From Collinsella stercoris DSM 13279 (lineage in GTDB: Bacteria; Actinomycetota; Coriobacteriia; Coriobacteriales; Coriobacteriaceae): DNA of 64,000 nucleotides. The position numbers and the translations under genes were made by a program. The DNA is taken from positions 248,001 through 312,000 of the forward strand of contig NZ_CP085935.1 in NCBI RefSeq assembly GCF_020735465.1, given 5' to 3'. Shown in pieces: positions 1 to 64,000 of the stretch (position 1 is the first letter of the stretch; every line of letters starts with the position of its first letter). Under the pieces are notes generated by a model. It worked only from the letters and a program-made list of their open reading frames with translations, did not search any database and was not told the DNA's origin.

Positions 1-1
1 G

Positions 2-493
2 AACTGCTTCAACGAGGTGGCGTGGAACTTCGCCGCGGGCAAGCCGTTCACGCGCGAGGTCGCCGACGAGATCATCGAGAGCCTGCGGCCCGACTACGTG
101 GACGGGCTCACGCTGCTGGGCGGCGAGCCCATGGAGCCCGAGAACCAAGAGGGCCTGGTCGAGTTCGTGGAGCGCGTTCGCAAGGAGTTTCCGCGCGGCA
201 GTGGCAAGACCATCTGGTGCTTCACGGGCGACACGTGGGATGTCGAGCTCGTGGCGGGTGGGCGACATCACGCGGAGGTCACCGACCGCCTGCTCGCCTG
301 CGTTGACGTGCTTGTCGATGGCCCGTTCGTGCAGAGTCTCCACGACATCACGCTGCGCTTCCGCGGTTCCTCGAATCAGCGCATCATCGACATGCCCGCC
401 ACGCTCGCCGCGCTCGCGGCGGGGGAGGCCCCCGCGGACGCTGTGCGTCTGTGGGGTGACGAGCGCGTCTACGCGACCCATGCGATGGACTGA
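2..493 (+). CDS. nrdG: Anaerobic ribonucleotide reductase activating protein, 5' end missing
   Basis: This is the C-terminal part of the radical SAM activase that uses a 4Fe-4S cluster and S-adenosylmethionine to install the glycyl radical on the anaerobic ribonucleotide reductase NrdD. The open frame runs in from the window edge, so the start codon and the first two cluster cysteines are outside. The frame opens with NCFNEVAWNF, which carries the last cysteine of the CxxxCxxC cluster in the usual NrdG setting (GCFN). The SAM-binding LGGEP motif follows, then WCFTGD and LVDGPF, all in NrdG order. The nrdD partner is expected just upstream, outside the window. The gene fits a strictly or facultatively anaerobic life style. 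Confidence 0.88.
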   Translation, partial: NCFNEVAWNFAAGKPFTREVADEIIESLRPDYVDGLTLLGGEPMEPENQEGLVEFVERVRKEFPRGSGKTIWCFTGDTWDVELVAGGRHHAEVTDRLLACVDVLVDGPFVQSLHDITLRFRGSSNQRIIDMPATLAALAAGEAPADAVRLWGDERVYATHAMD

Positions 494-668
494 CGATTTT
501 GCCGAATATGCCGCCTGAATGCCGCGCCCCTTTGGGTGTCTGGGGCGCAGTTTTCGGCCGTCTTACTGCGGTGCCGCCCGGCGATCGGTCGGAAAACCGC
601 GGTGGGTGTCGGCGTCCACGGCCTTCCCAACCGCTCCCCACGTGATTTCGTACGTTCACCGCTGCTCT

Positions 669-697
669 CTATCATTACAACGTAATAACAATATTAT
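669..697 (+). promoter_or_regulatory. Putative operator and -10 of the PTS operon
   Basis: A perfect inverted repeat, ATTAC-AAC-GTAAT, lies at 674-686 just before an AT-rich -10-like TATTAT at 692-697. The site is about 65 bp before the first PTS gene. The GntR-type repressor encoded at the end of the operon is the obvious candidate to bind it. I did not find a second copy before the regulator gene, so autoregulation is not supported. The rest of 494-751 shows no gene. Confidence 0.45.
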
Positions 698-751
698 GAA
701 GATAATCAGGATGCCATGGGGCGCCCTATCCGGTAGAGGAAGGACGAACGC

Positions 752-1561
752 ATGATTACGCTTTGGCAAGCTGCGTTGATCGGCCTTGTGGTGGTCGCAA
801 CGCACCTAGACTCGCAGTTGCTTGGCGAATGTAAGCTCCGCGAGCCCGTCGTGACCGGTTTCCTGGTCGGTCTGATCCTGGGCGATGTGACCCAGGGCCT
901 CATCATCGGCGCTCAAATGCAGCTCATGTGGATGGGAGCGACTGCCATCGGTCCAACCGCCGGTCTCGATATCGGCACGGGAGGAACAATCGGAGTCGCG
1001 GTCGCTTTGACCACCGGGTCCGGAGTCGAAAGCGCCATCATGTTCGGCGTGCCGGTCTCAGTTGTCATGCAATTCGTCAACACTCTTTTGATGGCCCTGT
1101 TTTCCGGGGCTATGGCAATGGCTGATAAAGAGGTCGACAAGCTCAACTTCCGCGGTCTTGCCATGATTCACTGGGGATGCACCATCTTGCTGGTCGCCCT
1201 TTACTGGATCCTCACCTTCTCCCTCATGTATTTCGGCAGCGGCATCATCGACACGATCGTCAACGGTCTGCCGGAGTGGGTCAGCAACGGCCTCAACGGC
1301 GTCGCCGCCCTGCTGCCCGCGCTCGGCTTCGCCCTGCTGATGAAGATCATCATGAACGGCTCCCTGTGGCCCTATTTCATCCTCGGCTTCGTACCCGCTG
1401 CCTTTGTCGGCTTCGACATGAACATGGTCGGCATGGCTGCCGTCGCGGTCGCCATTGCGCTCATCATATTCCAGATCAAGAGCGGTCAGGGCCAGGCTGT
1501 CCAGCCCGCGGTCGCAACTTCTGTCACCGATATCGCTTCCGACGACGAGTGGGAGGACTAG
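752..1561 (+). CDS. PTS mannose/fructose/sorbose family transporter subunit IIC
   Basis: This is the membrane channel subunit of a mannose-type phosphotransferase system, and it imports a sugar together with subunit IID. The 269-residue protein is almost wholly hydrophobic, with about eight predicted membrane segments, and has the family's N-terminal LGDVTQGLIIGAQMQLMWMG stretch that lines the sugar path. The ATG follows GAGGAAGGA at normal spacing. The gene is the first of a tight set, IIC, IID, IIB, SIS protein and IIA, on one strand. The sugar cannot be read from the sequence, but the SIS partner suggests an aminated or Amadori-type sugar. Confidence 0.93.
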   Translation: MITLWQAALIGLVVVATHLDSQLLGECKLREPVVTGFLVGLILGDVTQGLIIGAQMQLMWMGATAIGPTAGLDIGTGGTIGVAVALTTGSGVESAIMFGVPVSVVMQFVNTLLMALFSGAMAMADKEVDKLNFRGLAMIHWGCTILLVALYWILTFSLMYFGSGIIDTIVNGLPEWVSNGLNGVAALLPALGFALLMKIIMNGSLWPYFILGFVPAAFVGFDMNMVGMAAVAVAIALIIFQIKSGQGQAVQPAVATSVTDIASDDEWED

Positions 1562-1564
1562 AAC

Positions 1565-2416
1565 ATGTCTGAGATTCTCAATAACGAGGCGACGGCTGCC
1601 GATAATGGCCATGTCCTCACCAATGCGGATTTCCGCGGTATCACCCTTCGCAGCTTCACCCTCATGAGCTCCTTCAACTACGAGCGCATGCAGTCGCTGG
1701 GCTTCCTATACGGCATCATGAAGCCGCTGCGCAAGATCTACGCCGGCGACGACGAAGGTCTGCGTGAGGCGATGCATCGTCACATGGCCGCCTTCAACAT
1801 GACCTGCGCCCCCTCGACGTTCGTCATGGGCATCGCGCTCGCCATGGAGGAGATGTACGCCAAGGACAAGACCATGGACACCTCCGGCGTCAACGCTATC
1901 AAGGTCTCCCTCATGGGACCGCTGTCCGGTATCGGCGATACGTTCTTCTGGGGCATCTTCCGTATCCTCGCCTGCTCGCTCGGTGTCAGCTTCGCCGCGC
2001 AAGGCAACCCCATCGCCCCGTTCATCTTGCTGTTTGTCTTCAACCTGCCCAACGTCCTGGTGCGTTGGTTCGGTATCAAGCTCGGCTACACACAGGGCTC
2101 CAGCCTGATCGAGAAGCTCGAGAAGGGCGGTCAGATGCAGCTCGTGACCCACTGTGCCGGCATCATCGGCGCGGTGTCCATCGGCACCATGATCGCCATG
2201 TGGGTCTCCATCAACTGTCCGCTCGTTTTCCAGATCGGTGAGATGGAGATCATCATCCAGGACTACCTGAACCAGATTTTTCCCAAGCTCCTGCCGCTCG
2301 CCGCGACGCTCGGCGTGTACGGTGCGCTCAAGAAGGGGCTTAACACCTCTGCCATCATCGGCGGCATCGTCGTGATCGGCTTCGTCCTGGGCGTGCTCGG
2401 CGCCGTCTCGATGTAG
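1565..2416 (+). CDS. PTS mannose/fructose/sorbose family transporter subunit IID
   Basis: This is the second membrane component of the mannose-type PTS and works as a complex with IIC. The 283-residue protein starts with a cytoplasmic helical part that includes SSFNYERMQSLGFLYGIMKP, a hallmark of IID proteins. This is followed by LMGPLSGIGDTFFWG and hydrophobic segments near residues 120-155, 190-215 and 255-280. It begins three bases after the IIC stop, so the two are probably translationally coupled. There is no sign of truncation. Confidence 0.93.
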   Translation: MSEILNNEATAADNGHVLTNADFRGITLRSFTLMSSFNYERMQSLGFLYGIMKPLRKIYAGDDEGLREAMHRHMAAFNMTCAPSTFVMGIALAMEEMYAKDKTMDTSGVNAIKVSLMGPLSGIGDTFFWGIFRILACSLGVSFAAQGNPIAPFILLFVFNLPNVLVRWFGIKLGYTQGSSLIEKLEKGGQMQLVTHCAGIIGAVSIGTMIAMWVSINCPLVFQIGEMEIIIQDYLNQIFPKLLPLAATLGVYGALKKGLNTSAIIGGIVVIGFVLGVLGAVSM

Positions 2417-2429
2417 GGATGTGGGTGCA

Positions 2430-2906
2430 GTGGCTATCGTAGACGCTCGCATCGATGACCGCCTGATCCACGGCCAGGTGTGCAGCTTTTGGATTCCAGA
2501 GTATCGCGTCGACCGCATTGTGATCGTCGATGACGATATCGCCAAAGACGAGATGCGCAAGACCGCATTGAGGTTCGGTTGCCCCGGTGAGTGCAAGCTG
2601 TCAATCTTCGACACTGAGAAGGCCGCCGACAAGTTCCTCGCGAACATCGACCGCGGAATCCGCGTGATGATCTTGTGCAACCGCCCCCAGCCCATCCTCG
2701 CCATGGCGCGCAACGGCTTCAAGGTGGACCATGTCACGGTCGGCAACATGTCGACTAAAGACGATGCCAAGCAGGTGCGCAAGACGGTGTTCGTCTCGCC
2801 TGAGGAATGGCGGGCGTTCCATGACCTTGCAGAGGTGGGGATCCCGATCTTCGATCAGATGATCCCCACCGACGCGCGTGAAGAGATCACGAATTTGTTC
2901 AAGTGA
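2430..2906 (+). CDS. PTS mannose/fructose/sorbose family subunit IIB
   Basis: This is the cytoplasmic phosphocarrier that passes phosphate from IIA to the incoming sugar. The active-site histidine is in the N-terminal motif RIDDRLIHGQV (His14 with the chosen start). I chose GTG 2430 because it gives the short N-terminus typical of the family and leaves room for the GGGA-containing ribosome site. GTG 2421 is the alternative and adds three residues. The protein has about 158 residues, which is standard for a separate IIB domain. It sits between IID and the SIS protein gene. Confidence 0.92.
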   Translation: MAIVDARIDDRLIHGQVCSFWIPEYRVDRIVIVDDDIAKDEMRKTALRFGCPGECKLSIFDTEKAADKFLANIDRGIRVMILCNRPQPILAMARNGFKVDHVTVGNMSTKDDAKQVRKTVFVSPEEWRAFHDLAEVGIPIFDQMIPTDAREEITNLFK

Positions 2907-2960
2907 CGTGTGGGCGGGGTCGCGATCGAGCGCCCGCCCCCGACTGATTGGAAGGCAATC

Positions 2961-4064
2961 ATGGCAGAAATCGCCCAGACGGTGCTTGATAACATCAGGT
3001 ACCAGCCGACCGTGCTCCCCGAGGTGCTCGCCGGCCGCTCGGCGTTCGTCGACCCGTTCGTCGAACTGGTCCAGGAGCATGACATCAAGAAGGTCATCTT
3101 CTTCGGGTCCGGTACCTCCTACAACGTCTCCCAGATAGCAGCGTACTATTTCAAGCATATCGTCGGCATGGCCGCCGAGGCCCAGTACCCCACCGTGTTC
3201 AAGCATTATGAGAAGCCCGATTGGACCGGCCTGGTGCCCAACAAACAGATCCTCATGGTTGGCATCAGCCAGTCGGGCACGTCGGTCTCCACGTGCGAGG
3301 TAATGCAATACGGCCGCGAACTCGGATGTCGAACCCTCGCTATCACGGGCGACCTGGAGAGCGAGATCACCCATCACGTGGACCGCTCCGTCCATCTGCT
3401 CGTTGGCGAGGAGCTCACGCCCCCCGAGACCAAGGGCTACACGGTTTCGGTGCTGAGCGTCTATCTGTGGGCGTTGGGCGTGGCTCGCGCCCGCGGCGCC
3501 ATGACCGCCGACGAGCATGCCGCGGCCATCGCCGAGGCAGAGGATTTCGTGAACGATTTCCAATCAATCATCGATGAGAGCGAGGCTTGGTACGAGCGCA
3601 ACAAGGCCTCCATCGCGCACAGCGACCGCCTGTATGTGATTGGCTATGGCGTCGATTACGGTTCCATGCTCGAGGGCATGCTCAAGGTGGGCGAGATGTT
3701 TCGCGTTCCGACCATCGGCTATGAGCTCGAGGAGTATAGCCATGGGCCGACCATGGCGCTGCGCGACAACCAGACGCTTTTCATGATCGGCTCGGATGAG
3801 GCGGAGTTCGAGCGCATGCTCGTATTCCGCGAGGCATATCTGCGCTACACGCCCCGCGTGCATGTGATCACCTGCAAGGACCTCGCCGACGCCGACGACC
3901 GCGATCTCGTGTTCACGCACAAGGTGAACAAGTACCTTGCGCCCTTGGCATACACCGTGCCATTCCAGTTTGTCGCCGCGAAGGGTGCTCGAGATATCTT
4001 CATCGATACCAACGTGAACCCCTTCAAGGAGCCCTTGGCTCACTACGCCTCCGACGACGAGTAG
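2961..4064 (+). CDS. SIS-domain sugar-phosphate isomerase/deglycase, FrlB/GfrF/AgaS-like
   Basis: This is a double-SIS sugar phosphate protein of 367 residues, like the C-terminal isomerase half of glucosamine-6-phosphate synthase and like Amadori-product deglycases. Visible motifs are FFGSGTSYN near residue 50, GISQSGTSVSTCE near 105, and GYELEEYSHGPTMAL near 255; the last carries the glutamate and histidine expected at the active site. ATG 2961 is chosen because GGAAGG lies just before it, and the frame open from 2910 has no comparable site. Being inside a mannose-type PTS operon, it probably cleaves the phosphorylated imported sugar, perhaps fructoselysine- or glucoselysine-phosphate. A keto-aldose isomerase of the AgaS type is the main alternative. 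The substrate is inference. Confidence 0.85.
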   Translation: MAEIAQTVLDNIRYQPTVLPEVLAGRSAFVDPFVELVQEHDIKKVIFFGSGTSYNVSQIAAYYFKHIVGMAAEAQYPTVFKHYEKPDWTGLVPNKQILMVGISQSGTSVSTCEVMQYGRELGCRTLAITGDLESEITHHVDRSVHLLVGEELTPPETKGYTVSVLSVYLWALGVARARGAMTADEHAAAIAEAEDFVNDFQSIIDESEAWYERNKASIAHSDRLYVIGYGVDYGSMLEGMLKVGEMFRVPTIGYELEEYSHGPTMALRDNQTLFMIGSDEAEFERMLVFREAYLRYTPRVHVITCKDLADADDRDLVFTHKVNKYLAPLAYTVPFQFVAAKGARDIFIDTNVNPFKEPLAHYASDDE

Positions 4065-4075
4065 GAGAGGCAGAT

Positions 4076-4498
4076 ATGATCCGCTTGCTGCTTGCCGGCC
4101 ATGGGCGCTTCGCGACGGGAGTCCTATCCGGAATAGAGATGATTTTCGGACCTCAGGGCGATATCGAGACGGTCGAGTTCGTCGACGGTGAGACGAAGAC
4201 GGAGCTCGATGCCAAGATGGACACCGCCCTCGAACGACTTGAGGGCGCCCAGGGGGTGTTGCTGCTGTGCGATGTGCTTCAGGGCAGCCCATTCCAATGT
4301 GCTGCGGAGCGCGCCTTACGCGACGAGCGGATTCGCGTCGTGTATGGCGCTAACGTGCCCATGGCGCTAGAGGTCGTGGCACGGCTGATGGGCGGTGTCG
4401 ATGATATCGACGAGCTTGCGAATGCCGTGGTCGAAATCGGACGAGAGCATATCGGAATGTTCGATCGAGCCTCCGCTTCCTGTGATGATGATTGGTAA
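4076..4498 (+). CDS. PTS mannose/fructose/sorbose family subunit IIA
   Basis: This is the first cytoplasmic phosphocarrier of the PTS and accepts phosphate from HPr. The 140-residue protein has the phosphorylated histidine in LLAGHGRFATG (His9) and the LLCDVLQGSP segment typical of mannose-family IIA domains. The ATG is preceded by TAGGAGAGGCAGAT, a good ribosome site, 11 bases after the SIS gene stop. It completes the operon, giving four separate PTS polypeptides rather than a IIAB fusion. Confidence 0.93.
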   Translation: MIRLLLAGHGRFATGVLSGIEMIFGPQGDIETVEFVDGETKTELDAKMDTALERLEGAQGVLLLCDVLQGSPFQCAAERALRDERIRVVYGANVPMALEVVARLMGGVDDIDELANAVVEIGREHIGMFDRASASCDDDW

Positions 4499-4536
4499 CT
4501 TAGGGGGTCGGTAAGCACCGGCATTGCTCGCGTATG

Positions 4537-4560
4537 GCGGCCCCGTTCAGGCGGGGCCGC
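4537..4560 (+). terminator. GC-rich hairpin between the PTS operon and its regulator gene
   Basis: The two arms GCGGCCCC and GGGGCCGC pair perfectly around an 8-base loop. No T-run follows, so termination would be weak or factor-dependent. The next bases, TGC-TATAGT (4561-4569), look like an extended -10 for the gntR gene, so the hairpin probably separates two transcription units. Confidence 0.5.
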
Positions 4561-4617
4561 TGCTATAGTATTGAAGCGTGCCGATTATTGCGGCGTTCTT
4601 CACGAGAATGGATCGGC

Positions 4618-5361
4618 ATGCACTTCGATTATGTGACGATAGACCGGTCGTCTCCCATACCCCTTCACAAGCAACTCGAGGATTCCATCACTCGGGCGAT
4701 AGGCTCTGGTGCGCTCAAGGTCGGCGACAAGCTGCCGACGGAGGATGATCTGGCGACGGAGTTCGGCCTGTCTCGGCCTGTCGTCCGACAGGCATACGGT
4801 TCATTAGTGGGGGCGGGCCTGCTGGTTCGGGAACGTGGTCGTGGCAGCTTCGTAAAGGCGCAAAACTATGGCATGTTTGCCCATAAGATTCTGAGTTTCT
4901 CTCAGGAGATGCTCCTGCTTGGTCATTCTCCCGCCACACGAGTTCTCTCGTTTTGCCATGCCCCACTTCCGGAATATGCAGCAGGGGAGCGCTGTCCAGC
5001 TGGTGGCGATTGGCTATATTTGGAGCGGTTGCGTTATACGGACGGTACTCCTTCGGTGTATTTGAGAACATGGGTTCCTGCCGACCGCTTTCCGGCAATC
5101 GAGGGGTACGACTTTTCTACAAATTCTCTGTACTCAACCATCAAATTGCTTTATGACGTGCGCCCTGCGCACGCCGATCGCTCCGTATGGGCCGTTAATG
5201 CGGACGAGCATCAGTCCGACCTTCTTAGCCTACCGTTGGGTACGGCGCTTGAGGTCATGCATAGTTTTGTGGAGGATCAACATAACGAGCTGATGGAAAT
5301 CAGCATCGAATACTTTCCGGGCAAGTCCTGTCGATTTAACTTCTCTGTTGACGCTGAGTAG
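4618..5361 (+). CDS. GntR family transcriptional regulator (HutC/UTRA type)
   Basis: This is a DNA-binding regulator, probably the repressor of the PTS operon before it. The N-terminal winged helix (residues 1-75) contains PIPLHKQLE, GALKVGDKLPTEDDLATEFG and SRPVVRQAYGSL. The C-terminal UTRA effector domain (about 85-247) would bind a sugar phosphate. ATG 4618 gives the standard HutC-type start, MHFDYVTIDRSSPIPLHKQL. Upstream in-frame codons fall inside the hairpin and are unlikely. The extended -10 at 4561-4569 suggests its own promoter. Confidence 0.9.
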   Translation: MHFDYVTIDRSSPIPLHKQLEDSITRAIGSGALKVGDKLPTEDDLATEFGLSRPVVRQAYGSLVGAGLLVRERGRGSFVKAQNYGMFAHKILSFSQEMLLLGHSPATRVLSFCHAPLPEYAAGERCPAGGDWLYLERLRYTDGTPSVYLRTWVPADRFPAIEGYDFSTNSLYSTIKLLYDVRPAHADRSVWAVNADEHQSDLLSLPLGTALEVMHSFVEDQHNELMEISIEYFPGKSCRFNFSVDAE

Positions 5362-5463
5362 AAGCTGGAATTGCGCTTCCGTTGCACGCCCCATGCGGAC
5401 GACCGGGCCGACTCATCGCGCCGTTGCCATGTGGGGTCGTCGGGTTGCGGCCTTTTGTCGTGG

Positions 5464-5469
5464 TACGAT
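5464..5469 (+). promoter_or_regulatory. Likely -10 element of folE
   Basis: TACGAT lies 37 bp before the chosen folE start. A transcript starting about seven bases downstream would leave an untranslated leader long enough for the GGAAAG ribosome site at 5491-5496. This decides for ATG 5506 over ATG 5479. Confidence 0.4.
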
Positions 5470-5505
5470 ACCCTGCATATGAAACAACACGGAAAGCTGG
5501 TAGAG

Positions 5506-6063
5506 ATGGTCGATCAGGAAAAGGCGCGCGTGGCGGTCAGGATGCTGCTCGAGGCCATCGGCGAGGACCCGGATCGCGAGGGGCTCGTCGAGACTCCCGA
5601 TCGCGTGGCGCGCATGTATTCCGAGCTTTGCGACGGCATGGATCGAAGAGCCTCCGAGCATCTGTCCAAGACCTTCGCCGTCTCCGGCGACGACCTCGTC
5701 ATCGAGCGCGACATCACCTTCTACTCGCTGTGCGAGCACCATATGCTGCCGTTCTACGGTAAGGCAGCCATCGGCTACATCCCCAACGGACGCGTGGCGG
5801 GCCTTTCCAAGCTCGCGCGCGCGGTCGAGGTGTTCGCCCGTCGTCTGCAGCTGCAGGAGCAGCTTACTGCTCAGGTCGCCGATGCGCTCATGGCCGAGCT
5901 CGACTGCAAGGGCGCCATCGTGTATATGGAGGCCGAGCATATGTGCATGACCATGCGCGGTGTCCAAAAATCGGGCACAAAAACCGCCACTCTCGCCCGT
6001 AGGGGTGCGTTTGTCGAAAACCCAGAGCTCGAGGCAAGATTTTTCCGTATGCTAGATAGGTAG
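5506..6063 (+). CDS. folE: GTP cyclohydrolase I
   Basis: This enzyme converts GTP to 7,8-dihydroneopterin triphosphate, the first step of folate synthesis, and can also feed 7-deazaguanine pathways. The 185-residue protein has the family's zinc and catalytic segments: [29 protein letters not shown], the [12 protein letters not shown] helix, and the [17 protein letters not shown] stretch with the second zinc cysteine. ATG 5506 follows GGAAAG at nine bases; ATG 5479 would add nine residues. folB, a later step of the same pathway, is 6 kb away in this window. Confidence 0.95.
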
Positions 6064-6089
6064 GGTTGTTTTACCCGCTGAATCTGCTG

Positions 6090-6127
6090 AGGCGGCGCGT
6101 TGACGGGAGTGCCCGCACGCGCCGCCT
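6090..6127 (+). terminator. Hairpin between folE and birA
   Basis: The 11-bp arms AGGCGGCGCGT and ACGCGCCGCCT pair perfectly, and the loop contains an inner CGGG/CCCG stem. The bases after it are TATTCGC, only mildly T-rich. It may end folE transcription or attenuate entry into birA, whose ribosome site begins about 30 bases later. Confidence 0.5.
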
Positions 6128-6170
6128 TATTCGCATATGTGAGGGGCCTCCAGCGGAAGAGGGGATCGAG

Positions 6171-7046
6171 ATGGGGGAGAATTTGCCGCTCATCGAGGTG
6201 GTCGATGAGATCGGTTCGACCAATGCCGAAATGAAGAGGCGCGGCCGTGAGGGCGCGCCGCATGGCGCCGCCCTTCGTGCGCGCGTCCAGACTGCCGGCC
6301 GCGGTCAGCGCACCCATATGTGGGCGTCTCCCGCCGGAGGCCTGTATCTCTCGGTCCTTCTCAGACCCGATGTGTCCGCCACCGCGTTGCCCGCTTTGCC
6401 CGTTGCCTGTGCGATGGGCGCCATGGGCGCATTGCGTGAGGCGGGTTGCCCGGGCGTGCGTCTCAAGTGGCCCAACGACATCGTCGTGGGTGGCCGCAAG
6501 CTCGCGGGCGTGCTCACGGAGCTCGCCATGTCCGACGAGGGCGCGTTCGCCGTGTGCGGCATCGGTGTGAACATCGAGACTCCCGAGCTCCCTGCGAGTG
6601 ACGGCGCCTTGGCTCCGCTGCCGGCGACGGGCCTGCGCGATGCCCTCGCCCCTGGGGCCTCCTGTCCCGATTTGGACGTTCTTGCCGATGCCATTCGAGA
6701 CGGCATCCTTAAGTTCGTGGAGGGCTGGTCGGCGGCCGACCGTTGGAATCGCAAATACCCGAGCCCGGATAGCTCCGCGCAGCAGACGTCGAGTGCCGAG
6801 GTCGATCGTTGGATCAAAGATCCCGTGCGCGGCGGAGCCGAAGGCCCTTTGGCGCCGCTGCTTGCCGCATATAACGCCTCGTTGGCGTTTATCGGCACGC
6901 GGGTCCGCGTCATCACCATCGAGGGCGAGGAGTTGGTCTGTGGACTGTTCTTGGGCGTCGATGGGTATGGCTACGCACTCGTTTCGCACGATGGGGGCAT
7001 CGTGGACACCTACGACGCCGTGGATGTCTGCATCCGTCCGGCGTAG
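6171..7046 (+). CDS. birA: Biotin--protein ligase, group I without DNA-binding domain
   Basis: This ligase activates biotin with ATP and attaches it to the lysine of carrier proteins. The 291-residue protein shows the catalytic motifs GRGQRTHMWASPAGGLYLS, LKWPNDIVVGG, AGVLTEL and GIGVNIE. A C-terminal SH3-like domain (about 240-291) includes GTRVRVITIEGEELVCGLF. There is no N-terminal winged helix, so it should not act as a repressor. ATG 6171 follows GGAAGAGGGG. It sits convergent to the decarboxylase operon that contains a biotin carrier protein, its likely substrate. A stretch near residues 195-225 looks like a lineage-specific insert. Confidence 0.93.
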   Translation: MGENLPLIEVVDEIGSTNAEMKRRGREGAPHGAALRARVQTAGRGQRTHMWASPAGGLYLSVLLRPDVSATALPALPVACAMGAMGALREAGCPGVRLKWPNDIVVGGRKLAGVLTELAMSDEGAFAVCGIGVNIETPELPASDGALAPLPATGLRDALAPGASCPDLDVLADAIRDGILKFVEGWSAADRWNRKYPSPDSSAQQTSSAEVDRWIKDPVRGGAEGPLAPLLAAYNASLAFIGTRVRVITIEGEELVCGLFLGVDGYGYALVSHDGGIVDTYDAVDVCIRPA

Positions 7047-7072
7047 ACCCTACTCGCTTCATAGAACGTGGT

Positions 7073-7106
7073 CCGTGGCCCGCGACGTTGCCGTCGCGGG
7101 CCACGG
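7073..7106 (+). terminator. Strong inverted repeat after birA
   Basis: Two perfect 15-bp arms flank the loop TTGC. The left arm starts CCGTGGCCCG and the right arm ends GGGCCACGG. No T-run follows, so it is either a weak or Rho-assisted terminator or a repeat element. It lies in the convergent space between birA and the decarboxylase operon. Confidence 0.55.
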
Positions 7107-7162
7107 TGCGTTCGGGCCGCGCGGGCAAGCCTCTGTTCGACCGGGTATGGAGGTCGAGCATG

Positions 7163-7200
7163 AAAAAGCGGGCGCCCGCGAAGGAGATGCGGGCGCCCGC
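7163..7200 (-). terminator. Intrinsic terminator of the decarboxylase operon
   Basis: Two copies of the self-complementary 12-mer GCGGGCGCCCGC at 7168-7179 and 7189-7200 pair around a 9-base loop. Read on the reverse strand, the stem is followed by a run of five T's. It lies 29 bp beyond the stop of the last gene of the reverse-strand operon. Confidence 0.8.
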
Positions 7201-7228
7201 CGTAGGGAGACGCTATGTCTCGCTGTCT

Positions 7229-8623
7229 TTACGCCACGTCGATGGAGACGCTGACCTCTTGGACGGGGACGTCGTAGAACGGGTCCTCGCGCCGGCCGAG
7301 GAAGTCGCGCGCCTGCTCGGGGAACAGGGCGTAGGAGAGCACGTCCTCCTCGGAGCGAGCGTAGGCCGCGATCTCCTCGCGCAGGCGCGGCATCGCGGGC
7401 TCGATTAGGTCGGCGGGGCGGCAGGTGATCACCTCGTCGTCGCCGATGATCTGGCGGCGGATCTTCTCCGAGATCGTCACCGGCGGGCGTCCGTACTGTC
7501 CGCGCACGTAGTCCTTGATCTCGGCGGGGACCACCTTGTAGCGCTCGCCGGAGATGACGTTCATGAGGGCTTGGGAGCCCACCATCTGGGAGAGCGGGGT
7601 CACGAGCGGCGGGTAGCCCAGGTCGGCGCGCACGCGGGGCACCTCAGCCAGCACCTCGGCGTACTTGTCCTCCACGTGCATGTCCTTCAAGTTGGCGAGC
7701 AGGTTGGAGAGCATGCCACCGGGGACCTTGTACAGCAGCGCCTTGGGCTCGACGGCCATGACCTTGGGGTTGAGGCCGCCCTCTTCCAAAAAGCGGTTGC
7801 GGATGGGCAGGAAATGAGCCGCCACCGCCTCGAGCTTGTCGATGTCCAGGCCGGTCTTGTAGCCGAGCGCCTCCAGGGCGATCGCCATGGACTCGGTGGC
7901 GGGCTGGCTCGTGCCCTCGGCGAAGGGGGAGGAGCAGGTGTCGATGATGTCGGCGCCCGCCTCCACGGCCTTGAGGTAGGTCATCTGGGCGATGCCCGCG
8001 GTGCCGTGCGTGTGCACCTGTAGGGGCAGGTCGCAGGAGGCCTTGATCTCGCTCACGAGCTCAAAGGCGACGTCGGGGGTGAGCACGCCCGCCATGTCCT
8101 TGATGCAGATGGAGTCCGCGCCGGCCCGCGCCATCTCGTTTGCCAGGCTCACAAAGTAGCGCACCGTGTGCACGTCGCTCGTGGTGTAGGAGATGGCGGC
8201 CTGCACCTCGCCGCCGGCCTCCTTGGCCGCGCGGATGGAGGTCTGCAGGTTGCGGGTGTCGTTGAGCGCGTCGAAGATGCGGATGACGTCGATGCCGTTC
8301 TCCACGGACTTCTTGACGAGGGCCTCGACTACGTCGTCGGCGTAATTGCGGTAGCCGAGCAGGTTCTGGCCGCGCAGCAGCATCTGCAGCTTGGTGTTCT
8401 TGACGTGCGCGCGGATGGTGCGCAGGCGCTCCCACGGGTCCTCGTTGAGGTAGCGCAGGCAGCTGTCGAACGTGGCACCGCCCCACACCTCGAGCGCCTC
8501 GAAGCCGCAGGCGTCGAGCGTCTCCAAAATGGGCAGCATGTCCTCGATGGGCATGCGCGTGGCGATCTGGCTTTGCTGGCCGTCGCGCAGGACGGTCTCC
8601 ATAAAGCGAATCTTGCGGTTCAT
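7229..8623 (-). CDS. oadA: Carboxyltransferase (alpha) subunit of Na+-pumping decarboxylase, OadA/PycB-like
   Basis: This catalytic subunit moves the carboxyl group of an oxo-acid, most likely oxaloacetate, to biotin on the carrier protein. The 464-residue protein has the metal-binding RDGQQS near residue 15, CIKDMAG near 175, HTHGTAG near 200, and a conserved C-terminal PycA-type domain. It ends without the biotinyl domain found in classical OadA; that domain is a separate gene in this operon. It starts four bases after the stop of the short membrane gene, and GGAGG lies in that gene's last codons. Homology to transcarboxylase 5S and pyruvate carboxylase B means the exact substrate is not certain. 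Confidence 0.92.
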   Translation of the reverse strand: MNRKIRFMETVLRDGQQSQIATRMPIEDMLPILETLDACGFEALEVWGGATFDSCLRYLNEDPWERLRTIRAHVKNTKLQMLLRGQNLLGYRNYADDVVEALVKKSVENGIDVIRIFDALNDTRNLQTSIRAAKEAGGEVQAAISYTTSDVHTVRYFVSLANEMARAGADSICIKDMAGVLTPDVAFELVSEIKASCDLPLQVHTHGTAGIAQMTYLKAVEAGADIIDTCSSPFAEGTSQPATESMAIALEALGYKTGLDIDKLEAVAAHFLPIRNRFLEEGGLNPKVMAVEPKALLYKVPGGMLSNLLANLKDMHVEDKYAEVLAEVPRVRADLGYPPLVTPLSQMVGSQALMNVISGERYKVVPAEIKDYVRGQYGRPPVTISEKIRRQIIGDDEVITCRPADLIEPAMPRLREEIAAYARSEEDVLSYALFPEQARDFLGRREDPFYDVPVQEVSVSIDVA

Positions 8624-8627
8624 GACC

Positions 8628-8786
8628 TTATGCCTCCTTCGACGGCGGGAAGAGCCGCGCGAGCGCGAGCGAGATCACGTAGATGACGAACATGACGATG
8701 AAGATGCCGCCCCACCCCAGGATGAGGATCTGGATGGCGAGGGACAGGTCGGTGGAAAGCCCGAGCGAGGCGATGAAGTCTGCCAT
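8628..8786 (-). CDS. oadG: 52-residue single-span membrane protein, OadG-like anchor
   Basis: A small gene, read on the reverse strand from ATG at 8786 with AAAGGAG before it. The protein begins MADFIASLGLSTDLSLAIQI, has one hydrophobic helix (about residues 16-44) and a short basic, proline-containing tail ending LARLFPPSKEA. Its position between the beta and alpha genes and its topology match the gamma (OadG/MmdD) subunit, which anchors and assembles the sodium-pumping decarboxylase. Usual gamma subunits are about 80-120 residues and carry a soluble C-terminal part; here that part is missing and may be the separate gene at 10391-10783. Confidence 0.8.
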   Translation of the reverse strand: MADFIASLGLSTDLSLAIQILILGWGGIFIVMFVIYVISLALARLFPPSKEA

Positions 8787-8801
8787 GGTCGACACTCCTT
8801 T

Positions 8802-9920
8802 CTAGAGCAGAAGTCCGAGCACGAGACCGCCGGCGACGACCGAGGCGATCTGCCCCGCGACGTTGGCGGCAGCGGCCTGCATGAGGATGAAGTTGCCGGG
8901 ATCCTCCTCGGTGGCGAGCTTTTGGACCACGCGCGAGGCCATGGGGAAGGCGGAGATGCCCGCGGCGCCCACCATGGGGTTGATCTTTTCCTTGCGGAAG
9001 AGGTTCAGGAGCTTGGCGAACATGACGCCGCCCACGGAGTCCATGATGAAGCCGACGAGGCCGAGACCCATGATGATGAGGGTGTCGAACTGCAGGAACT
9101 CGCTGTACTCCATCTTGACGGACACGCAGAGGCCCAGAAGGATCGAGATGAGGTTCACGAGCTCGTTTTGGGCGGAGGCGGACAGCGAGTTGAGCACGCC
9201 GCACTCGCGCAGCAGGTTGCCGAACATGAGGAAGCCCACGAGCGGCAGGGACACCGGCGCGATGAGGCCGGCGACTACGCAGATGGTGATGGGGAAGAGG
9301 ATCTTGGCCGTTTGGGAGACCTGTCCGGGGCGGTAGGTCATGCGGATGGCGCGCTCCTTCTTGGTGGTGCACGCCTTGATGGCGATGGGCTGGATGATGG
9401 GGACGAGCGCCATGTAGGAGTACGCCGCCACCATGATCGCGCCCATGTACTTGGACCCGAGCGAGTTGGCCACAAAGATCGAGGTGGGTCCGTCCGCCGC
9501 CGCGATGATGCCCGCGGAAGCCGCGTCGGCGATGTCGAAGCCGAACACGCCGGTGGCCACGATGGTCACGAAGAAGATGCCGAACTGCGCGGCGGCGCCG
9601 AACAGCAGCAGGAACGGGTTGGCGAGCAGCGGGCCGAAGTCGATCATGGCGCCGATGCCGATGAACAGCAGCAGCGGGAAGAGCTCGGTCTCGATGCCGG
9701 CGTCGAACAGGATCTGGAACGGTCCGGGCTCGGTGCCGGTCATGAGGACGCCGGAGGCCGGGATGTTCACCAAGATGGTGCCCAGGCCCATGGGCACGAG
9801 CAGCGTGGGCTCGTATTCCTTTTTGATGCCAAGGTACATGAGGACGCAGCCGATGAGGATCATCGCGATGCGCCCGGGCTCGGCGATAAGCGCCTGCACG
9901 CCGTCGAGTAGGATTTCCAT
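8802..9920 (-). CDS. oadB: Na+-translocating decarboxylase beta subunit
   Basis: This integral membrane subunit decarboxylates carboxybiotin and couples this to sodium export. The 372-residue protein begins MEILLDGVQALIAEPGRIAM and has many hydrophobic segments. Family landmarks include GIKKEYEPTLLVPMGLG, LFIGIGAMIDFGPLLANP (with the conserved aspartate), AADGPTSIFVAN, and SILLGLCVSVKMEYSEFL near the end. Length and order match OadB, MmdB and GcdB. The start has TCGAAACGAGGCACT upstream, a modest ribosome site. A hairpin lies between this gene and the biotin carrier gene before it. Confidence 0.94.
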   Translation of the reverse strand: MEILLDGVQALIAEPGRIAMILIGCVLMYLGIKKEYEPTLLVPMGLGTILVNIPASGVLMTGTEPGPFQILFDAGIETELFPLLLFIGIGAMIDFGPLLANPFLLLFGAAAQFGIFFVTIVATGVFGFDIADAASAGIIAAADGPTSIFVANSLGSKYMGAIMVAAYSYMALVPIIQPIAIKACTTKKERAIRMTYRPGQVSQTAKILFPITICVVAGLIAPVSLPLVGFLMFGNLLRECGVLNSLSASAQNELVNLISILLGLCVSVKMEYSEFLQFDTLIIMGLGLVGFIMDSVGGVMFAKLLNLFRKEKINPMVGAAGISAFPMASRVVQKLATEEDPGNFILMQAAAANVAGQIASVVAGGLVLGLLL

Positions 9921-9943
9921 AGTGCCTCGTTTCTGGACGAAAA

Positions 9944-9962
9944 CGCCGCCTTGCCGGCGGCG
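9944..9962 (-). terminator. Hairpin with T-run inside the decarboxylase operon
   Basis: On the reverse strand, CGCCGCC pairs with GGCGGCG around a 5-base loop and TTTTCG follows. It lies between the carrier gene and oadB, so it would reduce readthrough and favour a higher ratio of carrier protein to membrane subunits. Confidence 0.55.
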
Positions 9963-9978
9963 CGTTGGTGGTGTGCGC

Positions 9979-10390
<412 letters not shown>

Positions 10391-10401
<11 letters not shown>

Positions 10402-10783
10402 GGCTGCCCTCCTCTTTCATCTTGTAGATGTTCTTGACGGTGAACGAGCTCTGCTCGAGTGCGCCGGCGGCGAGCGCCGTGGCGATGATGGAGACCGTGC
10501 GGTGCTCGGGGTTGGCAACGAGCACGCGCTTGATGCGGAACTCGCTGGTGGGATGGTCTCCCGCGGCGATGGCGGAGGCGATGACGCAGGCGTGTGCGTG
10601 CTCGCGCGCATCGACGGGCAGGTACGCGGGGAGCAGCTCCCAGCTATCGTCCGCATCGGGACGCGCCGGTGCGGCGGCTGGCTCCGGTGCGGGTTCGGTG
10701 CTCGCCGGCGACGGTGCCGCGCCTGCATTCGACTGCGCGCCGCCGCGTCCGGTGTGCCTCTTGATCCAAGAACGTAGTCCCAT
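10391..10783 (-). CDS. Decarboxylase-associated protein with two OadG-tail-like repeats
   Basis: This is the first gene of the reverse-strand operon; it overlaps the carrier gene by 11 bases and has AGGAAGGGCC before its ATG. The 130-residue protein has a basic N-terminus, an alanine-proline-rich linker (about 20-45) and a soluble C-terminal part. That part carries two similar segments, ACVIASAIAAG...SEFRIKRV near 65-88 and SIIATALAAG...SSFTVKNI near 96-120. This pattern resembles the single C-terminal motif of gamma/delta subunits of sodium-pumping decarboxylases. I infer a subunit role; no membrane helix is present. Family assignment is by eye only. Confidence 0.65.
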
Positions 10784-11073
10784 GGCCCTTCCTTTCCCGT
10801 GGGGCGCATGCCGAAAAACCGCGCTTGGGGCATGGCCTCACGACCGCCTATGCTAGCGAGATTTGTAGGAATTGTGGCGCTCGCGGGCGGCTTCTTCGGC
10901 GACTGGTAGGAATTGGGCGGGGAGGTGGTGTTTCGTTTTAGCACCTTCCTTAGTTGGCGCGGCTCCGGCGGCCCGTGGTGGAGTGGCGAGGCGATTTGCG
11001 CACCGTCCGCATGCCCGTCGGGCGGCGGAGTGGGTACAACAAGACAATGAGTGTCGCTTGTGGGAGGTGGGCC

Positions 11074-11691
11074 GTGGAGCGCGTCGAGGCCATTCGCAAC
11101 AATCCGCTGTTCCGCGCGAGCATGGAGCGCATCGAGCGCGCCGAGTCCGAGCGGGAGTTTTGCCGGCACGGCATGTCGCACGTGCTGGACGTTGCCCGCA
11201 TCGCGTGGATCACCGCGCTCGAGCGCAGGTGCCGCGTGTCGAAGGACGTGGTGTATGCGGCGGCCCTTTTGCACGATGTGGGCCGTGCCGAGCAGTACGC
11301 CACGGGTGAGGACCACGATGTCGCCGGCGCGCGCATTGCCGGGGAGATCTTGAAGGGACTTCCCGCCTCCTTGCAGTTCGATGCCGCCGAGCGCTCGGCG
11401 ATCCTCGCCGCCGTGGCGGGGCATCGCGGGCCGGCTGCGTCCGAGGCGCATGGGCGCGCTCCCGGTGGGGAGCTGGCGGGAGCGGTCCACGGCTCCGGTG
11501 AGGCGGACGCCGGGATGACGGGGCGCGCCCCCGAGGGCTCGCTGCCCGATTCGTCTGCCCAAGAGCTGGGCGAGGTGCTAGCGCGCCTCGTCAAGGAGGC
11601 GGACAACCGCTCGCGGGCGTGCTACGCCTGTCCTGCGCGGGACGCCTGCTATTGGCCCGACGAGCGCAAGAACCTGTCGCTCGATATATAA
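11074..11691 (+). CDS. HD-domain phosphohydrolase with C-terminal cysteine cluster
   Basis: This is a metal-dependent phosphohydrolase of unknown substrate. Metal ligands are visible in CRHGMSHVLDVARIAW (His), ALLHDVGRAEQ (His-Asp) and GEDHDVAGARIA (His-Asp). The last 20 residues hold CYACPARDACYWPDERKN, a C-x2-C-x4-C pattern seen in a subset of these proteins that could bind a metal. GTG 11074 is chosen for its GGGAGG site at six bases; ATG 11047 in the same frame is possible and adds nine residues. It precedes folB, but no link to folate synthesis is evident. A low-complexity stretch separates the HD core from the tail. Confidence 0.8.
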   Translation: MERVEAIRNNPLFRASMERIERAESEREFCRHGMSHVLDVARIAWITALERRCRVSKDVVYAAALLHDVGRAEQYATGEDHDVAGARIAGEILKGLPASLQFDAAERSAILAAVAGHRGPAASEAHGRAPGGELAGAVHGSGEADAGMTGRAPEGSLPDSSAQELGEVLARLVKEADNRSRACYACPARDACYWPDERKNLSLDI

Positions 11692-11760
11692 GTGCATGCA
11701 TGCGCACGCGCGCGGGTGCATCTACCCGGCGGGTGCGCGAACGACCGTGAGGAGTGGAAC

Positions 11761-12246
11761 ATGGATACCAAGCATCTACCCGAGAACATCGTCGACGACC
11801 GCGGGGCGCTCGCCCGTCGCGAGGCGGGCCTTCCCGCCACGCGGACGCAGCTGGCCCGCACCGAGCCGGAGCGCCTGCACGCGCTCGACAAGATCTCGAT
11901 TGAGGGGCTCGAGGTCTTTGCGAACCACGGCGTGTTTCCCGAGGAGAACGTACTCGGCCAGAAGTTCGTGGTGAGCGTGACCCTCTATATCGATACGCGC
12001 CGCGCGGGGGAGACCGATGACCTCGCGGCATCCATCGACTATGGCGAGGCCGCGCACGCGGTGGACGAGTTCATGCGCGCGCACACGTTCAAGCTCATCG
12101 AGGCGGCCGCCGAGGGCGTTGCCGCCATGCTGCTCGACCGCTACCCGCTGGCATACGGGGTGCGGGTCAAGCTGGAGAAGCCCTGGGCTCCCGTGGGCCT
12201 GCCGCTGCGCACCGTCTCCGTCGAGATCGAGCGCACCCGCGCGTAG
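11761..12246 (+). CDS. folB: Dihydroneopterin aldolase with N-terminal extension
   Basis: This enzyme cleaves 7,8-dihydroneopterin to hydroxymethyl-dihydropterin in folate synthesis. The core (about residues 42-161) has DKISIEGLEVFANHGVFPEEN, with the catalytic glutamate, then GQKFVV, SIDYGE, and the substrate lysine region LEKPWAPVGLPL. About 40 residues precede the usual family start at LDKISIEGL. The extension is charged and probably disordered. ATG 11761 has GAGGAGTGGAAC before it, so I keep the long form; an internal start is not supported by a better ribosome site. Confidence 0.9.
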   Translation: MDTKHLPENIVDDRGALARREAGLPATRTQLARTEPERLHALDKISIEGLEVFANHGVFPEENVLGQKFVVSVTLYIDTRRAGETDDLAASIDYGEAAHAVDEFMRAHTFKLIEAAAEGVAAMLLDRYPLAYGVRVKLEKPWAPVGLPLRTVSVEIERTRA

Positions 12247-12351
12247 CAGGCGCGCCCCGCGGGCGGCATGGGCGTTACGCGCGGATGGCGGGGCTCGGTC
12301 GTCGCTGTGATACAGTCGTGCGCAACACTGGCGGCCCGTGAGGAGGACGTT

Positions 12352-13767
12352 ATGGATGCTCGTTGCGATCGGCAAGACGAGGCGGGTGTTGCGCACCCGC
12401 CGATGCGTTCGGGCGCTCCCGTTCCGCCTGCGGGGCTCGAGTTCATGTACCATGAGCCCGCCGGGGGAGAGACTTCGCGCCCGGCGTCCGATGGGGCGCC
12501 ATCGAGTCCTGAGGGCTATGGGGTCCAATCGAGCCCTGAGACCTCATGCATGGCGGCGTCAGGCGGCATGCCAAACCCCATGTCAGATTTCGCATTAAAT
12601 CCGGTGGTGGGCTCAGCGCCAGACCTCGTGTCGAGCCCCGCGCTAAACCCTGCGCCAAGCACCATGCCGAGTCCGGCGTCGAGTCCTGCGTCCGGCCCTG
12701 CATCCGCACCCACGTCCGACCCCACATCGAGTCCCGCGCTCTGTCCCACGTCCGGCACCACATCGAGCCCCGCGCTCGGCCCCACGTCCGATCTCGCGTC
12801 AAGCTCTGCTCCAAGCCCCGCGCCAAATCCCGCCTCGTCCGCCTCGCCAGCGATGCACGCCGCCAAGTGGGTCCTTGCCATGGCCGGCGTTGCCGTGCTG
12901 TACCTCGCGCTCCAAATCGCGGTCGCCATGATGGGCGGCACGGTGCTCGCCTTCGTCGAGGTTGCGCTGCACGGCGATGAGGGCGCGTATGGGGAGGCGC
13001 TCGCCAAAAGCGCGATATACGGCAACGGCATCCAGGTGGTGCTCGTCGCCTTCCAGCTCATCGCCGTCGCGGTCTTTTTGCCATGGTGGCGACGCATGCG
13101 TCCGAGGTCGTTTGCGCAGCGCCGCGAGGACTTGGCGCCCAAGGGGGCGTCGCGTGTCAAGACGGTCGCGGCGCTTTTGCTCGTCGGCATCGCCGCGCAG
13201 TTTTTCGTGAGTGGGCTGCTGGGCCTGGTGGAGATGTTCGCCCCCGAGGCCATCGCGGAGTATTCCGAGATGATGGCAGATTCGAGTACGGGTATCTTCG
13301 TGCTAGTGACCTCGGTGTCGACCGCGATCCTCGCACCCATCAACGAGGAGATCGTCTGCCGCGGCATCATGCTGGAGTACGCCATGCGTGCGGTGAGCCC
13401 TTGGTGGTCGGCACGCGAGCGCGCACGCCGTCATGCCGTTTCCGCACGGGCGTTCTGGGTCGCCAACATCCTGCAGGCGCTTGCGTTCGGCGTGCTGCAC
13501 ATGAACCTCATCCAGGGGAGCTACGCGTTCGCCCTCGGCATCGTGGAGGGCTGGGTCTTTTGGCGCACAGGCAAGCTGCGCTACTCGATCCTGCTGCATT
13601 TCGCCCTAAACGCCTCGTCGTATCTGGTGGCACCGCTTGCCCCGTATATCAACATGCTGCCCGCGCCGGTGATGTTCGCCCTGTTTGGGGCGATGCTCGC
13701 GGCGGGCATCTGGCTGTTTGACAACACCTGGGCACCTCAGGCACCTCAATTTAGGGACAGTCCCTAA
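12352..13767 (+). CDS. CPBP family intramembrane metalloprotease with repetitive N-terminal linker
   Basis: This is a membrane-embedded protease of the CAAX-processing/bacteriocin-immunity (Abi) family. Catalytic motifs are present: INEEIVCRGIMLEYAMR (EExxxR), FGVLHMNLIQG (FxxxH) and LHFALNASSY. About eight membrane segments lie between residues 165 and 465. Residues 25-160 are a Ser/Pro/Ala/Thr-rich, probably disordered region with a 12-residue repeat (PTSDPTSSPALC, PTSGTTSSPALG). ATG 12352 follows GAGGAGGACGTT. The last six codons and the stop lie inside a dispersed palindrome, so the natural C-terminus was probably replaced. Its substrate is unknown. Confidence 0.85.
   Translation: MDARCDRQDEAGVAHPPMRSGAPVPPAGLEFMYHEPAGGETSRPASDGAPSSPEGYGVQSSPETSCMAASGGMPNPMSDFALNPVVGSAPDLVSSPALNPAPSTMPSPASSPASGPASAPTSDPTSSPALCPTSGTTSSPALGPTSDLASSSAPSPAPNPASSASPAMHAAKWVLAMAGVAVLYLALQIAVAMMGGTVLAFVEVALHGDEGAYGEALAKSAIYGNGIQVVLVAFQLIAVAVFLPWWRRMRPRSFAQRREDLAPKGASRVKTVAALLLVGIAAQFFVSGLLGLVEMFAPEAIAEYSEMMADSSTGIFVLVTSVSTAILAPINEEIVCRGIMLEYAMRAVSPWWSARERARRHAVSARAFWVANILQALAFGVLHMNLIQGSYAFALGIVEGWVFWRTGKLRYSILLHFALNASSYLVAPLAPYINMLPAPVMFALFGAMLAAGIWLFDNTWAPQAPQFRDSP
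12709..12816 (+). repeat. 36-bp tandem repeat inside the CPBP protease gene
   Basis: The string CCCACGTCCG recurs at 12709, 12745 and 12781, exactly 36 bp apart. Each unit encodes a 12-residue Pro/Thr/Ser block. Copies are similar but not identical, which points to slippage-driven growth of the disordered linker. Confidence 0.8.
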
Positions 13768-13775
13768 ATTGAGGT
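13743..13775. repeat. Dispersed 33-bp palindrome (GGGAC-N-GTCCC family), copy 1
   Basis: Perfect palindrome with 16-bp arms (left arm ACCTCAATTTAGGGAC) and one central base. It overlaps the end of the CPBP protease gene and supplies its stop codon at 13765-13767. Further copies are at 32298, 33192, 48223 and 49133, with degenerate ones elsewhere. Confidence 0.9.
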
Positions 13776-13795
13776 TTAGGTTGCGGACGAACTGT

Positions 13796-13866
13796 GCCCC
13801 GAGAGTTAACTCTCGGGGCGCTTTTTTGCCGTATCTCCGGTAAAGCTGCCGCGAAAGTTAACTCTC
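13796..13866 (+). repeat. Paired-palindrome element, copy 1; its first palindrome is also a terminator
   Basis: GAGAGTTAACTCTC at 13801-13814, extended by GCCCC/GGGGC arms, is followed by GC and six T's, the form of an intrinsic terminator for the CPBP gene. A second, weaker palindrome GAAAGTTAACTCTC starts at 13853, 52 bp after the first. The same arrangement recurs at 17367-17436 and, inverted, at 31876-31941. Confidence 0.8.
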
Positions 13867-13935
13867 GAGGAAGACCTATCAATCCCTGGGAAGCCCCCGT
13901 CGGCTGTCGGGGAAGCCCCGGGGTCACCGTGTACG

Positions 13936-15231
13936 TCATAGGAGGGCGAGCGTCTTGGCGCAGTTCTCGCTCACGGGGCCGAGCATGCGTTCGCGCAGCT
14001 CGGCAGCGCCCGGAATGTTGTCCGTTTCGGCATCGTCAAACACCTCTGCCATGCTTATGGGTATCTCTTGCGCAAGGTCGGCCATGACTGCCGTGCAGGA
14101 ATCTTCCGTGAACCCGGCTTTTTCGAGTGCCACGGCGAGTACGGGGTCGTTTCCGCCCGCATATCGATGGATCGCCCCTGCCCCCACGCGACCGAAACGA
14201 TTCTCCCCTCCTATCGCCATGGCGAGGCGCCCCTTGCGGCGGAGGTTTTCGTAGGCAAGCCCGGATGCGACGTCGTACATGGGGGCGAGCACGGCGTTTC
14301 GACCGCTGCCGAGTATGAGCGAGTAGTTTTTTGCGTGCGCGTCAGGGGCACCAATGAGGCAGTTGTAGAACAGCATTTGCGTAAAGAGCAGCAGGTTGAG
14401 ATGGGCGTTTCTTGTCGAGCAAAGCAGTCTGAGCGCATCGTGGGTGGTGGGGCCGCCTTCGGCCGTGTACTTCCGATTTGGCATGACGCCGAGCGCTTGG
14501 CAAAAATCTTCTTGATGCAGTCGCGCGATTTGCCCCGACGCATCGAGGACACGGTCATAGCGCGACACGATGAGGGCGGGCTCGTCTTCAAAGAAGCGAT
14601 ATTCAACACCGGCCGCGTTGATTCCCGAGCGAGCTGCCGTCTTCATACACACGTACTCATTAAGCGCCTGGAGTTTGAATCCCACGGCCCCATTTTTGAA
14701 AATGTGCGTTGTCGCGGCGGCGCCAATACATTCGCACCATGACTCATCGTGCAGGCCAAGCGCGAATTTGCCCTGGTTTCCACCGAGTGACCAGCTTTCC
14801 TCGCTGCCCATCCAAGAGGCGGTTTCGTCTTGGCGGATGGAGGAGAGCCGTTGGGCAATTTCATGCTCGCTCAGCGGGCTGTACCTCCCGGTCCGGTTGA
14901 GTACCGTTTCGAGGTCGGTCTCCTTGCAAAACTGAACGCCGCCTGGGCAGTCGCGTCCGATATGGGTGAGCAATTCTATCGGATTGTTGGGGCGGACTTC
15001 GAATTCGAGAGCGATTGCGCGCCGCTGCGTCTCGCTGTCGGGGAGCAGTCCGAACAGATACGGCAAAAGGACATCTTGCGAGTAGATGCGATTCGAGACG
15101 GGCATGGAGAGCGAGAGGGGAGCACCTCGATAGCTCTCGTCGTAACGAAAGCTCATGAGCCCCGCTTCGTTCTGCAAAAGTCTCCCCGCGACCGTGCCGC
15201 TCACGATTGTCTTGAGTGAAGTTGTCGCCAT
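13936..15231 (-). CDS. hipA: HipA family serine/threonine kinase toxin
   Basis: This is a kinase toxin of the HipBA type; E. coli HipA phosphorylates glutamyl-tRNA synthetase and triggers dormancy. The 431-residue protein has the HipA N-terminal subdomain (SFRYDESY...PLSLSMPV, LLPDSETQRR) and a glycine-rich loop region SLGGNQGKFAL near 165. The catalytic segment GAPDAHAKNYSL is near 315 and the metal-binding PMYDVASGLAY near 340. It starts three bases after the stop of the HTH partner, so the pair is one operon. All kinase motifs look intact. The cellular target here is unknown. Confidence 0.9.
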   Translation of the reverse strand: MATTSLKTIVSGTVAGRLLQNEAGLMSFRYDESYRGAPLSLSMPVSNRIYSQDVLLPYLFGLLPDSETQRRAIALEFEVRPNNPIELLTHIGRDCPGGVQFCKETDLETVLNRTGRYSPLSEHEIAQRLSSIRQDETASWMGSEESWSLGGNQGKFALGLHDESWCECIGAAATTHIFKNGAVGFKLQALNEYVCMKTAARSGINAAGVEYRFFEDEPALIVSRYDRVLDASGQIARLHQEDFCQALGVMPNRKYTAEGGPTTHDALRLLCSTRNAHLNLLLFTQMLFYNCLIGAPDAHAKNYSLILGSGRNAVLAPMYDVASGLAYENLRRKGRLAMAIGGENRFGRVGAGAIHRYAGGNDPVLAVALEKAGFTEDSCTAVMADLAQEIPISMAEVFDDAETDNIPGAAELRERMLGPVSENCAKTLALL

Positions 15232-15234
15232 GGT

Positions 15235-15705
15235 CTACCTCGCAATCCCGATGAAGGGAGGCGTGTCTGCTGTAGCCAGCTTTATGCCTTGGTCGCGCGC
15301 GATTTCCGCAAGGAGATTCTGGTAGGCGATGGAGGGGTCGGGCGTGTGCCCGCTGCTTGAGCTTTGCGCCGGCGTACGTCTGTTCCGTTTGCCAGGCGTC
15401 GTTTGCGCAACGCCGTTGGCCGCTGTTTTTGGATGAGGGGTCGATGCGGCCTGGGAGCCGTTGTCGGCTTGCGCTTGCCCGATACTCTCGCCCTGCGCGG
15501 CGAGCCCGATGCCGAGCGCGCTGAAGACGGCCAGGAGTTTGTCGAGGCGGATTCCGGTGGCATCGCCAAGTTCGAGTGAGGCGAGCAGGCGCTCAGAAAC
15601 GCCGGCAGCCTCTGCGAGCTGGGCGCGCGTGAGACCCTGGTGCTCGCGCGAACGGCGCACGTAGATGCCGGCTTGGCGCGGCGTGACGATTGGCAGCGTA
15701 TCCAT
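15235..15705 (-). CDS. hipB: HipB-like antitoxin/repressor, XRE family
   Basis: This is the DNA-binding antitoxin of the hipBA pair. The XRE helix-turn-helix occupies about residues 8-65 (VRRSREHQGLTRAQLAEAAG, then VSERLLASLELGDATG). A long, polar Ser/Thr/Pro-rich linker follows (about 80-125) and then a final helical piece, LLAEIARDQGIKLA. ATG 15705 is chosen because GAGGAGG lies seven bases before it; the open frame further upstream would cross the promoter. It is expected to bind the two TGCA-N6-TGCA sites in front of the operon. Confidence 0.85.
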   Translation of the reverse strand: MDTLPIVTPRQAGIYVRRSREHQGLTRAQLAEAAGVSERLLASLELGDATGIRLDKLLAVFSALGIGLAAQGESIGQAQADNGSQAASTPHPKTAANGVAQTTPGKRNRRTPAQSSSSGHTPDPSIAYQNLLAEIARDQGIKLATADTPPFIGIAR

Positions 15706-15718
15706 GGGAGCCTCCTCA

Positions 15719-15765
15719 TGCAAAAGAATGCAGTTTAGTCTATCTGCAAAAGTCTGCATACGCAA
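15719..15765 (-). promoter_or_regulatory. hipBA promoter with two repeated operators
   Basis: Reverse-strand -35 TTGCGT (15760-15765) and -10 TAGACT (15737-15742) are 17 bp apart. Two copies of TGCAAAAG-NN-TGCA at 15719-15732 and 15745-15758, 26 bp apart, sit downstream of the -10 and inside the spacer. This is the geometry expected for autorepression by HipB. Confidence 0.7.
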
Positions 15766-15779
15766 GCAGGATGCACCCA

Positions 15780-15815
15780 CCTCAAATTAGTGCCTGTCCC
15801 TTTTTTGAGGGGGCT
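15780..15815. repeat. Degenerate copy of the GGGAC palindrome family
   Basis: The sequence starting ACCTCAAATTAGTGCCTGTC and ending in TTTTTTGAGGG differs by one base from the copy at 17530-17566 over some 35 bp. The T-rich right arm next to the fic stop could also serve as a terminator for hipBA or fic. Confidence 0.7.
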
Positions 15816-15816
15816 T

Positions 15817-17073
15817 CTACTTGGAGCGTTTGGGTTTTTGCGGGACCGCCCGGGCGGGTCGTGCGTTGGCGGTGTCGTGGACGTGCGTCACCGCCGCACG
15901 TTCGAAAAGCGTGAAAGCGTCGAGCACCTCATCCGCGGAGAAGATGTTGCTTTTTTTGTTGCGGGCATTTTGCACGAGAACGCCGTTATCAACGAGCGTC
16001 TGTATAGCGTTGCGTGCCGCCTCGCGGCTGCGGCCCGTCAGCCGTGCGGCGGACTGTATGCTCACCACGGGTGTTCCCGGAAGCACGTCCAACAAGCGCT
16101 CGGCAGCCGATCCCCTGCGCGGTCGCACGCGCTCCACCCAGGATGCGCGCAGGCATTCGATGCGCTCCTCAAAAGATCGCGCAAGCCCGCAGGCATCCAC
16201 GACGGCGCTGCAGAAGTACCGTATGAATGCCTCCTGCGCTGAGCGCAGCTCGTCATCTTCGGTGCAGTGCAACTTTTCAAGAGCGTCGATATACGCCCCG
16301 CGATTTGAGGCGATGGACATCGATATGGGCGGCAGGGTTCGCTCCATGAGACCACCCGACCGCAGGACGAGCAGCGTGAGGGCTCTTCCGGTGCGTCCGT
16401 TCCCGTCGGCAAACGGGTGGATTGACTCAAATTGCGCATGCGCAAGGGCTGCCTTCGCCACGGAGGGCAGTCCACTGGTATTGCAGAAGCGCAGAAGGTC
16501 GTCGATGAGCCGAGGCACCTCCTCCGGCATGGGGGGAATATAGGAGGCTCCTACGGGGTCGAGCGCCGATCCACCAATCCAGTTCTGCTCCGTGCGCACG
16601 ATGCCTCCATGGTCCTTAAGGGGGCCGTCTGCCAGGAGCTCCGCGTTGATTCGCTTGAGGAGCGTCAGGTCGATGGAGTCGCCATGATGTGCGGAAAAGA
16701 CGTGCTCGTGCATGATTTGGATATTCGCGAGAATCGCCGCTTCGGTTGAGTCCGGGCGCGGGGTGACGCCAATTTCCACGAGCGCCTCGTGCTCCAGGAG
16801 GCGTTTGGCGCTCATGGAGAGGCCTTCGATACGCGATGACGCAACAGCCTCGGAGCGCGTAAGGAGCCGTGCCAGGGGTTCGGTGTTGGTGAGGGTGACG
16901 CCTTGCGAATCGAGGCGGATGATCGCCTCGGAGGCCCGTGAGACGGCCAGCATGGTTTGCTCGGAAAAGGAGAATTCTCGATTGGAGAGCGTATCCGGAA
17001 TGTAGGGCGAGTAGGGGCCGCTCGGTCGGCCAAATTGAGTTGAATCCCAGAATTTCTTTACGTAAACACCCAT
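15817..17073 (-). CDS. Fic family protein with C-terminal winged helix
   Basis: This is a Fic-domain protein that may transfer AMP, or a related group, from a nucleotide to a protein. The core motif HPFADGNGRTGRAL (near residue 220) is the complete HxFx(D/E)GNGRxxR. The N-terminal segment SEAVASSRIEGL near 75 resembles the inhibitory (S/T)xxxE(G/N) helix region of self-inhibited Fic proteins. Residues about 310-385 form a winged-helix-like domain (IQSAARLTGRSREAARNAIQ), so the protein may also bind DNA. ATG 17073 follows AAGG. The large inverted repeat just upstream is a likely self-binding site. It has no separate antitoxin gene. Confidence 0.88.
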   Translation of the reverse strand: MGVYVKKFWDSTQFGRPSGPYSPYIPDTLSNREFSFSEQTMLAVSRASEAIIRLDSQGVTLTNTEPLARLLTRSEAVASSRIEGLSMSAKRLLEHEALVEIGVTPRPDSTEAAILANIQIMHEHVFSAHHGDSIDLTLLKRINAELLADGPLKDHGGIVRTEQNWIGGSALDPVGASYIPPMPEEVPRLIDDLLRFCNTSGLPSVAKAALAHAQFESIHPFADGNGRTGRALTLLVLRSGGLMERTLPPISMSIASNRGAYIDALEKLHCTEDDELRSAQEAFIRYFCSAVVDACGLARSFEERIECLRASWVERVRPRRGSAAERLLDVLPGTPVVSIQSAARLTGRSREAARNAIQTLVDNGVLVQNARNKKSNIFSADEVLDAFTLFERAAVTHVHDTANARPARAVPQKPKRSK

Positions 17074-17110
17074 ACAGACACCTTGTAACATTGTGTGTTG
17101 ATCACCGATT

Positions 17111-17175
17111 CGCAAGGTTATTATATAACCTTGCGATGTGGGAGAGAATTCGCAAGGTTACGTCAAAAGCTTGCG
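17111..17175 (-). promoter_or_regulatory. fic promoter inside an inverted-repeat operator
   Basis: Two perfect 11-bp arms, CGCAAGGTTAT and ATAACCTTGCG, flank TAT at 17111-17135. The reverse-strand -10 TATAAT (17120-17125) lies inside this palindrome. A third half-site CGCAAGGTTA is at 17151-17160 and a shorter inverted one at 17170-17175. Binding at the main palindrome would block RNA polymerase directly. Confidence 0.75.
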
Positions 17176-17205
17176 AATCGCGTACTTCATGGTAAGGTTA
17201 TCCAA

Positions 17206-17242
17206 CCTCAGAAAGGGGACAGGCGCTAATCTGAGGTTGGGG
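17206..17242. repeat. Degenerate GGGAC-family palindrome
   Basis: An imperfect palindrome with outer arms CAACCTCAG and CTGAGGTTG and a GGGGACAGGCGC centre. It is related to the 33-bp family, but the centre has decayed. Confidence 0.6.
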
Positions 17243-17366
17243 GCAGCGGGAGGAATCGCTGACGGCGCTGATCCGAGGCGCCACCCCTGCCGACACCGAT
17301 TCGGGGCATCTTTTTCAGCTCCCCCTGGGAACGCGTGGCCGAGACACGGGCGAACCGTGCCCCGAG

Positions 17367-17436
17367 CCCCGAGAGTTAACTCTCGGGGCACGGTTTTGCC
17401 GTTTTCCAAGTAAAACTGCGGCGAAAGTCAACTCTC
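17367..17436 (+). repeat. Paired-palindrome element, copy 2
   Basis: CCCCGAGAGTTAACTCTCGG and neighbouring bases form a palindrome at 17367-17388, followed by CACGG and TTTT. GAAAGTCAACTCTC begins at 17423, again 52 bp after the first GAGAG at 17371. The intervening bases are close to those of copy 1 (for example TTTTGCCGT and GTAAA-N-CTGC). Apart from repeats, the 17176-17691 interval shows no gene I can support. Confidence 0.8.
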
Positions 17437-17529
17437 GGGGAAAGTTTTTTCGCACGCGAGGAAGGCCTGTCGGTGCTGCCCCAGAAAATCGAGGGCATCG
17501 CCGCTCGGTGCCGCTTTGCGGCACGCCCA

Positions 17530-17566
17530 CCTCAAATTAGTGACTGTCCCTTTTTTGAGGGGGCGT
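17530..17566. repeat. Degenerate GGGAC-family palindrome, near twin of 15780-15815
   Basis: It begins ACCTCAAATTAGTGACTGTC and has the same TTTTTTGAGGG right side. The near identity of two degenerate copies 1.75 kb apart, either side of fic, suggests duplication of this version. Confidence 0.7.
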
Positions 17567-17691
17567 CTAGGAGCCGGACGCGCTGCGGCGAGTCGAGCGT
17601 GGTCGCCGCTGCGTGGGAGCGGGAATCGTCGGGCAGCTTTTGGAACGGGGTCCCGGCTGTTACGATGCTGTTGCCACTTACCGATGAATTA

Positions 17692-17719
17692 TTGAATATA
17701 TAACACAACACCCTATATT
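17692..17719 (+). promoter_or_regulatory. Promoter of the radical SAM operon
   Basis: -35 TTGAAT (17692-17697) and -10 TATATT (17714-17719) are 16 bp apart in an unusually AT-rich stretch. A start near 17726 would leave a short leader with GGAGG before the ATG at 17754. Confidence 0.6.
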
Positions 17720-17753
17720 AATAACGAAGTGCGGATCGCTTGAATGGAGGATC

Positions 17754-18986
17754 ATGAGGCTTGGTTCCCACATCGTTCGCTTTGACTTGCGGGGCATTCC
17801 CGTGGTGGGCAACACCATCACTGGCACCCTGGTGGGATTGACGCCCGAAGGTGCCACCCTGTGCGATGCGATGCTGGAGCGCGACGTTGCCGGGAAGAAC
17901 ATTCCCGTTGAGTGCGAAGAGCTCGTGAGCTATCTGGCTACCCATGGTTTTGAAGAGGGTGCAGGGGCGAGCGAGACCTCTTGCCTTTCATCGGCTTACC
18001 TGCACGTGTCAAACACTTGCAACCTTTCGTGCGTGGGGTGCTATTCCGCCGACTGCAATCGCAATCGTGCGGCGGATCCGAGTCTTGAAAATCTATGCCA
18101 CGCAATCGCCGCCTTGGCGCAGTTGGGCGTCACGCGCATGGTTGTCTCGGGCGGCGAGCCGTTCTTGCGCCGCGATCTGCCCGATATTGTGCGGAATGCG
18201 CGCGAGCAGGGCATGGAAAGCATCGCCGTCTTGACCAATGGCACGCGCTGTAGCGATAAAGTGCTTGCGCGCTTGGCGGGCAACGTTGACGTGATATCCG
18301 TTTCCTTTGATGGGACAAGCCCGGAAAGCGCAGCGTTTATTAGGAGAGAGCAACTGTTCGACACACTTGTCGACGCCGTTAAACGTATACAGACGGCGGG
18401 GATTCACGCGCATATGCTGCCCACGTTGCACGCCCGCAACGTTCAAGACGTCCCCACTTACATAGAGCTGTCAAAGTGGCTGGGCTGCACGGTGGGCTTT
18501 AGCCTGCTGAGCGGCGCGCGCACGAATTTGGGCGACCTTATGCCCAATGAGCCATGCCTTATGGAGCTCGCGGATACCATGGTTGTCGTTGCACGCAAGG
18601 GCGAGGCGGCCTCGATTGACGATGCGTTCAACCCCATGCGAGCCTTGTCCGTCCGCGCATGCTGCGGCGCCGGCAAAACCTCGGTGAGCGTCGCTTCGGA
18701 CGGCACCGTATATCCGTGCCATATGCTCCATAAACCGGAGTTCGCGTTGGGGAATGCGTTCACCGACGGCGCATCGGCGATTGCGGACAATCTATCTCAG
18801 TCCACCATGCCCTCGGTGGATGAAATCGAGGGCTGCTCATCGTGCGAAAACCGATACCTATGTGGAGGTGGATGCAGGGCTCGGGCATACGATGAGCACG
18901 GCTGCATGGCGAGGCGCGATCCGTATTGCGCGTACTACAGCCATGCGATCGATCAAACGGTCGATGCGTTTGTAAGACGCGTTTGA
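17754..18986 (+). CDS. Radical SAM/SPASM peptide-modifying enzyme with N-terminal PqqD-like domain
   Basis: This is an iron-sulfur enzyme of the class that modifies ribosomally made peptides. Residues 1-70 (GTLVGLTPEGATLCDAMLE) look like a PqqD-type peptide-recognition domain. The radical SAM cluster is in SNTCNLSCVGCYS near residue 90 (CxxxCxxC), with the SAM motif VVSGGEPF near 130. The C-terminal SPASM domain (about 305-400) has CCGAGKTSVSVASDGTVYPC and then CSSCENRYLCGGGC and DPYCAYY, enough cysteines for two extra clusters. ATG 17754 follows TGGAGG. A 25-codon ORF begins 16 bases after its stop and is the candidate substrate. The product is unknown. Confidence 0.88.
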   Translation: MRLGSHIVRFDLRGIPVVGNTITGTLVGLTPEGATLCDAMLERDVAGKNIPVECEELVSYLATHGFEEGAGASETSCLSSAYLHVSNTCNLSCVGCYSADCNRNRAADPSLENLCHAIAALAQLGVTRMVVSGGEPFLRRDLPDIVRNAREQGMESIAVLTNGTRCSDKVLARLAGNVDVISVSFDGTSPESAAFIRREQLFDTLVDAVKRIQTAGIHAHMLPTLHARNVQDVPTYIELSKWLGCTVGFSLLSGARTNLGDLMPNEPCLMELADTMVVVARKGEAASIDDAFNPMRALSVRACCGAGKTSVSVASDGTVYPCHMLHKPEFALGNAFTDGASAIADNLSQSTMPSVDEIEGCSSCENRYLCGGGCRARAYDEHGCMARRDPYCAYYSHAIDQTVDAFVRRV

Positions 18987-19002
18987 GAGAAGGAGGGATA
19001 TT

Positions 19003-19080
19003 ATGTTGTTTGCTATTGAGGAGCAGGGTGTCGCTTTGAGCTACTGTAGTGATATCTTCGGCATCCATGTGGGTGTTTAG
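19003..19080 (+). CDS. 25-residue peptide after the radical SAM gene, candidate RiPP precursor
   Basis: A very short ORF with a strong ribosome site (AGAAGGAGGG, then ATATT and ATG). It sits between the radical SAM/SPASM gene and the DUF2975 gene on the same strand. The peptide starts MLFAIEEQGVAL and ends SYCSDIFGIHVGV: an acidic front part, one cysteine, and a hydrophobic, aromatic C-terminal half. Position and translation signal make it the best candidate substrate of the enzyme. It is also short enough to be a regulatory leader for the next gene. I know of no named family that matches it. Confidence 0.6.
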   Translation: MLFAIEEQGVALSYCSDIFGIHVGV

Positions 19081-19098
19081 AGAGTCGGAGAACGCACA

Positions 19099-19584
19099 AT
19101 GAACCAGTTTCCTGAGGGCAAGATGCCGCTCTTACTTAGACTGATCTGTTCTATTTTGATTGCGATTTCATTCTTTTTTGTCCTCAGTTTGGTGACGGGC
19201 ATTGTCGCCTTGTCGGATGCGCAGATGGGTAGCGACATTTTCATTTTTATTCTCAACCATCTCATCACTGCCTCGATTACGGTTGTTCCGCTTTTGGTCT
19301 TTGTGAGACTGGTGCACGCCGTAACCGTTTCCAAGGAGTTCTTCTCCAAAAAGCAGAGCCAAAGAATGCTGACGATTGCGATCTGCTTTGCCATACGCGT
19401 TGTGCTCGATTTGCTCGCGCCTTCTATTGAGGTCCCCGCTCTGCCTAACGGGGCAGTCGGCCCTATGTCGGTTGGCCCCAGCCTGAATTTCACGACGCTT
19501 GCCATATCACTTATGTTCTTCGCGTTAGCTGGTGTTTTTGAGTATGGTAGAAAACTCCAGGAGGATTCCGATAACATCCTGTGA
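19099..19584 (+). CDS. DUF2975 family four-helix membrane protein
   Basis: A 161-residue inner-membrane protein with four hydrophobic helices (about 10-35, 48-70, 90-112 and 133-155) and a charged segment VSKEFFSKKQSQRM between helices 2 and 3, as in DUF2975 proteins. Such genes are usually followed by a small Cro/CI-type regulator, exactly as here. ATG 19099 follows GTCGGAGAACGCACA. Its function is not known; in this position it could export, sense or give immunity to the peptide product. Confidence 0.8.
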   Translation: MNQFPEGKMPLLLRLICSILIAISFFFVLSLVTGIVALSDAQMGSDIFIFILNHLITASITVVPLLVFVRLVHAVTVSKEFFSKKQSQRMLTIAICFAIRVVLDLLAPSIEVPALPNGAVGPMSVGPSLNFTTLAISLMFFALAGVFEYGRKLQEDSDNIL

Positions 19585-19620
19585 CAACTGCTGAAAAACG
19601 TTCAAAGGGAGGACAGCCGA

Positions 19621-19866
19621 ATGCCTATCGTTATGCGACTCGACCGTGTTATGGCAGATCGGAAAATGTCCTCCCTTGAACTTGCCGAGAAGGTCGGCAT
19701 TTCTCCCGTCAACATTTCTCGCATCAAGACCGGCCGCCTCAAAGGCATCCGTTTTTCTACGCTTGAAGCAATGTGCGAGGCGTTGCATTGCAAGCCCGGC
19801 GACATTATCGACTGGATGGATGACGAGGAGTATATTGCGGCGTTCGGGGCGTTGCCTGAGGAGTAA
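19621..19866 (+). CDS. Small Cro/CI-type HTH regulator paired with DUF2975
   Basis: An 81-residue DNA-binding protein made almost only of an XRE fold: VMADRKMSSLELAEKVGISP, then VNISRIKTGRLKGIRFSTLE and CEALHCKPGDIIDW. This is the YozG-like form that accompanies DUF2975 proteins. AAAGGGAGG precedes the ATG. It ends the rightward set of four genes and may regulate it. Confidence 0.88.
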   Translation: MPIVMRLDRVMADRKMSSLELAEKVGISPVNISRIKTGRLKGIRFSTLEAMCEALHCKPGDIIDWMDDEEYIAAFGALPEE

Positions 19867-20170
19867 TTAGATTTGATGGCTACTCTTTGGCCGCATCGCT
19901 CAAGTATTATGTCCCAATGCTACCCAAACGAGCTGCGGTAGAGTGGACGGCGACATCCTCGTTAATTAATGTGGGTTCGCTCTTTAGCATTTCTGCGCGC
20001 CGCAGTTGTGTGCGCGGAGATTGGCGCGGTTGCACGAACGCATTGCAGCCAAGATATCAGTGGAGTGAGTTCGATATCTCGATACATGGTCCATCTTAGT
20101 TGTGGTTGGCTTCGCCGCGTGAGGACTCTGTAGCACGAGCTTGCATAAGTTTACTAAGCTCATTAATTGC
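19867..20170. other. 304-bp stretch without a recognisable gene
   Basis: Short open frames on both strands lack a credible ribosome site or a recognisable product. Base composition is lower in GC than the core genes. It separates the HTH gene from the convergent lipoprotein gene. Confidence 0.5.
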
Positions 20171-20719
20171 TCAAACTGCATCAGAACGCGTACTTGCTAC
20201 TGCCTCTTTTATCTCCATTTCTATGTCTTTTGAAGTTGGATCGATGGGGAGCTTGCTGCCGTTACCCTCCCTATCGATGTACAAAACTGCCGGCACAGTA
20301 TCTATGTCATATCTGTTACGAAAGTCTGATAGTTTTTGGTTCGTCTCGCTGGCTGTGCTGTCGACATAGAATGCATCGATCCCCTCTTCTTCGAAGCATG
20401 CTTTAAGGGGGACAATCATTGATCTGCACCATTGGCATGTATTTCGACCGATGAAGGTATAGGTTTCTTCATGACTTTCTGCATAGTTTTCAAGTTCATT
20501 TTCTTGAACAACGCTAAATGAATTCACAGCGTGTTCATAGCCGATCAGTTCCATTTTGAGCGTCTGCTCATTTTGCCGCTTGCTTTCCTGTTTTTCCATC
20601 GAATGCTCGTTGCTGGGCATCGGGGGCTCTTCCGTCTCGCATCCGTGTACCGCAGTGGCAAGTACGATGCCTGCCACAAGTACGATGATGAAGCGGATTG
20701 TGACGATGCTGGATTTCAT
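20171..20719 (-). CDS. Thioredoxin-fold lipoprotein, PedC/BrcD-like
   Basis: A predicted lipoprotein of 182 residues. An N-terminal hydrophobic helix ends in ATAVHGC, a lipobox-like site, followed by a charged linker (about 25-60). The thioredoxin-like domain has FIGRNTCQWCRSM near 95, a CxxC redox pair, and the cis-proline segment DIDTVPAVLYIDREG near 150. The GR-x-TC-x-x-C context resembles bacteriocin accessory disulfide proteins of the PedC/BrcD type. ATG 20719 is chosen for GGAAGG ten bases upstream. It faces the radical SAM set and diverges from the DUF2599 gene. A generic membrane-anchored thioredoxin is the alternative. Confidence 0.75.
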   Translation of the reverse strand: MKSSIVTIRFIIVLVAGIVLATAVHGCETEEPPMPSNEHSMEKQESKRQNEQTLKMELIGYEHAVNSFSVVQENELENYAESHEETYTFIGRNTCQWCRSMIVPLKACFEEEGIDAFYVDSTASETNQKLSDFRNRYDIDTVPAVLYIDREGNGSKLPIDPTSKDIEMEIKEAVASTRSDAV

Positions 20720-20845
20720 GTGACAAGTACCTTCCATGCCAAAATTCTGACCTTTCATCAGAATACTAAGTAATTATAAAGCAATATAAAACATAAATTG
20801 ATAGAGTAATCTCATAGAGTTTCTTGCGAGTTCGAAGGAGGAACT
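20720..20845. promoter_or_regulatory. AT-rich divergent promoter region
   Basis: This space between two divergent genes for exported proteins is clearly AT-rich (for example TAATTATAAAGCAATATAAA). It must hold both promoters. Individual boxes cannot be fixed with confidence. Confidence 0.4.
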
Positions 20846-21400
20846 ATGAAAAAGAGCAAGAATTGCGCATTGGTAATCGTCTCCCTATTAGCATGCTGTT
20901 TCGGGGTTCCTTCAGTTGCTGCGGCGGCTGAATCGGACAATTTGTACGCGCCGTACAACAGCTTCGAAGAGGTGTATAACGCCTATTTTGAAGCAGTGGA
21001 AAAGGGTGATACCGAGCTTCAGGAAGAACTTTTGAAGATTGCAGACGAATCCCTTGAGACGGAAATGAACGAGGAGCCGCAGATTGCGCCATTTGTAAAT
21101 CCCGACGAACAGTATTGGATCAGTTTATTCCCCAGCTTTTTCAATTACGGCCACTTTGCTGTCAACGGATTGGGCAAAGACAACTTGGCCCTTGGTCCAA
21201 AAAAGAATCCATGGCCCATGGGAGATACTGCAAACGCCTGGAATTCGACATACACGAAATTCCGCAAAGATTCTCGTTGGAAGAATACCGATAGCATGAA
21301 GGAGCAATTCTATTGTCACGCAAGGCTGTCGATATTTGCTGGAAAGGAATGGAATCTTGAGCCAGACAAGCCGTCGATTAACCCACTAACTTGCAATTAA
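20846..21400 (+). CDS. Secreted DUF2599-like protein
   Basis: A 184-residue exported protein. Residues 1-28 form a clear signal peptide (KKSK start, hydrophobic core, SVAAAA at the cleavage site). The middle part is acidic. The C-terminal domain has WNSTYTKFRKDSRW, SMKEQFYCHARLSIFAGKEW and NLEPDKPSINPLTC, which I recognise as the DUF2599 pattern with two conserved cysteines. GAAGGAGG precedes the ATG. The cysteines may be oxidised outside the cell by the neighbouring thioredoxin-like lipoprotein. Its function is unknown. Confidence 0.75.
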   Translation: MKKSKNCALVIVSLLACCFGVPSVAAAAESDNLYAPYNSFEEVYNAYFEAVEKGDTELQEELLKIADESLETEMNEEPQIAPFVNPDEQYWISLFPSFFNYGHFAVNGLGKDNLALGPKKNPWPMGDTANAWNSTYTKFRKDSRWKNTDSMKEQFYCHARLSIFAGKEWNLEPDKPSINPLTCN

Positions 21401-21487
21401 TTCATGTGGAGGAGATGCGTTTCATAACGTCCCCATCTATGGAGTTTGACTGATCTAGCATGACATTCGGCATGATTGGAGGGTTTG

Positions 21488-21766
21488 ATGTTTACGTACG
21501 GATCTCTCGGTTTTGGCATTCTTGCTGTGGTGGTTCCGCTCGTGTTGCATCGAGTCAAGCGCGTGGAAATCCCCATCTTCTTGAGCATGGCGTTTGGCAT
21601 GGTGTCGCTTACTTGCGTGAGCACCGTGATGGGGTTGAGTGCCCAAGCTGGGGATGGGAGCATGTTCTACGACACCGCGCCGACGTTCATGTACTGTTCA
21701 ATCACGCTTCTTGTGCTGGTGCTCGCCGTTAACGGCTGGCTGTTATGGAAGGCGTCGCGCGCATAG
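21488..21766 (+). CDS. Small three-helix membrane protein of unknown function
   Basis: A 92-residue hydrophobic protein with helices at about 5-20, 30-48 and 66-88 and a basic loop HRVKRVE after the first. ATG 21488 follows TTGGAGGG at five bases. I do not recognise a family. It lies at the end of the accessory stretch, just before the fossil genes. Confidence 0.6.
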   Translation: MFTYGSLGFGILAVVVPLVLHRVKRVEIPIFLSMAFGMVSLTCVSTVMGLSAQAGDGSMFYDTAPTFMYCSITLLVLVLAVNGWLLWKASRA

Positions 21767-21859
21767 CGCGTACGAAAGCGTAGCTTCGATTGGACTCACC
21801 GGGTTGTCTCGGTGGGTCCTTTGCGTTAGCGGGCATGCACCCGCACGTTTTAATGCCGG

Positions 21860-22140
21860 TTGGCACCTTGGCGCCCCTGAGCGGCGCGGTTGCGGTCGTG
21901 GGGGTGTTCGCAGCGCTCTTGCCGGTCGTACGACGCTCGGCTCGGTTTTGGGGCTGCGGGGCTGCCGGGTTCTCATTGTCGTGCTCTCTGTCGGCTCCTT
22001 GCTGCGGGCGCTCCGTCCCGGAACCCTTTGCGCGCTTTTCGGTGGCACCGGCTTTCACCAAAGAGTTGATTGCGTGACGTGCCGCCTCACGTCCTGAGCA
22101 AAAGCAGGGTGAGGGCTCGACCTGTGCGTCCGTTTCCGCG
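21860..22140 (-). pseudogene. Fossil built from fic and ygiQ fragments
   Basis: On the reverse strand, 22140-22093 encodes RGNGRTGRALTLLLLR, the core of the Fic motif. After a frameshift, 22097-22044 encodes SGREAARHAINSLVKAG, matching the Fic C-terminal helix SREAARNAIQTLV. This runs straight into a sequence like the ygiQ tail (KRAKGSGTERPQ, NENPAAPQPQNRAERR) down to about 21860. About 900 bp of fic between the two motifs are missing. The ygiQ-like part is a decayed copy of 24070-24370. No start codon or complete domain remains. Confidence 0.8.
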
Positions 22141-22195
22141 GTGATACACTGGGGCATGCAGGGTGGACGTTCTACACGAATGATTGAAGGGTCAT

Positions 22196-23854
22196 ATGGG
22201 GGACATGGTGCGGGGTGCGCGGATTCGTGTGGGCGCTAGCGTGTCGTCGATTGCGCTCGCCGCCTTGACCCTCTCGGTTATCCTGTTCAATCTCGTGGCC
22301 GCTTTTCACGGCAATATCTGGTTCGATGAGTCGTATTCGATGGCGCTGACGTCCCATACCTTGCCCGAGATAATTGCCATCGGAGCGACCGATGTCCATC
22401 CCGTTCTGTACTACGTCATGCTGCGGATCATCTACCTTGTGTTCGGGCCCAGCGTGTTGGCCATGAGGTTGTTTTCCGTATGCGGCATGGCGGCCTGCGT
22501 GCTTTTGGGGTGGGGTGTGGTTCGCAAAGACTACGGAAATGTGGCCGCAGCCCTGTTCATCGCCCTGGTCTCCATTTCGCCTTGGGCGGCCGCCGAGGCA
22601 GTCGATATTCGCATGTACTCGTGGGCCGCGTTTTTCACCGGTCTCTCTTTTCTGTACAGCATGCGTATTGTTCGCGTGCTCCTACCCCTCGAAGTTCGGT
22701 CAGATGCTGCGGAAACTGCCGTTCCCCGGCATTGGTGGGTGGTCGCGTTTGCAGCGGCGCTCGCTGCGGCGTACACGCATTACTTTGCGGCAATAGCTTC
22801 GTTCATGTCGATGTCTCTTGTGCTGGCATCTGCATGGCTCCATGCGCGGGCTGGATCAAGCTCGGCCGTCGACCGCGCCCCGCTCCACTTCTTCTGGCGC
22901 GGGGTAGGGTTGTGTCTGCTCGGGTACCTGCCTTGGATCATCGTCGTGATAGGGCAGACCGCTATGGTGAGCAGGGGCTTTTGGATCAAGCTCGACTTCC
23001 CCAACGCCCTGCTGACGTTGTGCACATTCCCCTTCACCTCCGAGGTTACGATCGATCTCATGGAAGGTGACGGCGGCGGGGCGCTTGCATGCGTCTGCTG
23101 GGCCGGTGCGGCCCTGGCGGCGGCATGTCTGTTGCGGGCGGCGACGTGCGCTTGGCGATCGCGTGCAGCCTCGCCGCGCACGTCGGGCGCGATGCAAGAC
23201 CGGCTTGCCCGCGCCTTGGGCGATGCGGTTGTTCAAGGTGCTTTCGTCTTTTTTGGCACGGCTTTGCTCACGCTGGTCGTGGGCTTGCTGTTGGGTCAGG
23301 CCATTTTCATGACAAGATACATGGTGTGCGCCCTCATTCCGCTCTCGGTTTCGATTGCGGTTTTGTTGGCGCGTGCGAATAAGAAATGGGTGCCCTTCGG
23401 ATTCGCCGTCGGCCTGATCCTGGTCTCGACGGGAGTCCAAGTGCGAAGTTGCCAGATTGCCTATGACGAACGCAACGCCGAACCGGTCGCCTATTACGAC
23501 CAGGTCACTTTGGACGGGGGCCAGGGACGCCTGCCCGTAGTTGCGGGACGCAATCTGTTCGGCGATATCCAGGCGGTCGGGCCGCTCTCCGTCTTGGTTC
23601 CTGAAGCGAAGATCGAATATCTCGATGCATGGTTGGCTTACGACGCCTTCACGCCTACCGTCACGTTTCTTGAGCATGGGGCCGAGGCGCTCGATGGCTA
23701 CGTTGGTCGCTTCGTGTATCTTGCCGGTCGATTGAGCGAGTCTGACATCGAGCGGCTGGAGGACGAGGTGGGGGCGAGCGTTGTGAGCTCTCGGGTCTTC
23801 GAGCGTCCGTATCGAGACACGTGCTGGACAATCGTGCTCATGGAACGCCGATAG
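22196..23854 (+). CDS. GT-C type membrane glycosyltransferase, GT39/ArnT-like
   Basis: A 552-residue polytopic membrane protein that probably transfers a sugar from a lipid-linked donor on the outer face. The first loop has IWFDESYSMAL with the paired acidic DE motif of the GT-C fold, followed by ATDVHPVLYYVML, like the HPP-Y segment of the dolichol-phosphate-mannose family. About 11 membrane helices run to residue 420; the last 130 residues are an extracellular soluble domain. ATG 22196 has GAAGGG before it. The donor and acceptor cannot be told from sequence. Confidence 0.75.
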   Translation: MGDMVRGARIRVGASVSSIALAALTLSVILFNLVAAFHGNIWFDESYSMALTSHTLPEIIAIGATDVHPVLYYVMLRIIYLVFGPSVLAMRLFSVCGMAACVLLGWGVVRKDYGNVAAALFIALVSISPWAAAEAVDIRMYSWAAFFTGLSFLYSMRIVRVLLPLEVRSDAAETAVPRHWWVVAFAAALAAAYTHYFAAIASFMSMSLVLASAWLHARAGSSSAVDRAPLHFFWRGVGLCLLGYLPWIIVVIGQTAMVSRGFWIKLDFPNALLTLCTFPFTSEVTIDLMEGDGGGALACVCWAGAALAAACLLRAATCAWRSRAASPRTSGAMQDRLARALGDAVVQGAFVFFGTALLTLVVGLLLGQAIFMTRYMVCALIPLSVSIAVLLARANKKWVPFGFAVGLILVSTGVQVRSCQIAYDERNAEPVAYYDQVTLDGGQGRLPVVAGRNLFGDIQAVGPLSVLVPEAKIEYLDAWLAYDAFTPTVTFLEHGAEALDGYVGRFVYLAGRLSESDIERLEDEVGASVVSSRVFERPYRDTCWTIVLMERR

Positions 23855-23937
23855 GCGGGCGACATCCGAGGGTGTTGGGCGGTCTGCCGCGTGACATCGC
23901 ATGGCGACCCCTCGATTCGCTGCTCGCAAATCACGTT

Positions 23938-24050
23938 GTCGCGGCATCGTGAAGAAATGGCCCTGTCCATGTCGCGGCATCGTGTAAAAATGGCCATATC
24001 TATGTCGCGGCATCGTGTAAAAAGACGGCATCCTACGTGGCGGCATCGTG
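23938..24050. repeat. 33-bp tandem repeat, about 3.4 units
   Basis: GTCGCGGCATCGTG recurs at 23938, 23971 and 24004, and with one change at 24037, exactly 33 bp apart. The units have no spacers, so this is not CRISPR. It lies between the convergent glycosyltransferase and ygiQ genes. On the forward strand each unit would encode 11 residues including MSRHRVK, but there is no start or ribosome site. Confidence 0.9.
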
Positions 24051-24069
24051 ATATGCCCTGGCAGTCGAT

Positions 24070-26370
24070 CTAGTGCCGGTTCGCGCCCTGGCGCCCCTGA
24101 GCGGCGCGGTTGCGGGCGTGGGGGTTGGTGCCCGCAGCGCTCTTGCCGGTCGCGCAGCCTCCGGGCGTGCCGGGTGAGGGGCGGCCGTGCTGCATGGCTC
24201 CGCCGCGTCCGGTCGTGGGTGCGGAGCCCTTCTTGCCGGAGCGCGCGGCGGCTCGACGCTCAGCCCGGTTTTGGGGCTGTGGGACTGCTGGGTTCTCATT
24301 GCCGTGCCCTCTGCCGGCTCCACATTGCGGGCGCTCCGTTCCGGAACCCTTTGCGCGCTTTCCGGTGGCGCCGGCTTTGCTCGGGGCCGCGCCAGTCTTC
24401 TTGCCGCCTGCGCCCGGCTTGGGCGGAACGGGGCGGATCAGGCACTTGGACCCGTAGCCGATCAGGTCCTCGCGCCCGGCCTTCCGCAGGGCCTCCTTCA
24501 CCAGCTTGTAGTTCTCCGGCTTGCGGTACTGGATGAGGGCGCGCTGCATGGCCTTCTCGCGCGGGTCGCGCGGGATGTAGACCGGCTCCATGGTGCGCGG
24601 GTCCACGCCGGTGTAGAACATGCACGTGCTCATGGTCGATGGCGTGGGGTAGAAGTCCTGCACCTGCTCGGGCATGTAGCCCATGTCGCGCACGGCCTCG
24701 GCCAGCTCGACGGCCTCCTTCATGGTCGAGCCCGGGTGGCTCGAGATGAGATAGGGCACTACGTACTGCTTGAGACCGTACTCGGCCGAGAGTCGCTCAA
24801 AGCGCTCGACGAAGGCGTCGTACACCTCGCGGCGCGGCTTGCCCATCACCGAGAGCACCGCGTCGCTCACGTGCTCGGGCGCCAGGCGCAGCTGGCCGCT
24901 CACATGGTGCTGCAGCAGCTCTACCAGGAACTTGTCGCTCGCGTCGGCCATGGTGTAGTCAAAGCGGATGCCGCTGCGCACGAAGACCTTCTTCACGCCG
25001 GGGAGCTGCCGCAGGTCGCGCAGGAGCTCGGCGTAGGCGTCCTCGTTGGTGTCCATGTTGCGGCAGACGCTGGGCCAGAGGCACCGGCGGTTCTTGCACA
25101 CGCCATGGGTGAGCTGCTTTGTGCACGCGGGCTTGAAGAAGTTCGCCGTGGGGCCGCCCACGTCGTTGATGTAGCCCTTGAACTCGGGGTCGCGCGTGAG
25201 CAGCTCAGCCTCGCGGATGATGCTCTCGCGGCTGCGCACCTGCAGCATGCGCCCTTGGTGAAACGCCAGCGCGCAAAACGAGCACTCGCCGAAGCACCCG
25301 CGATTGCTTGAGATGGAAAAGCGGATCTCGTCGAAGGCGGGGATGCCGCCGGCCTCGTCGTAGTCGGGGTGCCAGTGGCGCGCGTAGGGGAGCTCCGCCA
25401 CCTCGTCCATCTCGGCGGTGGTGAGGGGCACCGCCGGCGGGTTCTGCACCACGTAGACGCCGTTCGGGTAAGGCTCCACCAGGCGCCGCCCCGTGATGGG
25501 GTCCATGTTCTGCTGCTGGATGTTGAAGGAGTGGGCGTATTCCAAGCGGTCGGCTGTGAGGTCGTCCCAGCTGGGGAGCAGCTCGTAGTCGTATACGTTG
25601 TCGAGCGCCTGCGGCCCGCTCACGCGGTACACGGAACCGTTGACGAAGGTGATTTGCTCGATGGGGAGGCCCGCCGCCAGCGCGTCGGCCACCTCGACGA
25701 TGGAGTGCTCGCCCATGCCGTAGAGCAGCAGGTCCGCGCTGGAATCGAGCAGGACGGAGCGCTTGAGCTTGTCCTGCCAGTAGTCGTAGTGCGCCAGGCG
25801 GCGCAGGCTCGCCTCGATGCCGCCGATGATGATGGGCTTGTCCTTGAAGGTACGGCGGATGAGGTTGCCGTACACGGTGACGGCGCGGTTGGGGCGCGCC
25901 CCGGCGCGTCCGCCGGGGGTGTAGGCGTCCTCATGGCGCGGCTTCTTGTTCACGGTGTAGTGGTTCACCATGGAATCCATGTTGCCCGCCGAGACGAGGA
26001 AGCCGAGGCGCGGCTCGCCGAGCGCGGAGATGCTCGCGGGGCCGGTCCAGTCGGGCTGGCAGATAACACCCACGCGGTAGCCGTGCGCTTCGAGCACGCG
26101 GGTGATGATGGCCATGCCGAAGCTGGGGTGGTCCACATAGGCGTCGCCACATACATAGACGAAGTCGCACTGGTCCCAGCCCCGGGCGTCCATGTCCGCG
26201 TGGGAGACGGGGAGGAACGCCTCGCGCCCCGGACGTCCCTTGGTGCCGGCGCAGCGCGCGCAGGCCGGTTTGGAATGTGGGGCTTTCGCCTTGGCGCGAT
26301 TGCCGGCGGGGCGCTTGGGGGCCGTGCTGTTTTTGGCTGCCGTGCCGTTTTTAGCGGGATGCTTGGGCAT
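24070..26370 (-). CDS. ygiQ: YgiQ family radical SAM protein with long basic ends
   Basis: A large radical SAM protein (about 766 residues) of the widely conserved but uncharacterised YgiQ family. The N-terminal domain includes FLPVSHADMDARGWDQCDFV. The cluster motif RGCFGECSFCALAFHQGR is CxxxCxxC. CTKQLTHGVCKNRRCLWP and LRLAPEHVSD follow in family order. About 40 residues at the N-terminus and 110 at the C-terminus are basic, low-complexity tails. ATG 26370 is used; GTG 26379 in frame is possible. A decayed copy of its tail is at 21860-22043. Confidence 0.92.
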   Translation of the reverse strand: MPKHPAKNGTAAKNSTAPKRPAGNRAKAKAPHSKPACARCAGTKGRPGREAFLPVSHADMDARGWDQCDFVYVCGDAYVDHPSFGMAIITRVLEAHGYRVGVICQPDWTGPASISALGEPRLGFLVSAGNMDSMVNHYTVNKKPRHEDAYTPGGRAGARPNRAVTVYGNLIRRTFKDKPIIIGGIEASLRRLAHYDYWQDKLKRSVLLDSSADLLLYGMGEHSIVEVADALAAGLPIEQITFVNGSVYRVSGPQALDNVYDYELLPSWDDLTADRLEYAHSFNIQQQNMDPITGRRLVEPYPNGVYVVQNPPAVPLTTAEMDEVAELPYARHWHPDYDEAGGIPAFDEIRFSISSNRGCFGECSFCALAFHQGRMLQVRSRESIIREAELLTRDPEFKGYINDVGGPTANFFKPACTKQLTHGVCKNRRCLWPSVCRNMDTNEDAYAELLRDLRQLPGVKKVFVRSGIRFDYTMADASDKFLVELLQHHVSGQLRLAPEHVSDAVLSVMGKPRREVYDAFVERFERLSAEYGLKQYVVPYLISSHPGSTMKEAVELAEAVRDMGYMPEQVQDFYPTPSTMSTCMFYTGVDPRTMEPVYIPRDPREKAMQRALIQYRKPENYKLVKEALRKAGREDLIGYGSKCLIRPVPPKPGAGGKKTGAAPSKAGATGKRAKGSGTERPQCGAGRGHGNENPAVPQPQNRAERRAAARSGKKGSAPTTGRGGAMQHGRPSPGTPGGCATGKSAAGTNPHARNRAAQGRQGANRH

Positions 26371-26451
26371 GCTGCTCACTTTCGCTCAGGTTGCATGCGG
26401 TTAGCATACGCCATCTTCACGTGAGGGGAGCGGACGCGCCGCGCGGCGCTT

Positions 26452-26913
26452 TTAGTCTACGAACCAGAACCAGATAAAGAGCCCCAGATAGGGCAGGCTC
26501 AGCACGTACAGCACGGTTGCCGCGATGACAAAGCCCGTGCGCGCGCCCGCGCCCGAGCGCGTCCGCTTGATTTCGCGAACGGTGAGGACGATCGCGGCGA
26601 TGAGCGCGATCAATGCCAGGAGGGCGAGTCCCAGCGACAATACGGCAAGGCCGATGCCCGCCGCCACGACCGGTGCCATGAGCAGGGCGCAACCGCAGCC
26701 GCCGGGGCTGTAGACGCGCTGCGAGGACGCGGCGCGTGGGCGCGGCGCCGTTGGGGGCGCGGCAGGGACCGGTGCGTTGGGGAGGGGCGCGTTGGGAAGG
26801 GGCGCGCCGGGAAGGGCTGCGGTGGGGAGGGATGTGCCGTTGAGCGGCGCGGCAGCCGCGCGCGTGCTTGCGATATCGTCCTTCGTGCCGGCGCTGCGCT
26901 TTGAGGGTCCCAT
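26452..26913 (-). CDS. Membrane protein with proline-rich N-terminus
   Basis: A 153-residue protein of unknown function. Residues 1-75 are Ala/Pro-rich with short repeats (PGAPLPNAPLPNAP). Two to three hydrophobic helices follow, around CGCALLMAPVVAAGIGLAVL, LLALIALIAAIVL and FVIAATVLYVLSL. A basic loop with REIKRTRSG lies between them. It is 15 bases downstream of the next membrane gene on the same strand, so the two are probably co-transcribed. Confidence 0.6.
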   Translation of the reverse strand: MGPSKRSAGTKDDIASTRAAAAPLNGTSLPTAALPGAPLPNAPLPNAPVPAAPPTAPRPRAASSQRVYSPGGCGCALLMAPVVAAGIGLAVLSLGLALLALIALIAAIVLTVREIKRTRSGAGARTGFVIAATVLYVLSLPYLGLFIWFWFVD

Positions 26914-26928
26914 GGCTCGCCCCACTTT

Positions 26929-27756
26929 CTAGTCGATCGTATCGCCGGCGTGGTTCCGGCCGACGATGCCGCGCGCCCCCACGAGGGTGCGCGTCTTGGG
27001 GTACCAGCGCACCTCCGCCATGGGCTCGTCTAGGACGGCCGCGACTTGCGGCCAGTCGGCGGCGTTGACGGAGAGGCGCGCGTCCGCCCGGCGATGCTTG
27101 ACGGACTCGCCGTTCTTGTACAGGGCCACCTCGTACGTGGTGGGCGTGAGTACCGCGCCGCGTCCGCTCGGCTGGTCGATGCTGAACTCGTAAAACGCAA
27201 AGGTTTCCTGCCGCCATCCGCCGTTCAGGTCGTCGATAACCTCGCTGCAGGAATACGCGCCTCCCACAAGCGAGACGAGGGCAAAGACGCCGCAAAACGC
27301 GACGAGTGCGGCTGAACCGGTGTGCTGGTAGCTGATGGGGTGCTGTTTGCGGTGGCGCCTGTAGATGAAGGGAATGGCGCCGAAGGCGATGGTGAGCGCG
27401 ATGCCGAACGGCCCCGTGCTGTCTGCGGAGGCCAGTGCCCCCATGGCGAGGAAAAACGGCACCACGTAGCAGAGAAATCCCAAAACGATGCCGAGCATCT
27501 CCCGGCCGAGCTGGCTGGAGTCGACGTGCTTGCGATGCATGCGTTGCAGGTAGACGCAGGGGGTGAAGAGCGCCATGGCGATGCCGAACAGCACAAAGGA
27601 GACGCCGATAGCGGAGCGGTTGTAAAGCCCCGCCATGCCGATGCTCGTGCAAAAGCGGCTGTAGACCATGATGCCAAAGGCGACGAAGAGGACCGCGCAA
27701 CCGATGATGACGATGGTTGCCTGCCTGCGGCTGGCGGTGGAGGTGGTGTGTGTCAT
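26929..27756 (-). CDS. Membrane protein with conserved C-terminal soluble domain, paralogue of 32571-33170
   Basis: A 275-residue protein of unknown function with five or six hydrophobic segments in residues 15-185 and a C-terminal soluble domain. That domain contains PTTYEVALYKNGE, RLSVNAADWPQVAAVLDE and VRWYPKTRTLVG. The same order of motifs occurs in the protein at 32571-33170 (PDEYEVDLFEHVG, HISVKRGDWPRVL, VLYYPRTQVFLG), so they are paralogues. ATG 27756 follows GAGGTCCGT. The longer open frame to 27798 lacks a ribosome site. Confidence 0.65.
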   Translation of the reverse strand: MTHTTSTASRRQATIVIIGCAVLFVAFGIMVYSRFCTSIGMAGLYNRSAIGVSFVLFGIAMALFTPCVYLQRMHRKHVDSSQLGREMLGIVLGFLCYVVPFFLAMGALASADSTGPFGIALTIAFGAIPFIYRRHRKQHPISYQHTGSAALVAFCGVFALVSLVGGAYSCSEVIDDLNGGWRQETFAFYEFSIDQPSGRGAVLTPTTYEVALYKNGESVKHRRADARLSVNAADWPQVAAVLDEPMAEVRWYPKTRTLVGARGIVGRNHAGDTID

Positions 27757-27887
27757 ACGGACCTCGATCGGGCGTGCCGGTGGTATCGATAATCCCATGC
27801 GTGCGATGGGATTTGCTCAATGTAGCACAGCCCGCCCGCGCCTCCCGCCCGCGTTTCGGTGAGGTGCGGGCGGGAGGCCGGTACGTG

Positions 27888-28535
27888 CTACATCAGGCGG
27901 TCGAGTGCGGCTGGAAGCTCGGTGAGCGACGGCAGCACCTCGGCGCAGAGCTCGCGGATCTCGTCCGTGGGCTCGTTATAGTCGGGGACCATCACCACGC
28001 GCATGCCCGCGGCGGCGCCGGCGCGCACGCCGTTGAAGGAGTCCTCGACGGCGATGCACTGGGCGGGGTCGACGCCCAGGCGCTCGGCGGCGACGAGGTA
28101 CACGTCGGGCGCGGGCTTGTGGTTCTCGATGTCCTCCTTGAACACGGTGACGTCGAAGGAGTCCATGAGACCAAAGCGCGTCATGTTGTTGATGGAGTAC
28201 TCGCGCCCGCTCGAGGTGGCGAGCGCGACGCCAAGGCCGCGATCCTTGGCGGCAGCGATGGCCTCGGCGGCGCCGGGCTTGAGCTCGAGGTCGCGCTCCA
28301 TGGCCTCCATGAAGATGCCCGCCTGGTGCTCGAAGAGGCGCTCCGTGAGGTCGGGGTCGCCAAATTCGGCGTTGATGATCTCCTTGGCGTTGGGGATGCT
28401 GCAACCCACAAAGGCGTGCAGGATCTCGCTGGAGAGCGTGATGCCAAGGTCGCTCGCCGCGCGGCGCCAGGAGGATTGGCTCACGCGCTCGGTGTCGATG
28501 AGCGTGCCGTCCATGTCGAAGATGACAGTTTGCAT
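27888..28535 (-). CDS. HAD-superfamily sugar-phosphatase/beta-phosphoglucomutase-like protein
   Basis: A cytoplasmic phosphotransfer enzyme of 215 residues. All four HAD motifs are visible: FDMDGTLIDTE (nucleophile aspartates) at the N-terminus, ATSSGR near 105, NHKPAPDVYL near 140 and VEDSFNGVRAG near 160. A helical cap lies between motifs one and two. This subgroup acts on small sugar phosphates as phosphatase or mutase. ATG 28535 has AAAGGACACCTC before it. The open frame continues far upstream but lacks a better start. Substrate unknown. Confidence 0.85.
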   Translation of the reverse strand: MQTVIFDMDGTLIDTERVSQSSWRRAASDLGITLSSEILHAFVGCSIPNAKEIINAEFGDPDLTERLFEHQAGIFMEAMERDLELKPGAAEAIAAAKDRGLGVALATSSGREYSINNMTRFGLMDSFDVTVFKEDIENHKPAPDVYLVAAERLGVDPAQCIAVEDSFNGVRAGAAAGMRVVMVPDYNEPTDEIRELCAEVLPSLTELPAALDRLM

Positions 28536-28648
28536 GAGGTGTCCTTTCGAGACGTTGACTGGGCAGCATGGTAGCAGGTTTTGCGCGCCCGCGGAGGCGT
28601 GCGGCGTGCGTGCGGCACGGTGCACGGCACGGCATGCGGGCGCGCTCG

Positions 28649-31600
28649 CTACAGCAGCTCCCCGTGAGCACGGACGTACCACGCCTTGGCGTTGCTCGTG
28701 AACAGCAGGTAGCCCGCCATCATCGCGGCGAGCACGCCAAAGAACGCAGCCGGCAGCGGCACGAGGCCGAGCGCCTCGCGCACACCGGGCACGTACGGCA
28801 TGAGGGTGACGGCGCCCACGCCCAGCGCGGTGAGCAGCGTGAGCGAGGCGGCGGGCCTGCTCTGGACAAACGGCAGGCGCTCGGTGCGCAGCAGGTGGAT
28901 CACCAGGGTCTGTGTCCACATGGACTCGACGAACCAGCCGGTCTGGAACACGAGCGCGAACAGCGCGCGCTGGTCGGGGGTGGCGAGCGCCTCCCACGGC
29001 GCACCCGCCACGAGCGGGCACACGATCCAGAACAGGGTGGCAAAGGTGAGGATGTCGAAGACTGAGCTCACGGGGCCGAGCCCCAGCATGAAGCTCACGA
29101 CGCCACGCGCGTCCCAGGTGCGCGGCCGTGCCAAAAACGAGCTGTCCACCCGGTCCCAGGGCAGCGCCACGCAGCTCACGGTGTACGCCATGCCCAGCAG
29201 GAGCAGCTGCAGGGCGCTCATGGGCAGAAACGGCAAAAACGCCGCGGCAGCCAGCACGGAAAGGACGTTTCCGAAGTTGGAGCTCGCCGTGGTCTTGATG
29301 TACTTGATGGTGTTGCCGTAGGTGCGGCGGCCCTCCACGATGCCGCGCGCGAGCACGGTGAGGTCCTTTTTGAGCAGGATGATGTCGGCCGACTCCTTGG
29401 CCACGTCGACCGCGGTGTCCACCGAGACGCCGCAGTCGCTCGCGCGCATGGCCGCCGCGTCGTTGATGCCATCGCCCATAAATCCCACCGTGTGCCCGCC
29501 GCGCTCGCGCAGCACGCGAACGATGCGGGCCTTCTGCAGGGGAGAGAGCTTGGCGAAGAGCCCCGTGCGCTCGGCGCGCTCGGCCAGCTCGGCGTCGGTG
29601 AGCGCATCGATGTCGGCGCCGGTGAGCATGTCGCGGGCGTCGATGCCCACCTGCTCGCAGACGGTGGCGGCGACGGCGGCGTTATCGCCGGTGAGGACCT
29701 TGACGCTCACGCCCAGGCCGCCGAGCTCCTGCACCGCGGACTTGGCGCTCGCCTTGGGCGGGTCGAGGAACGCGAGGTAGCCGATGAGCGTCATGTCGCG
29801 CTCGTCATCGGCGGTGAGGTCGCGCACCGGCACGTCGTTCTTCTGCGCCACGCCCACCACGCGCATGCCGCGCTCGTTGAGGCGGCGCACGCGGTCGAGC
29901 ACCTGCGTGGCGAGCTCCGGCGTGAGCGGCAGAACCTCGGCACCCACCTCGACCTCGCTGCACACGCCGAGCATCTCCTCGACGGCGCCCTTGGTGATGA
30001 GCTGACGTTTGCCCGAGCCGTCCTCGACCACCACACTCATGCGCCGGCGGTCGAAGTCGAAGGGGATTTCGTCTGTCAGACGCCACTGGTTGCGCGCGGC
30101 GGCGATCGCGGCGGCTTCGGGGGAGATACGCGTGCCGAGAGCGCCGGCGCCCGCTGCGATTGGAGATGCTTCCAGCGAAGAGCGATTGTGGGCTGCGTTA
30201 TTGCCTGCGGAGACGGACTCCGGCGCTTGCGGTGAGAGGTTTTTGACGGTTGCGCCGGCGTTCGTTTCGGCTGTGTGCATCGGGGCGACTTCGGAATCGT
30301 TGCGCCCCTGGACCTCGCCCGCTCGGGCGTCCATGCTCGGCCCGCCTGCGGCAAGGGCCTCGGCGCGCTCGATGATCGCCTCGTCCATGAGGTTGCGCAG
30401 GCCCGTCTGGAACAGGCTGTTGAGGTAGGCGTGGCGCAGCACGCGGTCGCTCGGCGCGCCCAACACGTCCAGATGGCGTTCGAGCACGATCTTGTCGCGC
30501 GTGAGGGTGCCCGTCTTGTCGCAGCACAGCACGTCCATGGCGCCCAGGTTCTGGATGGACGAGATCTCCTTGACCACCACGTCGTGCGCGCGCATGGCCT
30601 CGGCGCCGCGCGCGAGGCAGGTCGTCACGATGACGGGCAGCATCTGCGGGGTGATGCCCACGGCGACGGAGATGGAGAACAGCAGCGCGTCGAGCCATTC
30701 GCCCTTGGTGAGGCCGCAGAGCACGAACACGATGGGGCACATGACGAGCATGAACCCCACGAGCACGCGCGAGACGGACGCCACGCCCACGTCGAAGCTC
30801 GTGGCGGTGGGCCGCGCGTCGAGCTCGCTCGCGATGCCTCCCAGGTAGGTGCGTGCGCCCGTGGTCACGACGACGCCCGTGCCCGAGCCGCTTTGCACGG
30901 TGGTGCCGGCGAAGGCGAAGTTCACGCAGTCGTCGATGGTGAGGGTGCGGTCACGTGGCGGCTCGACGGGAGCAGCCGTCTTCTCCACAGGGTCCGACTC
31001 GCCGGTGAGCGCCGCCTGCGTGAGGAAGAGGTCCCTGGCTGAGACGACGCGCAGGTCGGCAGGGATGATGTCGCCCGCGGCGAGCTCGATGAGGTCGCCG
31101 GGCACCACGTCCGCCAACGGAATCTCGGCCGCGCCCGTGTCGGCGCGCACGCAGCGGCAGGTGATGGTGACGAGGCCCTTGAGCGCGTCGGCCGCCGCCG
31201 CGCCGCGCGTGTCCTGCCAAAACGAGATGCCTCCGGAGATGAGCACCATGACGCCGATGATGATGGCGGTCGAGGGGTCGGCTTTACCGGGGGAGGCGAG
31301 GTAGACGTTGGTGTAGAGCGAGATCGCGGCGAGCGCGAGCAAGATGAGGGTGAACGGCGTGAGGAAGGCGCGGGAGAGGCGGGCGGTCAGCGGGTCGTGC
31401 GTCTCGGGCGCGATGATGTTGGCGCCGTGCGCGGAGCGGATGCGACGCGCCTGCTGCTCGGTGAGCCCGTGCGGGCTCGTGCCGAGCAGCTCCATGACCT
31501 TGGCGGCGTCGAGTGCGCCGATGCGTGCGATTTCGGGGTCGAGGTCCGAGGTGCGCGCGGCCGCGGCGTGCGTGCTCGTGTTGTGGCGGGCGTGTGCGCC

Positions 31601-31744
31601 CACGCTGCCCAGCACACGGCGGATGCCGCGGCGCGCGCGGGCCTGTGTTGTGCGGGCGGTCGGGGCAGGTGCGGCGCCGGCGGCGACGTTGGTCTTGCCG
31701 GTCGTCGGGGCGTTCGGGTTGTCGATGTGCTTCATCCAGATCAT
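28649..31744 (-). CDS. mgtA: Magnesium-importing P-type ATPase, MgtA-like
   Basis: A P-type ATPase of 1031 residues that would import Mg2+ through the inner membrane. It shows the A-domain loop LTGESDP, the membrane motif FSISVAVGITPQMLPVIV, the phosphorylation site CCDKTGTLTRDK and the hinge GFMGDGINDAAAMRASDCG. The MgtA-specific IQNLGAMDVLCCDKTGTLT precedes it. About 100 low-complexity residues are inserted in the nucleotide-binding domain, which explains the length above the usual 900. ATG 31744 follows AAGGAGGTGCC. A long leader with a hairpin and a small ORF lies upstream. Confidence 0.93.
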   Translation of the reverse strand: MIWMKHIDNPNAPTTGKTNVAAGAAPAPTARTTQARARRGIRRVLGSVGAHARHNTSTHAAAARTSDLDPEIARIGALDAAKVMELLGTSPHGLTEQQARRIRSAHGANIIAPETHDPLTARLSRAFLTPFTLILLALAAISLYTNVYLASPGKADPSTAIIIGVMVLISGGISFWQDTRGAAAADALKGLVTITCRCVRADTGAAEIPLADVVPGDLIELAAGDIIPADLRVVSARDLFLTQAALTGESDPVEKTAAPVEPPRDRTLTIDDCVNFAFAGTTVQSGSGTGVVVTTGARTYLGGIASELDARPTATSFDVGVASVSRVLVGFMLVMCPIVFVLCGLTKGEWLDALLFSISVAVGITPQMLPVIVTTCLARGAEAMRAHDVVVKEISSIQNLGAMDVLCCDKTGTLTRDKIVLERHLDVLGAPSDRVLRHAYLNSLFQTGLRNLMDEAIIERAEALAAGGPSMDARAGEVQGRNDSEVAPMHTAETNAGATVKNLSPQAPESVSAGNNAAHNRSSLEASPIAAGAGALGTRISPEAAAIAAARNQWRLTDEIPFDFDRRRMSVVVEDGSGKRQLITKGAVEEMLGVCSEVEVGAEVLPLTPELATQVLDRVRRLNERGMRVVGVAQKNDVPVRDLTADDERDMTLIGYLAFLDPPKASAKSAVQELGGLGVSVKVLTGDNAAVAATVCEQVGIDARDMLTGADIDALTDAELAERAERTGLFAKLSPLQKARIVRVLRERGGHTVGFMGDGINDAAAMRASDCGVSVDTAVDVAKESADIILLKKDLTVLARGIVEGRRTYGNTIKYIKTTASSNFGNVLSVLAAAAFLPFLPMSALQLLLLGMAYTVSCVALPWDRVDSSFLARPRTWDARGVVSFMLGLGPVSSVFDILTFATLFWIVCPLVAGAPWEALATPDQRALFALVFQTGWFVESMWTQTLVIHLLRTERLPFVQSRPAASLTLLTALGVGAVTLMPYVPGVREALGLVPLPAAFFGVLAAMMAGYLLFTSNAKAWYVRAHGELL

Positions 31745-31764
31745 GAGGCACCTCCTTGACGTCG

Positions 31765-31783
31765 CGCCCGGTGGGTCCGGGCG
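31765..31783 (-). promoter_or_regulatory. Hairpin next to the mgtA ribosome site
   Basis: CGCCCGG and CCGGGCG pair around a 5-base loop, ending eight bases before the AAGGAGG site of mgtA. It could block or expose translation initiation. It does not match any riboswitch I recognise. Confidence 0.45.
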
Positions 31784-31875
31784 GGTTGTCTGGCTGCAAA
31801 GGAGATGCGCCCATGCAGAGCGGCGATGCAAGGCGTGCGTGGCGTTGCGCTGGGGTTCAAGCTGGGAAATGCGTC

Positions 31876-31941
31876 GAGAGTTTACTTTCGAAGCGCATAT
31901 GAGCCGATTTAGGCACTTTCAGACACCGAGAGTTAACTCTC
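31876..31941 (-). repeat. Paired-palindrome element, copy 3 (inverted)
   Basis: Read on the reverse strand, GAGAGTTAACTCTC starts at 31941 and GAAAGTAAACTCTC at 31889, again 52 bp apart. The bases between them differ strongly from copies 1 and 2. It lies in the presumed mgtA leader. Confidence 0.75.
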
Positions 31942-32108
31942 GCGGAGCTCGCTGATTCCATTGGTGGGCGGAACCTCATGGCGGCGGGTTCGTAGTCGCG
32001 GGTGTGCGGATCGGACGCGAGGGGCATGTGCCCGCTCTCGTCTGCTGACGGGGTGCTGCCGGTAGAGGCCTCTCGGTTCTCGCGAGAAGCGCTCGTGTGC
32101 GTTGCTCG

Positions 32109-32204
32109 TCAGTTGTCTCCGATGCCCGCTGCACGACCGGTGCCGTCATGGCGCAATCGGGGCTTTGCCGTCTGCGGGGCGCAGCTACTGGCGGGGTGAT
32201 CCAT
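32109..32204 (-). CDS. 31-codon ORF in the mgtA leader
   Basis: On the reverse strand GAGGGAGGTGCG is followed by TC and ATG, an excellent ribosome site, 46 bases after a strong promoter. The peptide begins MDHPASSCAPQTAKPRL and has three proline codons in its first half. The next gene downstream is mgtA, 365 bp away. It could be a leader peptide whose translation senses the cell state, as the proline-rich MgtL does in Salmonella. Alternatively it is a relic of a duplicated mgtA start, since the surrounding bases resemble the mgtA start region. Confidence 0.45.
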   Translation of the reverse strand: MDHPASSCAPQTAKPRLRHDGTGRAAGIGDN

Positions 32205-32256
32205 GACGCACCTCCCTCAATGTCGCGGCCGAGGCCTTCTGGAAGAATCGCAGGCT

Positions 32257-32284
32257 AGTGTAGACCGATTTGCGCGCCTGTCAA
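32257..32284 (-). promoter_or_regulatory. Promoter pointing to the mgtA leader, -35 at the edge of a repeat
   Basis: Reverse-strand -35 TTGACA (32279-32284) and -10 TACACT (32257-32262) are 16 bp apart. This is the best consensus promoter I saw in the window. The -35 overlaps the first bases of the dispersed repeat at 32283-32330. Confidence 0.7.
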
Positions 32285-32330
32285 CCTCAATTTAGGAACC
32301 TCAATTTAGGGACAGTCCCTAAATTGAGGT
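32283..32330. repeat. Dispersed GGGAC-N-GTCCC palindrome with partial duplicate
   Basis: The full 33-bp perfect palindrome is at 32298-32330. A 14-bp partial copy, AACCTCAATTTAGG, precedes it directly, as at 33178-33224. Together with TGTC before it, the partial copy forms an outward -35 element. Confidence 0.9.
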
Positions 32331-32448
32331 TTCAGGCGCTCAGGTGGCTCACCCCGGACGAGCACCGCCTCGCGCTGGGCTATGCCGTGTAGGTACAAGA
32401 TAAAGTCCGCAATCCCGTTTGAGCGCCGGCGCGGATCGCCGAGCGCGG

Positions 32449-32503
32449 CCACCTCAAATAAGGGTCTGTCCCCAATCTGAGGTCGAGGCCCCAAATCTGA
32501 GGT
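32449..32503. repeat. Degenerate GGGAC-family repeat with duplicated right arm
   Basis: It starts ACCTCAAATAAGGGTCTGTC and carries two right arms, AATCTGAGGTCG, about 20 bp apart. Its centre GGGTCTGTCCCC is a variant of GGGAC-N-GTCCC. Between this and 32330 I see no gene. Confidence 0.65.
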
Positions 32504-32570
32504 CGCCCGTTTCTGCGTGTGGTTTTGATATGCTGCTTTGCATGTTGGCCCACGTTGAAAAGGAGAGCCG

Positions 32571-33170
32571 ATGGTACGCTCCCAAAGGCAGGCAAAGCGC
32601 GATCTGGCGGTGCGCAACGTGAGCGTGTCGTTACTGCTCCTTGGAGCCCTGGGCATGCTCTATGCGTTCATCGGCCCATCCACGGGGGGCGCCGGGCTCT
32701 TCCGTCATGGCGTCAATGGGGTCTCAGGCTTGTTGTTTGGCCTGAGTTTTGGCTGCTTTGGCATCTATGTCAACATGGGGTCGAACAAGGGGCCGTACAA
32801 GGGCTTTTCCCTGTCGTCAGTGCTCGTCAATGTCATGTTCATCGCTCTGACGTGCCTGGGCTTGTTCATTGCGTTTACCACCTTGTCCGATGTTGCGGGA
32901 GATGCGCAAGACGGTCCGCAGGGCGTTCGCGTCGCCTCGTACGAGGAGGCTCTCGATCGTAACGGCAGCGGCCGCGTTCCCTCGTTCACGCCCGACGAAT
33001 ACGAGGTCGATTTGTTCGAGCACGTGGGCGACAGCACCCCCGTTGCGCACATTTCGGTCAAGCGCGGCGATTGGCCGCGAGTCCTTTCCGAGCTCACCAG
33101 CGCCGAGGCTGGGTCGACGGTGCTTTACTACCCTCGCACACAGGTGTTTTTAGGCATCGAAGAGGATTAG
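32571..33170 (+). CDS. Membrane protein, paralogue of 26929-27756
   Basis: A 199-residue protein of unknown function. Three hydrophobic helices (about 18-38, 46-65 and 78-105) precede a soluble C-terminal domain with PDEYEVDLFEHVG, HISVKRGDWPRVL and VLYYPRTQVFLGIEED. The domain is shared with the longer protein at 26929-27756. AAAAGGAGAGCCG precedes the ATG. Repeats flank the gene on both sides, so it may have moved or been duplicated recently. Confidence 0.7.
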   Translation: MVRSQRQAKRDLAVRNVSVSLLLLGALGMLYAFIGPSTGGAGLFRHGVNGVSGLLFGLSFGCFGIYVNMGSNKGPYKGFSLSSVLVNVMFIALTCLGLFIAFTTLSDVAGDAQDGPQGVRVASYEEALDRNGSGRVPSFTPDEYEVDLFEHVGDSTPVAHISVKRGDWPRVLSELTSAEAGSTVLYYPRTQVFLGIEED

Positions 33171-33177
33171 GGCTGTC

Positions 33178-33224
33178 AACCTCAATTTAGAACTTTAATT
33201 TAGGGACAGTCCCTAAATTGAGGT
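33178..33224. repeat. Dispersed GGGAC-N-GTCCC palindrome with partial duplicate
   Basis: The palindrome at 33192-33224 has one mismatch in the outer arm. A 13-bp partial copy precedes it, giving the same partial-plus-full layout as 32283-32330, also preceded by TGTC. Confidence 0.85.
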
Positions 33225-33294
33225 GGGGTGGCGTTCGCGTCATGGCATATGCTGTAGGGAGTTGCACTGACGGCATATTCGAGAGGGAGGGTGC

Positions 33295-33966
33295 ATGCAA
33301 CGCGCAAAGCAGGTTTCCGAGTCGATCGAGCTCGGCATCATCTTGGCGTTGGTCGGCGGATTCATGGATGTCTACTCCTACGTCGGCCGCGACGGCGTGT
33401 TCGCCAACGCCCAGACGGGAAACATCCTGCTCGTGGGTGTGCACCTTTCAGAGGGCGACCCCTCCCTCGCCATGCGCTACCTGCTTCCGGTCCTGTGCTT
33501 CTCCGTCGGCATCATGGTGAGCGACCTCGTACACGAGCGCTTCGCGAGCGTCATGCATTGGCGTCAGCTCACCGTGCTGGCCGAGGCCGTGATCCTGCTG
33601 GGGGTCGGCCTCCTCTCGTCCGAATACAACATGCTCGCCAACGGGCTCACGTCCCTTGCCTGCGGCATGCAGGTGGAGAGCTTCCGCAAGATCCACGGTC
33701 GTGGCATCGCGACCACCATGTGCATCGGCAACTTGCGCAGCGCCCTGCAGAACGTCGATGATTACATCGTCACCCACGAGCGCGGCTTTCTCATGAACGG
33801 CGCGCTGTACTTTGGCGTGATCGCCGTCTTTGTGTGCGGCGCGGTCCTGGGCAATTGGTGCCTGGAGCGCTTTGGCCTGTCCGCCATCGGGATCTGCTCG
33901 CTGCTACTTCTCGTGGCGTTTTTCTTGATGTTCTCCGACCGTGAGGGCGAGAACCCCGCGGCGTAG
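33295..33966 (+). CDS. DUF1275 (YoaK-like) membrane protein
   Basis: A 223-residue inner-membrane protein with about six hydrophobic helices. The N-terminal part LVGGFMDVYSYVGRDGVFAN and ANAQTGNILLVGV are characteristic of DUF1275 proteins, with the conserved NAQTGN. SLACGMQVESFRKIHG and the CIGNLRSAL segment follow. ATG 33295 is preceded by GAGAGGGAGGGTGC. The function of the family is unknown. It has its own upstream region and no operon partner. Confidence 0.88.
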   Translation: MQRAKQVSESIELGIILALVGGFMDVYSYVGRDGVFANAQTGNILLVGVHLSEGDPSLAMRYLLPVLCFSVGIMVSDLVHERFASVMHWRQLTVLAEAVILLGVGLLSSEYNMLANGLTSLACGMQVESFRKIHGRGIATTMCIGNLRSALQNVDDYIVTHERGFLMNGALYFGVIAVFVCGAVLGNWCLERFGLSAIGICSLLLLVAFFLMFSDREGENPAA

Positions 33967-34062
33967 CGAGGGATTCCAAGTCCGTTGCGGCAACTCGAGA
34001 AGATGACCATGCTGGCGCGGCGTGGCCGTGGCGTCCTCCGGCACCTCGCGGGCCTGATGCTT

Positions 34063-34102
34063 TTGCAACTCCATCCGTCATGCTACTATCACTGTAGTGA
34101 TA
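34063..34102 (+). promoter_or_regulatory. Promoter with perfect operator before the DUF3990/XRE pair
   Basis: -35 TTGCAA (34063-34068) and -10 TACTAT (34084-34089) are 15 bp apart. The perfect palindrome TATCACT-GT-AGTGATA (34087-34102) overlaps the -10 and lies 18 bp before the toxin ATG. This is an ideal place for autorepression by the XRE partner. Confidence 0.75.
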
Positions 34103-34120
34103 CATCGAGAAAGGGCGCGT

Positions 34121-34792
34121 ATGGAGCTGTGGCATGGTTCACCAGAGATCGTTCGAAAGCCCGTGCGCGCGCTGTGCCGACCCTACAACGATTACGGGCC
34201 GGGGTTTTACTGCACGCCATATCAGGACCTGGCATGTGAATGGGCATGCCCGCAGCGGGGGCGGGGCGGCATCGCCAACCAATACGAGCTCGACCTTGAG
34301 GGCTTGAACGTACTCGACTTGGAGTCGGGCGAGCACTCCGTCTTGCACTGGCTCGCGGTTTTGGTGAGCAATCGACCCGTGCAGGTCTCGAGCCCGATTG
34401 CGCGCGACGGCCTCGAGTATCTTCGTGCGGGGTTTGGCATCGACCTTGGTCCATATGATGTCGTCAAGGGGTATCGTGCGGACGACTCCTACTTCTCGTT
34501 TGTCCGCGCGTTTTTGAACAACACGTTGTCGGTGGGGCAGGTTGCGGCCGCGATGCGCCTTGGAGGCCTGGGGAGTCAGGTGATGGTGCGCGGCGATCGC
34601 GCGTTTGACCGGCTTCGTTTTCGCGGGTACACCGTGGTGTCTTCGCGCGACTATTATCCGCTTCGCATGCGGCGCGACGCTTCCGCGCGGCGCGCGTTTA
34701 GGGAAGAGTGCTCGACCGTTGATTATGACGGCCTCTACATCCGGGACCTGATGCGAGAGAGGGTGCGTGAAGATGACCCGCGCATACGATGA
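34121..34792 (+). CDS. DUF3990 protein, putative ADP-ribosyltransferase-like toxin
   Basis: A 223-residue cytoplasmic protein. The N-terminal segment LWHGSPEIVRKPV, then NDYGPGFYCTPYQDLACEWA, matches DUF3990. I relate that family to ADP-ribosyltransferase folds by its H-G-S and Y/F-G-x-G-F-Y-x-T arrangement. The gene overlaps the next one, an XRE-type regulator, by 20 bases, which is typical of toxin-antitoxin operons. AAAGGG precedes ATG 34121. Toxic activity and NAD use are inferred. The basic C-terminus, RMRRDASARRAF, may contact the partner or nucleic acid. Confidence 0.8.
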   Translation: MELWHGSPEIVRKPVRALCRPYNDYGPGFYCTPYQDLACEWACPQRGRGGIANQYELDLEGLNVLDLESGEHSVLHWLAVLVSNRPVQVSSPIARDGLEYLRAGFGIDLGPYDVVKGYRADDSYFSFVRAFLNNTLSVGQVAAAMRLGGLGSQVMVRGDRAFDRLRFRGYTVVSSRDYYPLRMRRDASARRAFREECSTVDYDGLYIRDLMRERVREDDPRIR

Positions 34793-35447
34793 GGCATATG
34801 TGCCCGATGCGATGCAGTCGCTCGGGGAGTTTTTCGACTATGCGGTGAACGACCATGGGGCCGAAGGGGACGAGATCGCGGACCTGTTTTGCATGAGCGC
34901 CCTGGCGCAATCGTTTGGCAGGGGTGAGCCATGGGCGGTCGTCGGCTTGTGTGGATGTGAGCTATTCGTGCGTTTAAGCAGGGAGTTCGGCTACGACGTC
35001 GACGGGTTGGTCGAGCCGGGCGTGCGCATGGAGAAAACGCCCGAGTACTGGCTCGGGTGGGTCGCGGCTTATGTGCAGTGGAGATTGGGCGTGTCATTCG
35101 ACACGTTGTTCAGCGCGGTGCCATACGACGAGTTTCTCGCTCTCTATACCCCATGGCACGAATCCTCGGAGGAGCGGGTCGCGGCGCTTGTCGCGGAACG
35201 ACTGCGCAGCGTGAAGGGCGAGACGCGCCTGGCAAAGATGCGAAAGCGCTTGGGACTGAGTCAGAGGGAGCTTGCGTATCGTGCGGGCGTGTCGCTGCGC
35301 TCCATCCAGATGTACGAGCAGCGCAATAAGGACATCAATCGCGCTCAGGTGGGCTCGGTCGCGGAGCTGGCGCGCGTCTTGCATTGCTGCATAGAGGACC
35401 TGCTGGAAGTCGATGTCGGGCAATTGGACAACGGCGGCTGCGCGTGA
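34773..35447 (+). CDS. XRE-family antitoxin-like regulator with large N-terminal domain
   Basis: A 224-residue protein. The helix-turn-helix is at the C-terminal end (about 155-212: RLAKMRKRLGLSQRELAYRA, then GVSLRSIQMYEQRNKDINRA). The N-terminal 150 residues are helical and probably bind the DUF3990 partner. It includes YWLGWVAAYVQWRLG. ATG 34773 has GAGAGGG ten bases before it; GTG 34767 is an alternative. The overlap with the previous gene suggests translational coupling. Confidence 0.8.
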   Translation: MTRAYDEAYVPDAMQSLGEFFDYAVNDHGAEGDEIADLFCMSALAQSFGRGEPWAVVGLCGCELFVRLSREFGYDVDGLVEPGVRMEKTPEYWLGWVAAYVQWRLGVSFDTLFSAVPYDEFLALYTPWHESSEERVAALVAERLRSVKGETRLAKMRKRLGLSQRELAYRAGVSLRSIQMYEQRNKDINRAQVGSVAELARVLHCCIEDLLEVDVGQLDNGGCA

Positions 35448-35531
35448 TAGGGGGAGCGCTCTTTGCGGCCCTTCATGCGCGGGACTCCGCCGTGGTACCT
35501 GCCTGATTGAGGTGCCGTCCGGTTGCCGTCC

Positions 35532-36872
35532 TTATTTGGTCGCCCGCACCACGGTGCCGCCGCCGAGGACGACCTCGCCGGCGTAGACCACGACGGCCTG
35601 GCCGGGGGCGACTCCGCGCTCCGGATCGTCAAAAGCGATCTCCAAGTAGCCGTCCTGCCCGTCTGCCGCCCTGCGCAGGCGCGCGGGCTGGGCGGGGTGG
35701 CGGTAGCGGATCTTGGCGCTCACGGGCAAGCCCTCGGCGCCCGCCTCGTCCAACAGGTCCTCCATGATCTGCGCCGGCGCGCTCCAGATCCAGTCGTTCG
35801 CAACGAGTCCGCTCGCCATGAGGTCCTCGACCTCGCCGAGCGTCACGGTGTTCGCCTGGGCGTCGATGCCCGTCACGTACACCGGATGCGCGCACGCCAC
35901 GCCCAGGCCCTTGCGCTGCCCGACGGTGTAGCGGATGGCTCCCTGGTGGCGCCCCAGCACCTCCCCGCGCGTGTTCACGATATCGCCCTCCGGCAGCGCC
36001 GCGCCGCGCCGGCGCTCGATGTAGGTTGCGAAGTCGTTGCCCGGCACAAAGCAGATCCCCTGGCTATCGCGCTTGGAGGCGTTCTCAAAACCCTGCTCGC
36101 GCGCGATGCGGCGCACGTCGCGCTCCTTGAACAGGCCGCCGAGGGGCAGCAGCGTGTGGGCGAGGCGCTCTTGCGTGAGCGAGTACAGCACGTAGCTCTG
36201 GTCTTTCGAGGGGTCGCATGCGCAGGAGAGCGTGTATGCGGGGGCGGCGCCTCCCGTTGCGGCGTCGCCCGCGGTCTGCGCGATGCGCTCGAGCAGGCCC
36301 GCCTGAAGGGTGCGCGCGGAGCTTGCCGCTTCGACGGGATGCGGGCTGTTTCGCCCGGTGGGGCCGGGTGCGGTGTCGCTGTCTGGGGCCCCAATGCGCC
36401 CGGGGTTGTCTTTTGCCGCCCCGGGACGATGGACGTCAAAGTGCAGGGCCCTTGTGGCCCCCGGGCCCAGCGTTTCCCCAAGCGTCCGGATGCGGGCGTA
36501 GTGACCGGTCGCGATGTAGTCGCACCCATGGTCGCGCGCGTAGTCGAGCAATGCGTCGAACTTGAGGTGGCGGTTGCAGTCGATGCAGGGGTTGGGCGTG
36601 CGCCCTTGCTCGTAGGTCCGCACGAACTTCTCGACGACCCGCCGCTCGAACGTCGCGCGCAGGTCGATGACCTCGTGCGAAAAGCCCAGGCGCCGCGCGA
36701 TCGCCGCCGCGTCGTCGGCATCGGAGCCGCTGCCGCATGCGCCCGGCTCGGCGTCGCCGTGCAGCAGCATCGTCGCGCCCAGGCATTCGTAGCCCGCCTG
36801 CTTGAGCAGATAGGCGGTGACGCTGGAGTCGACGCCGCCGCTCATGGCGACGAGCACGCGTTTGCGGGTCAT
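35532..36872 (-). CDS. mnmA: tRNA-specific 2-thiouridylase
   Basis: This enzyme adds sulfur to uridine 34 of tRNA for Lys, Glu and Gln. The 446-residue protein has the PP-loop ATP site AMSGGVDSSV, the first catalytic cysteine in TPNPCIDCN near 98, and the second in SQGICFVPG. The C-terminal beta-barrel ends in AVVVYAGEVVLGGG. About 65 extra residues (Gly/Pro/Ala/Thr-rich) are inserted after GHYARIRTLG, before the conserved DPSKDQSYVLY. AAGGAGCCCC precedes the ATG. Confidence 0.95.
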   Translation of the reverse strand: MTRKRVLVAMSGGVDSSVTAYLLKQAGYECLGATMLLHGDAEPGACGSGSDADDAAAIARRLGFSHEVIDLRATFERRVVEKFVRTYEQGRTPNPCIDCNRHLKFDALLDYARDHGCDYIATGHYARIRTLGETLGPGATRALHFDVHRPGAAKDNPGRIGAPDSDTAPGPTGRNSPHPVEAASSARTLQAGLLERIAQTAGDAATGGAAPAYTLSCACDPSKDQSYVLYSLTQERLAHTLLPLGGLFKERDVRRIAREQGFENASKRDSQGICFVPGNDFATYIERRRGAALPEGDIVNTRGEVLGRHQGAIRYTVGQRKGLGVACAHPVYVTGIDAQANTVTLGEVEDLMASGLVANDWIWSAPAQIMEDLLDEAGAEGLPVSAKIRYRHPAQPARLRRAADGQDGYLEIAFDDPERGVAPGQAVVVYAGEVVLGGGTVVRATK

Positions 36873-37032
36873 GGGGCTCCTTAGGGATTGGACGGTCGAT
36901 GGGGGCCGTCCCGGCGCGAGCGCGGGTCGGTCACGACGCGTGCGCGGGGAGAGCGGGTCGGTGCGGGTCGGGTTCGGAACGCGCATTGGTCGGGCGCGCG
37001 ACGGGTGCGTCGTGCGCGGCGGAGCACGGTCC

Positions 37033-37057
37033 GGGGGCGGTCCGGGAGCGGGCCGGG
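37033..37057 (+). other. G-rich tract with four G-runs
   Basis: Runs of 5, 3, 3 and 3 G's are separated by loops of 6, 3 and 2 bases, a quadruplex-capable pattern. It lies between mnmA and cysK. No gene is visible in 36873-37075. Confidence 0.4.
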
Positions 37058-37075
37058 TGCAGGTCGGTCGTGCGT

Positions 37076-38014
37076 CTACTCGGAGAAGAGCGCCGTGGAC
37101 AGATAGCGCTCGCCCGTGTCGGGCAGCAGGGCGACGATCGTCTTGCCGGCGTTCTCGGGCCGCTTGGCCAGCTCGATCGCGGCCCAGGTCGCCGCGCCGG
37201 AGGAAATGCCTGCCAGCACGCCCGCCTTGCGTGCGAGCATGCGCCCCGTGGCGAGCGCGTCTTCGTTCACCACCGGGATGATCTCGTCGTACACCGCGGT
37301 GTCCAGCACGCTCGGCACAAAGCCCGCGCCGATGCCCTGGATGGCATGGGGTCCCGCAGCCCCGCCCGAGAGCACGGGGGAGCTTGCGGGCTCGACGGCG
37401 ACGACGCGGACGGCGGGGTTTTGCCGCTTGAGGTAGCGGCCCACGCCCGTGATGGTGCCGCCGGTACCCACGCCCGCAACAAAGACCTCGACGGCGCCGT
37501 CGGTGTCCTGCCAAATCTCCGGGCCGGTGGTCGTCTCATGCGCCTTGGGGTTTGATGGGTTGGTGAATTGCCCGGCGATCCAGCTCTTGGGGGTCTCTCG
37601 CGCGAGCTCCTCGGCGCGCGCGATGGCGCCCTTCATGCCCTGGGCGCCCGGTGTCAGCACCAGCTCGGCTCCGTAGGCGGCCAAAAGCGCTCGGCGCTCG
37701 GCGCTCATGGTGTCGGGCATGGCGATGACCAGGCGGTATCCACGCGCCGCGGCGAGCGCGGCCAGGCCGACGCCCGTGTTGCCGCTCGTGGGCTCGATGA
37801 TGGTGTAGCCGCTGTGCGGGGCGATGAGCCCGGCGGCCTCCGCCTCGTTGAGCATGTTGAGCGCCACGCGGTCCTTGACGGACCCGGCGGGATTTTGGCG
37901 CTCGAGCTTGACGAGCACGCGGGCCTTGAGGTCGAGTTCGCGCTCGAGCCCCGCGAGCTCGAGGAGGGGCGTCTTGCCGATGAGTTGGTCGACGGATGTG
38001 TACACAGCGCTCAT
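37076..38014 (-). CDS. cysK: Cysteine synthase A
   Basis: This PLP enzyme makes cysteine from O-acetylserine and sulfide. The 312-residue protein has the PLP lysine in [12 protein letters not shown] near 45, the substrate loop [11 protein letters not shown] near 70, the phosphate-binding [12 protein letters not shown] near 178, and SSGAA near 270. ATG 38014 has AAGGAG before it. An Rrf2-type regulator is encoded divergently 225 bp away, and an inverted repeat lies between them. A rare C-terminal change or split is not seen. Confidence 0.95.
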
Positions 38015-38101
38015 GATGGACTCCTTATTCGCGCGGTCGATTGCTTTCATGATACTCGCAGTTCGCGAATGCGTGACATCATAAACCATACCAAGTTAGT
38101 A

Positions 38102-38115
38102 GGTTATAGGTAACC
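38102..38115. promoter_or_regulatory. Inverted repeat between cysK and rrf2
   Basis: GGTTA-TAGG-TAACC is a 5-bp-arm inverted repeat in the divergent space, 88 bp before cysK. It is a plausible site for the Rrf2 regulator, but short enough to arise by chance. Confidence 0.35.
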
Positions 38116-38239
38116 GTCTTGAAACATAGGGGATGCCTTTCGCGCCCTTAGCTGGCGCAAGGGCAATCTTCCTACCGGAGATAGGGGGTTATCTGCTATG
38201 CTTCGGGTGTCGAACCAATGTGGAGGGAGCGCGGACATC

Positions 38240-38680
38240 ATGTTGGTATCCACAAAGGGCCGCTACGCCCTGCGGGTCATGGTCGATTTGGCAGAACACC
38301 GCGATGAGGGCAGGATTCCGCTCCGGCAGATCGCCGTCCGTCAGGATATATCTGAGAAATATCTTGAGAACATCCTCTCCACGTTGGTGCGCCATGGCAT
38401 GCTTTCCGGCCTGCGAGGGAAGGGCGGCGGGTATTGCCTGACGCGCGAGCCCGAGGAGTTCACGTTGGGCGAGATCCTGCGTCTGACCGAGGGGTCGCTT
38501 TCGCCTGTTTCCTGCCTGAACGGCCCGCACAACACCTGCGAGCGGGCGGCGACATGCCGGACGGTCCGCGTGTGGACGGAGCTCGACCGCATGATCCAGG
38601 AGTATCTCGATGGCGTCACCATCGCCGATCTGATGTGTGAGGACGTTCTTGCAAAGGACAAGGGTCCTCAGCAGGCGTAG
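38240..38680 (+). CDS. Rrf2 family regulator with Fe-S-type cysteines
   Basis: A 146-residue winged-helix regulator. Residues 1-65 hold STKGRYALRVMVDLAEH and ISEKYLENILSTLVRHGMLS, the DNA-reading part, followed by GLRGKGGGYCL. Near residues 94-110 are three cysteines, SCLNGPHNTCERAATC, in the place used by IscR-type proteins to bind a 2Fe-2S cluster (spacing 7 and 5). The divergent cysK suggests control of cysteine or Fe-S metabolism, either IscR-like or CymR-like. GGAGGGAGC precedes the ATG. Confidence 0.9.
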   Translation: MLVSTKGRYALRVMVDLAEHRDEGRIPLRQIAVRQDISEKYLENILSTLVRHGMLSGLRGKGGGYCLTREPEEFTLGEILRLTEGSLSPVSCLNGPHNTCERAATCRTVRVWTELDRMIQEYLDGVTIADLMCEDVLAKDKGPQQA

Positions 38681-38849
38681 CTCAAGGACGAAGGTCCCCG
38701 GTCAGTGTGTCGCGGTCAGCGTGTCGCGCGATATGCGGTCCTGCGTGCCGCGTGCCTGCGCGTCTATGCGTCTGTACGTTTGCTGTTCGCGGCTCTGCTG
38801 GTCGAGGCCCCATCGGTCGGGGTCCCGTGGGCCGAGGTGTGGCGGCATG

Positions 38850-39215
38850 CTAGTCGCTCGTGGCCACGCCCAAGATGGTGCACATGATGCTCACGATGAT
38901 GCTACCCATGAGGGCCGCGCCAAAGCCGCTGATGGAAATGCCGGAGCCGAGCAGGTTGACCGAGAGCCAGCTGGCGAGCTCGAGCATGAAGCTGTTCACC
39001 ACCAGTTGGAAGAGCCCCACGGTAAGGCAGGTGAGCGGCAGCGAAATGACCGTGATGAGGGGCTTGACCAGCGAATTGACCAAGCCGAGGAACAGCCCGA
39101 CAAAGGCGAAGCTCAGCCAGGGGTCCGCCGGGCCGAACGGGGCGATGCCGGGGACGATGAACGTCGCGATGGCGATTGCGATGGCGGTCAAAAGCCAGTT
39201 GAGGAAAAAGCGCAT
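38850..39215 (-). CDS. Phage-holin-4/YvlD family membrane protein
   Basis: A 121-residue protein with four hydrophobic helices. MRFFLNWLLTAIAIAIATFI, the FVGLFLGLVNSLVKPLI segment and the LPLTCLTVGLFQLVVNS segment are characteristic of PF04020 proteins. Despite the family name, it is a chromosomal membrane protein of unknown role. GAAAGGCCCGTC precedes the ATG. Confidence 0.88.
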   Translation of the reverse strand: MRFFLNWLLTAIAIAIATFIVPGIAPFGPADPWLSFAFVGLFLGLVNSLVKPLITVISLPLTCLTVGLFQLVVNSFMLELASWLSVNLLGSGISISGFGAALMGSIIVSIMCTILGVATSD

Positions 39216-39373
39216 GACGGGCCTTTCGGTTCACATGTCCTTTGCGTGGCGCCGTGCCGCGTGGGCTGGGCGGGGTCGCACGCTAAGATGGTACAGGGAG
39301 CGGCCGGGGTTCTCGGCCGTTCAGGTCATTCTACCCAAAGGCCGGTCATTTCCAACGAGGGCGCGGGGGCGGT

Positions 39374-40564
39374 ATGCAGCACTACACATATGGAAACATC
39401 GAGGACGCCGAGCCGTATGCCGGTGAGGATGGGTCGCGCGTCATCTCGTTCTTCATCTTCAACACCGACGTGCATCTCCATGCCTATCCTTTGGGGAGAG
39501 ACGCGGCGGGGCCAGATGGCCCTGGTGCGCGCGGCGTCGCGGGCGCGGCCGACGCGGCTGCGGCGGGCGGCGACATGGCTGCGGCGGGCGCGGTCACGGC
39601 GGCGGGCGGCGACATGTGTGCGGGTGGAGATGCATCGAATCCCACCGAGCGCGCGGCCGATCTCGACGCGGCCTTGCTCGCCTGTCGCGACCGGTGCCGG
39701 TATTTCGAGCTCCGCCTCTCCCGAACGCGCGAAGATTCGGATGTGTCGCGCGCCCACGCCGCCTCTCCGCGTCCGGTCGAGGTGGCGCCCGAGACCGCCG
39801 AGCTCGTGGACGTCGCGCGTGCGTATTGCGCCGCGAGCCGCGGGTGCTTTGACATAACCATGGGCACCGTCACACGCTTATGGGATTTTCACGAGGGGGT
39901 CGTGCCGAGCTCCTTGGAGCTCGCCCGCGCCTTGCCGCATGTGGGGGTCGACAACATCGAGGTCGATCGCGCTGGCGAGGTGCCGACGCTTGCGATAGCG
40001 GATCCCGCATGTGTGCTGGACCTGGGCGGTGTCGCCAAGGGATACATCGCCGACGACCTCGCCGGGCTGCTGGAGCGCCACGGCGTGGGGCGATTTGTGA
40101 TCAACCTGGGTGGCAACGTGGTGGTGCGGGGCGGCAGACCGGGCGATGGGGCCTCGCGTCCCCCCGTGCGCGCGGGCGACCCATGGAAGATTGGCGTGGT
40201 CAATCCGCGCAATCCTGCCCACTATCGCGCGATTGTGGACATCGCCGACGGGTCGGTGGTGACGAGCGGCCTGCACGAGCGGCGGTTCTCGCGCGGCGGG
40301 CGCACGTACCACCACATCCTGAGCCCGCAAGACGGCATGCCGGCACGTACCGATGTGGCGAGCGCCACCATCATCGCGAGTCGCTCGCTCGATTGCGATG
40401 GCTACTCGACGACGGCGCTCATGCTCGGCATGGACGAGGGGCTCGCGTTTGCGGAGGGGCTGGAAGGCGTCGAGGCGGTGCTGATAGGCGAGGATGATGA
40501 GGTGCGCTGGACCTCGGGTATCGCCGAGCGCCTCTCCCTGGTCCCCACCCTCCCACGCTGGTAA
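39374..40564 (+). CDS. apbE: FAD:protein FMN transferase, ApbE-like, no signal peptide
   Basis: This enzyme attaches FMN to threonine of target proteins, using FAD. The 396-residue protein has FDITMGTVTRLWDF near 165, the conserved DLGGVAKGYIADDL near 222, FVINLGGNVVVRGG near 255, and the metal-binding SLDCDGYSTTALMLG near 340. Unlike many ApbE proteins it lacks a signal peptide or lipobox, so it probably acts in the cytoplasm. About 45 residues at 48-90 are an Ala/Gly-rich insert. No flavinylated partner is visible nearby. Confidence 0.9.
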   Translation: MQHYTYGNIEDAEPYAGEDGSRVISFFIFNTDVHLHAYPLGRDAAGPDGPGARGVAGAADAAAAGGDMAAAGAVTAAGGDMCAGGDASNPTERAADLDAALLACRDRCRYFELRLSRTREDSDVSRAHAASPRPVEVAPETAELVDVARAYCAASRGCFDITMGTVTRLWDFHEGVVPSSLELARALPHVGVDNIEVDRAGEVPTLAIADPACVLDLGGVAKGYIADDLAGLLERHGVGRFVINLGGNVVVRGGRPGDGASRPPVRAGDPWKIGVVNPRNPAHYRAIVDIADGSVVTSGLHERRFSRGGRTYHHILSPQDGMPARTDVASATIIASRSLDCDGYSTTALMLGMDEGLAFAEGLEGVEAVLIGEDDEVRWTSGIAERLSLVPTLPRW

Positions 40565-40618
40565 CCTCAAAAAAGGGACTGTCCCCAATTTGAGGTGTGT
40601 CCCTCATTTGAGGTGGGG
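40563..40618. repeat. Degenerate GGGAC-family repeat with duplicated right arm
   Basis: AACCTCAAAAAAGGGACTGT is followed by AATTTGAGGT and then by a second CATTTGAGGTGG. It lies right after the apbE stop and may act as a terminator. A duplicated right arm is also seen at 32449-32503. Confidence 0.7.
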
Positions 40619-40752
40619 CTGGCTGGTGGGTATGGAGTACTTTAGCGTGATGGTGTGTTAAACTCTACTACGGTGGTGCGTGCGCTGCCGTTTGTATAAA
40701 ATCGGCGCTTAAGGGAATACGGGCGCCGTTTCTTGTGTGAACCTAGGGATGT

Positions 40753-41064
40753 ATGGTGGTTACCGTGAATATAGAAAAGATGTTCGAGCGCCCCGACGTC
40801 GATCAGCTCGTCGAGGCCTTTCAGCTGGTGGACGGTGCGGACGAGATCCGGGCCTTCCTCACCGATCTGTGCACGCCGCGCGAGATCTGCGATTTTGCCC
40901 AGCGCCTGCAGGTCGCCCGGTATTTGGACGAGGGAGAGCCCTATGTTGAGGTGCAGGCTCGCACCGGCGCCTCATCGACCACGGTGAGCCGCGTGTCCAA
41001 GGCCCTCAACGGCGAATACGGCGGGTATCGCAGTGTGCTCGTCAAGCTCGGGGGCACCGAATAG
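40753..41064 (+). CDS. YerC/YecD family TrpR-like regulator
   Basis: A 103-residue DNA-binding protein of the TrpR-like YerC family. It shows LCTPREICDFAQRLQVARYL, the first helices of the fold, then GEPYVEVQARTGASSTTVSR, the recognition helix, and the conserved end LNGEYGGYRSVL. The ATG follows TAGGGATGT. The gene stands before addBA in the same direction, but a terminator intervenes. Target genes are unknown. Confidence 0.88.
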   Translation: MVVTVNIEKMFERPDVDQLVEAFQLVDGADEIRAFLTDLCTPREICDFAQRLQVARYLDEGEPYVEVQARTGASSTTVSRVSKALNGEYGGYRSVLVKLGGTE

Positions 41065-41130
41065 CGAGGGCGAGCAGGGGCGGCCGCGCCGAGGGCGCGC
41101 TGCGTTCGTCACCGCAACGTGTATGCAGGG

Positions 41131-41158
41131 CGGTCGGCCGTGGTGCCGGCCGCTTTTT
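41131..41158 (+). terminator. Intrinsic terminator after the TrpR-like gene
   Basis: CGGTCGGC and GCCGGCCG pair (one G-T) around a 6-base loop and are followed by CTTTTTCG. It separates the regulator from addB. Confidence 0.8.
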
Positions 41159-41280
41159 CGTGTCCAAACAGGCGCCGTTCGGTCGCCGGGCCGTTGTTCG
41201 ACGTGTGTACGGGGACATGCGCGCGCAAGTTCGATGCGCGGGCGCCGGACATGTACGCGACCGTCCGCACGTGCCTGACC

Positions 41281-41358
41281 CGTCGGATGTCGCACGTGGC
41301 ATCACGCATTCGCCTGGCCCGTCGGATGTCGCGCACGGCATCACGTGCGCGCCTCCGC
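41281..41358. repeat. 39-bp imperfect direct repeat before addB
   Basis: CGTCGGATGTCGC begins at 41281 and again at 41320, and GGCATCACG recurs at the same offset. The interval 41160-41438 holds no gene; a -10-like TAGGAT is at 41395. Confidence 0.65.
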
Positions 41359-41438
41359 GCCATGTGTTTGACACCTGTTGTCCGGACGGGCGTGTAGGAT
41401 AATTCCCACAGGAGATTTGACGCGAGAAGCGAGGCGCT

Positions 41439-44400
41439 ATGGCGGGGTCCATTCACATTACGCATGCGGGGACGGAGCTGCTTCCGGCGGAGGTCGAGCT
41501 CGTGCGCTCGATGGCGCGGCGGCATGGGCGCGCCACCTTGCTGGTGCCGAGCTTTGCCGAGATGGAGGTCTGCCGGCAAGGCCTGGCGAACGCCGGGGCG
41601 GGAACGTCCGTCGATGTGCTCACGCCCGCTGCCTGGGTTGAGGGCTTGTGGCGCTTGCTGGGCGATGGTTCCCGTCTGGTGACCTCGACCGACCGCCTTC
41701 TGCTGTGCTCGTATGTGCTCGGATCGACGATCGACGCCGGGGAGGGGGACAGTTGCCCCGTCGCGCTGACGGACAATCCGGGTACGGTGCACATGCTTGC
41801 CGAGGCGGCACGGACCTGCCTGCCCGCAGCCTGCCGTGCAGACGAGCGTGTTCGCGCAGCCCTCTCGGATTCCGAGCGCCGCGTGCTCGGGATGCTCGCA
41901 TGCTATGAGGGCGCCCTGCGTTCCCGGGATCTCAGTGAGCCCGCGTCGGCGGCGTTCGAGCTGGCGAGCCAATTCGAGACGCGCGTGCCGCCCTGCGCGC
42001 GCGCCGTCGCGGTGCGCGGGGTCGCGGAGCTGCCCGAGCACCTGCTGCGCCTGCTGGGCGCCATCGCGCAGGAGGGTGAGGTCGCGATGCTGCTGAACGG
42101 GCGCCAACGCTCGCTTGCCCGCGACCTCGCAAAGCGTTTTGCGTGGCGCTGCGCCGAACTCGATGGAGCGGGCCCCCGCATGCCGGACCTTGCGTTTGCC
42201 GAGGTGAGCGGTCCTACGGCGCGTGCCTCCTCCTACGTGCGACTGCTTGACGGCATGATGGTCGGTTCTGCGGGCGCGGCCCCTCGCGAGGGCGCCTCGC
42301 CGGCTCCCGGCAATGCTGCACCGCGCGTTGGATCGTCGTGCCCAGACGCGCCGGGCGCTCCCGCCAAGCCCGCGGCGCTCGCCGCGGCGGAGACCTCGCC
42401 CGACTCTGAACGTTTTGCCGCCCCCGCCGAGCTCGCCATCGGCGCTCCGGATGCGATCGGGTTGTTCCGCACGCTTGCCCCGCGCCTCGCCGTCCGGGGA
42501 GTCGCGGCGAGCACCGAGGCGTTCGTGCCGTTTACCGAGACGCGCGCGGGCGAGGAGTTCTTCATGCTCATCGACTTCCTCGATCGCCTGAACGGGCGCG
42601 AGGTGAGCTCGTGGTGGCCGGCCCCGGAGATCGTCGACTGGCTGCGCTCGCCCTTTTCGGGCACGGGCGGCAATCCGTTCGTCGCGCTCTCGCTTGACAC
42701 CTACCTGCGCAAGACGCGCTCAATCGACAAGGAACGCCTGTTCGCCGAGCTGGATAGCAGGCAGAGCCGCGAGGCCAACCGCGAGCGCAAGGCCGCCCAG
42801 GCCCAGGAGCGCGCGGCGCGCCCCGTGGTATTCAAGGCGGTCATCGACGCGCTCGACGCCGGGGCGTACGTGCGCGCGTTGACGCTCATGCGCGATGCGT
42901 GCTCCGCCGCCGCGCCGTTTTTGTTTGGCGAGGAGGGGCAGGCGGCTCAGCAGATCGAGTTCGCGGCCCTTCAGCGCGCCATCGAGGTGCTCGAGCGCGC
43001 GGCCGAGCTTGGCGTGCGTCCCGAGCGCGCGCTGGTTGCCCTGCGCGCCGCGAAGGTCTTTGCTTCCATCGCGACGCAGGTGGGAGAGGGTGCGCCGCGC
43101 GCGGCGGTGCGTATCGCGCGCGTCGAATCCGTCGCCTGTAGCGAGGCGGGTTCGTATGCGGCGGTCCTGGTGGCCGACGCCGGCGCCGATGCTTACCCGC
43201 TCGCCGTGCGGGAGACCCCCGCGTCCGTGCTCGCGGAAAAGCTGGGGTGCGAAGGCGCGAGCCTGTCGCCGGCGGAGCGCCAGCGCGATCAGTTCGCCCG
43301 CGCGCTTCAGGCCGCCGGCCATGCGGCCGCGCTCGCCTACGTGGGGCGCGACAACGCATCCGAGGAGTTGTACCCCGCGCTCGCGTACGCCGAGTTGCGT
43401 GCGGCCGCCCGCGAGGCGGGGGCCGCGACGGACGTGGCCGGCCTGCCGGGCGAGGGGGAGCTGTTTGCCAACGCCGACGCGGCGGGAGGCGTGGGCGCGC
43501 ACATCGATGACGTGCCGCGTCTGCCCGAGCACGCCTTGCCGCGGGAATTGCGTCCGTACGTGCTGCTGCCTCAGCGCTGCATCAACGGGCGGCCCCTCAC
43601 CCGCACGCTTTCCGCCTCCCAGGTGGAGAACTACCTCGCCTGCCCGTATCGCTGGTTCGTGAACAGCCGCGTGGTCACGCGCCGGCTGGATGTGGAGTTC
43701 GGCCCCATCGAGCGCGGTAACTTTTCCCACGACGTCATGCAGCGCTTTTACGAGCGCCTGGCGGAGTGCGGCCTGGTCCGCGTGCGCCCCCAGACGGTCG
43801 ACGCGTGCATCGAGCAGATGGACATCGCCTTTGACGAGGTTCGCGCGGACCACCTGCGCGGCAAGTACACGCACGGCAAGTACGCCGCCGAGGAGCGTCC
43901 CCGCGCCATCCGCGGCGCGCTCGTGCCGCTCGACGAGCTCGAGCGCATGCGCGTGGACGCCATGCGCGAGCAGTTCCACGAGGTGGTGCGCCACGAGGCC
44001 GACCTGCTGCCCATCTACGAGCCCGCGCGCTTCGAGTACTCCTTCGACAAGCAGGGCGTTACGTACGCCGGCAGGCCCTTGGGCGGCCGCATCGACCGTA
44101 TCGACGTGGCGCCCGATGCGGGCAGTGGCAAGCGGTTCGTGGTCATCGACTACAAGACGGGCGCGAACGTCGATGCGATGGCGTGCCCCGATCCGACCAT
44201 GCAGCTGGACGAGGGCGAGCAGCTCGCCGCCGACTGGCTGCCCGGGCGTGACCGCGACAAGGCCCCCAAGGTGCAGACGCTCATGTACGCCACGGCGCTC
44301 GAGCGCATGACGGGCGGCTCGGCCCAGGGCGCGGTGTACTACGGCCTGCGTGGGCCGAGTATCGCAGGCGCGGTCTCGAGCGCGCTGACGGAGTGCGAGC

Positions 44401-44624
44401 CCTCGGCGTTTCCGCTCGACAAGAAGGCGTGCCCCTATCCGGGCGTGAAGGGCCGCTCACGCGTCAAGCGCGATGGGGACATGGAGTTCCCCGAGCTGCT
44501 TGAGCGCGTCGAGCGGGGCATCGCGCGCGAGCTCGACGCCCTGGAGTCCGGCGCGATCGCCCCGCGTCCCGCATCCGATTCCTGCTCGTTTTGTCCGCTC
44601 ACCATGTGCGAAAAGAGGCGTTAA
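41439..44624 (+). CDS. addB: AddB-like subunit of the AddAB helicase-nuclease
   Basis: This is the second subunit of the double-strand-break resection complex. The 1061-residue protein has a C-terminal PD-(D/E)xK nuclease (about 860-960: GGRIDRIDVAP, then VVIDYKTGANVD). The Fe-S cluster cysteines are split as in AddB: NYLACPYRWFVNS near 735, and CSFCPLTMCEKRR at the very end. I see no GxGKT Walker A motif at the N-terminus, so the motor part looks inactive, in contrast to the AddA partner. The addA ATG directly follows the stop codon, which implies coupling. Confidence 0.88.
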   Translation: MAGSIHITHAGTELLPAEVELVRSMARRHGRATLLVPSFAEMEVCRQGLANAGAGTSVDVLTPAAWVEGLWRLLGDGSRLVTSTDRLLLCSYVLGSTIDAGEGDSCPVALTDNPGTVHMLAEAARTCLPAACRADERVRAALSDSERRVLGMLACYEGALRSRDLSEPASAAFELASQFETRVPPCARAVAVRGVAELPEHLLRLLGAIAQEGEVAMLLNGRQRSLARDLAKRFAWRCAELDGAGPRMPDLAFAEVSGPTARASSYVRLLDGMMVGSAGAAPREGASPAPGNAAPRVGSSCPDAPGAPAKPAALAAAETSPDSERFAAPAELAIGAPDAIGLFRTLAPRLAVRGVAASTEAFVPFTETRAGEEFFMLIDFLDRLNGREVSSWWPAPEIVDWLRSPFSGTGGNPFVALSLDTYLRKTRSIDKERLFAELDSRQSREANRERKAAQAQERAARPVVFKAVIDALDAGAYVRALTLMRDACSAAAPFLFGEEGQAAQQIEFAALQRAIEVLERAAELGVRPERALVALRAAKVFASIATQVGEGAPRAAVRIARVESVACSEAGSYAAVLVADAGADAYPLAVRETPASVLAEKLGCEGASLSPAERQRDQFARALQAAGHAAALAYVGRDNASEELYPALAYAELRAAAREAGAATDVAGLPGEGELFANADAAGGVGAHIDDVPRLPEHALPRELRPYVLLPQRCINGRPLTRTLSASQVENYLACPYRWFVNSRVVTRRLDVEFGPIERGNFSHDVMQRFYERLAECGLVRVRPQTVDACIEQMDIAFDEVRADHLRGKYTHGKYAAEERPRAIRGALVPLDELERMRVDAMREQFHEVVRHEADLLPIYEPARFEYSFDKQGVTYAGRPLGGRIDRIDVAPDAGSGKRFVVIDYKTGANVDAMACPDPTMQLDEGEQLAADWLPGRDRDKAPKVQTLMYATALERMTGGSAQGAVYYGLRGPSIAGAVSSALTECEPSAFPLDKKACPYPGVKGRSRVKRDGDMEFPELLERVERGIARELDALESGAIAPRPASDSCSFCPLTMCEKRR

Positions 44625-47600
44625 ATGGCCGCGATCAAACTGGATGCCAAACAGGAGCGCATCGTCAAGACGCTCGAGGGGCCGCTCTTCGTCTCCGCGG
44701 GCGCGGGGTCGGGCAAGACGTTCACCCTCACGCAGAGGATCATGTACGCGCTGCGCCCCGGGTCGAAGCCTCAGGGTCAATGGGCCGACCCGCAGGTGCC
44801 GGAGCCGTTTTTGGATAGCATCGACCAGGTGCTCGCCATCACGTTCACCGAGAAGGCCGCCGAGGAGCTCAAGGAGCGCATCCGCGCCGCGCTGATCGAC
44901 GAGGGGATGGATGCGGAGGCCGCCAAGGTCGACAACGCCTGGATCTCGACCATCCACGGCATGTGCTCGCGCATCATCCGGGCCCATGCGCTCGACCTCG
45001 GCCTCGACCCCGCGTTCGGCGTGGCGGAGTACGCCGAGGACCTCAAGCGCGCCGCCGTCGAGCACGTGCTGCGCCGCGCGATCGCCGAGGACGCGACGGG
45101 CGCCGGCGCGTATGACGACCTGCTCGCGGTCTTTGCCCTGGAGAACGAGAGCGGCTCCTACAGCGCCCGGAGCCTCATGGCGATTCTGTTCAAGGTGCTC
45201 TCCGCCGCGTCTGCCTCGGTGGGCGGCCTGGGCGCGTTTTGCCAGGTGCGGCCGGCCCCCTCGCATGTCGCGCTCATGGAGGCGTACCGCGAGATCGCGC
45301 TCGCCCCCAGCTACGCCAACGCCGAGGCTGCCCAGCGCGCCCTCGACGCGCTTGACGCCTATGTGGGCTCCGCGCGCGACATGGAGGCGCTGCGCACGTG
45401 CTTCGCCTCCTGCGACGCGCTCTCCCTGCGCGGGCGCGGTATGGGCAAGGACGAGAAGGCCGCCGTCGCCGAGGTGCGCCGCGAACGGACCCTGTTCTTT
45501 GCGGAGAGCTACCTGGGCATGAAGGGCGACGCGCTGTCCCAGCTGATGGACCTCGCTGCCGACGTCCAGGCGGAGTACGAGGCCCTCAAGGCGGAGAAGT
45601 CGCTGCTCGACAACGACGACCTGCTCACCCGCGCCTACGATGCGCTCAAGGACAACCCGCTCGTGCGCGACGAGTTCGCGGGCAAGTTCAAGATGGTGAT
45701 GGTGGACGAGTTCCAGGACACCGCGCAGCAGCAGGTAGAGCTGGTGCGCCTGCTGTGCAGCGCGGACGGCCGCGAGCTGTGCACCGTGGGCGATGCCCAG
45801 CAGTCCATCTACCGGTTCCGCGGGGCGGACGTCTCGGTCTTTCGCCGCAAGAAGAAGGAGGTCGAGCTGTCTGGCAAAGGTGTGAGCTGCAGCCTCGACG
45901 TGAACTTCCGCAGCCATGCGGACATCTTGGCCTATGCGGACAAGATCTTCGAGGGAGGGGAGGGCAACCCGCTCGGGCGCGACTTTTTGCATCTCGATTC
46001 CTGCGGCGAGGCGACGCGCAAGGGCGCCCGCGCACTCGTGGATCCCACGACCGCGCGCCGGCAGGCGGTGCTCGTCGCGGGCGGTAGCTCGCAGGAGCGC
46101 GCGCAGCACAAGGCTCGGGCCATTGCGGAGCGCTTCGCGCGGTTGCGTGCGCGCGAGGGGTTCGCGCCGGGGGACATGGTCATCCTCATGAAGCGCCTGA
46201 CCGACGCCGACGTGTACGCCCGCGCGGTCCGCGCCGCGGGCATGCCGTGCGTGGTCGCGGGGGGCACCTCGGTGTTTCGCCAGGCCCCCGAGGTGGGCGC
46301 CATCACGGCGCTGCTCGCCTTCCTGGCCAATCCCGACGACGGGCAAAAGGGCCTGATGCCGCTGCTCACCTCGCCCATGTTCTGCCTGGGTGCCACGGAG
46401 CTGCTCGCCCTGGCGACGCACATCGATCCGCAGGCGGGCATCGTCGACTCGCGGACGCTCACCGGCCAGGTGTTCCTCTCCGGTGAGATCATGGAGGAAT
46501 TCGGCGAGTTGCCGCTGCTCACGCGTGCTCGCGAGGTGCTCGGGCGCGCCGTGCGACGCGTCGGCAACGACCGCGTGGCGGATATCGTGCGCGACGTGGT
46601 GAACGAGTCGGGATGGCTGTTCCGGCTGGAGCGCAGCGGCCAGGCGCAGGACCGCGCCGTCGCCGCCAACGTGCTCAAGGCTCTCGACATCGTGGAGCGC
46701 GAGAGCGCCGGCCGCGCGTTCGCCCCGCGTCTGGTGGCGCGCGCGTACGAGAGCCACATCGCGCACATCAAGGAGTCGCCGGCGGCGCTCAACGGCGCCG
46801 ACGAGGACGCCGTGCGCATCATGACGGTGCATGCGTCCAAGGGCTTGGAGTTCCCCGTGGTCGCCGTGGCGGAGTGCGACGGCATCTCGAATGACGGCGA
46901 CGCGCTGCAGGCGGTCGAGCGCGAGGGGCGCACCTATTGGTCCGCGCTGCCCAACCGCTTTGACCTTGCAGGGGACGCGGACATGCTCACGGTGCCGGAG
47001 CTCGATGAGGACAATGTCACGCACGAGGTGCCCGAGCGCGCCGCCGAGGCTTTTGCGTACATGAAGCGCGAGAACCGGCTGTTCGACTATGAGGAGGCGG
47101 CGCGCCTGCTGTACGTGGCAATCACCCGCGCCCGGGAGGTGGCGATCATCGCCTTTGGCGTCCGCTTTGCCACGGAGCTCGTTCCCGAGCACCCCACTTC
47201 GCTGGTGGGCGAGGTCCTGAGCCGCATCCTGCCCGTCGACCAGGGCAACGACGGCCTGCCCGACTTGGGCGCGGGTCGTTTGGACTTCTCCGATTCCAAG
47301 GAGGGTGATTTCCAGCTCATAGCGCTCTCCGAGCTCAACTACCCCGCCAAGAAGGGCGTGCACCGTACGTATTCCATCGAGGAGTTCGGACCAGATGCGG
47401 GCGTGGATGCGAATGGCGCAGCGCCGGAGGACGGTGGCCTTTCTGCAGGCGGCGAGGGTGCGGGGCCTCGCCACGTCGCCATCGTGACGCCCGCCGCGGT
47501 TGACTACCGCCTGGTGCCCGCCGAGCGCTCCTCGCGCGCGTCGTACAGCTACTCCTCGATTTCGCGTGAGCTGCACGCCGAGGCGGAGGACCGCGATGTG

Positions 47601-48218
47601 GCTGTGCGCACCCCGCAGGGGGAGGGCGCCGACGTCGCGGATTCCGGCTCGCGCGAGCCCGGTTCTTCACAGGCGGCTCACGCGGGCGACGCCACCGATG
47701 CCACGAATCTGGGTTCGGTGGTGCACGATGCGTGCCAGTGGATGATCGAGACGGGCTCTGACGAGGTTCCCGTGGAGCGGGTCGACGCCTTGTGCCGGTA
47801 TTGGGGCTGCACGTCCGAGCAGCGCGTGCGCATCGATGCGGCGATCGAACGTTGGCGCGGCTCGAAGGTGCGCGCCGAGGTTCTGAGGTGGCCGTGCGTG
47901 CGCGCCGAGGTTCCGTTCTACAGCCGCGGCATGGAGGAGCTCGGCGACCGGTTCGGCGCATATGCCGAGGGCGCCATCGACCTGCTGTGCACCGATCCGT
48001 CAGATTCCGGCCATGCGTTGGTGATCGACTACAAGACGGGTGGACATGCGGACGAGACGCCCGAGCAGCTGCGCGAAAAGCACGCGCTGCAGGCCCGGGT
48101 GTACGTCGACGTCCTGCACAAGCAGGGCTACGGCCACGTGACGCTCAAGTTCGTGCGCGTCGAGCAACCCGACCCGGCGGACCCCACCCAGCCCCAAGTG
48201 GTGACCTACAACCTCTAA
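44625..48218 (+). CDS. addA: AddA helicase-nuclease subunit
   Basis: This UvrD-type helicase fused to a nuclease processes DNA breaks with AddB. The 1197-residue protein has Walker A VSAGAGSGKTFTLTQR near 25, ITFTEKAAEELKERI near 75, Walker B MVDEFQDTAQQQ near 360, VGDAQQSIYRFRGADV near 390, and the motor motif IMTVHASKGLEFPVV near 735. The C-terminal nuclease has GAIDLLC and VIDYKTGGHADE near 1130. Two low-complexity stretches (about 925-945 and 1000-1025) look inserted. It should make the 3' tails used by RecA and so link to the ruvCAB genes in this window. Confidence 0.95.
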   Translation: MAAIKLDAKQERIVKTLEGPLFVSAGAGSGKTFTLTQRIMYALRPGSKPQGQWADPQVPEPFLDSIDQVLAITFTEKAAEELKERIRAALIDEGMDAEAAKVDNAWISTIHGMCSRIIRAHALDLGLDPAFGVAEYAEDLKRAAVEHVLRRAIAEDATGAGAYDDLLAVFALENESGSYSARSLMAILFKVLSAASASVGGLGAFCQVRPAPSHVALMEAYREIALAPSYANAEAAQRALDALDAYVGSARDMEALRTCFASCDALSLRGRGMGKDEKAAVAEVRRERTLFFAESYLGMKGDALSQLMDLAADVQAEYEALKAEKSLLDNDDLLTRAYDALKDNPLVRDEFAGKFKMVMVDEFQDTAQQQVELVRLLCSADGRELCTVGDAQQSIYRFRGADVSVFRRKKKEVELSGKGVSCSLDVNFRSHADILAYADKIFEGGEGNPLGRDFLHLDSCGEATRKGARALVDPTTARRQAVLVAGGSSQERAQHKARAIAERFARLRAREGFAPGDMVILMKRLTDADVYARAVRAAGMPCVVAGGTSVFRQAPEVGAITALLAFLANPDDGQKGLMPLLTSPMFCLGATELLALATHIDPQAGIVDSRTLTGQVFLSGEIMEEFGELPLLTRAREVLGRAVRRVGNDRVADIVRDVVNESGWLFRLERSGQAQDRAVAANVLKALDIVERESAGRAFAPRLVARAYESHIAHIKESPAALNGADEDAVRIMTVHASKGLEFPVVAVAECDGISNDGDALQAVEREGRTYWSALPNRFDLAGDADMLTVPELDEDNVTHEVPERAAEAFAYMKRENRLFDYEEAARLLYVAITRAREVAIIAFGVRFATELVPEHPTSLVGEVLSRILPVDQGNDGLPDLGAGRLDFSDSKEGDFQLIALSELNYPAKKGVHRTYSIEEFGPDAGVDANGAAPEDGGLSAGGEGAGPRHVAIVTPAAVDYRLVPAERSSRASYSYSSISRELHAEAEDRDVAVRTPQGEGADVADSGSREPGSSQAAHAGDATDATNLGSVVHDACQWMIETGSDEVPVERVDALCRYWGCTSEQRVRIDAAIERWRGSKVRAEVLRWPCVRAEVPFYSRGMEELGDRFGAYAEGAIDLLCTDPSDSGHALVIDYKTGGHADETPEQLREKHALQARVYVDVLHKQGYGHVTLKFVRVEQPDPADPTQPQVVTYNL

Positions 48219-48222
48219 CCGC

Positions 48223-48255
48223 ACCTCAATTTAGGGACAGCCCCTAAATTGAGGT
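48223..48255. repeat. Dispersed GGGAC-N-GTCCC palindrome
   Basis: Same 33-bp family, with one changed base right of the centre (GGGACAGCCCC). It lies four bases after the addA stop codon. Confidence 0.85.
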
Positions 48256-48342
48256 CGGGCATGAGCGTGGTGTGACTGCATGTGGTTACAATGGTCGTGC
48301 GTCCGTCAAGACGGCGCGATGCCGTGAGGATGGGGGCGAACG

Positions 48343-48633
48343 ATGGTCGCAGTTGAAGATATATACGAGCAGATGCGCGCCATCGCCAAGGAGGAGGGCG
48401 CCGAGCGCCTCGTGCTCTTTGGCTCGCGAGCGCGAGGGACGAATTTCCCCAAGAGCGATTTCGATATCGCCGTCGGCGGCTGCCCATCGTTCAATCGCCT
48501 GGCCGATCGCTTCGAGAACGAGCTGTGGACGTTGCTCGATGTGGATGTGGTCAATTTGGATGCCGGTATTTCGCCCGAGCTGCGAGCGGAAATCGAGCGT
48601 GACGGGAAGGTCCTCTATGAGAAAGTACGATAA
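48343..48633 (+). CDS. mntA: MntA-type nucleotidyltransferase antitoxin
   Basis: A 96-residue minimal nucleotidyltransferase. FGSRARG...SDFDIAVGG fits the GSx10DxD active site of MntA exactly, and LDVDVVNLD supplies the third acidic residue. Characterised MntA antitoxins add AMP to a tyrosine of the HepT toxin. The gene overlaps the hepT gene by 17 bases. A -10-like TACAAT at 48287-48292 precedes it. Confidence 0.9.
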   Translation: MVAVEDIYEQMRAIAKEEGAERLVLFGSRARGTNFPKSDFDIAVGGCPSFNRLADRFENELWTLLDVDVVNLDAGISPELRAEIERDGKVLYEKVR

Positions 48634-49036
48634 CTTCGCGTCGGCTCTCAAGACGCTTGCGCTGTCAGGTTGCCAAGACCTCGAAAACGAGTTCGTCCAA
48701 GGCGGCATCATCGCGAAGTTTTCCCTTCAGTTCGAGTTGAGCTGGAAGCTCATGAAGGAGCTTTTGAGGTACGAGGGCGACCGCGTTGCGGACATGGGGT
48801 CCCCGCGTGAAATCATCAAGGCTGCCTACCGGTACTACGACTGCATGGACGAGCAAATATGGTTGCAGATGCTCCGTGACCGCAACGATACGACGCATAT
48901 ATACGATGCGGCGCTTGCGAGTCGCTTGGTCCAGGTCGTTATCGAGACGTACATTCCCGAGTTCCAGAAATTCGATGCGGAAGTGCGCGAACGGTACGGC
49001 GCGCTCATCGGCGAAGGCGAACCGAACACGCTGTGA
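48617..49036 (+). CDS. hepT: HepT-type HEPN ribonuclease toxin
   Basis: A 139-residue all-helical HEPN protein. It contains RNDTTHIY near residue 95, an exact Rx4HxY motif with catalytic Arg and His and the tyrosine that MntA modifies. SLQFELSWKLMKELLRYEG matches the HI0074-like helix before it. ATG 48617 lies inside the end of mntA, giving the usual overlapping arrangement. It is predicted to cut RNA when not AMPylated. Both partners look intact. Confidence 0.9.
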   Translation: MRKYDNFASALKTLALSGCQDLENEFVQGGIIAKFSLQFELSWKLMKELLRYEGDRVADMGSPREIIKAAYRYYDCMDEQIWLQMLRDRNDTTHIYDAALASRLVQVVIETYIPEFQKFDAEVRERYGALIGEGEPNTL

Positions 49037-49121
49037 GCCTTTGAACGAGTCATGTGCGCACACGCGTTCTGTCCGCACGCTCGGTTAGAATCGTTAGCGT
49101 TCGAAAGGACCCCGTTCCGGT

Positions 49122-49176
49122 GCCCGTCCCAAACCTCAATTTAGGGACTGTCCCTAAATTGAGGTTTGGGACGGGC
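49122..49176. repeat. 55-bp perfect palindrome before dnaE
   Basis: The 33-bp GGGAC-N-GTCCC repeat is extended by 11 more perfectly matched bases on each side (GCCCGTCCCAA outside left), giving 27-bp arms around one base. It ends 43 bp before the dnaE ATG and is the most perfect copy of the family. Confidence 0.92.
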
Positions 49177-49219
49177 CGGGGTTGCGTACTCTTAGCACAT
49201 CAAATGGGAGATTCAGCAC

Positions 49220-52200
49220 ATGGCATTCGTTCACCTGCACAACCACACCGTCTACTCCATGCTGGACGGCGCCACGCGCATCAAAGACATGGTCCAGCGC
49301 GCTGTCGACCTGGGGCAGCCCGCTGTGGCCATCACCGACCACGGTTACATGTACGGCGTACCCGAGCTCGGCCTCGCCTGCGACGCCGTGAACCACGGCA
49401 CGCCCGAGTACAAGGTCTGGAGCCACGACAAGTCATTCCTCGAGAAGGGCCGTCGCGACGAGCTCGAGTGCCCGGATAAGGACGCCGACCCGCGCGGTTA
49501 CGAGCAGCACATGAAGGACCTGGCGATGTGGGACGCCCAGGGCAACATCGACGAGCTCAAGCCTCCACTGGTCATCAAGCCCATCTTCGGTTGCGAGGTG
49601 TATTTCACCCCCGATGACACGCTTGCGCGCGACCGCAAGCCCGAGCTCTATCATATGGTTCTCTTCGCCCAGAACGAGAAGGGCTACGTCAACCTCATGC
49701 AGACGGTCTCCGAGGCCGCCGTGCAGGGTTTCTACTACAAGCCGCGCGTGACGCTGGACAACCTGCGTCGTCATCGCGAGGGCCTCATCGCCAGCTCCGC
49801 TTGCATCGCCGGCATCATCCCCAAGTGCATTGACCGCGGCGAGATGGATAAGGCCATCGAGTGGGCCGAGACCTTCCGCGACACGTTCGAGCCGGGCAAT
49901 TTCTACATCGAGATTCAGGAGCACGGCATCACCACCGACTCCGGCATCACCGACGAGGAGCTCTCCAAGACCCTCATCGAGATCGCCCGCCAGGTGGGGG
50001 TCAAGGTCATCGCCACCAACGACTTCCATTACCTCACGCGCGACGACGCGCCCGTCCAGGACGTTATCATGTGCATCGGCACCGGCTCCAAGATCGACGA
50101 CCCCAACCGCATCCGCATGGAGGGTTCGGAGTTCTACATGAAGACCGAGGACGAGATGCGCGCGCTGTTCCCGTACTGCCCCGAGGCGTGCGACAACACG
50201 CTCGAGATCGCCGAGAAGTGCAACGTCGAGCTCGACTGGGACAGCATCATCCTGCCCAACTACCCGCTGCTCGACCCGGGCGAGACGCACGAGAGCCAGT
50301 TCAGGCGCGAGTGCGAGGAGGGCCTGGCAAAGCGCTACGGCGCGGACTGGGACGGCAAGGAGATCGGCGGCGTCGACATCCGCGAGCGCTTTGAGTTCGA
50401 GTACAAGGTCATCTGCGACAAGGGCTTTGCCGCTTACTTCCTCATCGTCGCCGAGTACGTGCGCTGGGCCAAGCAAAACGGCATCGGCGTCGGCCCGGGC
50501 CGTGGATCGGCCGCGGGCGCGCTCGTCGCGTACGCTATGGACATCACCACCTTCGACCCGCTATCGAACGGCCTCATGTTCGAGAGGTTCCTCTCTCCCG
50601 AACGTACCGAGATGCCCGATATCGATATGGACTTCGACGATGAGCGGCGCCTGGAGGTGGTGGAGCACGTCCGCCAGCTCTACGGCCCCGAGAAGGTCAC
50701 GCACGTCATCACCTACTCGACCATCAAGGCCAAGCAGGCCATCAACGACGCCGCGCGCGTGCTCGACTACCCCGTCTACATGGGCCAGCGCCTTTCCAAG
50801 ATGGTGCCGGGCGACCCGGGCGTCAAGCTCAAGCAGGTCCTCGAGAAGATCCCCGGCAAGGAGGACATGTACAACCCCGACCTGGTCGAGGCCTATCAGA
50901 AGGACGAGGACGCCCGTCGCATCATCGACACGGCGCTGTCCATCGAGGGCCTTACCCGTGGCGAGGGTGTGCACGCCTGCGCCGTGCTCATCTGCCGTGA
51001 CGCGGTGAACGAGCACGTGCCCACCAAGCTCGACACCAAGGGCGGCGTGGAGATCACCCAGTACGAAGGCCATACGGTGGCCGACATGGGCCTGCTCAAG
51101 ATGGACTTCCTGGGCCTGCGCACCCTCACGGTCATCTCCAAGGCAAAGGCCAACATCAAGAAGAACTTCGGCATCGACATCGACGTGGACGCGATTCCCT
51201 TCGACGACCCCAAGATCTTCGAGCTCATGAGCTCCGGCCGCACCGCCGGCGTGTTCCAGGTCGAGTCCGCCGGCATGACGGCCACCATCAAGAACATGAA
51301 GCCCACCGAGTACAAGCATGTGGTCGCTCTGATCGCCCTGTACCGCCCGGGCCCCCTGGGCGCCGGCATGGTCACGAGCTACATCAATCGCATGAACGGC
51401 AAGGAGCCGGCGGTCTCGTACGACCCGCGCCTCGACGGCATCTTGGGCGAGACCTACGGCACCATGGTCTACCAGGAGCAGGTCATGCTCATCTCGGTCG
51501 AGATGTGCGGCTTCTCCAAGGGCGAGTCCGACTCGCGCATCCGCAAGCCCGTGGCCAAGAAGAAGATCAAGATGTTGACCGACCAGGTCTTCAAGTGGTC
51601 GGACGGCGAGGACGAGACCATCTACGACCACTGGATGAACGGCGCCGAGAAGAACGGCTACAAGCGCGAGGTCGCCCAGAAGATCTGGGACGACGTTCTG
51701 GAGTTCGCGTCCTACGCGTTCAACAAGTCGCACTCGGCCGGCTACGCCATCTTGGTCATGCAGACCGCCTGGCTCAAGGCCCATTACCCCAACGAGTACA
51801 TGGCGGCCGTGCTCACCTCCTACACGGGCAAGACCGACAAGATCGTGCACTACGTCTCGGCCTGCCGTCACGACGGCATCGCCGTGCTGCCGCCTGACAT
51901 CAACGAGAGCGGTACCGAGTTCACGGCGACTGCCGAGGGCGTGCGCTTTGGCCTTGCCGGCATCCGCGGCGTGGGCGAGGGCGTGACCGAGGCCATCATC
52001 GCCGAGCGCGAGAAGGGCGGGCCCTTCAAGAACCTGCACGACTTCGTGGAGCGCGTGGACGCCAGCCAGGCGAACCGCCGCGTGATCGAGGCGCTCATCA
52101 AGGGTGGTGCCTTCGACTCGACCGGGTATCCGCGCCGCCAGCTCATGCATTTTGTGGATCGCGACAACCCCGAGAACATCATCGACGCCGCGGTGAAGCG

Positions 52201-53023
52201 TCAAAAGGACCGCGCCGCGGGCCAGACCTCGCTGTTCGATGTGTTCGGCGATGTCGAGGGCTCCGGTTTCGAGGTCATCGTTCCCGAGCCCGACGGTCAG
52301 GAGTGGGACCGCCACATGAAGCTCTCCTTCGAGAAGGAGGTGCTGGGCATCTACGTCTCCGACCACCCGCTGCGCCCGTACGAGTACGCGCTCGCCAAGG
52401 CGCGCGAGTTCACCTTGTCGCAGATCGACACGGGCTTTGAGACGATGGGTCCTGCCGGCAACGCGGTGAACCAGGAGATTCCCGAGGGCAAGCCGTACTG
52501 GTGGGCCGGCATGGTGTCGAGCGTGAGCAAGCGCGTGACCAAGAACGGCGACCCCATGGCCATCGTGACGCTCGAGGACATGGAAGGCGAGGCGACGGTC
52601 GTCATCTTCCCCAAGACGTACAAGCAGTGCGAGGGGTATCTGTACGGCGAGGTCGACCCCGAGACGGGCGCGCAGCTTTCCGACGCGTTCATTCGCGTGA
52701 AGGGCAAGCTCGAGCGCTCCGACCGCGGCGATCAGATCATCGCGCAGGAGATCGAGCCGCTCGTGCTGAACGAGGAGAGCAATCGCCCCAAGGTGTTCGA
52801 GGTCATGATCCCCAGCTCGCGGTTCTCGCAGTCGAACATGGCGCGCTTGGCCACGGTGCTCAACACCAACCCCGGCGGCGACCGCGTCGAGCTCTTCATC
52901 GAGCAGGCCGACGGTCAGACGATGCGCGCCGAGATCCCCACGCGCGTCAACGCGCGCTCCATTCCGCTCATCGCCGAGGTCAAGGGCATCGTGGGCAACA
53001 AGGGCCGCGTGACCGTGATCTAG
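49220..53023 (+). CDS. dnaE: DNA polymerase III alpha subunit
   Basis: This is the main replicative polymerase, 1267 residues. The N-terminal PHP domain has FVHLHNHTVYSMLDG and ITDHGYMYGVPEL. The polymerase core has GPGRGSAAGALVAYAMDIT and the catalytic PDIDMDFDDERR near 470, and DSRIRKPVAKKKIKM near 770. The helix-hairpin-helix region is followed by an OB-fold near 1080 (MVSSVSKRVTKNGDPMAIV). This is the DnaE1 type without a built-in exonuclease. The ATG follows GGGAGATTCAGCAC. Confidence 0.97.
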   Translation: MAFVHLHNHTVYSMLDGATRIKDMVQRAVDLGQPAVAITDHGYMYGVPELGLACDAVNHGTPEYKVWSHDKSFLEKGRRDELECPDKDADPRGYEQHMKDLAMWDAQGNIDELKPPLVIKPIFGCEVYFTPDDTLARDRKPELYHMVLFAQNEKGYVNLMQTVSEAAVQGFYYKPRVTLDNLRRHREGLIASSACIAGIIPKCIDRGEMDKAIEWAETFRDTFEPGNFYIEIQEHGITTDSGITDEELSKTLIEIARQVGVKVIATNDFHYLTRDDAPVQDVIMCIGTGSKIDDPNRIRMEGSEFYMKTEDEMRALFPYCPEACDNTLEIAEKCNVELDWDSIILPNYPLLDPGETHESQFRRECEEGLAKRYGADWDGKEIGGVDIRERFEFEYKVICDKGFAAYFLIVAEYVRWAKQNGIGVGPGRGSAAGALVAYAMDITTFDPLSNGLMFERFLSPERTEMPDIDMDFDDERRLEVVEHVRQLYGPEKVTHVITYSTIKAKQAINDAARVLDYPVYMGQRLSKMVPGDPGVKLKQVLEKIPGKEDMYNPDLVEAYQKDEDARRIIDTALSIEGLTRGEGVHACAVLICRDAVNEHVPTKLDTKGGVEITQYEGHTVADMGLLKMDFLGLRTLTVISKAKANIKKNFGIDIDVDAIPFDDPKIFELMSSGRTAGVFQVESAGMTATIKNMKPTEYKHVVALIALYRPGPLGAGMVTSYINRMNGKEPAVSYDPRLDGILGETYGTMVYQEQVMLISVEMCGFSKGESDSRIRKPVAKKKIKMLTDQVFKWSDGEDETIYDHWMNGAEKNGYKREVAQKIWDDVLEFASYAFNKSHSAGYAILVMQTAWLKAHYPNEYMAAVLTSYTGKTDKIVHYVSACRHDGIAVLPPDINESGTEFTATAEGVRFGLAGIRGVGEGVTEAIIAEREKGGPFKNLHDFVERVDASQANRRVIEALIKGGAFDSTGYPRRQLMHFVDRDNPENIIDAAVKRQKDRAAGQTSLFDVFGDVEGSGFEVIVPEPDGQEWDRHMKLSFEKEVLGIYVSDHPLRPYEYALAKAREFTLSQIDTGFETMGPAGNAVNQEIPEGKPYWWAGMVSSVSKRVTKNGDPMAIVTLEDMEGEATVVIFPKTYKQCEGYLYGEVDPETGAQLSDAFIRVKGKLERSDRGDQIIAQEIEPLVLNEESNRPKVFEVMIPSSRFSQSNMARLATVLNTNPGGDRVELFIEQADGQTMRAEIPTRVNARSIPLIAEVKGIVGNKGRVTVI

Positions 53024-53036
53024 CGTGTCCGCCGTC

Positions 53037-53178
53037 GGGTGCCGGTGCCGCCCGCGCCGGGGCGTATCATCCCGTGCTCGGACAGTCCTGGCTCGCACGA
53101 AGGCCCCACAGGGGCCTTCGGCTCGTGCGGAACTGCGCGCGGGACGATACGTCCCGGCCCGGGCGGTACCGGCACTCG
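53037..53178. repeat. Long imperfect hairpin after dnaE
   Basis: A 142-bp inverted repeat folds around ACA at 53108-53110. Paired blocks are AGGCCCC/GGGGCCT, GCACGA/TCGTGC, CGTATCATCCC/GGGACGATACG (one mismatch) and GTGCCGGTGCCGCCCG/CGGGCGGTACCGGCAC (one wobble). No T-run follows the stem. It could be a dnaE terminator, a mobile palindrome or a structured RNA. Confidence 0.65.
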
Positions 53179-53289
53179 GCTGCACGCTTATCCAGCCAAG
53201 GTCGGCGGAGCCCCGCGTTACGACAGCGCTGAATTGGGCATACTGATGCTTAGTTGTATCTGCAACGAAGTCTGAAAGGATTGATTGAT

Positions 53290-53655
53290 ATGGCAACGTT
53301 TTTCAAGAATGACGAGACGGGCAAGTTCCTCGCCGCCGTCGACGCCGACATGGTGGCTCCGGCCGGTTACACCGAGGTCGCCGCCAATTCTGTGGACGCC
53401 GCAACCGAAAAGCACGTCCCCGTCATCGACCTGCAGCGCGACGGTCATGTGCTCAACGTGACCGTGGGCGAGGTCGAGCACCCCATGGAGCCCGAGCACT
53501 ACATCGAGTGGATCGCGCTCGAGGCGGCCGGTCGCCTGGAGATCCATTACCTCAAGCCCGGCCAGGCTCCCACCACCTTCTTCGCCGGTGGCGCCAAGAC
53601 CGGCATCGCCTACGCCTACTGCAACCTCCACGGCCTGTGGAAGGCCGAGTTCTAA
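53290..53655 (+). CDS. Superoxide reductase, desulfoferrodoxin-like (neelaredoxin type)
   Basis: This enzyme reduces superoxide to peroxide in anaerobes. The 121-residue protein has the Fe(His)4Cys ligands in EKHVPVID, VEHPMEPEHYIEW and YCNLHGLWKAEF. The N-terminal rubredoxin-like CxxC domain of desulfoferrodoxin is absent, so this is the one-iron form. GAAAGGATTGATTGAT precedes ATG 53290. It stands alone between dnaE and the NadE-like gene. Confidence 0.93.
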   Translation: MATFFKNDETGKFLAAVDADMVAPAGYTEVAANSVDAATEKHVPVIDLQRDGHVLNVTVGEVEHPMEPEHYIEWIALEAAGRLEIHYLKPGQAPTTFFAGGAKTGIAYAYCNLHGLWKAEF

Positions 53656-53683
53656 GGCGCGCACCTTCCATTCTTAGCGCAAG

Positions 53684-53755
53684 ACAGGGGCCTGACTCCC
53701 GCAACGCGCCGCCGTCGCTGCAGGCGGCGACATGCTGTTGGGGTCGGGCCCCTGT
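53684..53755 (+). terminator. Cruciform-like inverted repeat after the superoxide reductase gene
   Basis: Outer arms ACAGGGGCC and GGCCCCTGT enclose an inner CGCCGCC/GGCGGCG stem. There is no clear T-run. It probably ends transcription of the superoxide reductase gene before the TATACT-like -10 of the next gene near 53787. Confidence 0.5.
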
Positions 53756-53857
53756 TGCATGGAGGGGCGCCGTGTTGCGAGGGGGTATACTCGAACGACG
53801 ATGCACCGACTCCATGGTTCGGCTGCGGTACGCGATCAAGAAGGCTGGGACCCATCG

Positions 53858-55840
53858 ATGAAACTCGCCCTTGCTCAGATAGACGCACGTCTTGGCGATT
53901 TTGACGGAATTTGCTCGCGCGTGGAGCGGCAGCTGCATGTCGCGCACGATGCGGGGGCCGACCTGCTCTGCCTGCCGGCGCCGCTCTTGTGCGGGGTGAC
54001 GCCCGGGGCGCTTGTCGAGAGCGGCGACTTTGAGCACGACATGCTCAAGAGCCTTCATCGCATTTCGAAGGTTGCCGAGGAGCTGGGCATCGCGTGCCTG
54101 ATGCCGGCGGTCCTGTCGCTCGAGGCGGGGCAGCTGTTCGAGGTGTTCCTGCTCAGGGGCGGGCGCGTCGTTCCCTTGCGCCTCACGATGGTGCGCCACG
54201 GCGAGTCCATGCCCGTCTCTCCTTGGAGCCCTCCCGTATTCGAGGTCTCGGGTACCAGGATCGCCGTGACGTTCGACGTCGCGCGGGATATGGGCGCGAT
54301 TCCAAACGGCTGCGATCTGGTCCTGTATTGCGCCGTCAACGGGTTCGACGTGACCAACGAGCAGACGGCCGGCGTCGCCGCCGTGCCCGGTGGGGCCTTT
54401 AGATCGGAGGTCGAGCGCGCCGGCGTGTGGCTTGCCTGCATGGAGCCCGTGGGCGGGTTCGATGACGCCGTGTACACCGGCGGCTCCTTTGTGATGGACG
54501 ACGGCGGTCGCGTGGTGGCGCAGGCACCGTGCTTTGAGGAGGTGCTGCTCATTCAAGACGTCCGACGCGGGATGATGGTCGATGCGCTGGAGATGCACGA
54601 GGTGCCCTCCTTTAGGCGCGATAGGTGGCTGTGGGAGGCCCTGCGGTTGCACCTGCGCGACGCCGTCGAGGCGAACGGGTCCAGGCGCGTTCTGGTCCCG
54701 CTTCGGGGCGATCTGCCGAGCAGTCTGCTCGCGGCGTTGGCCGTCGATGCGCTCGGCTCCCGCAACGTGCTCGGCCTTCTGGTGGGGCATGAGGATGCCC
54801 TCACCGCCGCGGATGAGGCTCTCGAGACCGAACGCGCCGCATGCGCGCGCGAGGTCGCCTCGTCCCTTCACATGCGCCTGGTCGAGCGGGCCGCGCCGAG
54901 CTCGGCGCTTCTGGCCGACAGCGACAGGCCCGCTCGCGTCTCGCCATCGCTGCGGGCCGGCATCGACGCGCTGCTGGTGGCCGATACGTCCCGTGAGCTC
55001 GCGGCGATGCCCCTCGCCCCGCTTACCAAAACCGATTACGCCTTGCGTGCCAACGCGATCGCCGCTTCGCCAGCGGGCGCTTTGTCGCCCTTCGGCGACG
55101 TGTACCTGTCGGGCCTCGAGTGGCTCGCCAAGGCGCGCGCGTGCGCCTCGGGCACGATGCCCGAGCGCTTGGTGGGGCTCGACGCCGTCAAATCGGCCTA
55201 TGCGGAGGTGATACGCGACGCCATCGCCCAGCTCGACGTGGATGACGTGTTGGGGCAGCGCGCGTGTCGGCTTTTGCAGACGGTCGAGCCCGCTGTGCTC
55301 GACGCGACCCTCGAGGCGCACGTCGATCGCAACGCCGACATCGACGACCTTCCGCTTTCGGGGGTTTCGCCCGAGGCGTCCGCTCTGTTCCTCATGCTCG
55401 TACGCCAAAACGAGCGCGGTCGGCGCATGCTGCCACCGGCGCCCATCGTCTCCGCCCGGGGATTCGCGGAGCGCCTGTGGCCCATGCAGCTGGCCTGGTC
55501 GGACATGGGCCTGCGGGGCGAGGAGCGTTTGCATGCGGCCGATTTGGCCGATGCGGAGTTCCATCGGTTGGAGCGGAAGGGGTCCGAGCGCACCGAACAG
55601 GCCCGCGGCGAGATCCTGGGCATGCTCGGCGAGATGCTGGGGCTGACTCCCGAGCAGCAGGCGGAGCTGATGAGCGATGAGGGCCAGGAGCGGATGCGCG
55701 AGGAGATGCGCGAGATGGAGGGCGATCTTCGCGAGCTGTTTCGGCGCATGGCCGAGGCGGATGGCGGGCAGTCTGCCCCGGGCGGCCCGGACGCGGGCAT
55801 GGGGCCGCACGCCGGCTTCACATTCTTTTCCGTGAACTGA
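53858..55840 (+). CDS. NAD synthetase-like protein with both active sites lost
   Basis: A 660-residue protein with the domain order of glutamine-dependent NAD synthetase: nitrilase-like domain (1-250), then ATP-pyrophosphatase-like domain (260-560), then a Glu/Met-rich helical tail. It starts KLALAQIDARLGDFDG as NadE does. The nitrilase glutamate, lysine and cysteine positions read LPAPLLCG, PLRLTMVRHG and AVTFDVARD. The SGGxDS loop reads VPLRGDLPSSLLAALAVDAL. TKTDYALRANAIA and GALSPFGDVYLS still match NadE. I infer a pseudoenzyme with a new role. ATG 53858 is the only start that gives the NadE N-terminus. Confidence 0.75.
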   Translation: MKLALAQIDARLGDFDGICSRVERQLHVAHDAGADLLCLPAPLLCGVTPGALVESGDFEHDMLKSLHRISKVAEELGIACLMPAVLSLEAGQLFEVFLLRGGRVVPLRLTMVRHGESMPVSPWSPPVFEVSGTRIAVTFDVARDMGAIPNGCDLVLYCAVNGFDVTNEQTAGVAAVPGGAFRSEVERAGVWLACMEPVGGFDDAVYTGGSFVMDDGGRVVAQAPCFEEVLLIQDVRRGMMVDALEMHEVPSFRRDRWLWEALRLHLRDAVEANGSRRVLVPLRGDLPSSLLAALAVDALGSRNVLGLLVGHEDALTAADEALETERAACAREVASSLHMRLVERAAPSSALLADSDRPARVSPSLRAGIDALLVADTSRELAAMPLAPLTKTDYALRANAIAASPAGALSPFGDVYLSGLEWLAKARACASGTMPERLVGLDAVKSAYAEVIRDAIAQLDVDDVLGQRACRLLQTVEPAVLDATLEAHVDRNADIDDLPLSGVSPEASALFLMLVRQNERGRRMLPPAPIVSARGFAERLWPMQLAWSDMGLRGEERLHAADLADAEFHRLERKGSERTEQARGEILGMLGEMLGLTPEQQAELMSDEGQERMREEMREMEGDLRELFRRMAEADGGQSAPGGPDAGMGPHAGFTFFSVN

Positions 55841-55881
55841 CGCGAGCGCAGATTCGCGCCGCCGTCCGTCCGGTCTCGTGA

Positions 55882-55900
55882 TATAGTAGAACAAACGTTC
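55882..55900 (+). promoter_or_regulatory. ruvC -10 element and LexA box
   Basis: TATAGT at 55882-55887 is followed directly by GAAC-AAAC-GTTC at 55889-55900, the Gram-positive LexA (DinR) consensus with the AAAC centre. Binding here would cover the transcription start of ruvCAB. The gene start is 20 bp downstream. Confidence 0.85.
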
Positions 55901-55919
55901 GAATTTCGAGAGGGGGCGT

Positions 55920-56444
55920 ATGGTCATTTTGGGGATCGACCCCGGTCTGGCGCATACGGGCTGGGGCATCGTCGAGGAGCGTCACGGCGAGGTCCGCTGT
56001 CGTGCCTACGGCTGCATCGAGACCTCTGCGGGTTCGGACCTCGCCGCCCGCCTGCGGCGCATCGCCAACGAGCTCACGACGGTCGTCGACAGGTATCATC
56101 CTCAGGAGGCTGCCGTTGAGGGCATCTACTTCGGTGCGAACGTCCGCTCGGCGATTCCCACGGCGCATGCGCGCGGGGCGGCGCTCGTCGCCTGCTCCCT
56201 GTGCAGCGTGGAGGTGGGAGAGTACACGCCCATGCAGATCAAGCAGGCCGTGGTGGGTACGGGGTCGGCGGACAAGGCCCAGGTGACGTATATGGTTCGG
56301 ACCCTGCTGCACCTCGACCACGACCCCAAGCCCGATCACGCGGCAGACGCGCTCGCGTGCGCGGTCTGCCATGCGCACCTGCGCCGTACCCATGCGCTCA
56401 CCAACGGAGCATACGCCCAGCAGAAGGGAAACCCGTACGCATGA
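55920..56444 (+). CDS. ruvC: Holliday junction resolvase
   Basis: This enzyme cuts Holliday junctions made by recombination. The 174-residue protein has the first catalytic aspartate in LGIDPGLAHTGWG (D7), the glutamate in AAVEGIYFGANV near 67, and the last acidic pair in KPDHAADALACAVCHAH near 140. Its stop overlaps the ruvA start (ATGA). The LexA box upstream makes it SOS-inducible, as in many bacteria. Confidence 0.96.
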   Translation: MVILGIDPGLAHTGWGIVEERHGEVRCRAYGCIETSAGSDLAARLRRIANELTTVVDRYHPQEAAVEGIYFGANVRSAIPTAHARGAALVACSLCSVEVGEYTPMQIKQAVVGTGSADKAQVTYMVRTLLHLDHDPKPDHAADALACAVCHAHLRRTHALTNGAYAQQKGNPYA

Positions 56445-57067
56445 TTTCTCAGCTTCACGGCACGGTGGCCGAGGCAACGCCGAGCATGGCGGTCATCGAT
56501 GTCAACGGTGTAGGTTTCGAGCTCGGCATATCGGGCACGACCGCCGCGGGACTGCCGCAGGTGGGCGGTAAGGTCCTTTTGTACACGCGCATGGTCGTGC
56601 GCGAGGACTCGTGCACGCTCTTTGGGTTCGCCAGCAAGGACGAGCGCACGATGTTCGATAAATTGGTGGCGGTGAGCGGCGTGGGGGCGAAGCTCGCCTT
56701 GGCGATCCTCACCACGTTCAGCGTCCCCCAGCTGTATGCCGTCGTCATGGCCGAGGACGACAAGGGCATGGCGACGGTCCCCGGCGTGGGCAAGAAGACC
56801 GCGCAGCGTTTGATCCTGGAGCTCAAGGGCGCTTTTTCCAAGGACAGGAGTCTTGCGGGATCGGCCGTCGCGGCCTCCATTCCGCTGCCGCTCGATGTCG
56901 CCCGGCCGGTTGCGCCCAATGCCATGGACGACGCGAGCGCGGCGCTGCTCTCCATGGGTTTCACGCCCGCAGAGGTCTCCCTCGCGTTGTCCGGGTATGA
57001 CGGCGCGGACATGCGCGTCGAGGATCTTTTGGCAGCCGCCCTCAAGCGCCTGGGAATGGATGCATGA
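56441..57067 (+). CDS. ruvA: Holliday junction helicase subunit RuvA
   Basis: This junction-binding tetramer loads RuvB. The 208-residue protein has the N-terminal OB-fold ([12 protein letters not shown]), helix-hairpin-helix motifs [13 protein letters not shown] and [17 protein letters not shown], and the C-terminal RuvB-binding domain ([17 protein letters not shown]). It overlaps both neighbours by 4 bases, so ruvCAB is translated as one coupled unit. Confidence 0.96.
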
Positions 57068-58134
57068 TGTGGGAAGTAGACGAATCGACCGACCTGTGGG
57101 CGGATGCACCCGCGGCACGTGGATCGCATGGGGACAACGAACGGTTTGTGACGGGGGAGCTGACCTCGGACGACCTTGACGTCGAGCGGAGCCTGCGCCC
57201 GCAGCGACTCGACGATTATTGCGGTCAGGACCATATCAAGCAGAGCCTCAAGATCCTTATCGAGGCCGCTCAGAGCCGTGGGGAGAGCCTCGACCACGTG
57301 ATCTTTTCCGGTCCCCCCGGCTTGGGAAAAACCACGCTCGCGACGGTGGTCGCCAACGAGATGGGGGCCCAGATCAAGACGACCTCCGGTCCCGCCATCG
57401 CGCGGACGGGGGATCTCGCCGCGATCTTGACGAACCTGCAGCCGGGCGACGTGCTGTTCATCGACGAGATCCACCGGCTCAACCGTCAGGTCGAGGAGAT
57501 CCTCTATCCGGCGATGGAGGACTTCTCGCTCGACATCGTGATCGGCAAGGGGCCCGCCGCGCGTTCCATCCGCCTGGACATCCCGCACTTCACGCTCGTG
57601 GGGGCAACCACGCGCTCGGGCATGCTCACCGGCCCTCTGCGCGACCGCTTTGGCATATCGTTCAGGCTCGACTACTACGGTATCGAGGACCTTGCCGATA
57701 TCGTGTGCCGCTCCGCCGCCATACTCGGCGTGGAGATCGACCGCGAGTCCGCCAAGGAGGTGGCCTCGCGTTCGCGTGGCACGCCGCGTCTCGCCAACCG
57801 CCTGCTCAAGCGCGTCCGGGATTACGCCCAAGTGAAGGGTGAGGGCTCCATCGAGCTGGGCATCGCGCAGGAGGCCATGGCGTTCTTCGAGATCGACGAG
57901 CTGGGCCTCGACTGGATGGACATCCGCATTCTCGAGACGCTGTGCAAGACGTTCCGTGGCCGTGCCGTGGGCCTGTCTACCTTGGCGAGTGCTACGGGGG
58001 AAGACGCCAACACGCTGGAAGATGTCTACGAGCCCTATCTGTTGCAGTGCGGCCTCATTGTCCGTACGCCCCAGGGCCGCATGGCAACGCCCGCGGCCTT
58101 TGAGCATCTTGGAATGGAGCCGGCGGCGCGGTAG
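57064..58134 (+). CDS. ruvB: Holliday junction helicase subunit RuvB
   Basis: This AAA+ motor drives branch migration. The 356-residue protein has Walker [13 protein letters not shown] near 85, Walker [12 protein letters not shown] near 135, the sensor [18 protein letters not shown] near 185, and the C-terminal winged helix with [16 protein letters not shown] and [10 protein letters not shown]. The first 40 residues ([12 protein letters not shown] and following) form a modest extension. The stop is three bases from the end of the convergent brxL gene. Confidence 0.96.
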
Positions 58135-58137
58135 GCC

Positions 58138-60321
58138 TTACAGTCCAAGGGCTCGCCGCGCCGCAGCCACGGCGTCGCCGGTCTCGTAGAACTCGGGGCT
58201 CACGGCTCCGATCAGCTCGGGGGCGACGCCCTGCAGGTCCGCGATGGAGCTCATCGGCAGCAGGATGCGCTTGGCGCCTGCGTTCTTCGCGACGCGCAGG
58301 ACATCCGCTAAGTTGCTGATGGGCTCCAGTGACCCAGAGAGGCGCAGGATGCCGGGAATCACCAGTCCCGCTATCACGGGGCGTCCCGATGCGGCGGAGC
58401 ACAGACCGATGAACTCGGCCAGCGACACCTCCGCAGAGGGTCCCTTCGCCTGCAGGTCGTTGCAGAAGAGCAGATAATCCCTGCTTGTCACGTGCATGCC
58501 GGCTGCCAGCCACGGAGCGCAGTTCTTGAATTGCTCGAACGCGGCATTCAGCGCATCACGCACCTCGCGGTTCGGCCCAACGCCCTCCATCCTAAACGCG
58601 GCGTTGCCGCTCACGGCCTTGTTTTCGAGCTTGTATATGGCCATCTCGTCGGCAACCGAGCGACCCACGCCAAAGACGTGGCCTGCCTGCGGCGTGGTGT
58701 CGGGAATGAGCGCGTCGTCGGTTTGTTCCAGCACGCCAACTACGTGCATCTCCACGGGGTTCTCCACATCCGTATATCCCAGCTTCACATCGATGAACTC
58801 GATGCCCGCCATGGTCTTGAGCTGTTCTTTAACGCGTCTGCGCCCCTCGATGGCGTATTCCAGCAGCATGCGCACGTCCTCACGATCCATTTTGCCGTCG
58901 GGGAAAATGAGCTTGGCGAGCCCGCTAAAGGTCTTGCGCACCCCGATCTCGTCGCGGCGGTTGAAATCGCTGTTCAGGCGGAAGTATCGGTCGATGTGGT
59001 GCGTGAAGTCGCGCCTGCGCATGGCGTGGAGGAATTCGCCCAGGCAATCGGTGATGAGGCTGTAGCGCTCGCAGATGAGGTCCGAGCGCATCTTGGGCAC
59101 CTCCCAGCCGGGTAGGTAGCAGTGGATGCGGTCGAAGAACGCGCTGTCGTTGTTGAACTCGGGCGGGAACGGGTCGAACAGGTGTGTGGTCTTGAGCACG
59201 TTTGCCACGGAGTCGTTGATGTTGCCCTCGAACACCATGGACGCCTCGGCGTTAAACGACTCGGTGCCGCGGCCGAAGGTGCCGTTCGCCATGTAGCCCT
59301 TCATGATCTGGATGGCGTTTTGATCGCGAAAGTTCATGCCCGCGACCTCGTCGAACGCGATGCAATCCCAATGCCCCACCAGCCCGATGCGCTGCCCCGC
59401 GCGCGCCGCGTTGTTGGCGAAGAGCTTTGCCGTGGTGGTCTGCCCGCCGGAGAGCAGGTAGGAGTAGGGCGAGACCTCGGTGTAGATGTGGGACTTGCCC
59501 GTCCCGCGGGGCCCCAGCTCGCACAGGTTGTAGTTGAGCTCCACAAGCGGCACCATGCGCGTGAGGAAGTGCATGCGCTCGCGCGGCGTGAGGGCGGACG
59601 GTTCATATCCGGCCGAGCGGAGCAGCAGCGCAATCCACTCGTCGGTGCTGAACGCCTCTCGATGGCTCACGAACTCGGGCAGGTCGAGGCTGGGCATCTG
59701 GATGGGTGTGAGGCTCGCGATTTTGAAAGGGGAGTCCTCGGGCCCGCGCTTGCCCTTGCCCGAGGTTCGCCCTTTGCGCGCCCGCCCGCGCTGTTCGGCG
59801 GGGTCATCGCCGAAGATATCGGCAAGCGGGTCCTCCGCGATGTCCTCGGGCCGCAGGTATTGGATGCGCATGATGCACCATATGCCACCCGTGAGGATCT
59901 TTGTGTGCTGGCGGACGTATTCGTCGGGCATGACGAACGGCTCGATGTTGAGATTGGTGAACTGCGCGATGTAGAGATCGCGGTATTCGTCCAGGCGGGC
60001 GCTCACCTTATCGATCACGGTGTATTGCCCCAGCTCGCGGATGCGGCTCTTGATCTTCTCGCTTTCCTCGGGGCGAACGTAGTTCTCGGCGAGGATTTTT
60101 CGGATACGCGCCATGCCATCGGCGATCGCCGCCTCGTCATCGGTGGCGCAATACATGCCCAGCAGGTACTCCAGCACGTACGTGGGGATGCCCGCGCTGC
60201 GCTTCATGAGGGAGGTGAGGTCCTTGCGCACGATCTTGCCGGGGAAATGCTCGATGATCTTGCGGTCGAGCTCATCTGCTTCATATGCGGGCACGCCGCA
60301 GGTGCCGAAACTTGAATCCAT
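58138..60321 (-). CDS. brxL: BREX system Lon-like protease BrxL
   Basis: This is a BREX phage-defence component with AAA+ and Lon-like protease domains. The 727-residue protein has ELGPRGTGKSHIYTE (Walker A) near 270, IAFDEVAGMNF (Walker B) near 325, and FNAEASMVFEGNINDS. The C-terminal Lon-like domain (about 540-727) includes GPSAEVSLAEFIG with the serine, and AKNAGAKRILLPMSS with the lysine. It is the last gene of the reverse-strand BREX set, three bases after pglZ. The type I order pglX-pglZ-brxL is kept. Confidence 0.93.
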   Translation of the reverse strand: MDSSFGTCGVPAYEADELDRKIIEHFPGKIVRKDLTSLMKRSAGIPTYVLEYLLGMYCATDDEAAIADGMARIRKILAENYVRPEESEKIKSRIRELGQYTVIDKVSARLDEYRDLYIAQFTNLNIEPFVMPDEYVRQHTKILTGGIWCIMRIQYLRPEDIAEDPLADIFGDDPAEQRGRARKGRTSGKGKRGPEDSPFKIASLTPIQMPSLDLPEFVSHREAFSTDEWIALLLRSAGYEPSALTPRERMHFLTRMVPLVELNYNLCELGPRGTGKSHIYTEVSPYSYLLSGGQTTTAKLFANNAARAGQRIGLVGHWDCIAFDEVAGMNFRDQNAIQIMKGYMANGTFGRGTESFNAEASMVFEGNINDSVANVLKTTHLFDPFPPEFNNDSAFFDRIHCYLPGWEVPKMRSDLICERYSLITDCLGEFLHAMRRRDFTHHIDRYFRLNSDFNRRDEIGVRKTFSGLAKLIFPDGKMDREDVRMLLEYAIEGRRRVKEQLKTMAGIEFIDVKLGYTDVENPVEMHVVGVLEQTDDALIPDTTPQAGHVFGVGRSVADEMAIYKLENKAVSGNAAFRMEGVGPNREVRDALNAAFEQFKNCAPWLAAGMHVTSRDYLLFCNDLQAKGPSAEVSLAEFIGLCSAASGRPVIAGLVIPGILRLSGSLEPISNLADVLRVAKNAGAKRILLPMSSIADLQGVAPELIGAVSPEFYETGDAVAAARRALGL

Positions 60322-60324
60322 GGG

Positions 60325-62919
60325 TTACCATCCAAAATCAAACGAAGGGGCGAAGGCAATTCGCATGCGCAGCTCGCGCAAGGTGTCCACGGTGCCGATG
60401 TCGCAGTTGCGCGCGTAGAGGAAATACGGCTCCTGCTCGCTCACGGTTACACCTGGTTTGATATTGAGCGTGATGGGGATGACGCGCTCATCTGCGGAGT
60501 CTTGCGTGCGGTCGGCTGCGACATGCGCGATGTCGGTTACGGGTTCGCGCGATGCGTTCCCCACGAACACGTCGTACGAGGCGGGGAGAACCTTGCCGCC
60601 CACGGGCTTGTCTTGCAGCAGGTCCAGCTTGAAGATGCTGTTCGAGATCGTGTCGACGGTGGTGATGAGCGAGAGCGTTGCCTGTTCGCTTTCCACATAA
60701 CCCTTGCTGCCCGCTCGCTTGTTGGTGAACGTGAGCACGGGCACGCAGAGCTCCTGCAGGGAGATGCCTCCGTGCACGTAATTCTCGCCCGCGCCTGCCC
60801 GGGCGATGCGCGTGCAGCGCCGAGGCGCGAAGCCCTTGAGCTTGCCTTCCGCGTGCGGCAGGGCGATGGGCATGAGGACGTCGGAGCGCGCGCTGCCCTC
60901 GGCGATGGCGTAGCGGCGCCCGACGACGATCGTGTCTCCGTCGATCTCGGCCGCGACGGTGTGCTCCGAGGTGCTGAGCGGCTCGTCGGTATAGAGAAAG
61001 CCGTGGTCGGCGGTGACGACGACCTGGCTTGCGATTCGCTCGCGACAGATGAGCTGCACCAAGCCGAAGATCTCCTTCACCGTATCGTCGCAGGCTGAGA
61101 ACACCTTGCGCTCGGTGGGTGCTTTGTCGCCCATCGCATCGATGATGTTGTGATAGACGTAGACGACCTGCGCGTCCTTGACGAGGTCCTTGCGTTGGCT
61201 CGCGCTCATCTCGTTGACGAGTGAGTCGTAGGTGATGGCGACGGCGTGCGGGTCGCTGCGGCGCAGTTGCTCTTGGCGCGCGGCGGTCGTAGCCACCTCC
61301 GAGCCGTCGAGCAGCACGCGCAGCCGCCCGGGCTCGCTCGCATCCATGGTGAGGTGTCCGCAGGGCAGCAGCGACGCCATGCCGCACGAGGTTATGCTGG
61401 GGAATGTGGCCTGCATGGAAGCGAGCTCGCATGTCCCCTTGGTGTTTTGCTCGAGCGTTTCCGCCAGCTCCGCGGCGACTTCGTAGCGCAAGGCATCAGA
61501 GACGATGACGCAGGCGCGCTTGCCCGCACGAACAATCGGCTCGACGGAGCTCATGAAGAAATCGATTTGACGTGGGATGCCGTCAACATAGCCGTTTCGA
61601 GACAGCCCGTCCTCGGCGGCGTCCTCCCACCGGCGCGAAATGCCGGCGAAAAACCAGTTCTTGTAGAGGTTCTCGATCTGATCGCTGCATGCGCGGAAGT
61701 CCTCGTCGAGCCCGTATGGTGCACTGATGAGGGCGCGCCCGAGTGCGAGGTGCATCTGGCGGTACCACGTGTCGAGGCGGTATAGCTCGCCGGTGTAGAG
61801 GCCCCAGACACGCTCTGCAGAAAGAGCGTCGATGCCGCCCGGGTGCTCATTGCGGAACCGCTGCATGCGCGCGGCCGCCTCAAGCCCGTCATAGCAAAGG
61901 GAGAACTCCCGATACCAGGCCGTGCTGTGGCGTGCTTGGGCGAGTGCGAGCGCAGCGGGTGCGTTTTCGGGCGACGCTGCGACGTCATGGAACAGGTGGC
62001 GCAAGATGAGCGCATCGATGCAGGGGAACACATCGATATCGCCTAGGTTTTCGAGTGGCACCTGGGCGAGCATCTGCTCGACGGGCGCGACCTCCTCCAC
62101 GAGCTGCGCGAGCTCGAACAGGGAGTCCCGCTCGGCGCTCTGACACCAGCCACGCACGATATCCTGACAGAGCGCGGTGCTGCCCGAGGTCACGTCTGCG
62201 GGCAGCACCGAGGCGGCGTCGTTGGGCAAAGCGCCGGCGAGTGCACACAGGAGCACGTGCCGCCCGAGCGCGATGAAGTCGCTCGCGTCGCCTGTATAGC
62301 CAATCCATGCGGAGATTGCCGCCTGGAACTCGTCGGTGCAGCCCATGCGCTCAACCTGGGCGAGCGCCTCGGCTCCATCCGATGCCAGCGCCGCGATGAG
62401 GTATGCGCGTACGATGGCCTGCGCGTCGGGAGAGGGCGCGTCGAGCGCGATGGCCATGAGGCCGCAGGCGAGCTGCTGCGGCTGCTCAAAAGAGGCGCTT
62501 AAGCGCGTGAGTTTGCGCAGCACGGTCTTTTTTGCGAGCTGCGCCTTGTGGGCGGCCAGCACCTCGCGCATCTCGTGGGTGTCGACTGCGTTGAGTTCAC
62601 GCAGCTGCATGGAGGTGTAGTCGGCGGCGAAGCTGGTGGAGCGAGCCTCAACGTCGGCGAGCCAGTCGCCCTCCAGGCGGCGGGGGCGCGGTCGGTAGAG
62701 CAGGATGCGATGGCCCGCGAGGTCGCCGTTCAGCGTGCGCTTGAGCGAGAACAGCTCGTGCTCCTCCTCGCGCATCACGTCGACGCCCGGCAGATCGAGC
62801 GCGTCGAGGGATTCGGCAAACGCGCCATCCGGGTCGTGCCACACCACGACGGTGCCAGCCGATGCGTCTTGTTCGTCAAAGAGCCTGATTAGCTCCTGCT
62901 GTATATCGGATAGCTTCAT
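60325..62919 (-). CDS. pglZ: BREX system alkaline-phosphatase-like protein PglZ
   Basis: This is the BREX hallmark protein, needed with PglX for methylation and phage blocking. The 864-residue protein has the metal-binding residues of the alkaline phosphatase fold in CVIVSDALRYEVAAEL near 470, SITSCGMASLLP near 505, and VVTADHGFLYTDE near 630. The N-terminal part (VVWHDPDGAFAESLDAL) and the C-terminal domain fit PglZ type A of BREX type 1. It starts 44 bases after the pglX piece and is probably in the same transcript. Confidence 0.94.
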   Translation of the reverse strand: MKLSDIQQELIRLFDEQDASAGTVVVWHDPDGAFAESLDALDLPGVDVMREEEHELFSLKRTLNGDLAGHRILLYRPRPRRLEGDWLADVEARSTSFAADYTSMQLRELNAVDTHEMREVLAAHKAQLAKKTVLRKLTRLSASFEQPQQLACGLMAIALDAPSPDAQAIVRAYLIAALASDGAEALAQVERMGCTDEFQAAISAWIGYTGDASDFIALGRHVLLCALAGALPNDAASVLPADVTSGSTALCQDIVRGWCQSAERDSLFELAQLVEEVAPVEQMLAQVPLENLGDIDVFPCIDALILRHLFHDVAASPENAPAALALAQARHSTAWYREFSLCYDGLEAAARMQRFRNEHPGGIDALSAERVWGLYTGELYRLDTWYRQMHLALGRALISAPYGLDEDFRACSDQIENLYKNWFFAGISRRWEDAAEDGLSRNGYVDGIPRQIDFFMSSVEPIVRAGKRACVIVSDALRYEVAAELAETLEQNTKGTCELASMQATFPSITSCGMASLLPCGHLTMDASEPGRLRVLLDGSEVATTAARQEQLRRSDPHAVAITYDSLVNEMSASQRKDLVKDAQVVYVYHNIIDAMGDKAPTERKVFSACDDTVKEIFGLVQLICRERIASQVVVTADHGFLYTDEPLSTSEHTVAAEIDGDTIVVGRRYAIAEGSARSDVLMPIALPHAEGKLKGFAPRRCTRIARAGAGENYVHGGISLQELCVPVLTFTNKRAGSKGYVESEQATLSLITTVDTISNSIFKLDLLQDKPVGGKVLPASYDVFVGNASREPVTDIAHVAADRTQDSADERVIPITLNIKPGVTVSEQEPYFLYARNCDIGTVDTLRELRMRIAFAPSFDFGW

Positions 62920-62963
62920 GTCTCACTCATCCATGTCGTTGGGGAACCGGCCAAAGAGCATGG

Positions 62964-63938
62964 CTACTTGACCTTTGCGAGTACGTCTTGGAAGGTGGCG
63001 TAATTGGTCTTCACGCCGTCGTCCAGGTCGATGGCGATCATTTGGTCGGCGAAGCGGTGGATCTTCTCCTCATACGCGATGAGCTCAGTTTCCTGGTCGC
63101 GCAGCTGCTTGAGCTTCTTGTTGAGCGCTGCCTTGCGGCGCGGCTCGCAGTGGATGAGCTCCTCCTCGGCGTCTGCGATGCGCCCGCGTAGGCGCTCCTG
63201 CTGCGGGTGGACGTAGTCGGTGCGGATGCAGGCCATGAGGTCGGGACGGTAGCGGTGCATATAGAAGAGCGCCTTGAAGCTGTTCTTCTTACCGGCGTCG
63301 AGCAGCCAGTAGATGGGGCGCTTCTTGTAGGTGGAGCAGTGGTCGGCGTAGAACTCCTTGAGGAAGTACGCTCGGATCACCTCGAGCGGGGCCGCCTTGG
63401 CGGCGGGGGAGAGGGCGTCGGCGATGAAGGCGAGGTTATCGTTGAGCGTCTCGGCGCCGTAGACGGTGCGGACGAAGTCCACCAGGCGCGCCACGATGTC
63501 GTCCTTGAAGTACTCGTCGTCGGTGATGGGTAGCACGTTGTCGGCGTCGGGCATGAAGGTCACATGTGTCGGGTCGGGCATCTTGGCGAGGTAGTCCTCC
63601 ACCGTGTCGCCCGCGTCGGCCAGCACCAGGCCCTCGACGTCGAGCGAGTAGCGGCCGAACATGCAGCCCACGGCGTAGGAGATGAGCGAGATGATCTCGT
63701 CGCGCTTGGTCCGCACGTAGCGGTTGCCCTTGAACGATTCCGGGACATCTTCGGCGGTGTCGAAGATGCGCGCCACCGAGACGTACTTGTCCTCGACCTC
63801 GATGGGCACCTCGCCCTCCATGTCGTAGATCTTGGCGAAGATGCGGTTGAGCTCCTCCTCGTTAGCCCGAAGCTGATCAAATCGGGCGTTGACCTCGGCT
63901 TTGTGCGCCTCGTACTTGTCGCGGATGAGGGTTGCCAT
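62964..63938 (-). CDS. pglX: Stand-alone C-terminal segment of BREX methyltransferase PglX
   Basis: A 324-residue protein matching only the last quarter of PglX. It has ELNRIFAKIYDMEGE, the family segment LISYAVGCMFGRYSLD, the STYKKRPIYWLL and FYMHRYRPDLM blocks, a coiled-coil-like stretch (about 240-295), and the final AIDLDDGVKTNYATFQDVL. The methyltransferase domain with its NPPY motif is absent. ATG 63938 has AAAGG before it, and a -10 plus two LexA-like boxes lie directly upstream. It therefore looks like an independently expressed gene, not a piece cut by the window edge. The rest of pglX is not in view. Confidence 0.85.
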   Translation of the reverse strand: MATLIRDKYEAHKAEVNARFDQLRANEEELNRIFAKIYDMEGEVPIEVEDKYVSVARIFDTAEDVPESFKGNRYVRTKRDEIISLISYAVGCMFGRYSLDVEGLVLADAGDTVEDYLAKMPDPTHVTFMPDADNVLPITDDEYFKDDIVARLVDFVRTVYGAETLNDNLAFIADALSPAAKAAPLEVIRAYFLKEFYADHCSTYKKRPIYWLLDAGKKNSFKALFYMHRYRPDLMACIRTDYVHPQQERLRGRIADAEEELIHCEPRRKAALNKKLKQLRDQETELIAYEEKIHRFADQMIAIDLDDGVKTNYATFQDVLAKVK

Positions 63939-63961
63939 GTTAAGCTGCCTTTCTATATGGA

Positions 63962-63999
63962 GAACAAATGTTCGTATCAATAGTGTAGAACATGTGTTC
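63962..63999 (-). promoter_or_regulatory. Twin LexA-type boxes flanking a -10 element before the BREX genes
   Basis: GAAC-AAAT-GTTC (63962-63973) and GAAC-ATGT-GTTC (63988-63999) lie 26 bp apart centre to centre. The reverse-strand -10 TACACT (63982-63987) sits between them. Both have the GAAC-N4-GTTC form seen before ruvC. The matching -35 would lie beyond the window edge. Confidence 0.75.
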
Positions 64000-64000
64000 T

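Follow-up and report, generated by a model that had tools for sequence, protein, structure and literature searches.

Paired LexA-type boxes at a divergent boundary between a DUF3800 cassette and the split-PglX half of a Collinsella BREX locus

Analysis of a 64,000-nucleotide stretch (the window, positions 248001-312000 of a complete 2.46-Mb Collinsella genome, here G000) revealed two palindromes of the form GAAC-N4-GTTC inside a type 1 BREX locus. In the reading preferred here, with a probability of about 0.6, these boxes are LexA operators in a divergent region, acting both on a DUF3800 cassette and on the genes pglX-C, pglZ and brxL.

The BREX locus lies at about 0.31 Mb, and because the box pair falls within the window's final 40 bases, the deciding context is found outside it. 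The PADLOC models and gene positions identified the complete set of brxA, brxB, brxC, pglX, pglZ and brxL in that order. In full, the minus-strand order is brxA, brxB, brxC, pglX-N, an IS1595-type transposase gene (opposite strand), a DUF3800 gene (opposite strand), the two boxes, pglX-C, pglZ and brxL. Among the genomes compared, Collinsella intestinalis DSM 13280 (G005) comes closest at this locus, with 97% identity in pglX-C. The transposase gene (L017:13769-14470) overlaps the 3' end of pglX-N; the usual stop codon of pglX-N in G000 was lost and replaced by the insertion element, and the reading frame extends about 49 codons further. The features are as follows.

58138..60321, minus strand: brxL (PADLOC BrxL, E=2e-260)
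60325..62919, minus strand: pglZ (PADLOC PglZ, E=2.9e-188)
62964..63938, minus strand: pglX-C, the same as L017:10964-11938 (minus), a stand-alone open reading frame in the 15 closest Coriobacteriaceae loci
L017:14433-17108, minus strand: pglX-N, covering positions 1-873 of the PADLOC PglX profile
63962..63973, no strand: LexA-type box proximal to pglX-C, GAACAAATGTTC, exact GAAC-N4-GTTC match
63988..63999, no strand: LexA-type box proximal to the divergent DUF3800 gene, GAACATGTGTTC, exact GAAC-N4-GTTC match
55889..55900, no strand: single LexA-type box before ruvC, GAACAAACGTTC, exact match, a comparison site outside BREX
G000:C1:312038-312125 (L017:12038-12125), plus strand: leader RNA of DUF3800, two hairpins and a terminator, 38 bp beyond the window

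An earlier note on this DNA had described two such palindromes before a pglX piece and a box of the same kind at ruvC, and both descriptions hold: the two palindromes are exact and precede the pglX-C ATG (63938, minus strand) by 23 and 49 bp, and the ruvC box lies in the same window. The reverse-strand -10 element that it placed between the boxes was not borne out, since the 14-bp spacer is kept at only 4 of 14 positions and a consensus scan shows no promoter there.

The window contains 5 perfect sites against 0.76 expected, a number reached in none of 100 shuffles. Genome-wide, GAAC-N4-GTTC occurs at 38 places in G000 and the reversed control pattern at 74, so that there is no over-representation; the overall frequency is therefore uninformative and single boxes are weak proof, and this measure, once tested, was left out as evidence. 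Close pairs (8-20 bp between the boxes) are a different matter: from the site density about 0.008 would be expected per genome, three were found in G000, and the reversed control pattern gave 1 pair across 45 Collinsella genomes. The pairing of the boxes is not due to chance. That the palindromes are nevertheless accidental, or belong to a hairpin or terminator, is hardly credible: the lack of a genome-wide excess would fit, as would another pair in G000 (1287286/1287319) that is a mirror image and probably a hairpin or terminator itself, but the BREX pair keeps its spacing and position across three genera while its spacer diverges, and the reversed control of the exact pair was found in only 2 of 397 genomes of the order. 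Elsewhere in G000, one box lies within the coding sequence of rlmN (2024621, gene identified by eye), where it is probably unrelated or due to chance, and another box precedes an ATP-synthase-like gene (2132151, named by eye).

The identity of the boxes was examined at SOS genes of the same genome. The single lexA gene of G000 has two boxes directly upstream, separated by a 16-bp gap, and a pair with this gap is present in all 45 Collinsella genomes, adjoining a LexA-domain match wherever lexA was located. In G000, a box stands 37 bp from the recA start. Ahead of ruvC, at most 80 bp away, a perfect box is present in 28 of 28 Collinsella genomes; of two other genomes of the order, one has it as well (29/30 overall). 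The lexA product is a true LexA, with helix-turn-helix and S24 peptidase domains and matches to solved LexA structures; its comparison with the DNA-binding domain of Bacillus subtilis LexA serves as a lead only. Since boxes stand at lexA, recA and ruvC and the protein has LexA domains, the LexA motif of this genome is very probably GAAC-N4-GTTC. The BREX pair shares its half-sites exactly with the boxes at lexA and ruvC of the same genomes. The BREX-locus palindromes are thus very probably LexA operators, and binding of LexA to them is highly likely as judged from sequence. This agrees with the assignment of the boxes to the LexA/DinR type in the earlier note, and the search against known SOS genes that it proposed, which located boxes at lexA and recA, gave the host motif the same form.

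The likeness to LexA sites could in principle be convergent, with the palindromes binding some other repressor, either proper to BREX or linked to DUF3800. A dedicated BREX repressor acting on inverted repeats, BrxR, is known, and the earlier note named a BrxR homologue upstream as an alternative binder. However, no WYL/BrxR gene is present at the BREX locus, the only two WYL matches of the genome being located at 2.02 Mb with none within 1.7 Mb, and no evident helix-turn-helix gene lies between pglX-N and pglX-C. Together with the half-sites shared with lexA and ruvC, this makes another regulator quite improbable.

In G000, two GyrI-like (SbmC-related) genes carry upstream LexA-type boxes (G000:C1:381377 and 1408953), and a box at G000:C1:1250982 precedes a DEAD/DEAH helicase gene that follows a P-loop ATPase resembling, by eye, defence proteins. 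A HigBA-like toxin-antitoxin is preceded by a box pair with an 11-bp gap (G000:C1:1269477-1269511), kept in C. intestinalis (G005:C2:262423). Apart from lexA, the close pairs in Collinsella are those at BREX/DUF3800 (G000, G005, G023) and this HigBA-like pair (G000, G005).

The pair at the BREX locus is conserved in relatives, as an alignment of the same promoter region revealed. A pair with a 14-bp gap occurs in seven loci from three genera (G000, G005, G023, G056, G101, G103 and G052), which all agree at 15 of 16 half-site bases but at 4 of 14 spacer bases. The half-sites of the DUF3800-proximal box are invariant in all seven. The pglX-C-proximal box is found at the same place, altered in its centre, in G005, G023, G056, G101 and G052, and the sole half-site exception is a GTTT end of this box in G103. 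A survey of 397 genomes of the order found the exact pair, 14-bp gap included, in 15. Six of these belong to the family, where the pair always stands at DUF3800 and in five of six cases in BREX; among the nine outside it, five have the pair at lexA (another family) and one near a HicB-like gene (by eye), while three are unexplained.

Most BREX loci with a stand-alone pglX-C have no box pair, which is present only in G000, G005, G023, G056, G101 and G103, and perfect boxes are missing from BREX loci whose pglX gap lacks DUF3800. In G052, DUF3800 and the box pair are found without BREX. In the genomes compared, the pair thus tracks DUF3800 rather than BREX. The first BREX half (brxA-brxB-brxC-pglX-N) contains no perfect box in any locus read.

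What had been called a pglX piece proved to be an intact, conserved gene. The PADLOC PglX profile is covered by two genes, pglX-N (1-873) and pglX-C (877-1170), with the methyltransferase, TRD and C-terminal domain all present, and pglX-C matches residues 898-1195 of Escherichia coli BrxX, the C-terminal domain of which comprises residues 838-1205 (PMC11842806). From these match positions, pglX-C therefore corresponds to the BREX-specific C-terminal domain alone. It is a separate open reading frame in the 15 closest Coriobacteriaceae loci, three more distant relatives having one long gene, and further stand-alone copies are found in Eggerthellaceae and in some Clostridia. The end point of pglX-N is constant, lying in (K/A)xxPL(V/I/L), in those relatives whose upstream gene is covered. 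The possibility that pglX-C is a fragment broken off by the IS1595-type element was ruled out, as it stands alone in the 15 closest relatives without the insertion. In Coriobacteriaceae (L017 and loci L058-L072), PglX is accordingly split at the boundary between the TRD and the C-terminal domain into a methyltransferase-TRD gene and a C-terminal-domain gene.

The gap between pglX-N and pglX-C holds 0.7-5.7 kb of varying genes in relatives. They include genes for small proteins whose R-N-x-x-A-H-G motif recalls HEPN (a single weak HEPN match in Pfam, under the cut-off), an SNF2 helicase, a SIR2-like gene (by eye) and DUF3800. In the Coriobacteriaceae loci, the split inside PglX appears to be a cargo site for accessory genes. 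Within BREX gaps, the box pair was seen only together with a divergent DUF3800 gene and a structured leader RNA. In G023 the pair is followed immediately by a gene of 1205 amino acids belonging to no known family, and then by pglX-C.

The divergent DUF3800 gene of G000 stands just outside the window and matches PF12686 with 31.6 bits against a Pfam cut-off of 21. Its invariant residues are DESG (D9, E10), D132, D139 and D179. The AlphaFold2 model has a mean pLDDT of 90.5, with RNases HII as the nearest solved folds (Z 8.6, rmsd 3.8, 162 aligned), and the protein is predicted to adopt an RNase H fold; no solved structure matching the DUF3800 profile by sequence was found. A 69-codon open reading frame (MFPDFDSLPVV..., L017:12799-13008, plus strand) starts two bases past the DUF3800 stop and possibly encodes a partner protein.

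The leader comprises a TATAAA element, a hairpin and an intrinsic terminator, followed by the DUF3800 gene. Hairpin 1 covaries, with both sides changed in seven of eight pairs, and a covariance model detected the leader in 26 of 67 genomes of the family, in most cases at DUF3800. A search of Rfam gave no match near DUF3800 here (E up to 1) or in 18 loci of relatives (at the gathering score). Several genomes carry a second, co-oriented copy of the leader downstream of DUF3800 (G000:C1:313030-313112, plus strand; G005:C3:37474-37561; G006:C7:13756-13843; G103:C77:6128-6216; G026:C15:55044-55122). The pglX gap of G012 has a solo leader copy with a boxed promoter and without DUF3800 (C23:26251-26338), which looks like the product of recombination between two copies.

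Five cassettes without a divergent pglX-C (G006, G014, G007, G026 and G044) have one box, GAACATRTGTTT, inside the promoter spacer. Their promoter is near-consensus, TTGACG-N17-TATAAT or TATACT, and the box, one base off a perfect box, is at a repressor position. Such single-box cassettes were found downstream of brxL and, in one case (G026), in a genome that yielded no pglX-C. SOS control of DUF3800 is likely.

The same single-box cassettes, with the box inside the DUF3800 promoter whether downstream of brxL or in a BREX-free genome, raise the question of whether the operators in the pglX gap belong to the DUF3800/leader-RNA cassette only, which would stand there head-on, leaving the downstream BREX genes to be expressed by read-through and free of SOS control. 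The boxes may indeed serve DUF3800 alone, because G052 has the pair without BREX. The consensus scan showed no convincing sigma-70 promoter toward pglX-C, and read-through from brxA-pglX-N is conceivable; a CATATAG element beside the pglX-C ribosome site resembles the leader of the box-less loci G055 and G058 and may not be a -10. Nevertheless, the second box of the divergent form sits on the pglX-C side, 23 bp from the ATG in G000, and no form other than the two-box, divergent one has a box there. Read-through is disfavoured in G000, because the IS1595-type element and an antisense gene intervene between pglX-N and pglX-C. The G052 cassette keeps TTCTACATA beside its distal box, as if it had been derived from a BREX gap. 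Operators confined to the cassette are thus a serious but doubtful explanation.

The preferred reading, with one boundary for both directions, takes the limitation of the pair to divergent DUF3800 cassettes as a sign that it probably serves DUF3800 and pglX-C-pglZ-brxL together. SOS control of the pglX-C-pglZ-brxL half is somewhat favoured, box position being the one basis for this side. Host methylation depends on PglZ in Acinetobacter BREX (PMC9122589), so that tight repression would leave the genome unprotected before induction. Given this requirement, the lack of a clear pglX-C promoter and the G052 pair without BREX, a modulated level is likelier than an on/off switch, and the pglX-C half would probably rise over a basal level.

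Under this model, LexA bound to both boxes in undamaged cells would keep transcription down on either side. Once phage attack or damage of another kind gave rise to RecA-ssDNA filaments, LexA would cleave itself and expression on both sides would rise, while the box-free brxA-brxB-brxC-pglX-N half would stay on. It is an even bet that the whole of the following picture holds: a LexA-controlled boundary couples a DUF3800/small-RNA cassette to the split-PglX half of BREX, damage raises the PglX C-terminal domain, PglZ and BrxL along with an accessory effector, and the PglX split is a cargo site in gut Coriobacteria and some Clostridia.

Should this be so, BREX expression would be linked to the DNA-damage signal of the cell, with phage infection, prophage induction and gut antibiotics as triggers, and BREX would gain a regulator outside the WYL/BrxR family. 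The question would then be how a BREX system with PglZ-dependent methylation can cope with pglZ being repressed by LexA. With PglX naturally divided between its TRD and C-terminal domain, the locus also lends itself to probing the role of the BREX-specific C-terminal domain.

With regard to known systems, LexA/DinR operators of Gram-positive bacteria, including actinobacteria, have the same GAAC-N4-GTTC form, paired at lexA and single at recA and ruvC, whereas the target here is a divergent DUF3800/BREX region, and no DUF3800 or BREX target appeared in the literature searched. Neither LexA-controlled BREX nor a split PglX was found reported in the open-access full texts searched. The type 1 BREX of Bacillus cereus is organised in two operons, brxA-brxB-brxC-pglX and pglZ-brxL (PMC9122589); the gene set and order are the same and its tail genes form a separate transcription unit, whereas here the break lies inside pglX, the C-terminal domain joins pglZ-brxL, and LexA boxes are located at the break. 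In BrxR (WYL)-controlled BREX (PMC9122601, PMC9122589), a repressor likewise acts at palindromic DNA upstream of BREX genes, but the Collinsella locus has no WYL gene and its boxes are mid-operon and match LexA sites. In the E. coli SymE/SymR pair (PMC1891008), LexA represses a gene that has its own small RNA and occurs in islands alongside restriction-modification operons; SymE is an AbrB-fold protein and SymR is antisense, in contrast to the predicted RNase H fold of DUF3800, its leader RNA and its position divergent to a BREX half. In the SOS meta-regulon of the human gut (PMC3998124), LexA sites were predicted at the restriction gene hsdS and a death-on-curing toxin, the defence system there being type I restriction rather than BREX. 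Finally, DUF3800 genes have been linked to putative ncRNAs and Cas12a2 (PMC10910872), sharing with the present cassette the RNase H fold, a linked RNA and a defence setting, while the leader described here matches no Rfam family and is distinguished by its BREX setting and LexA boxes.
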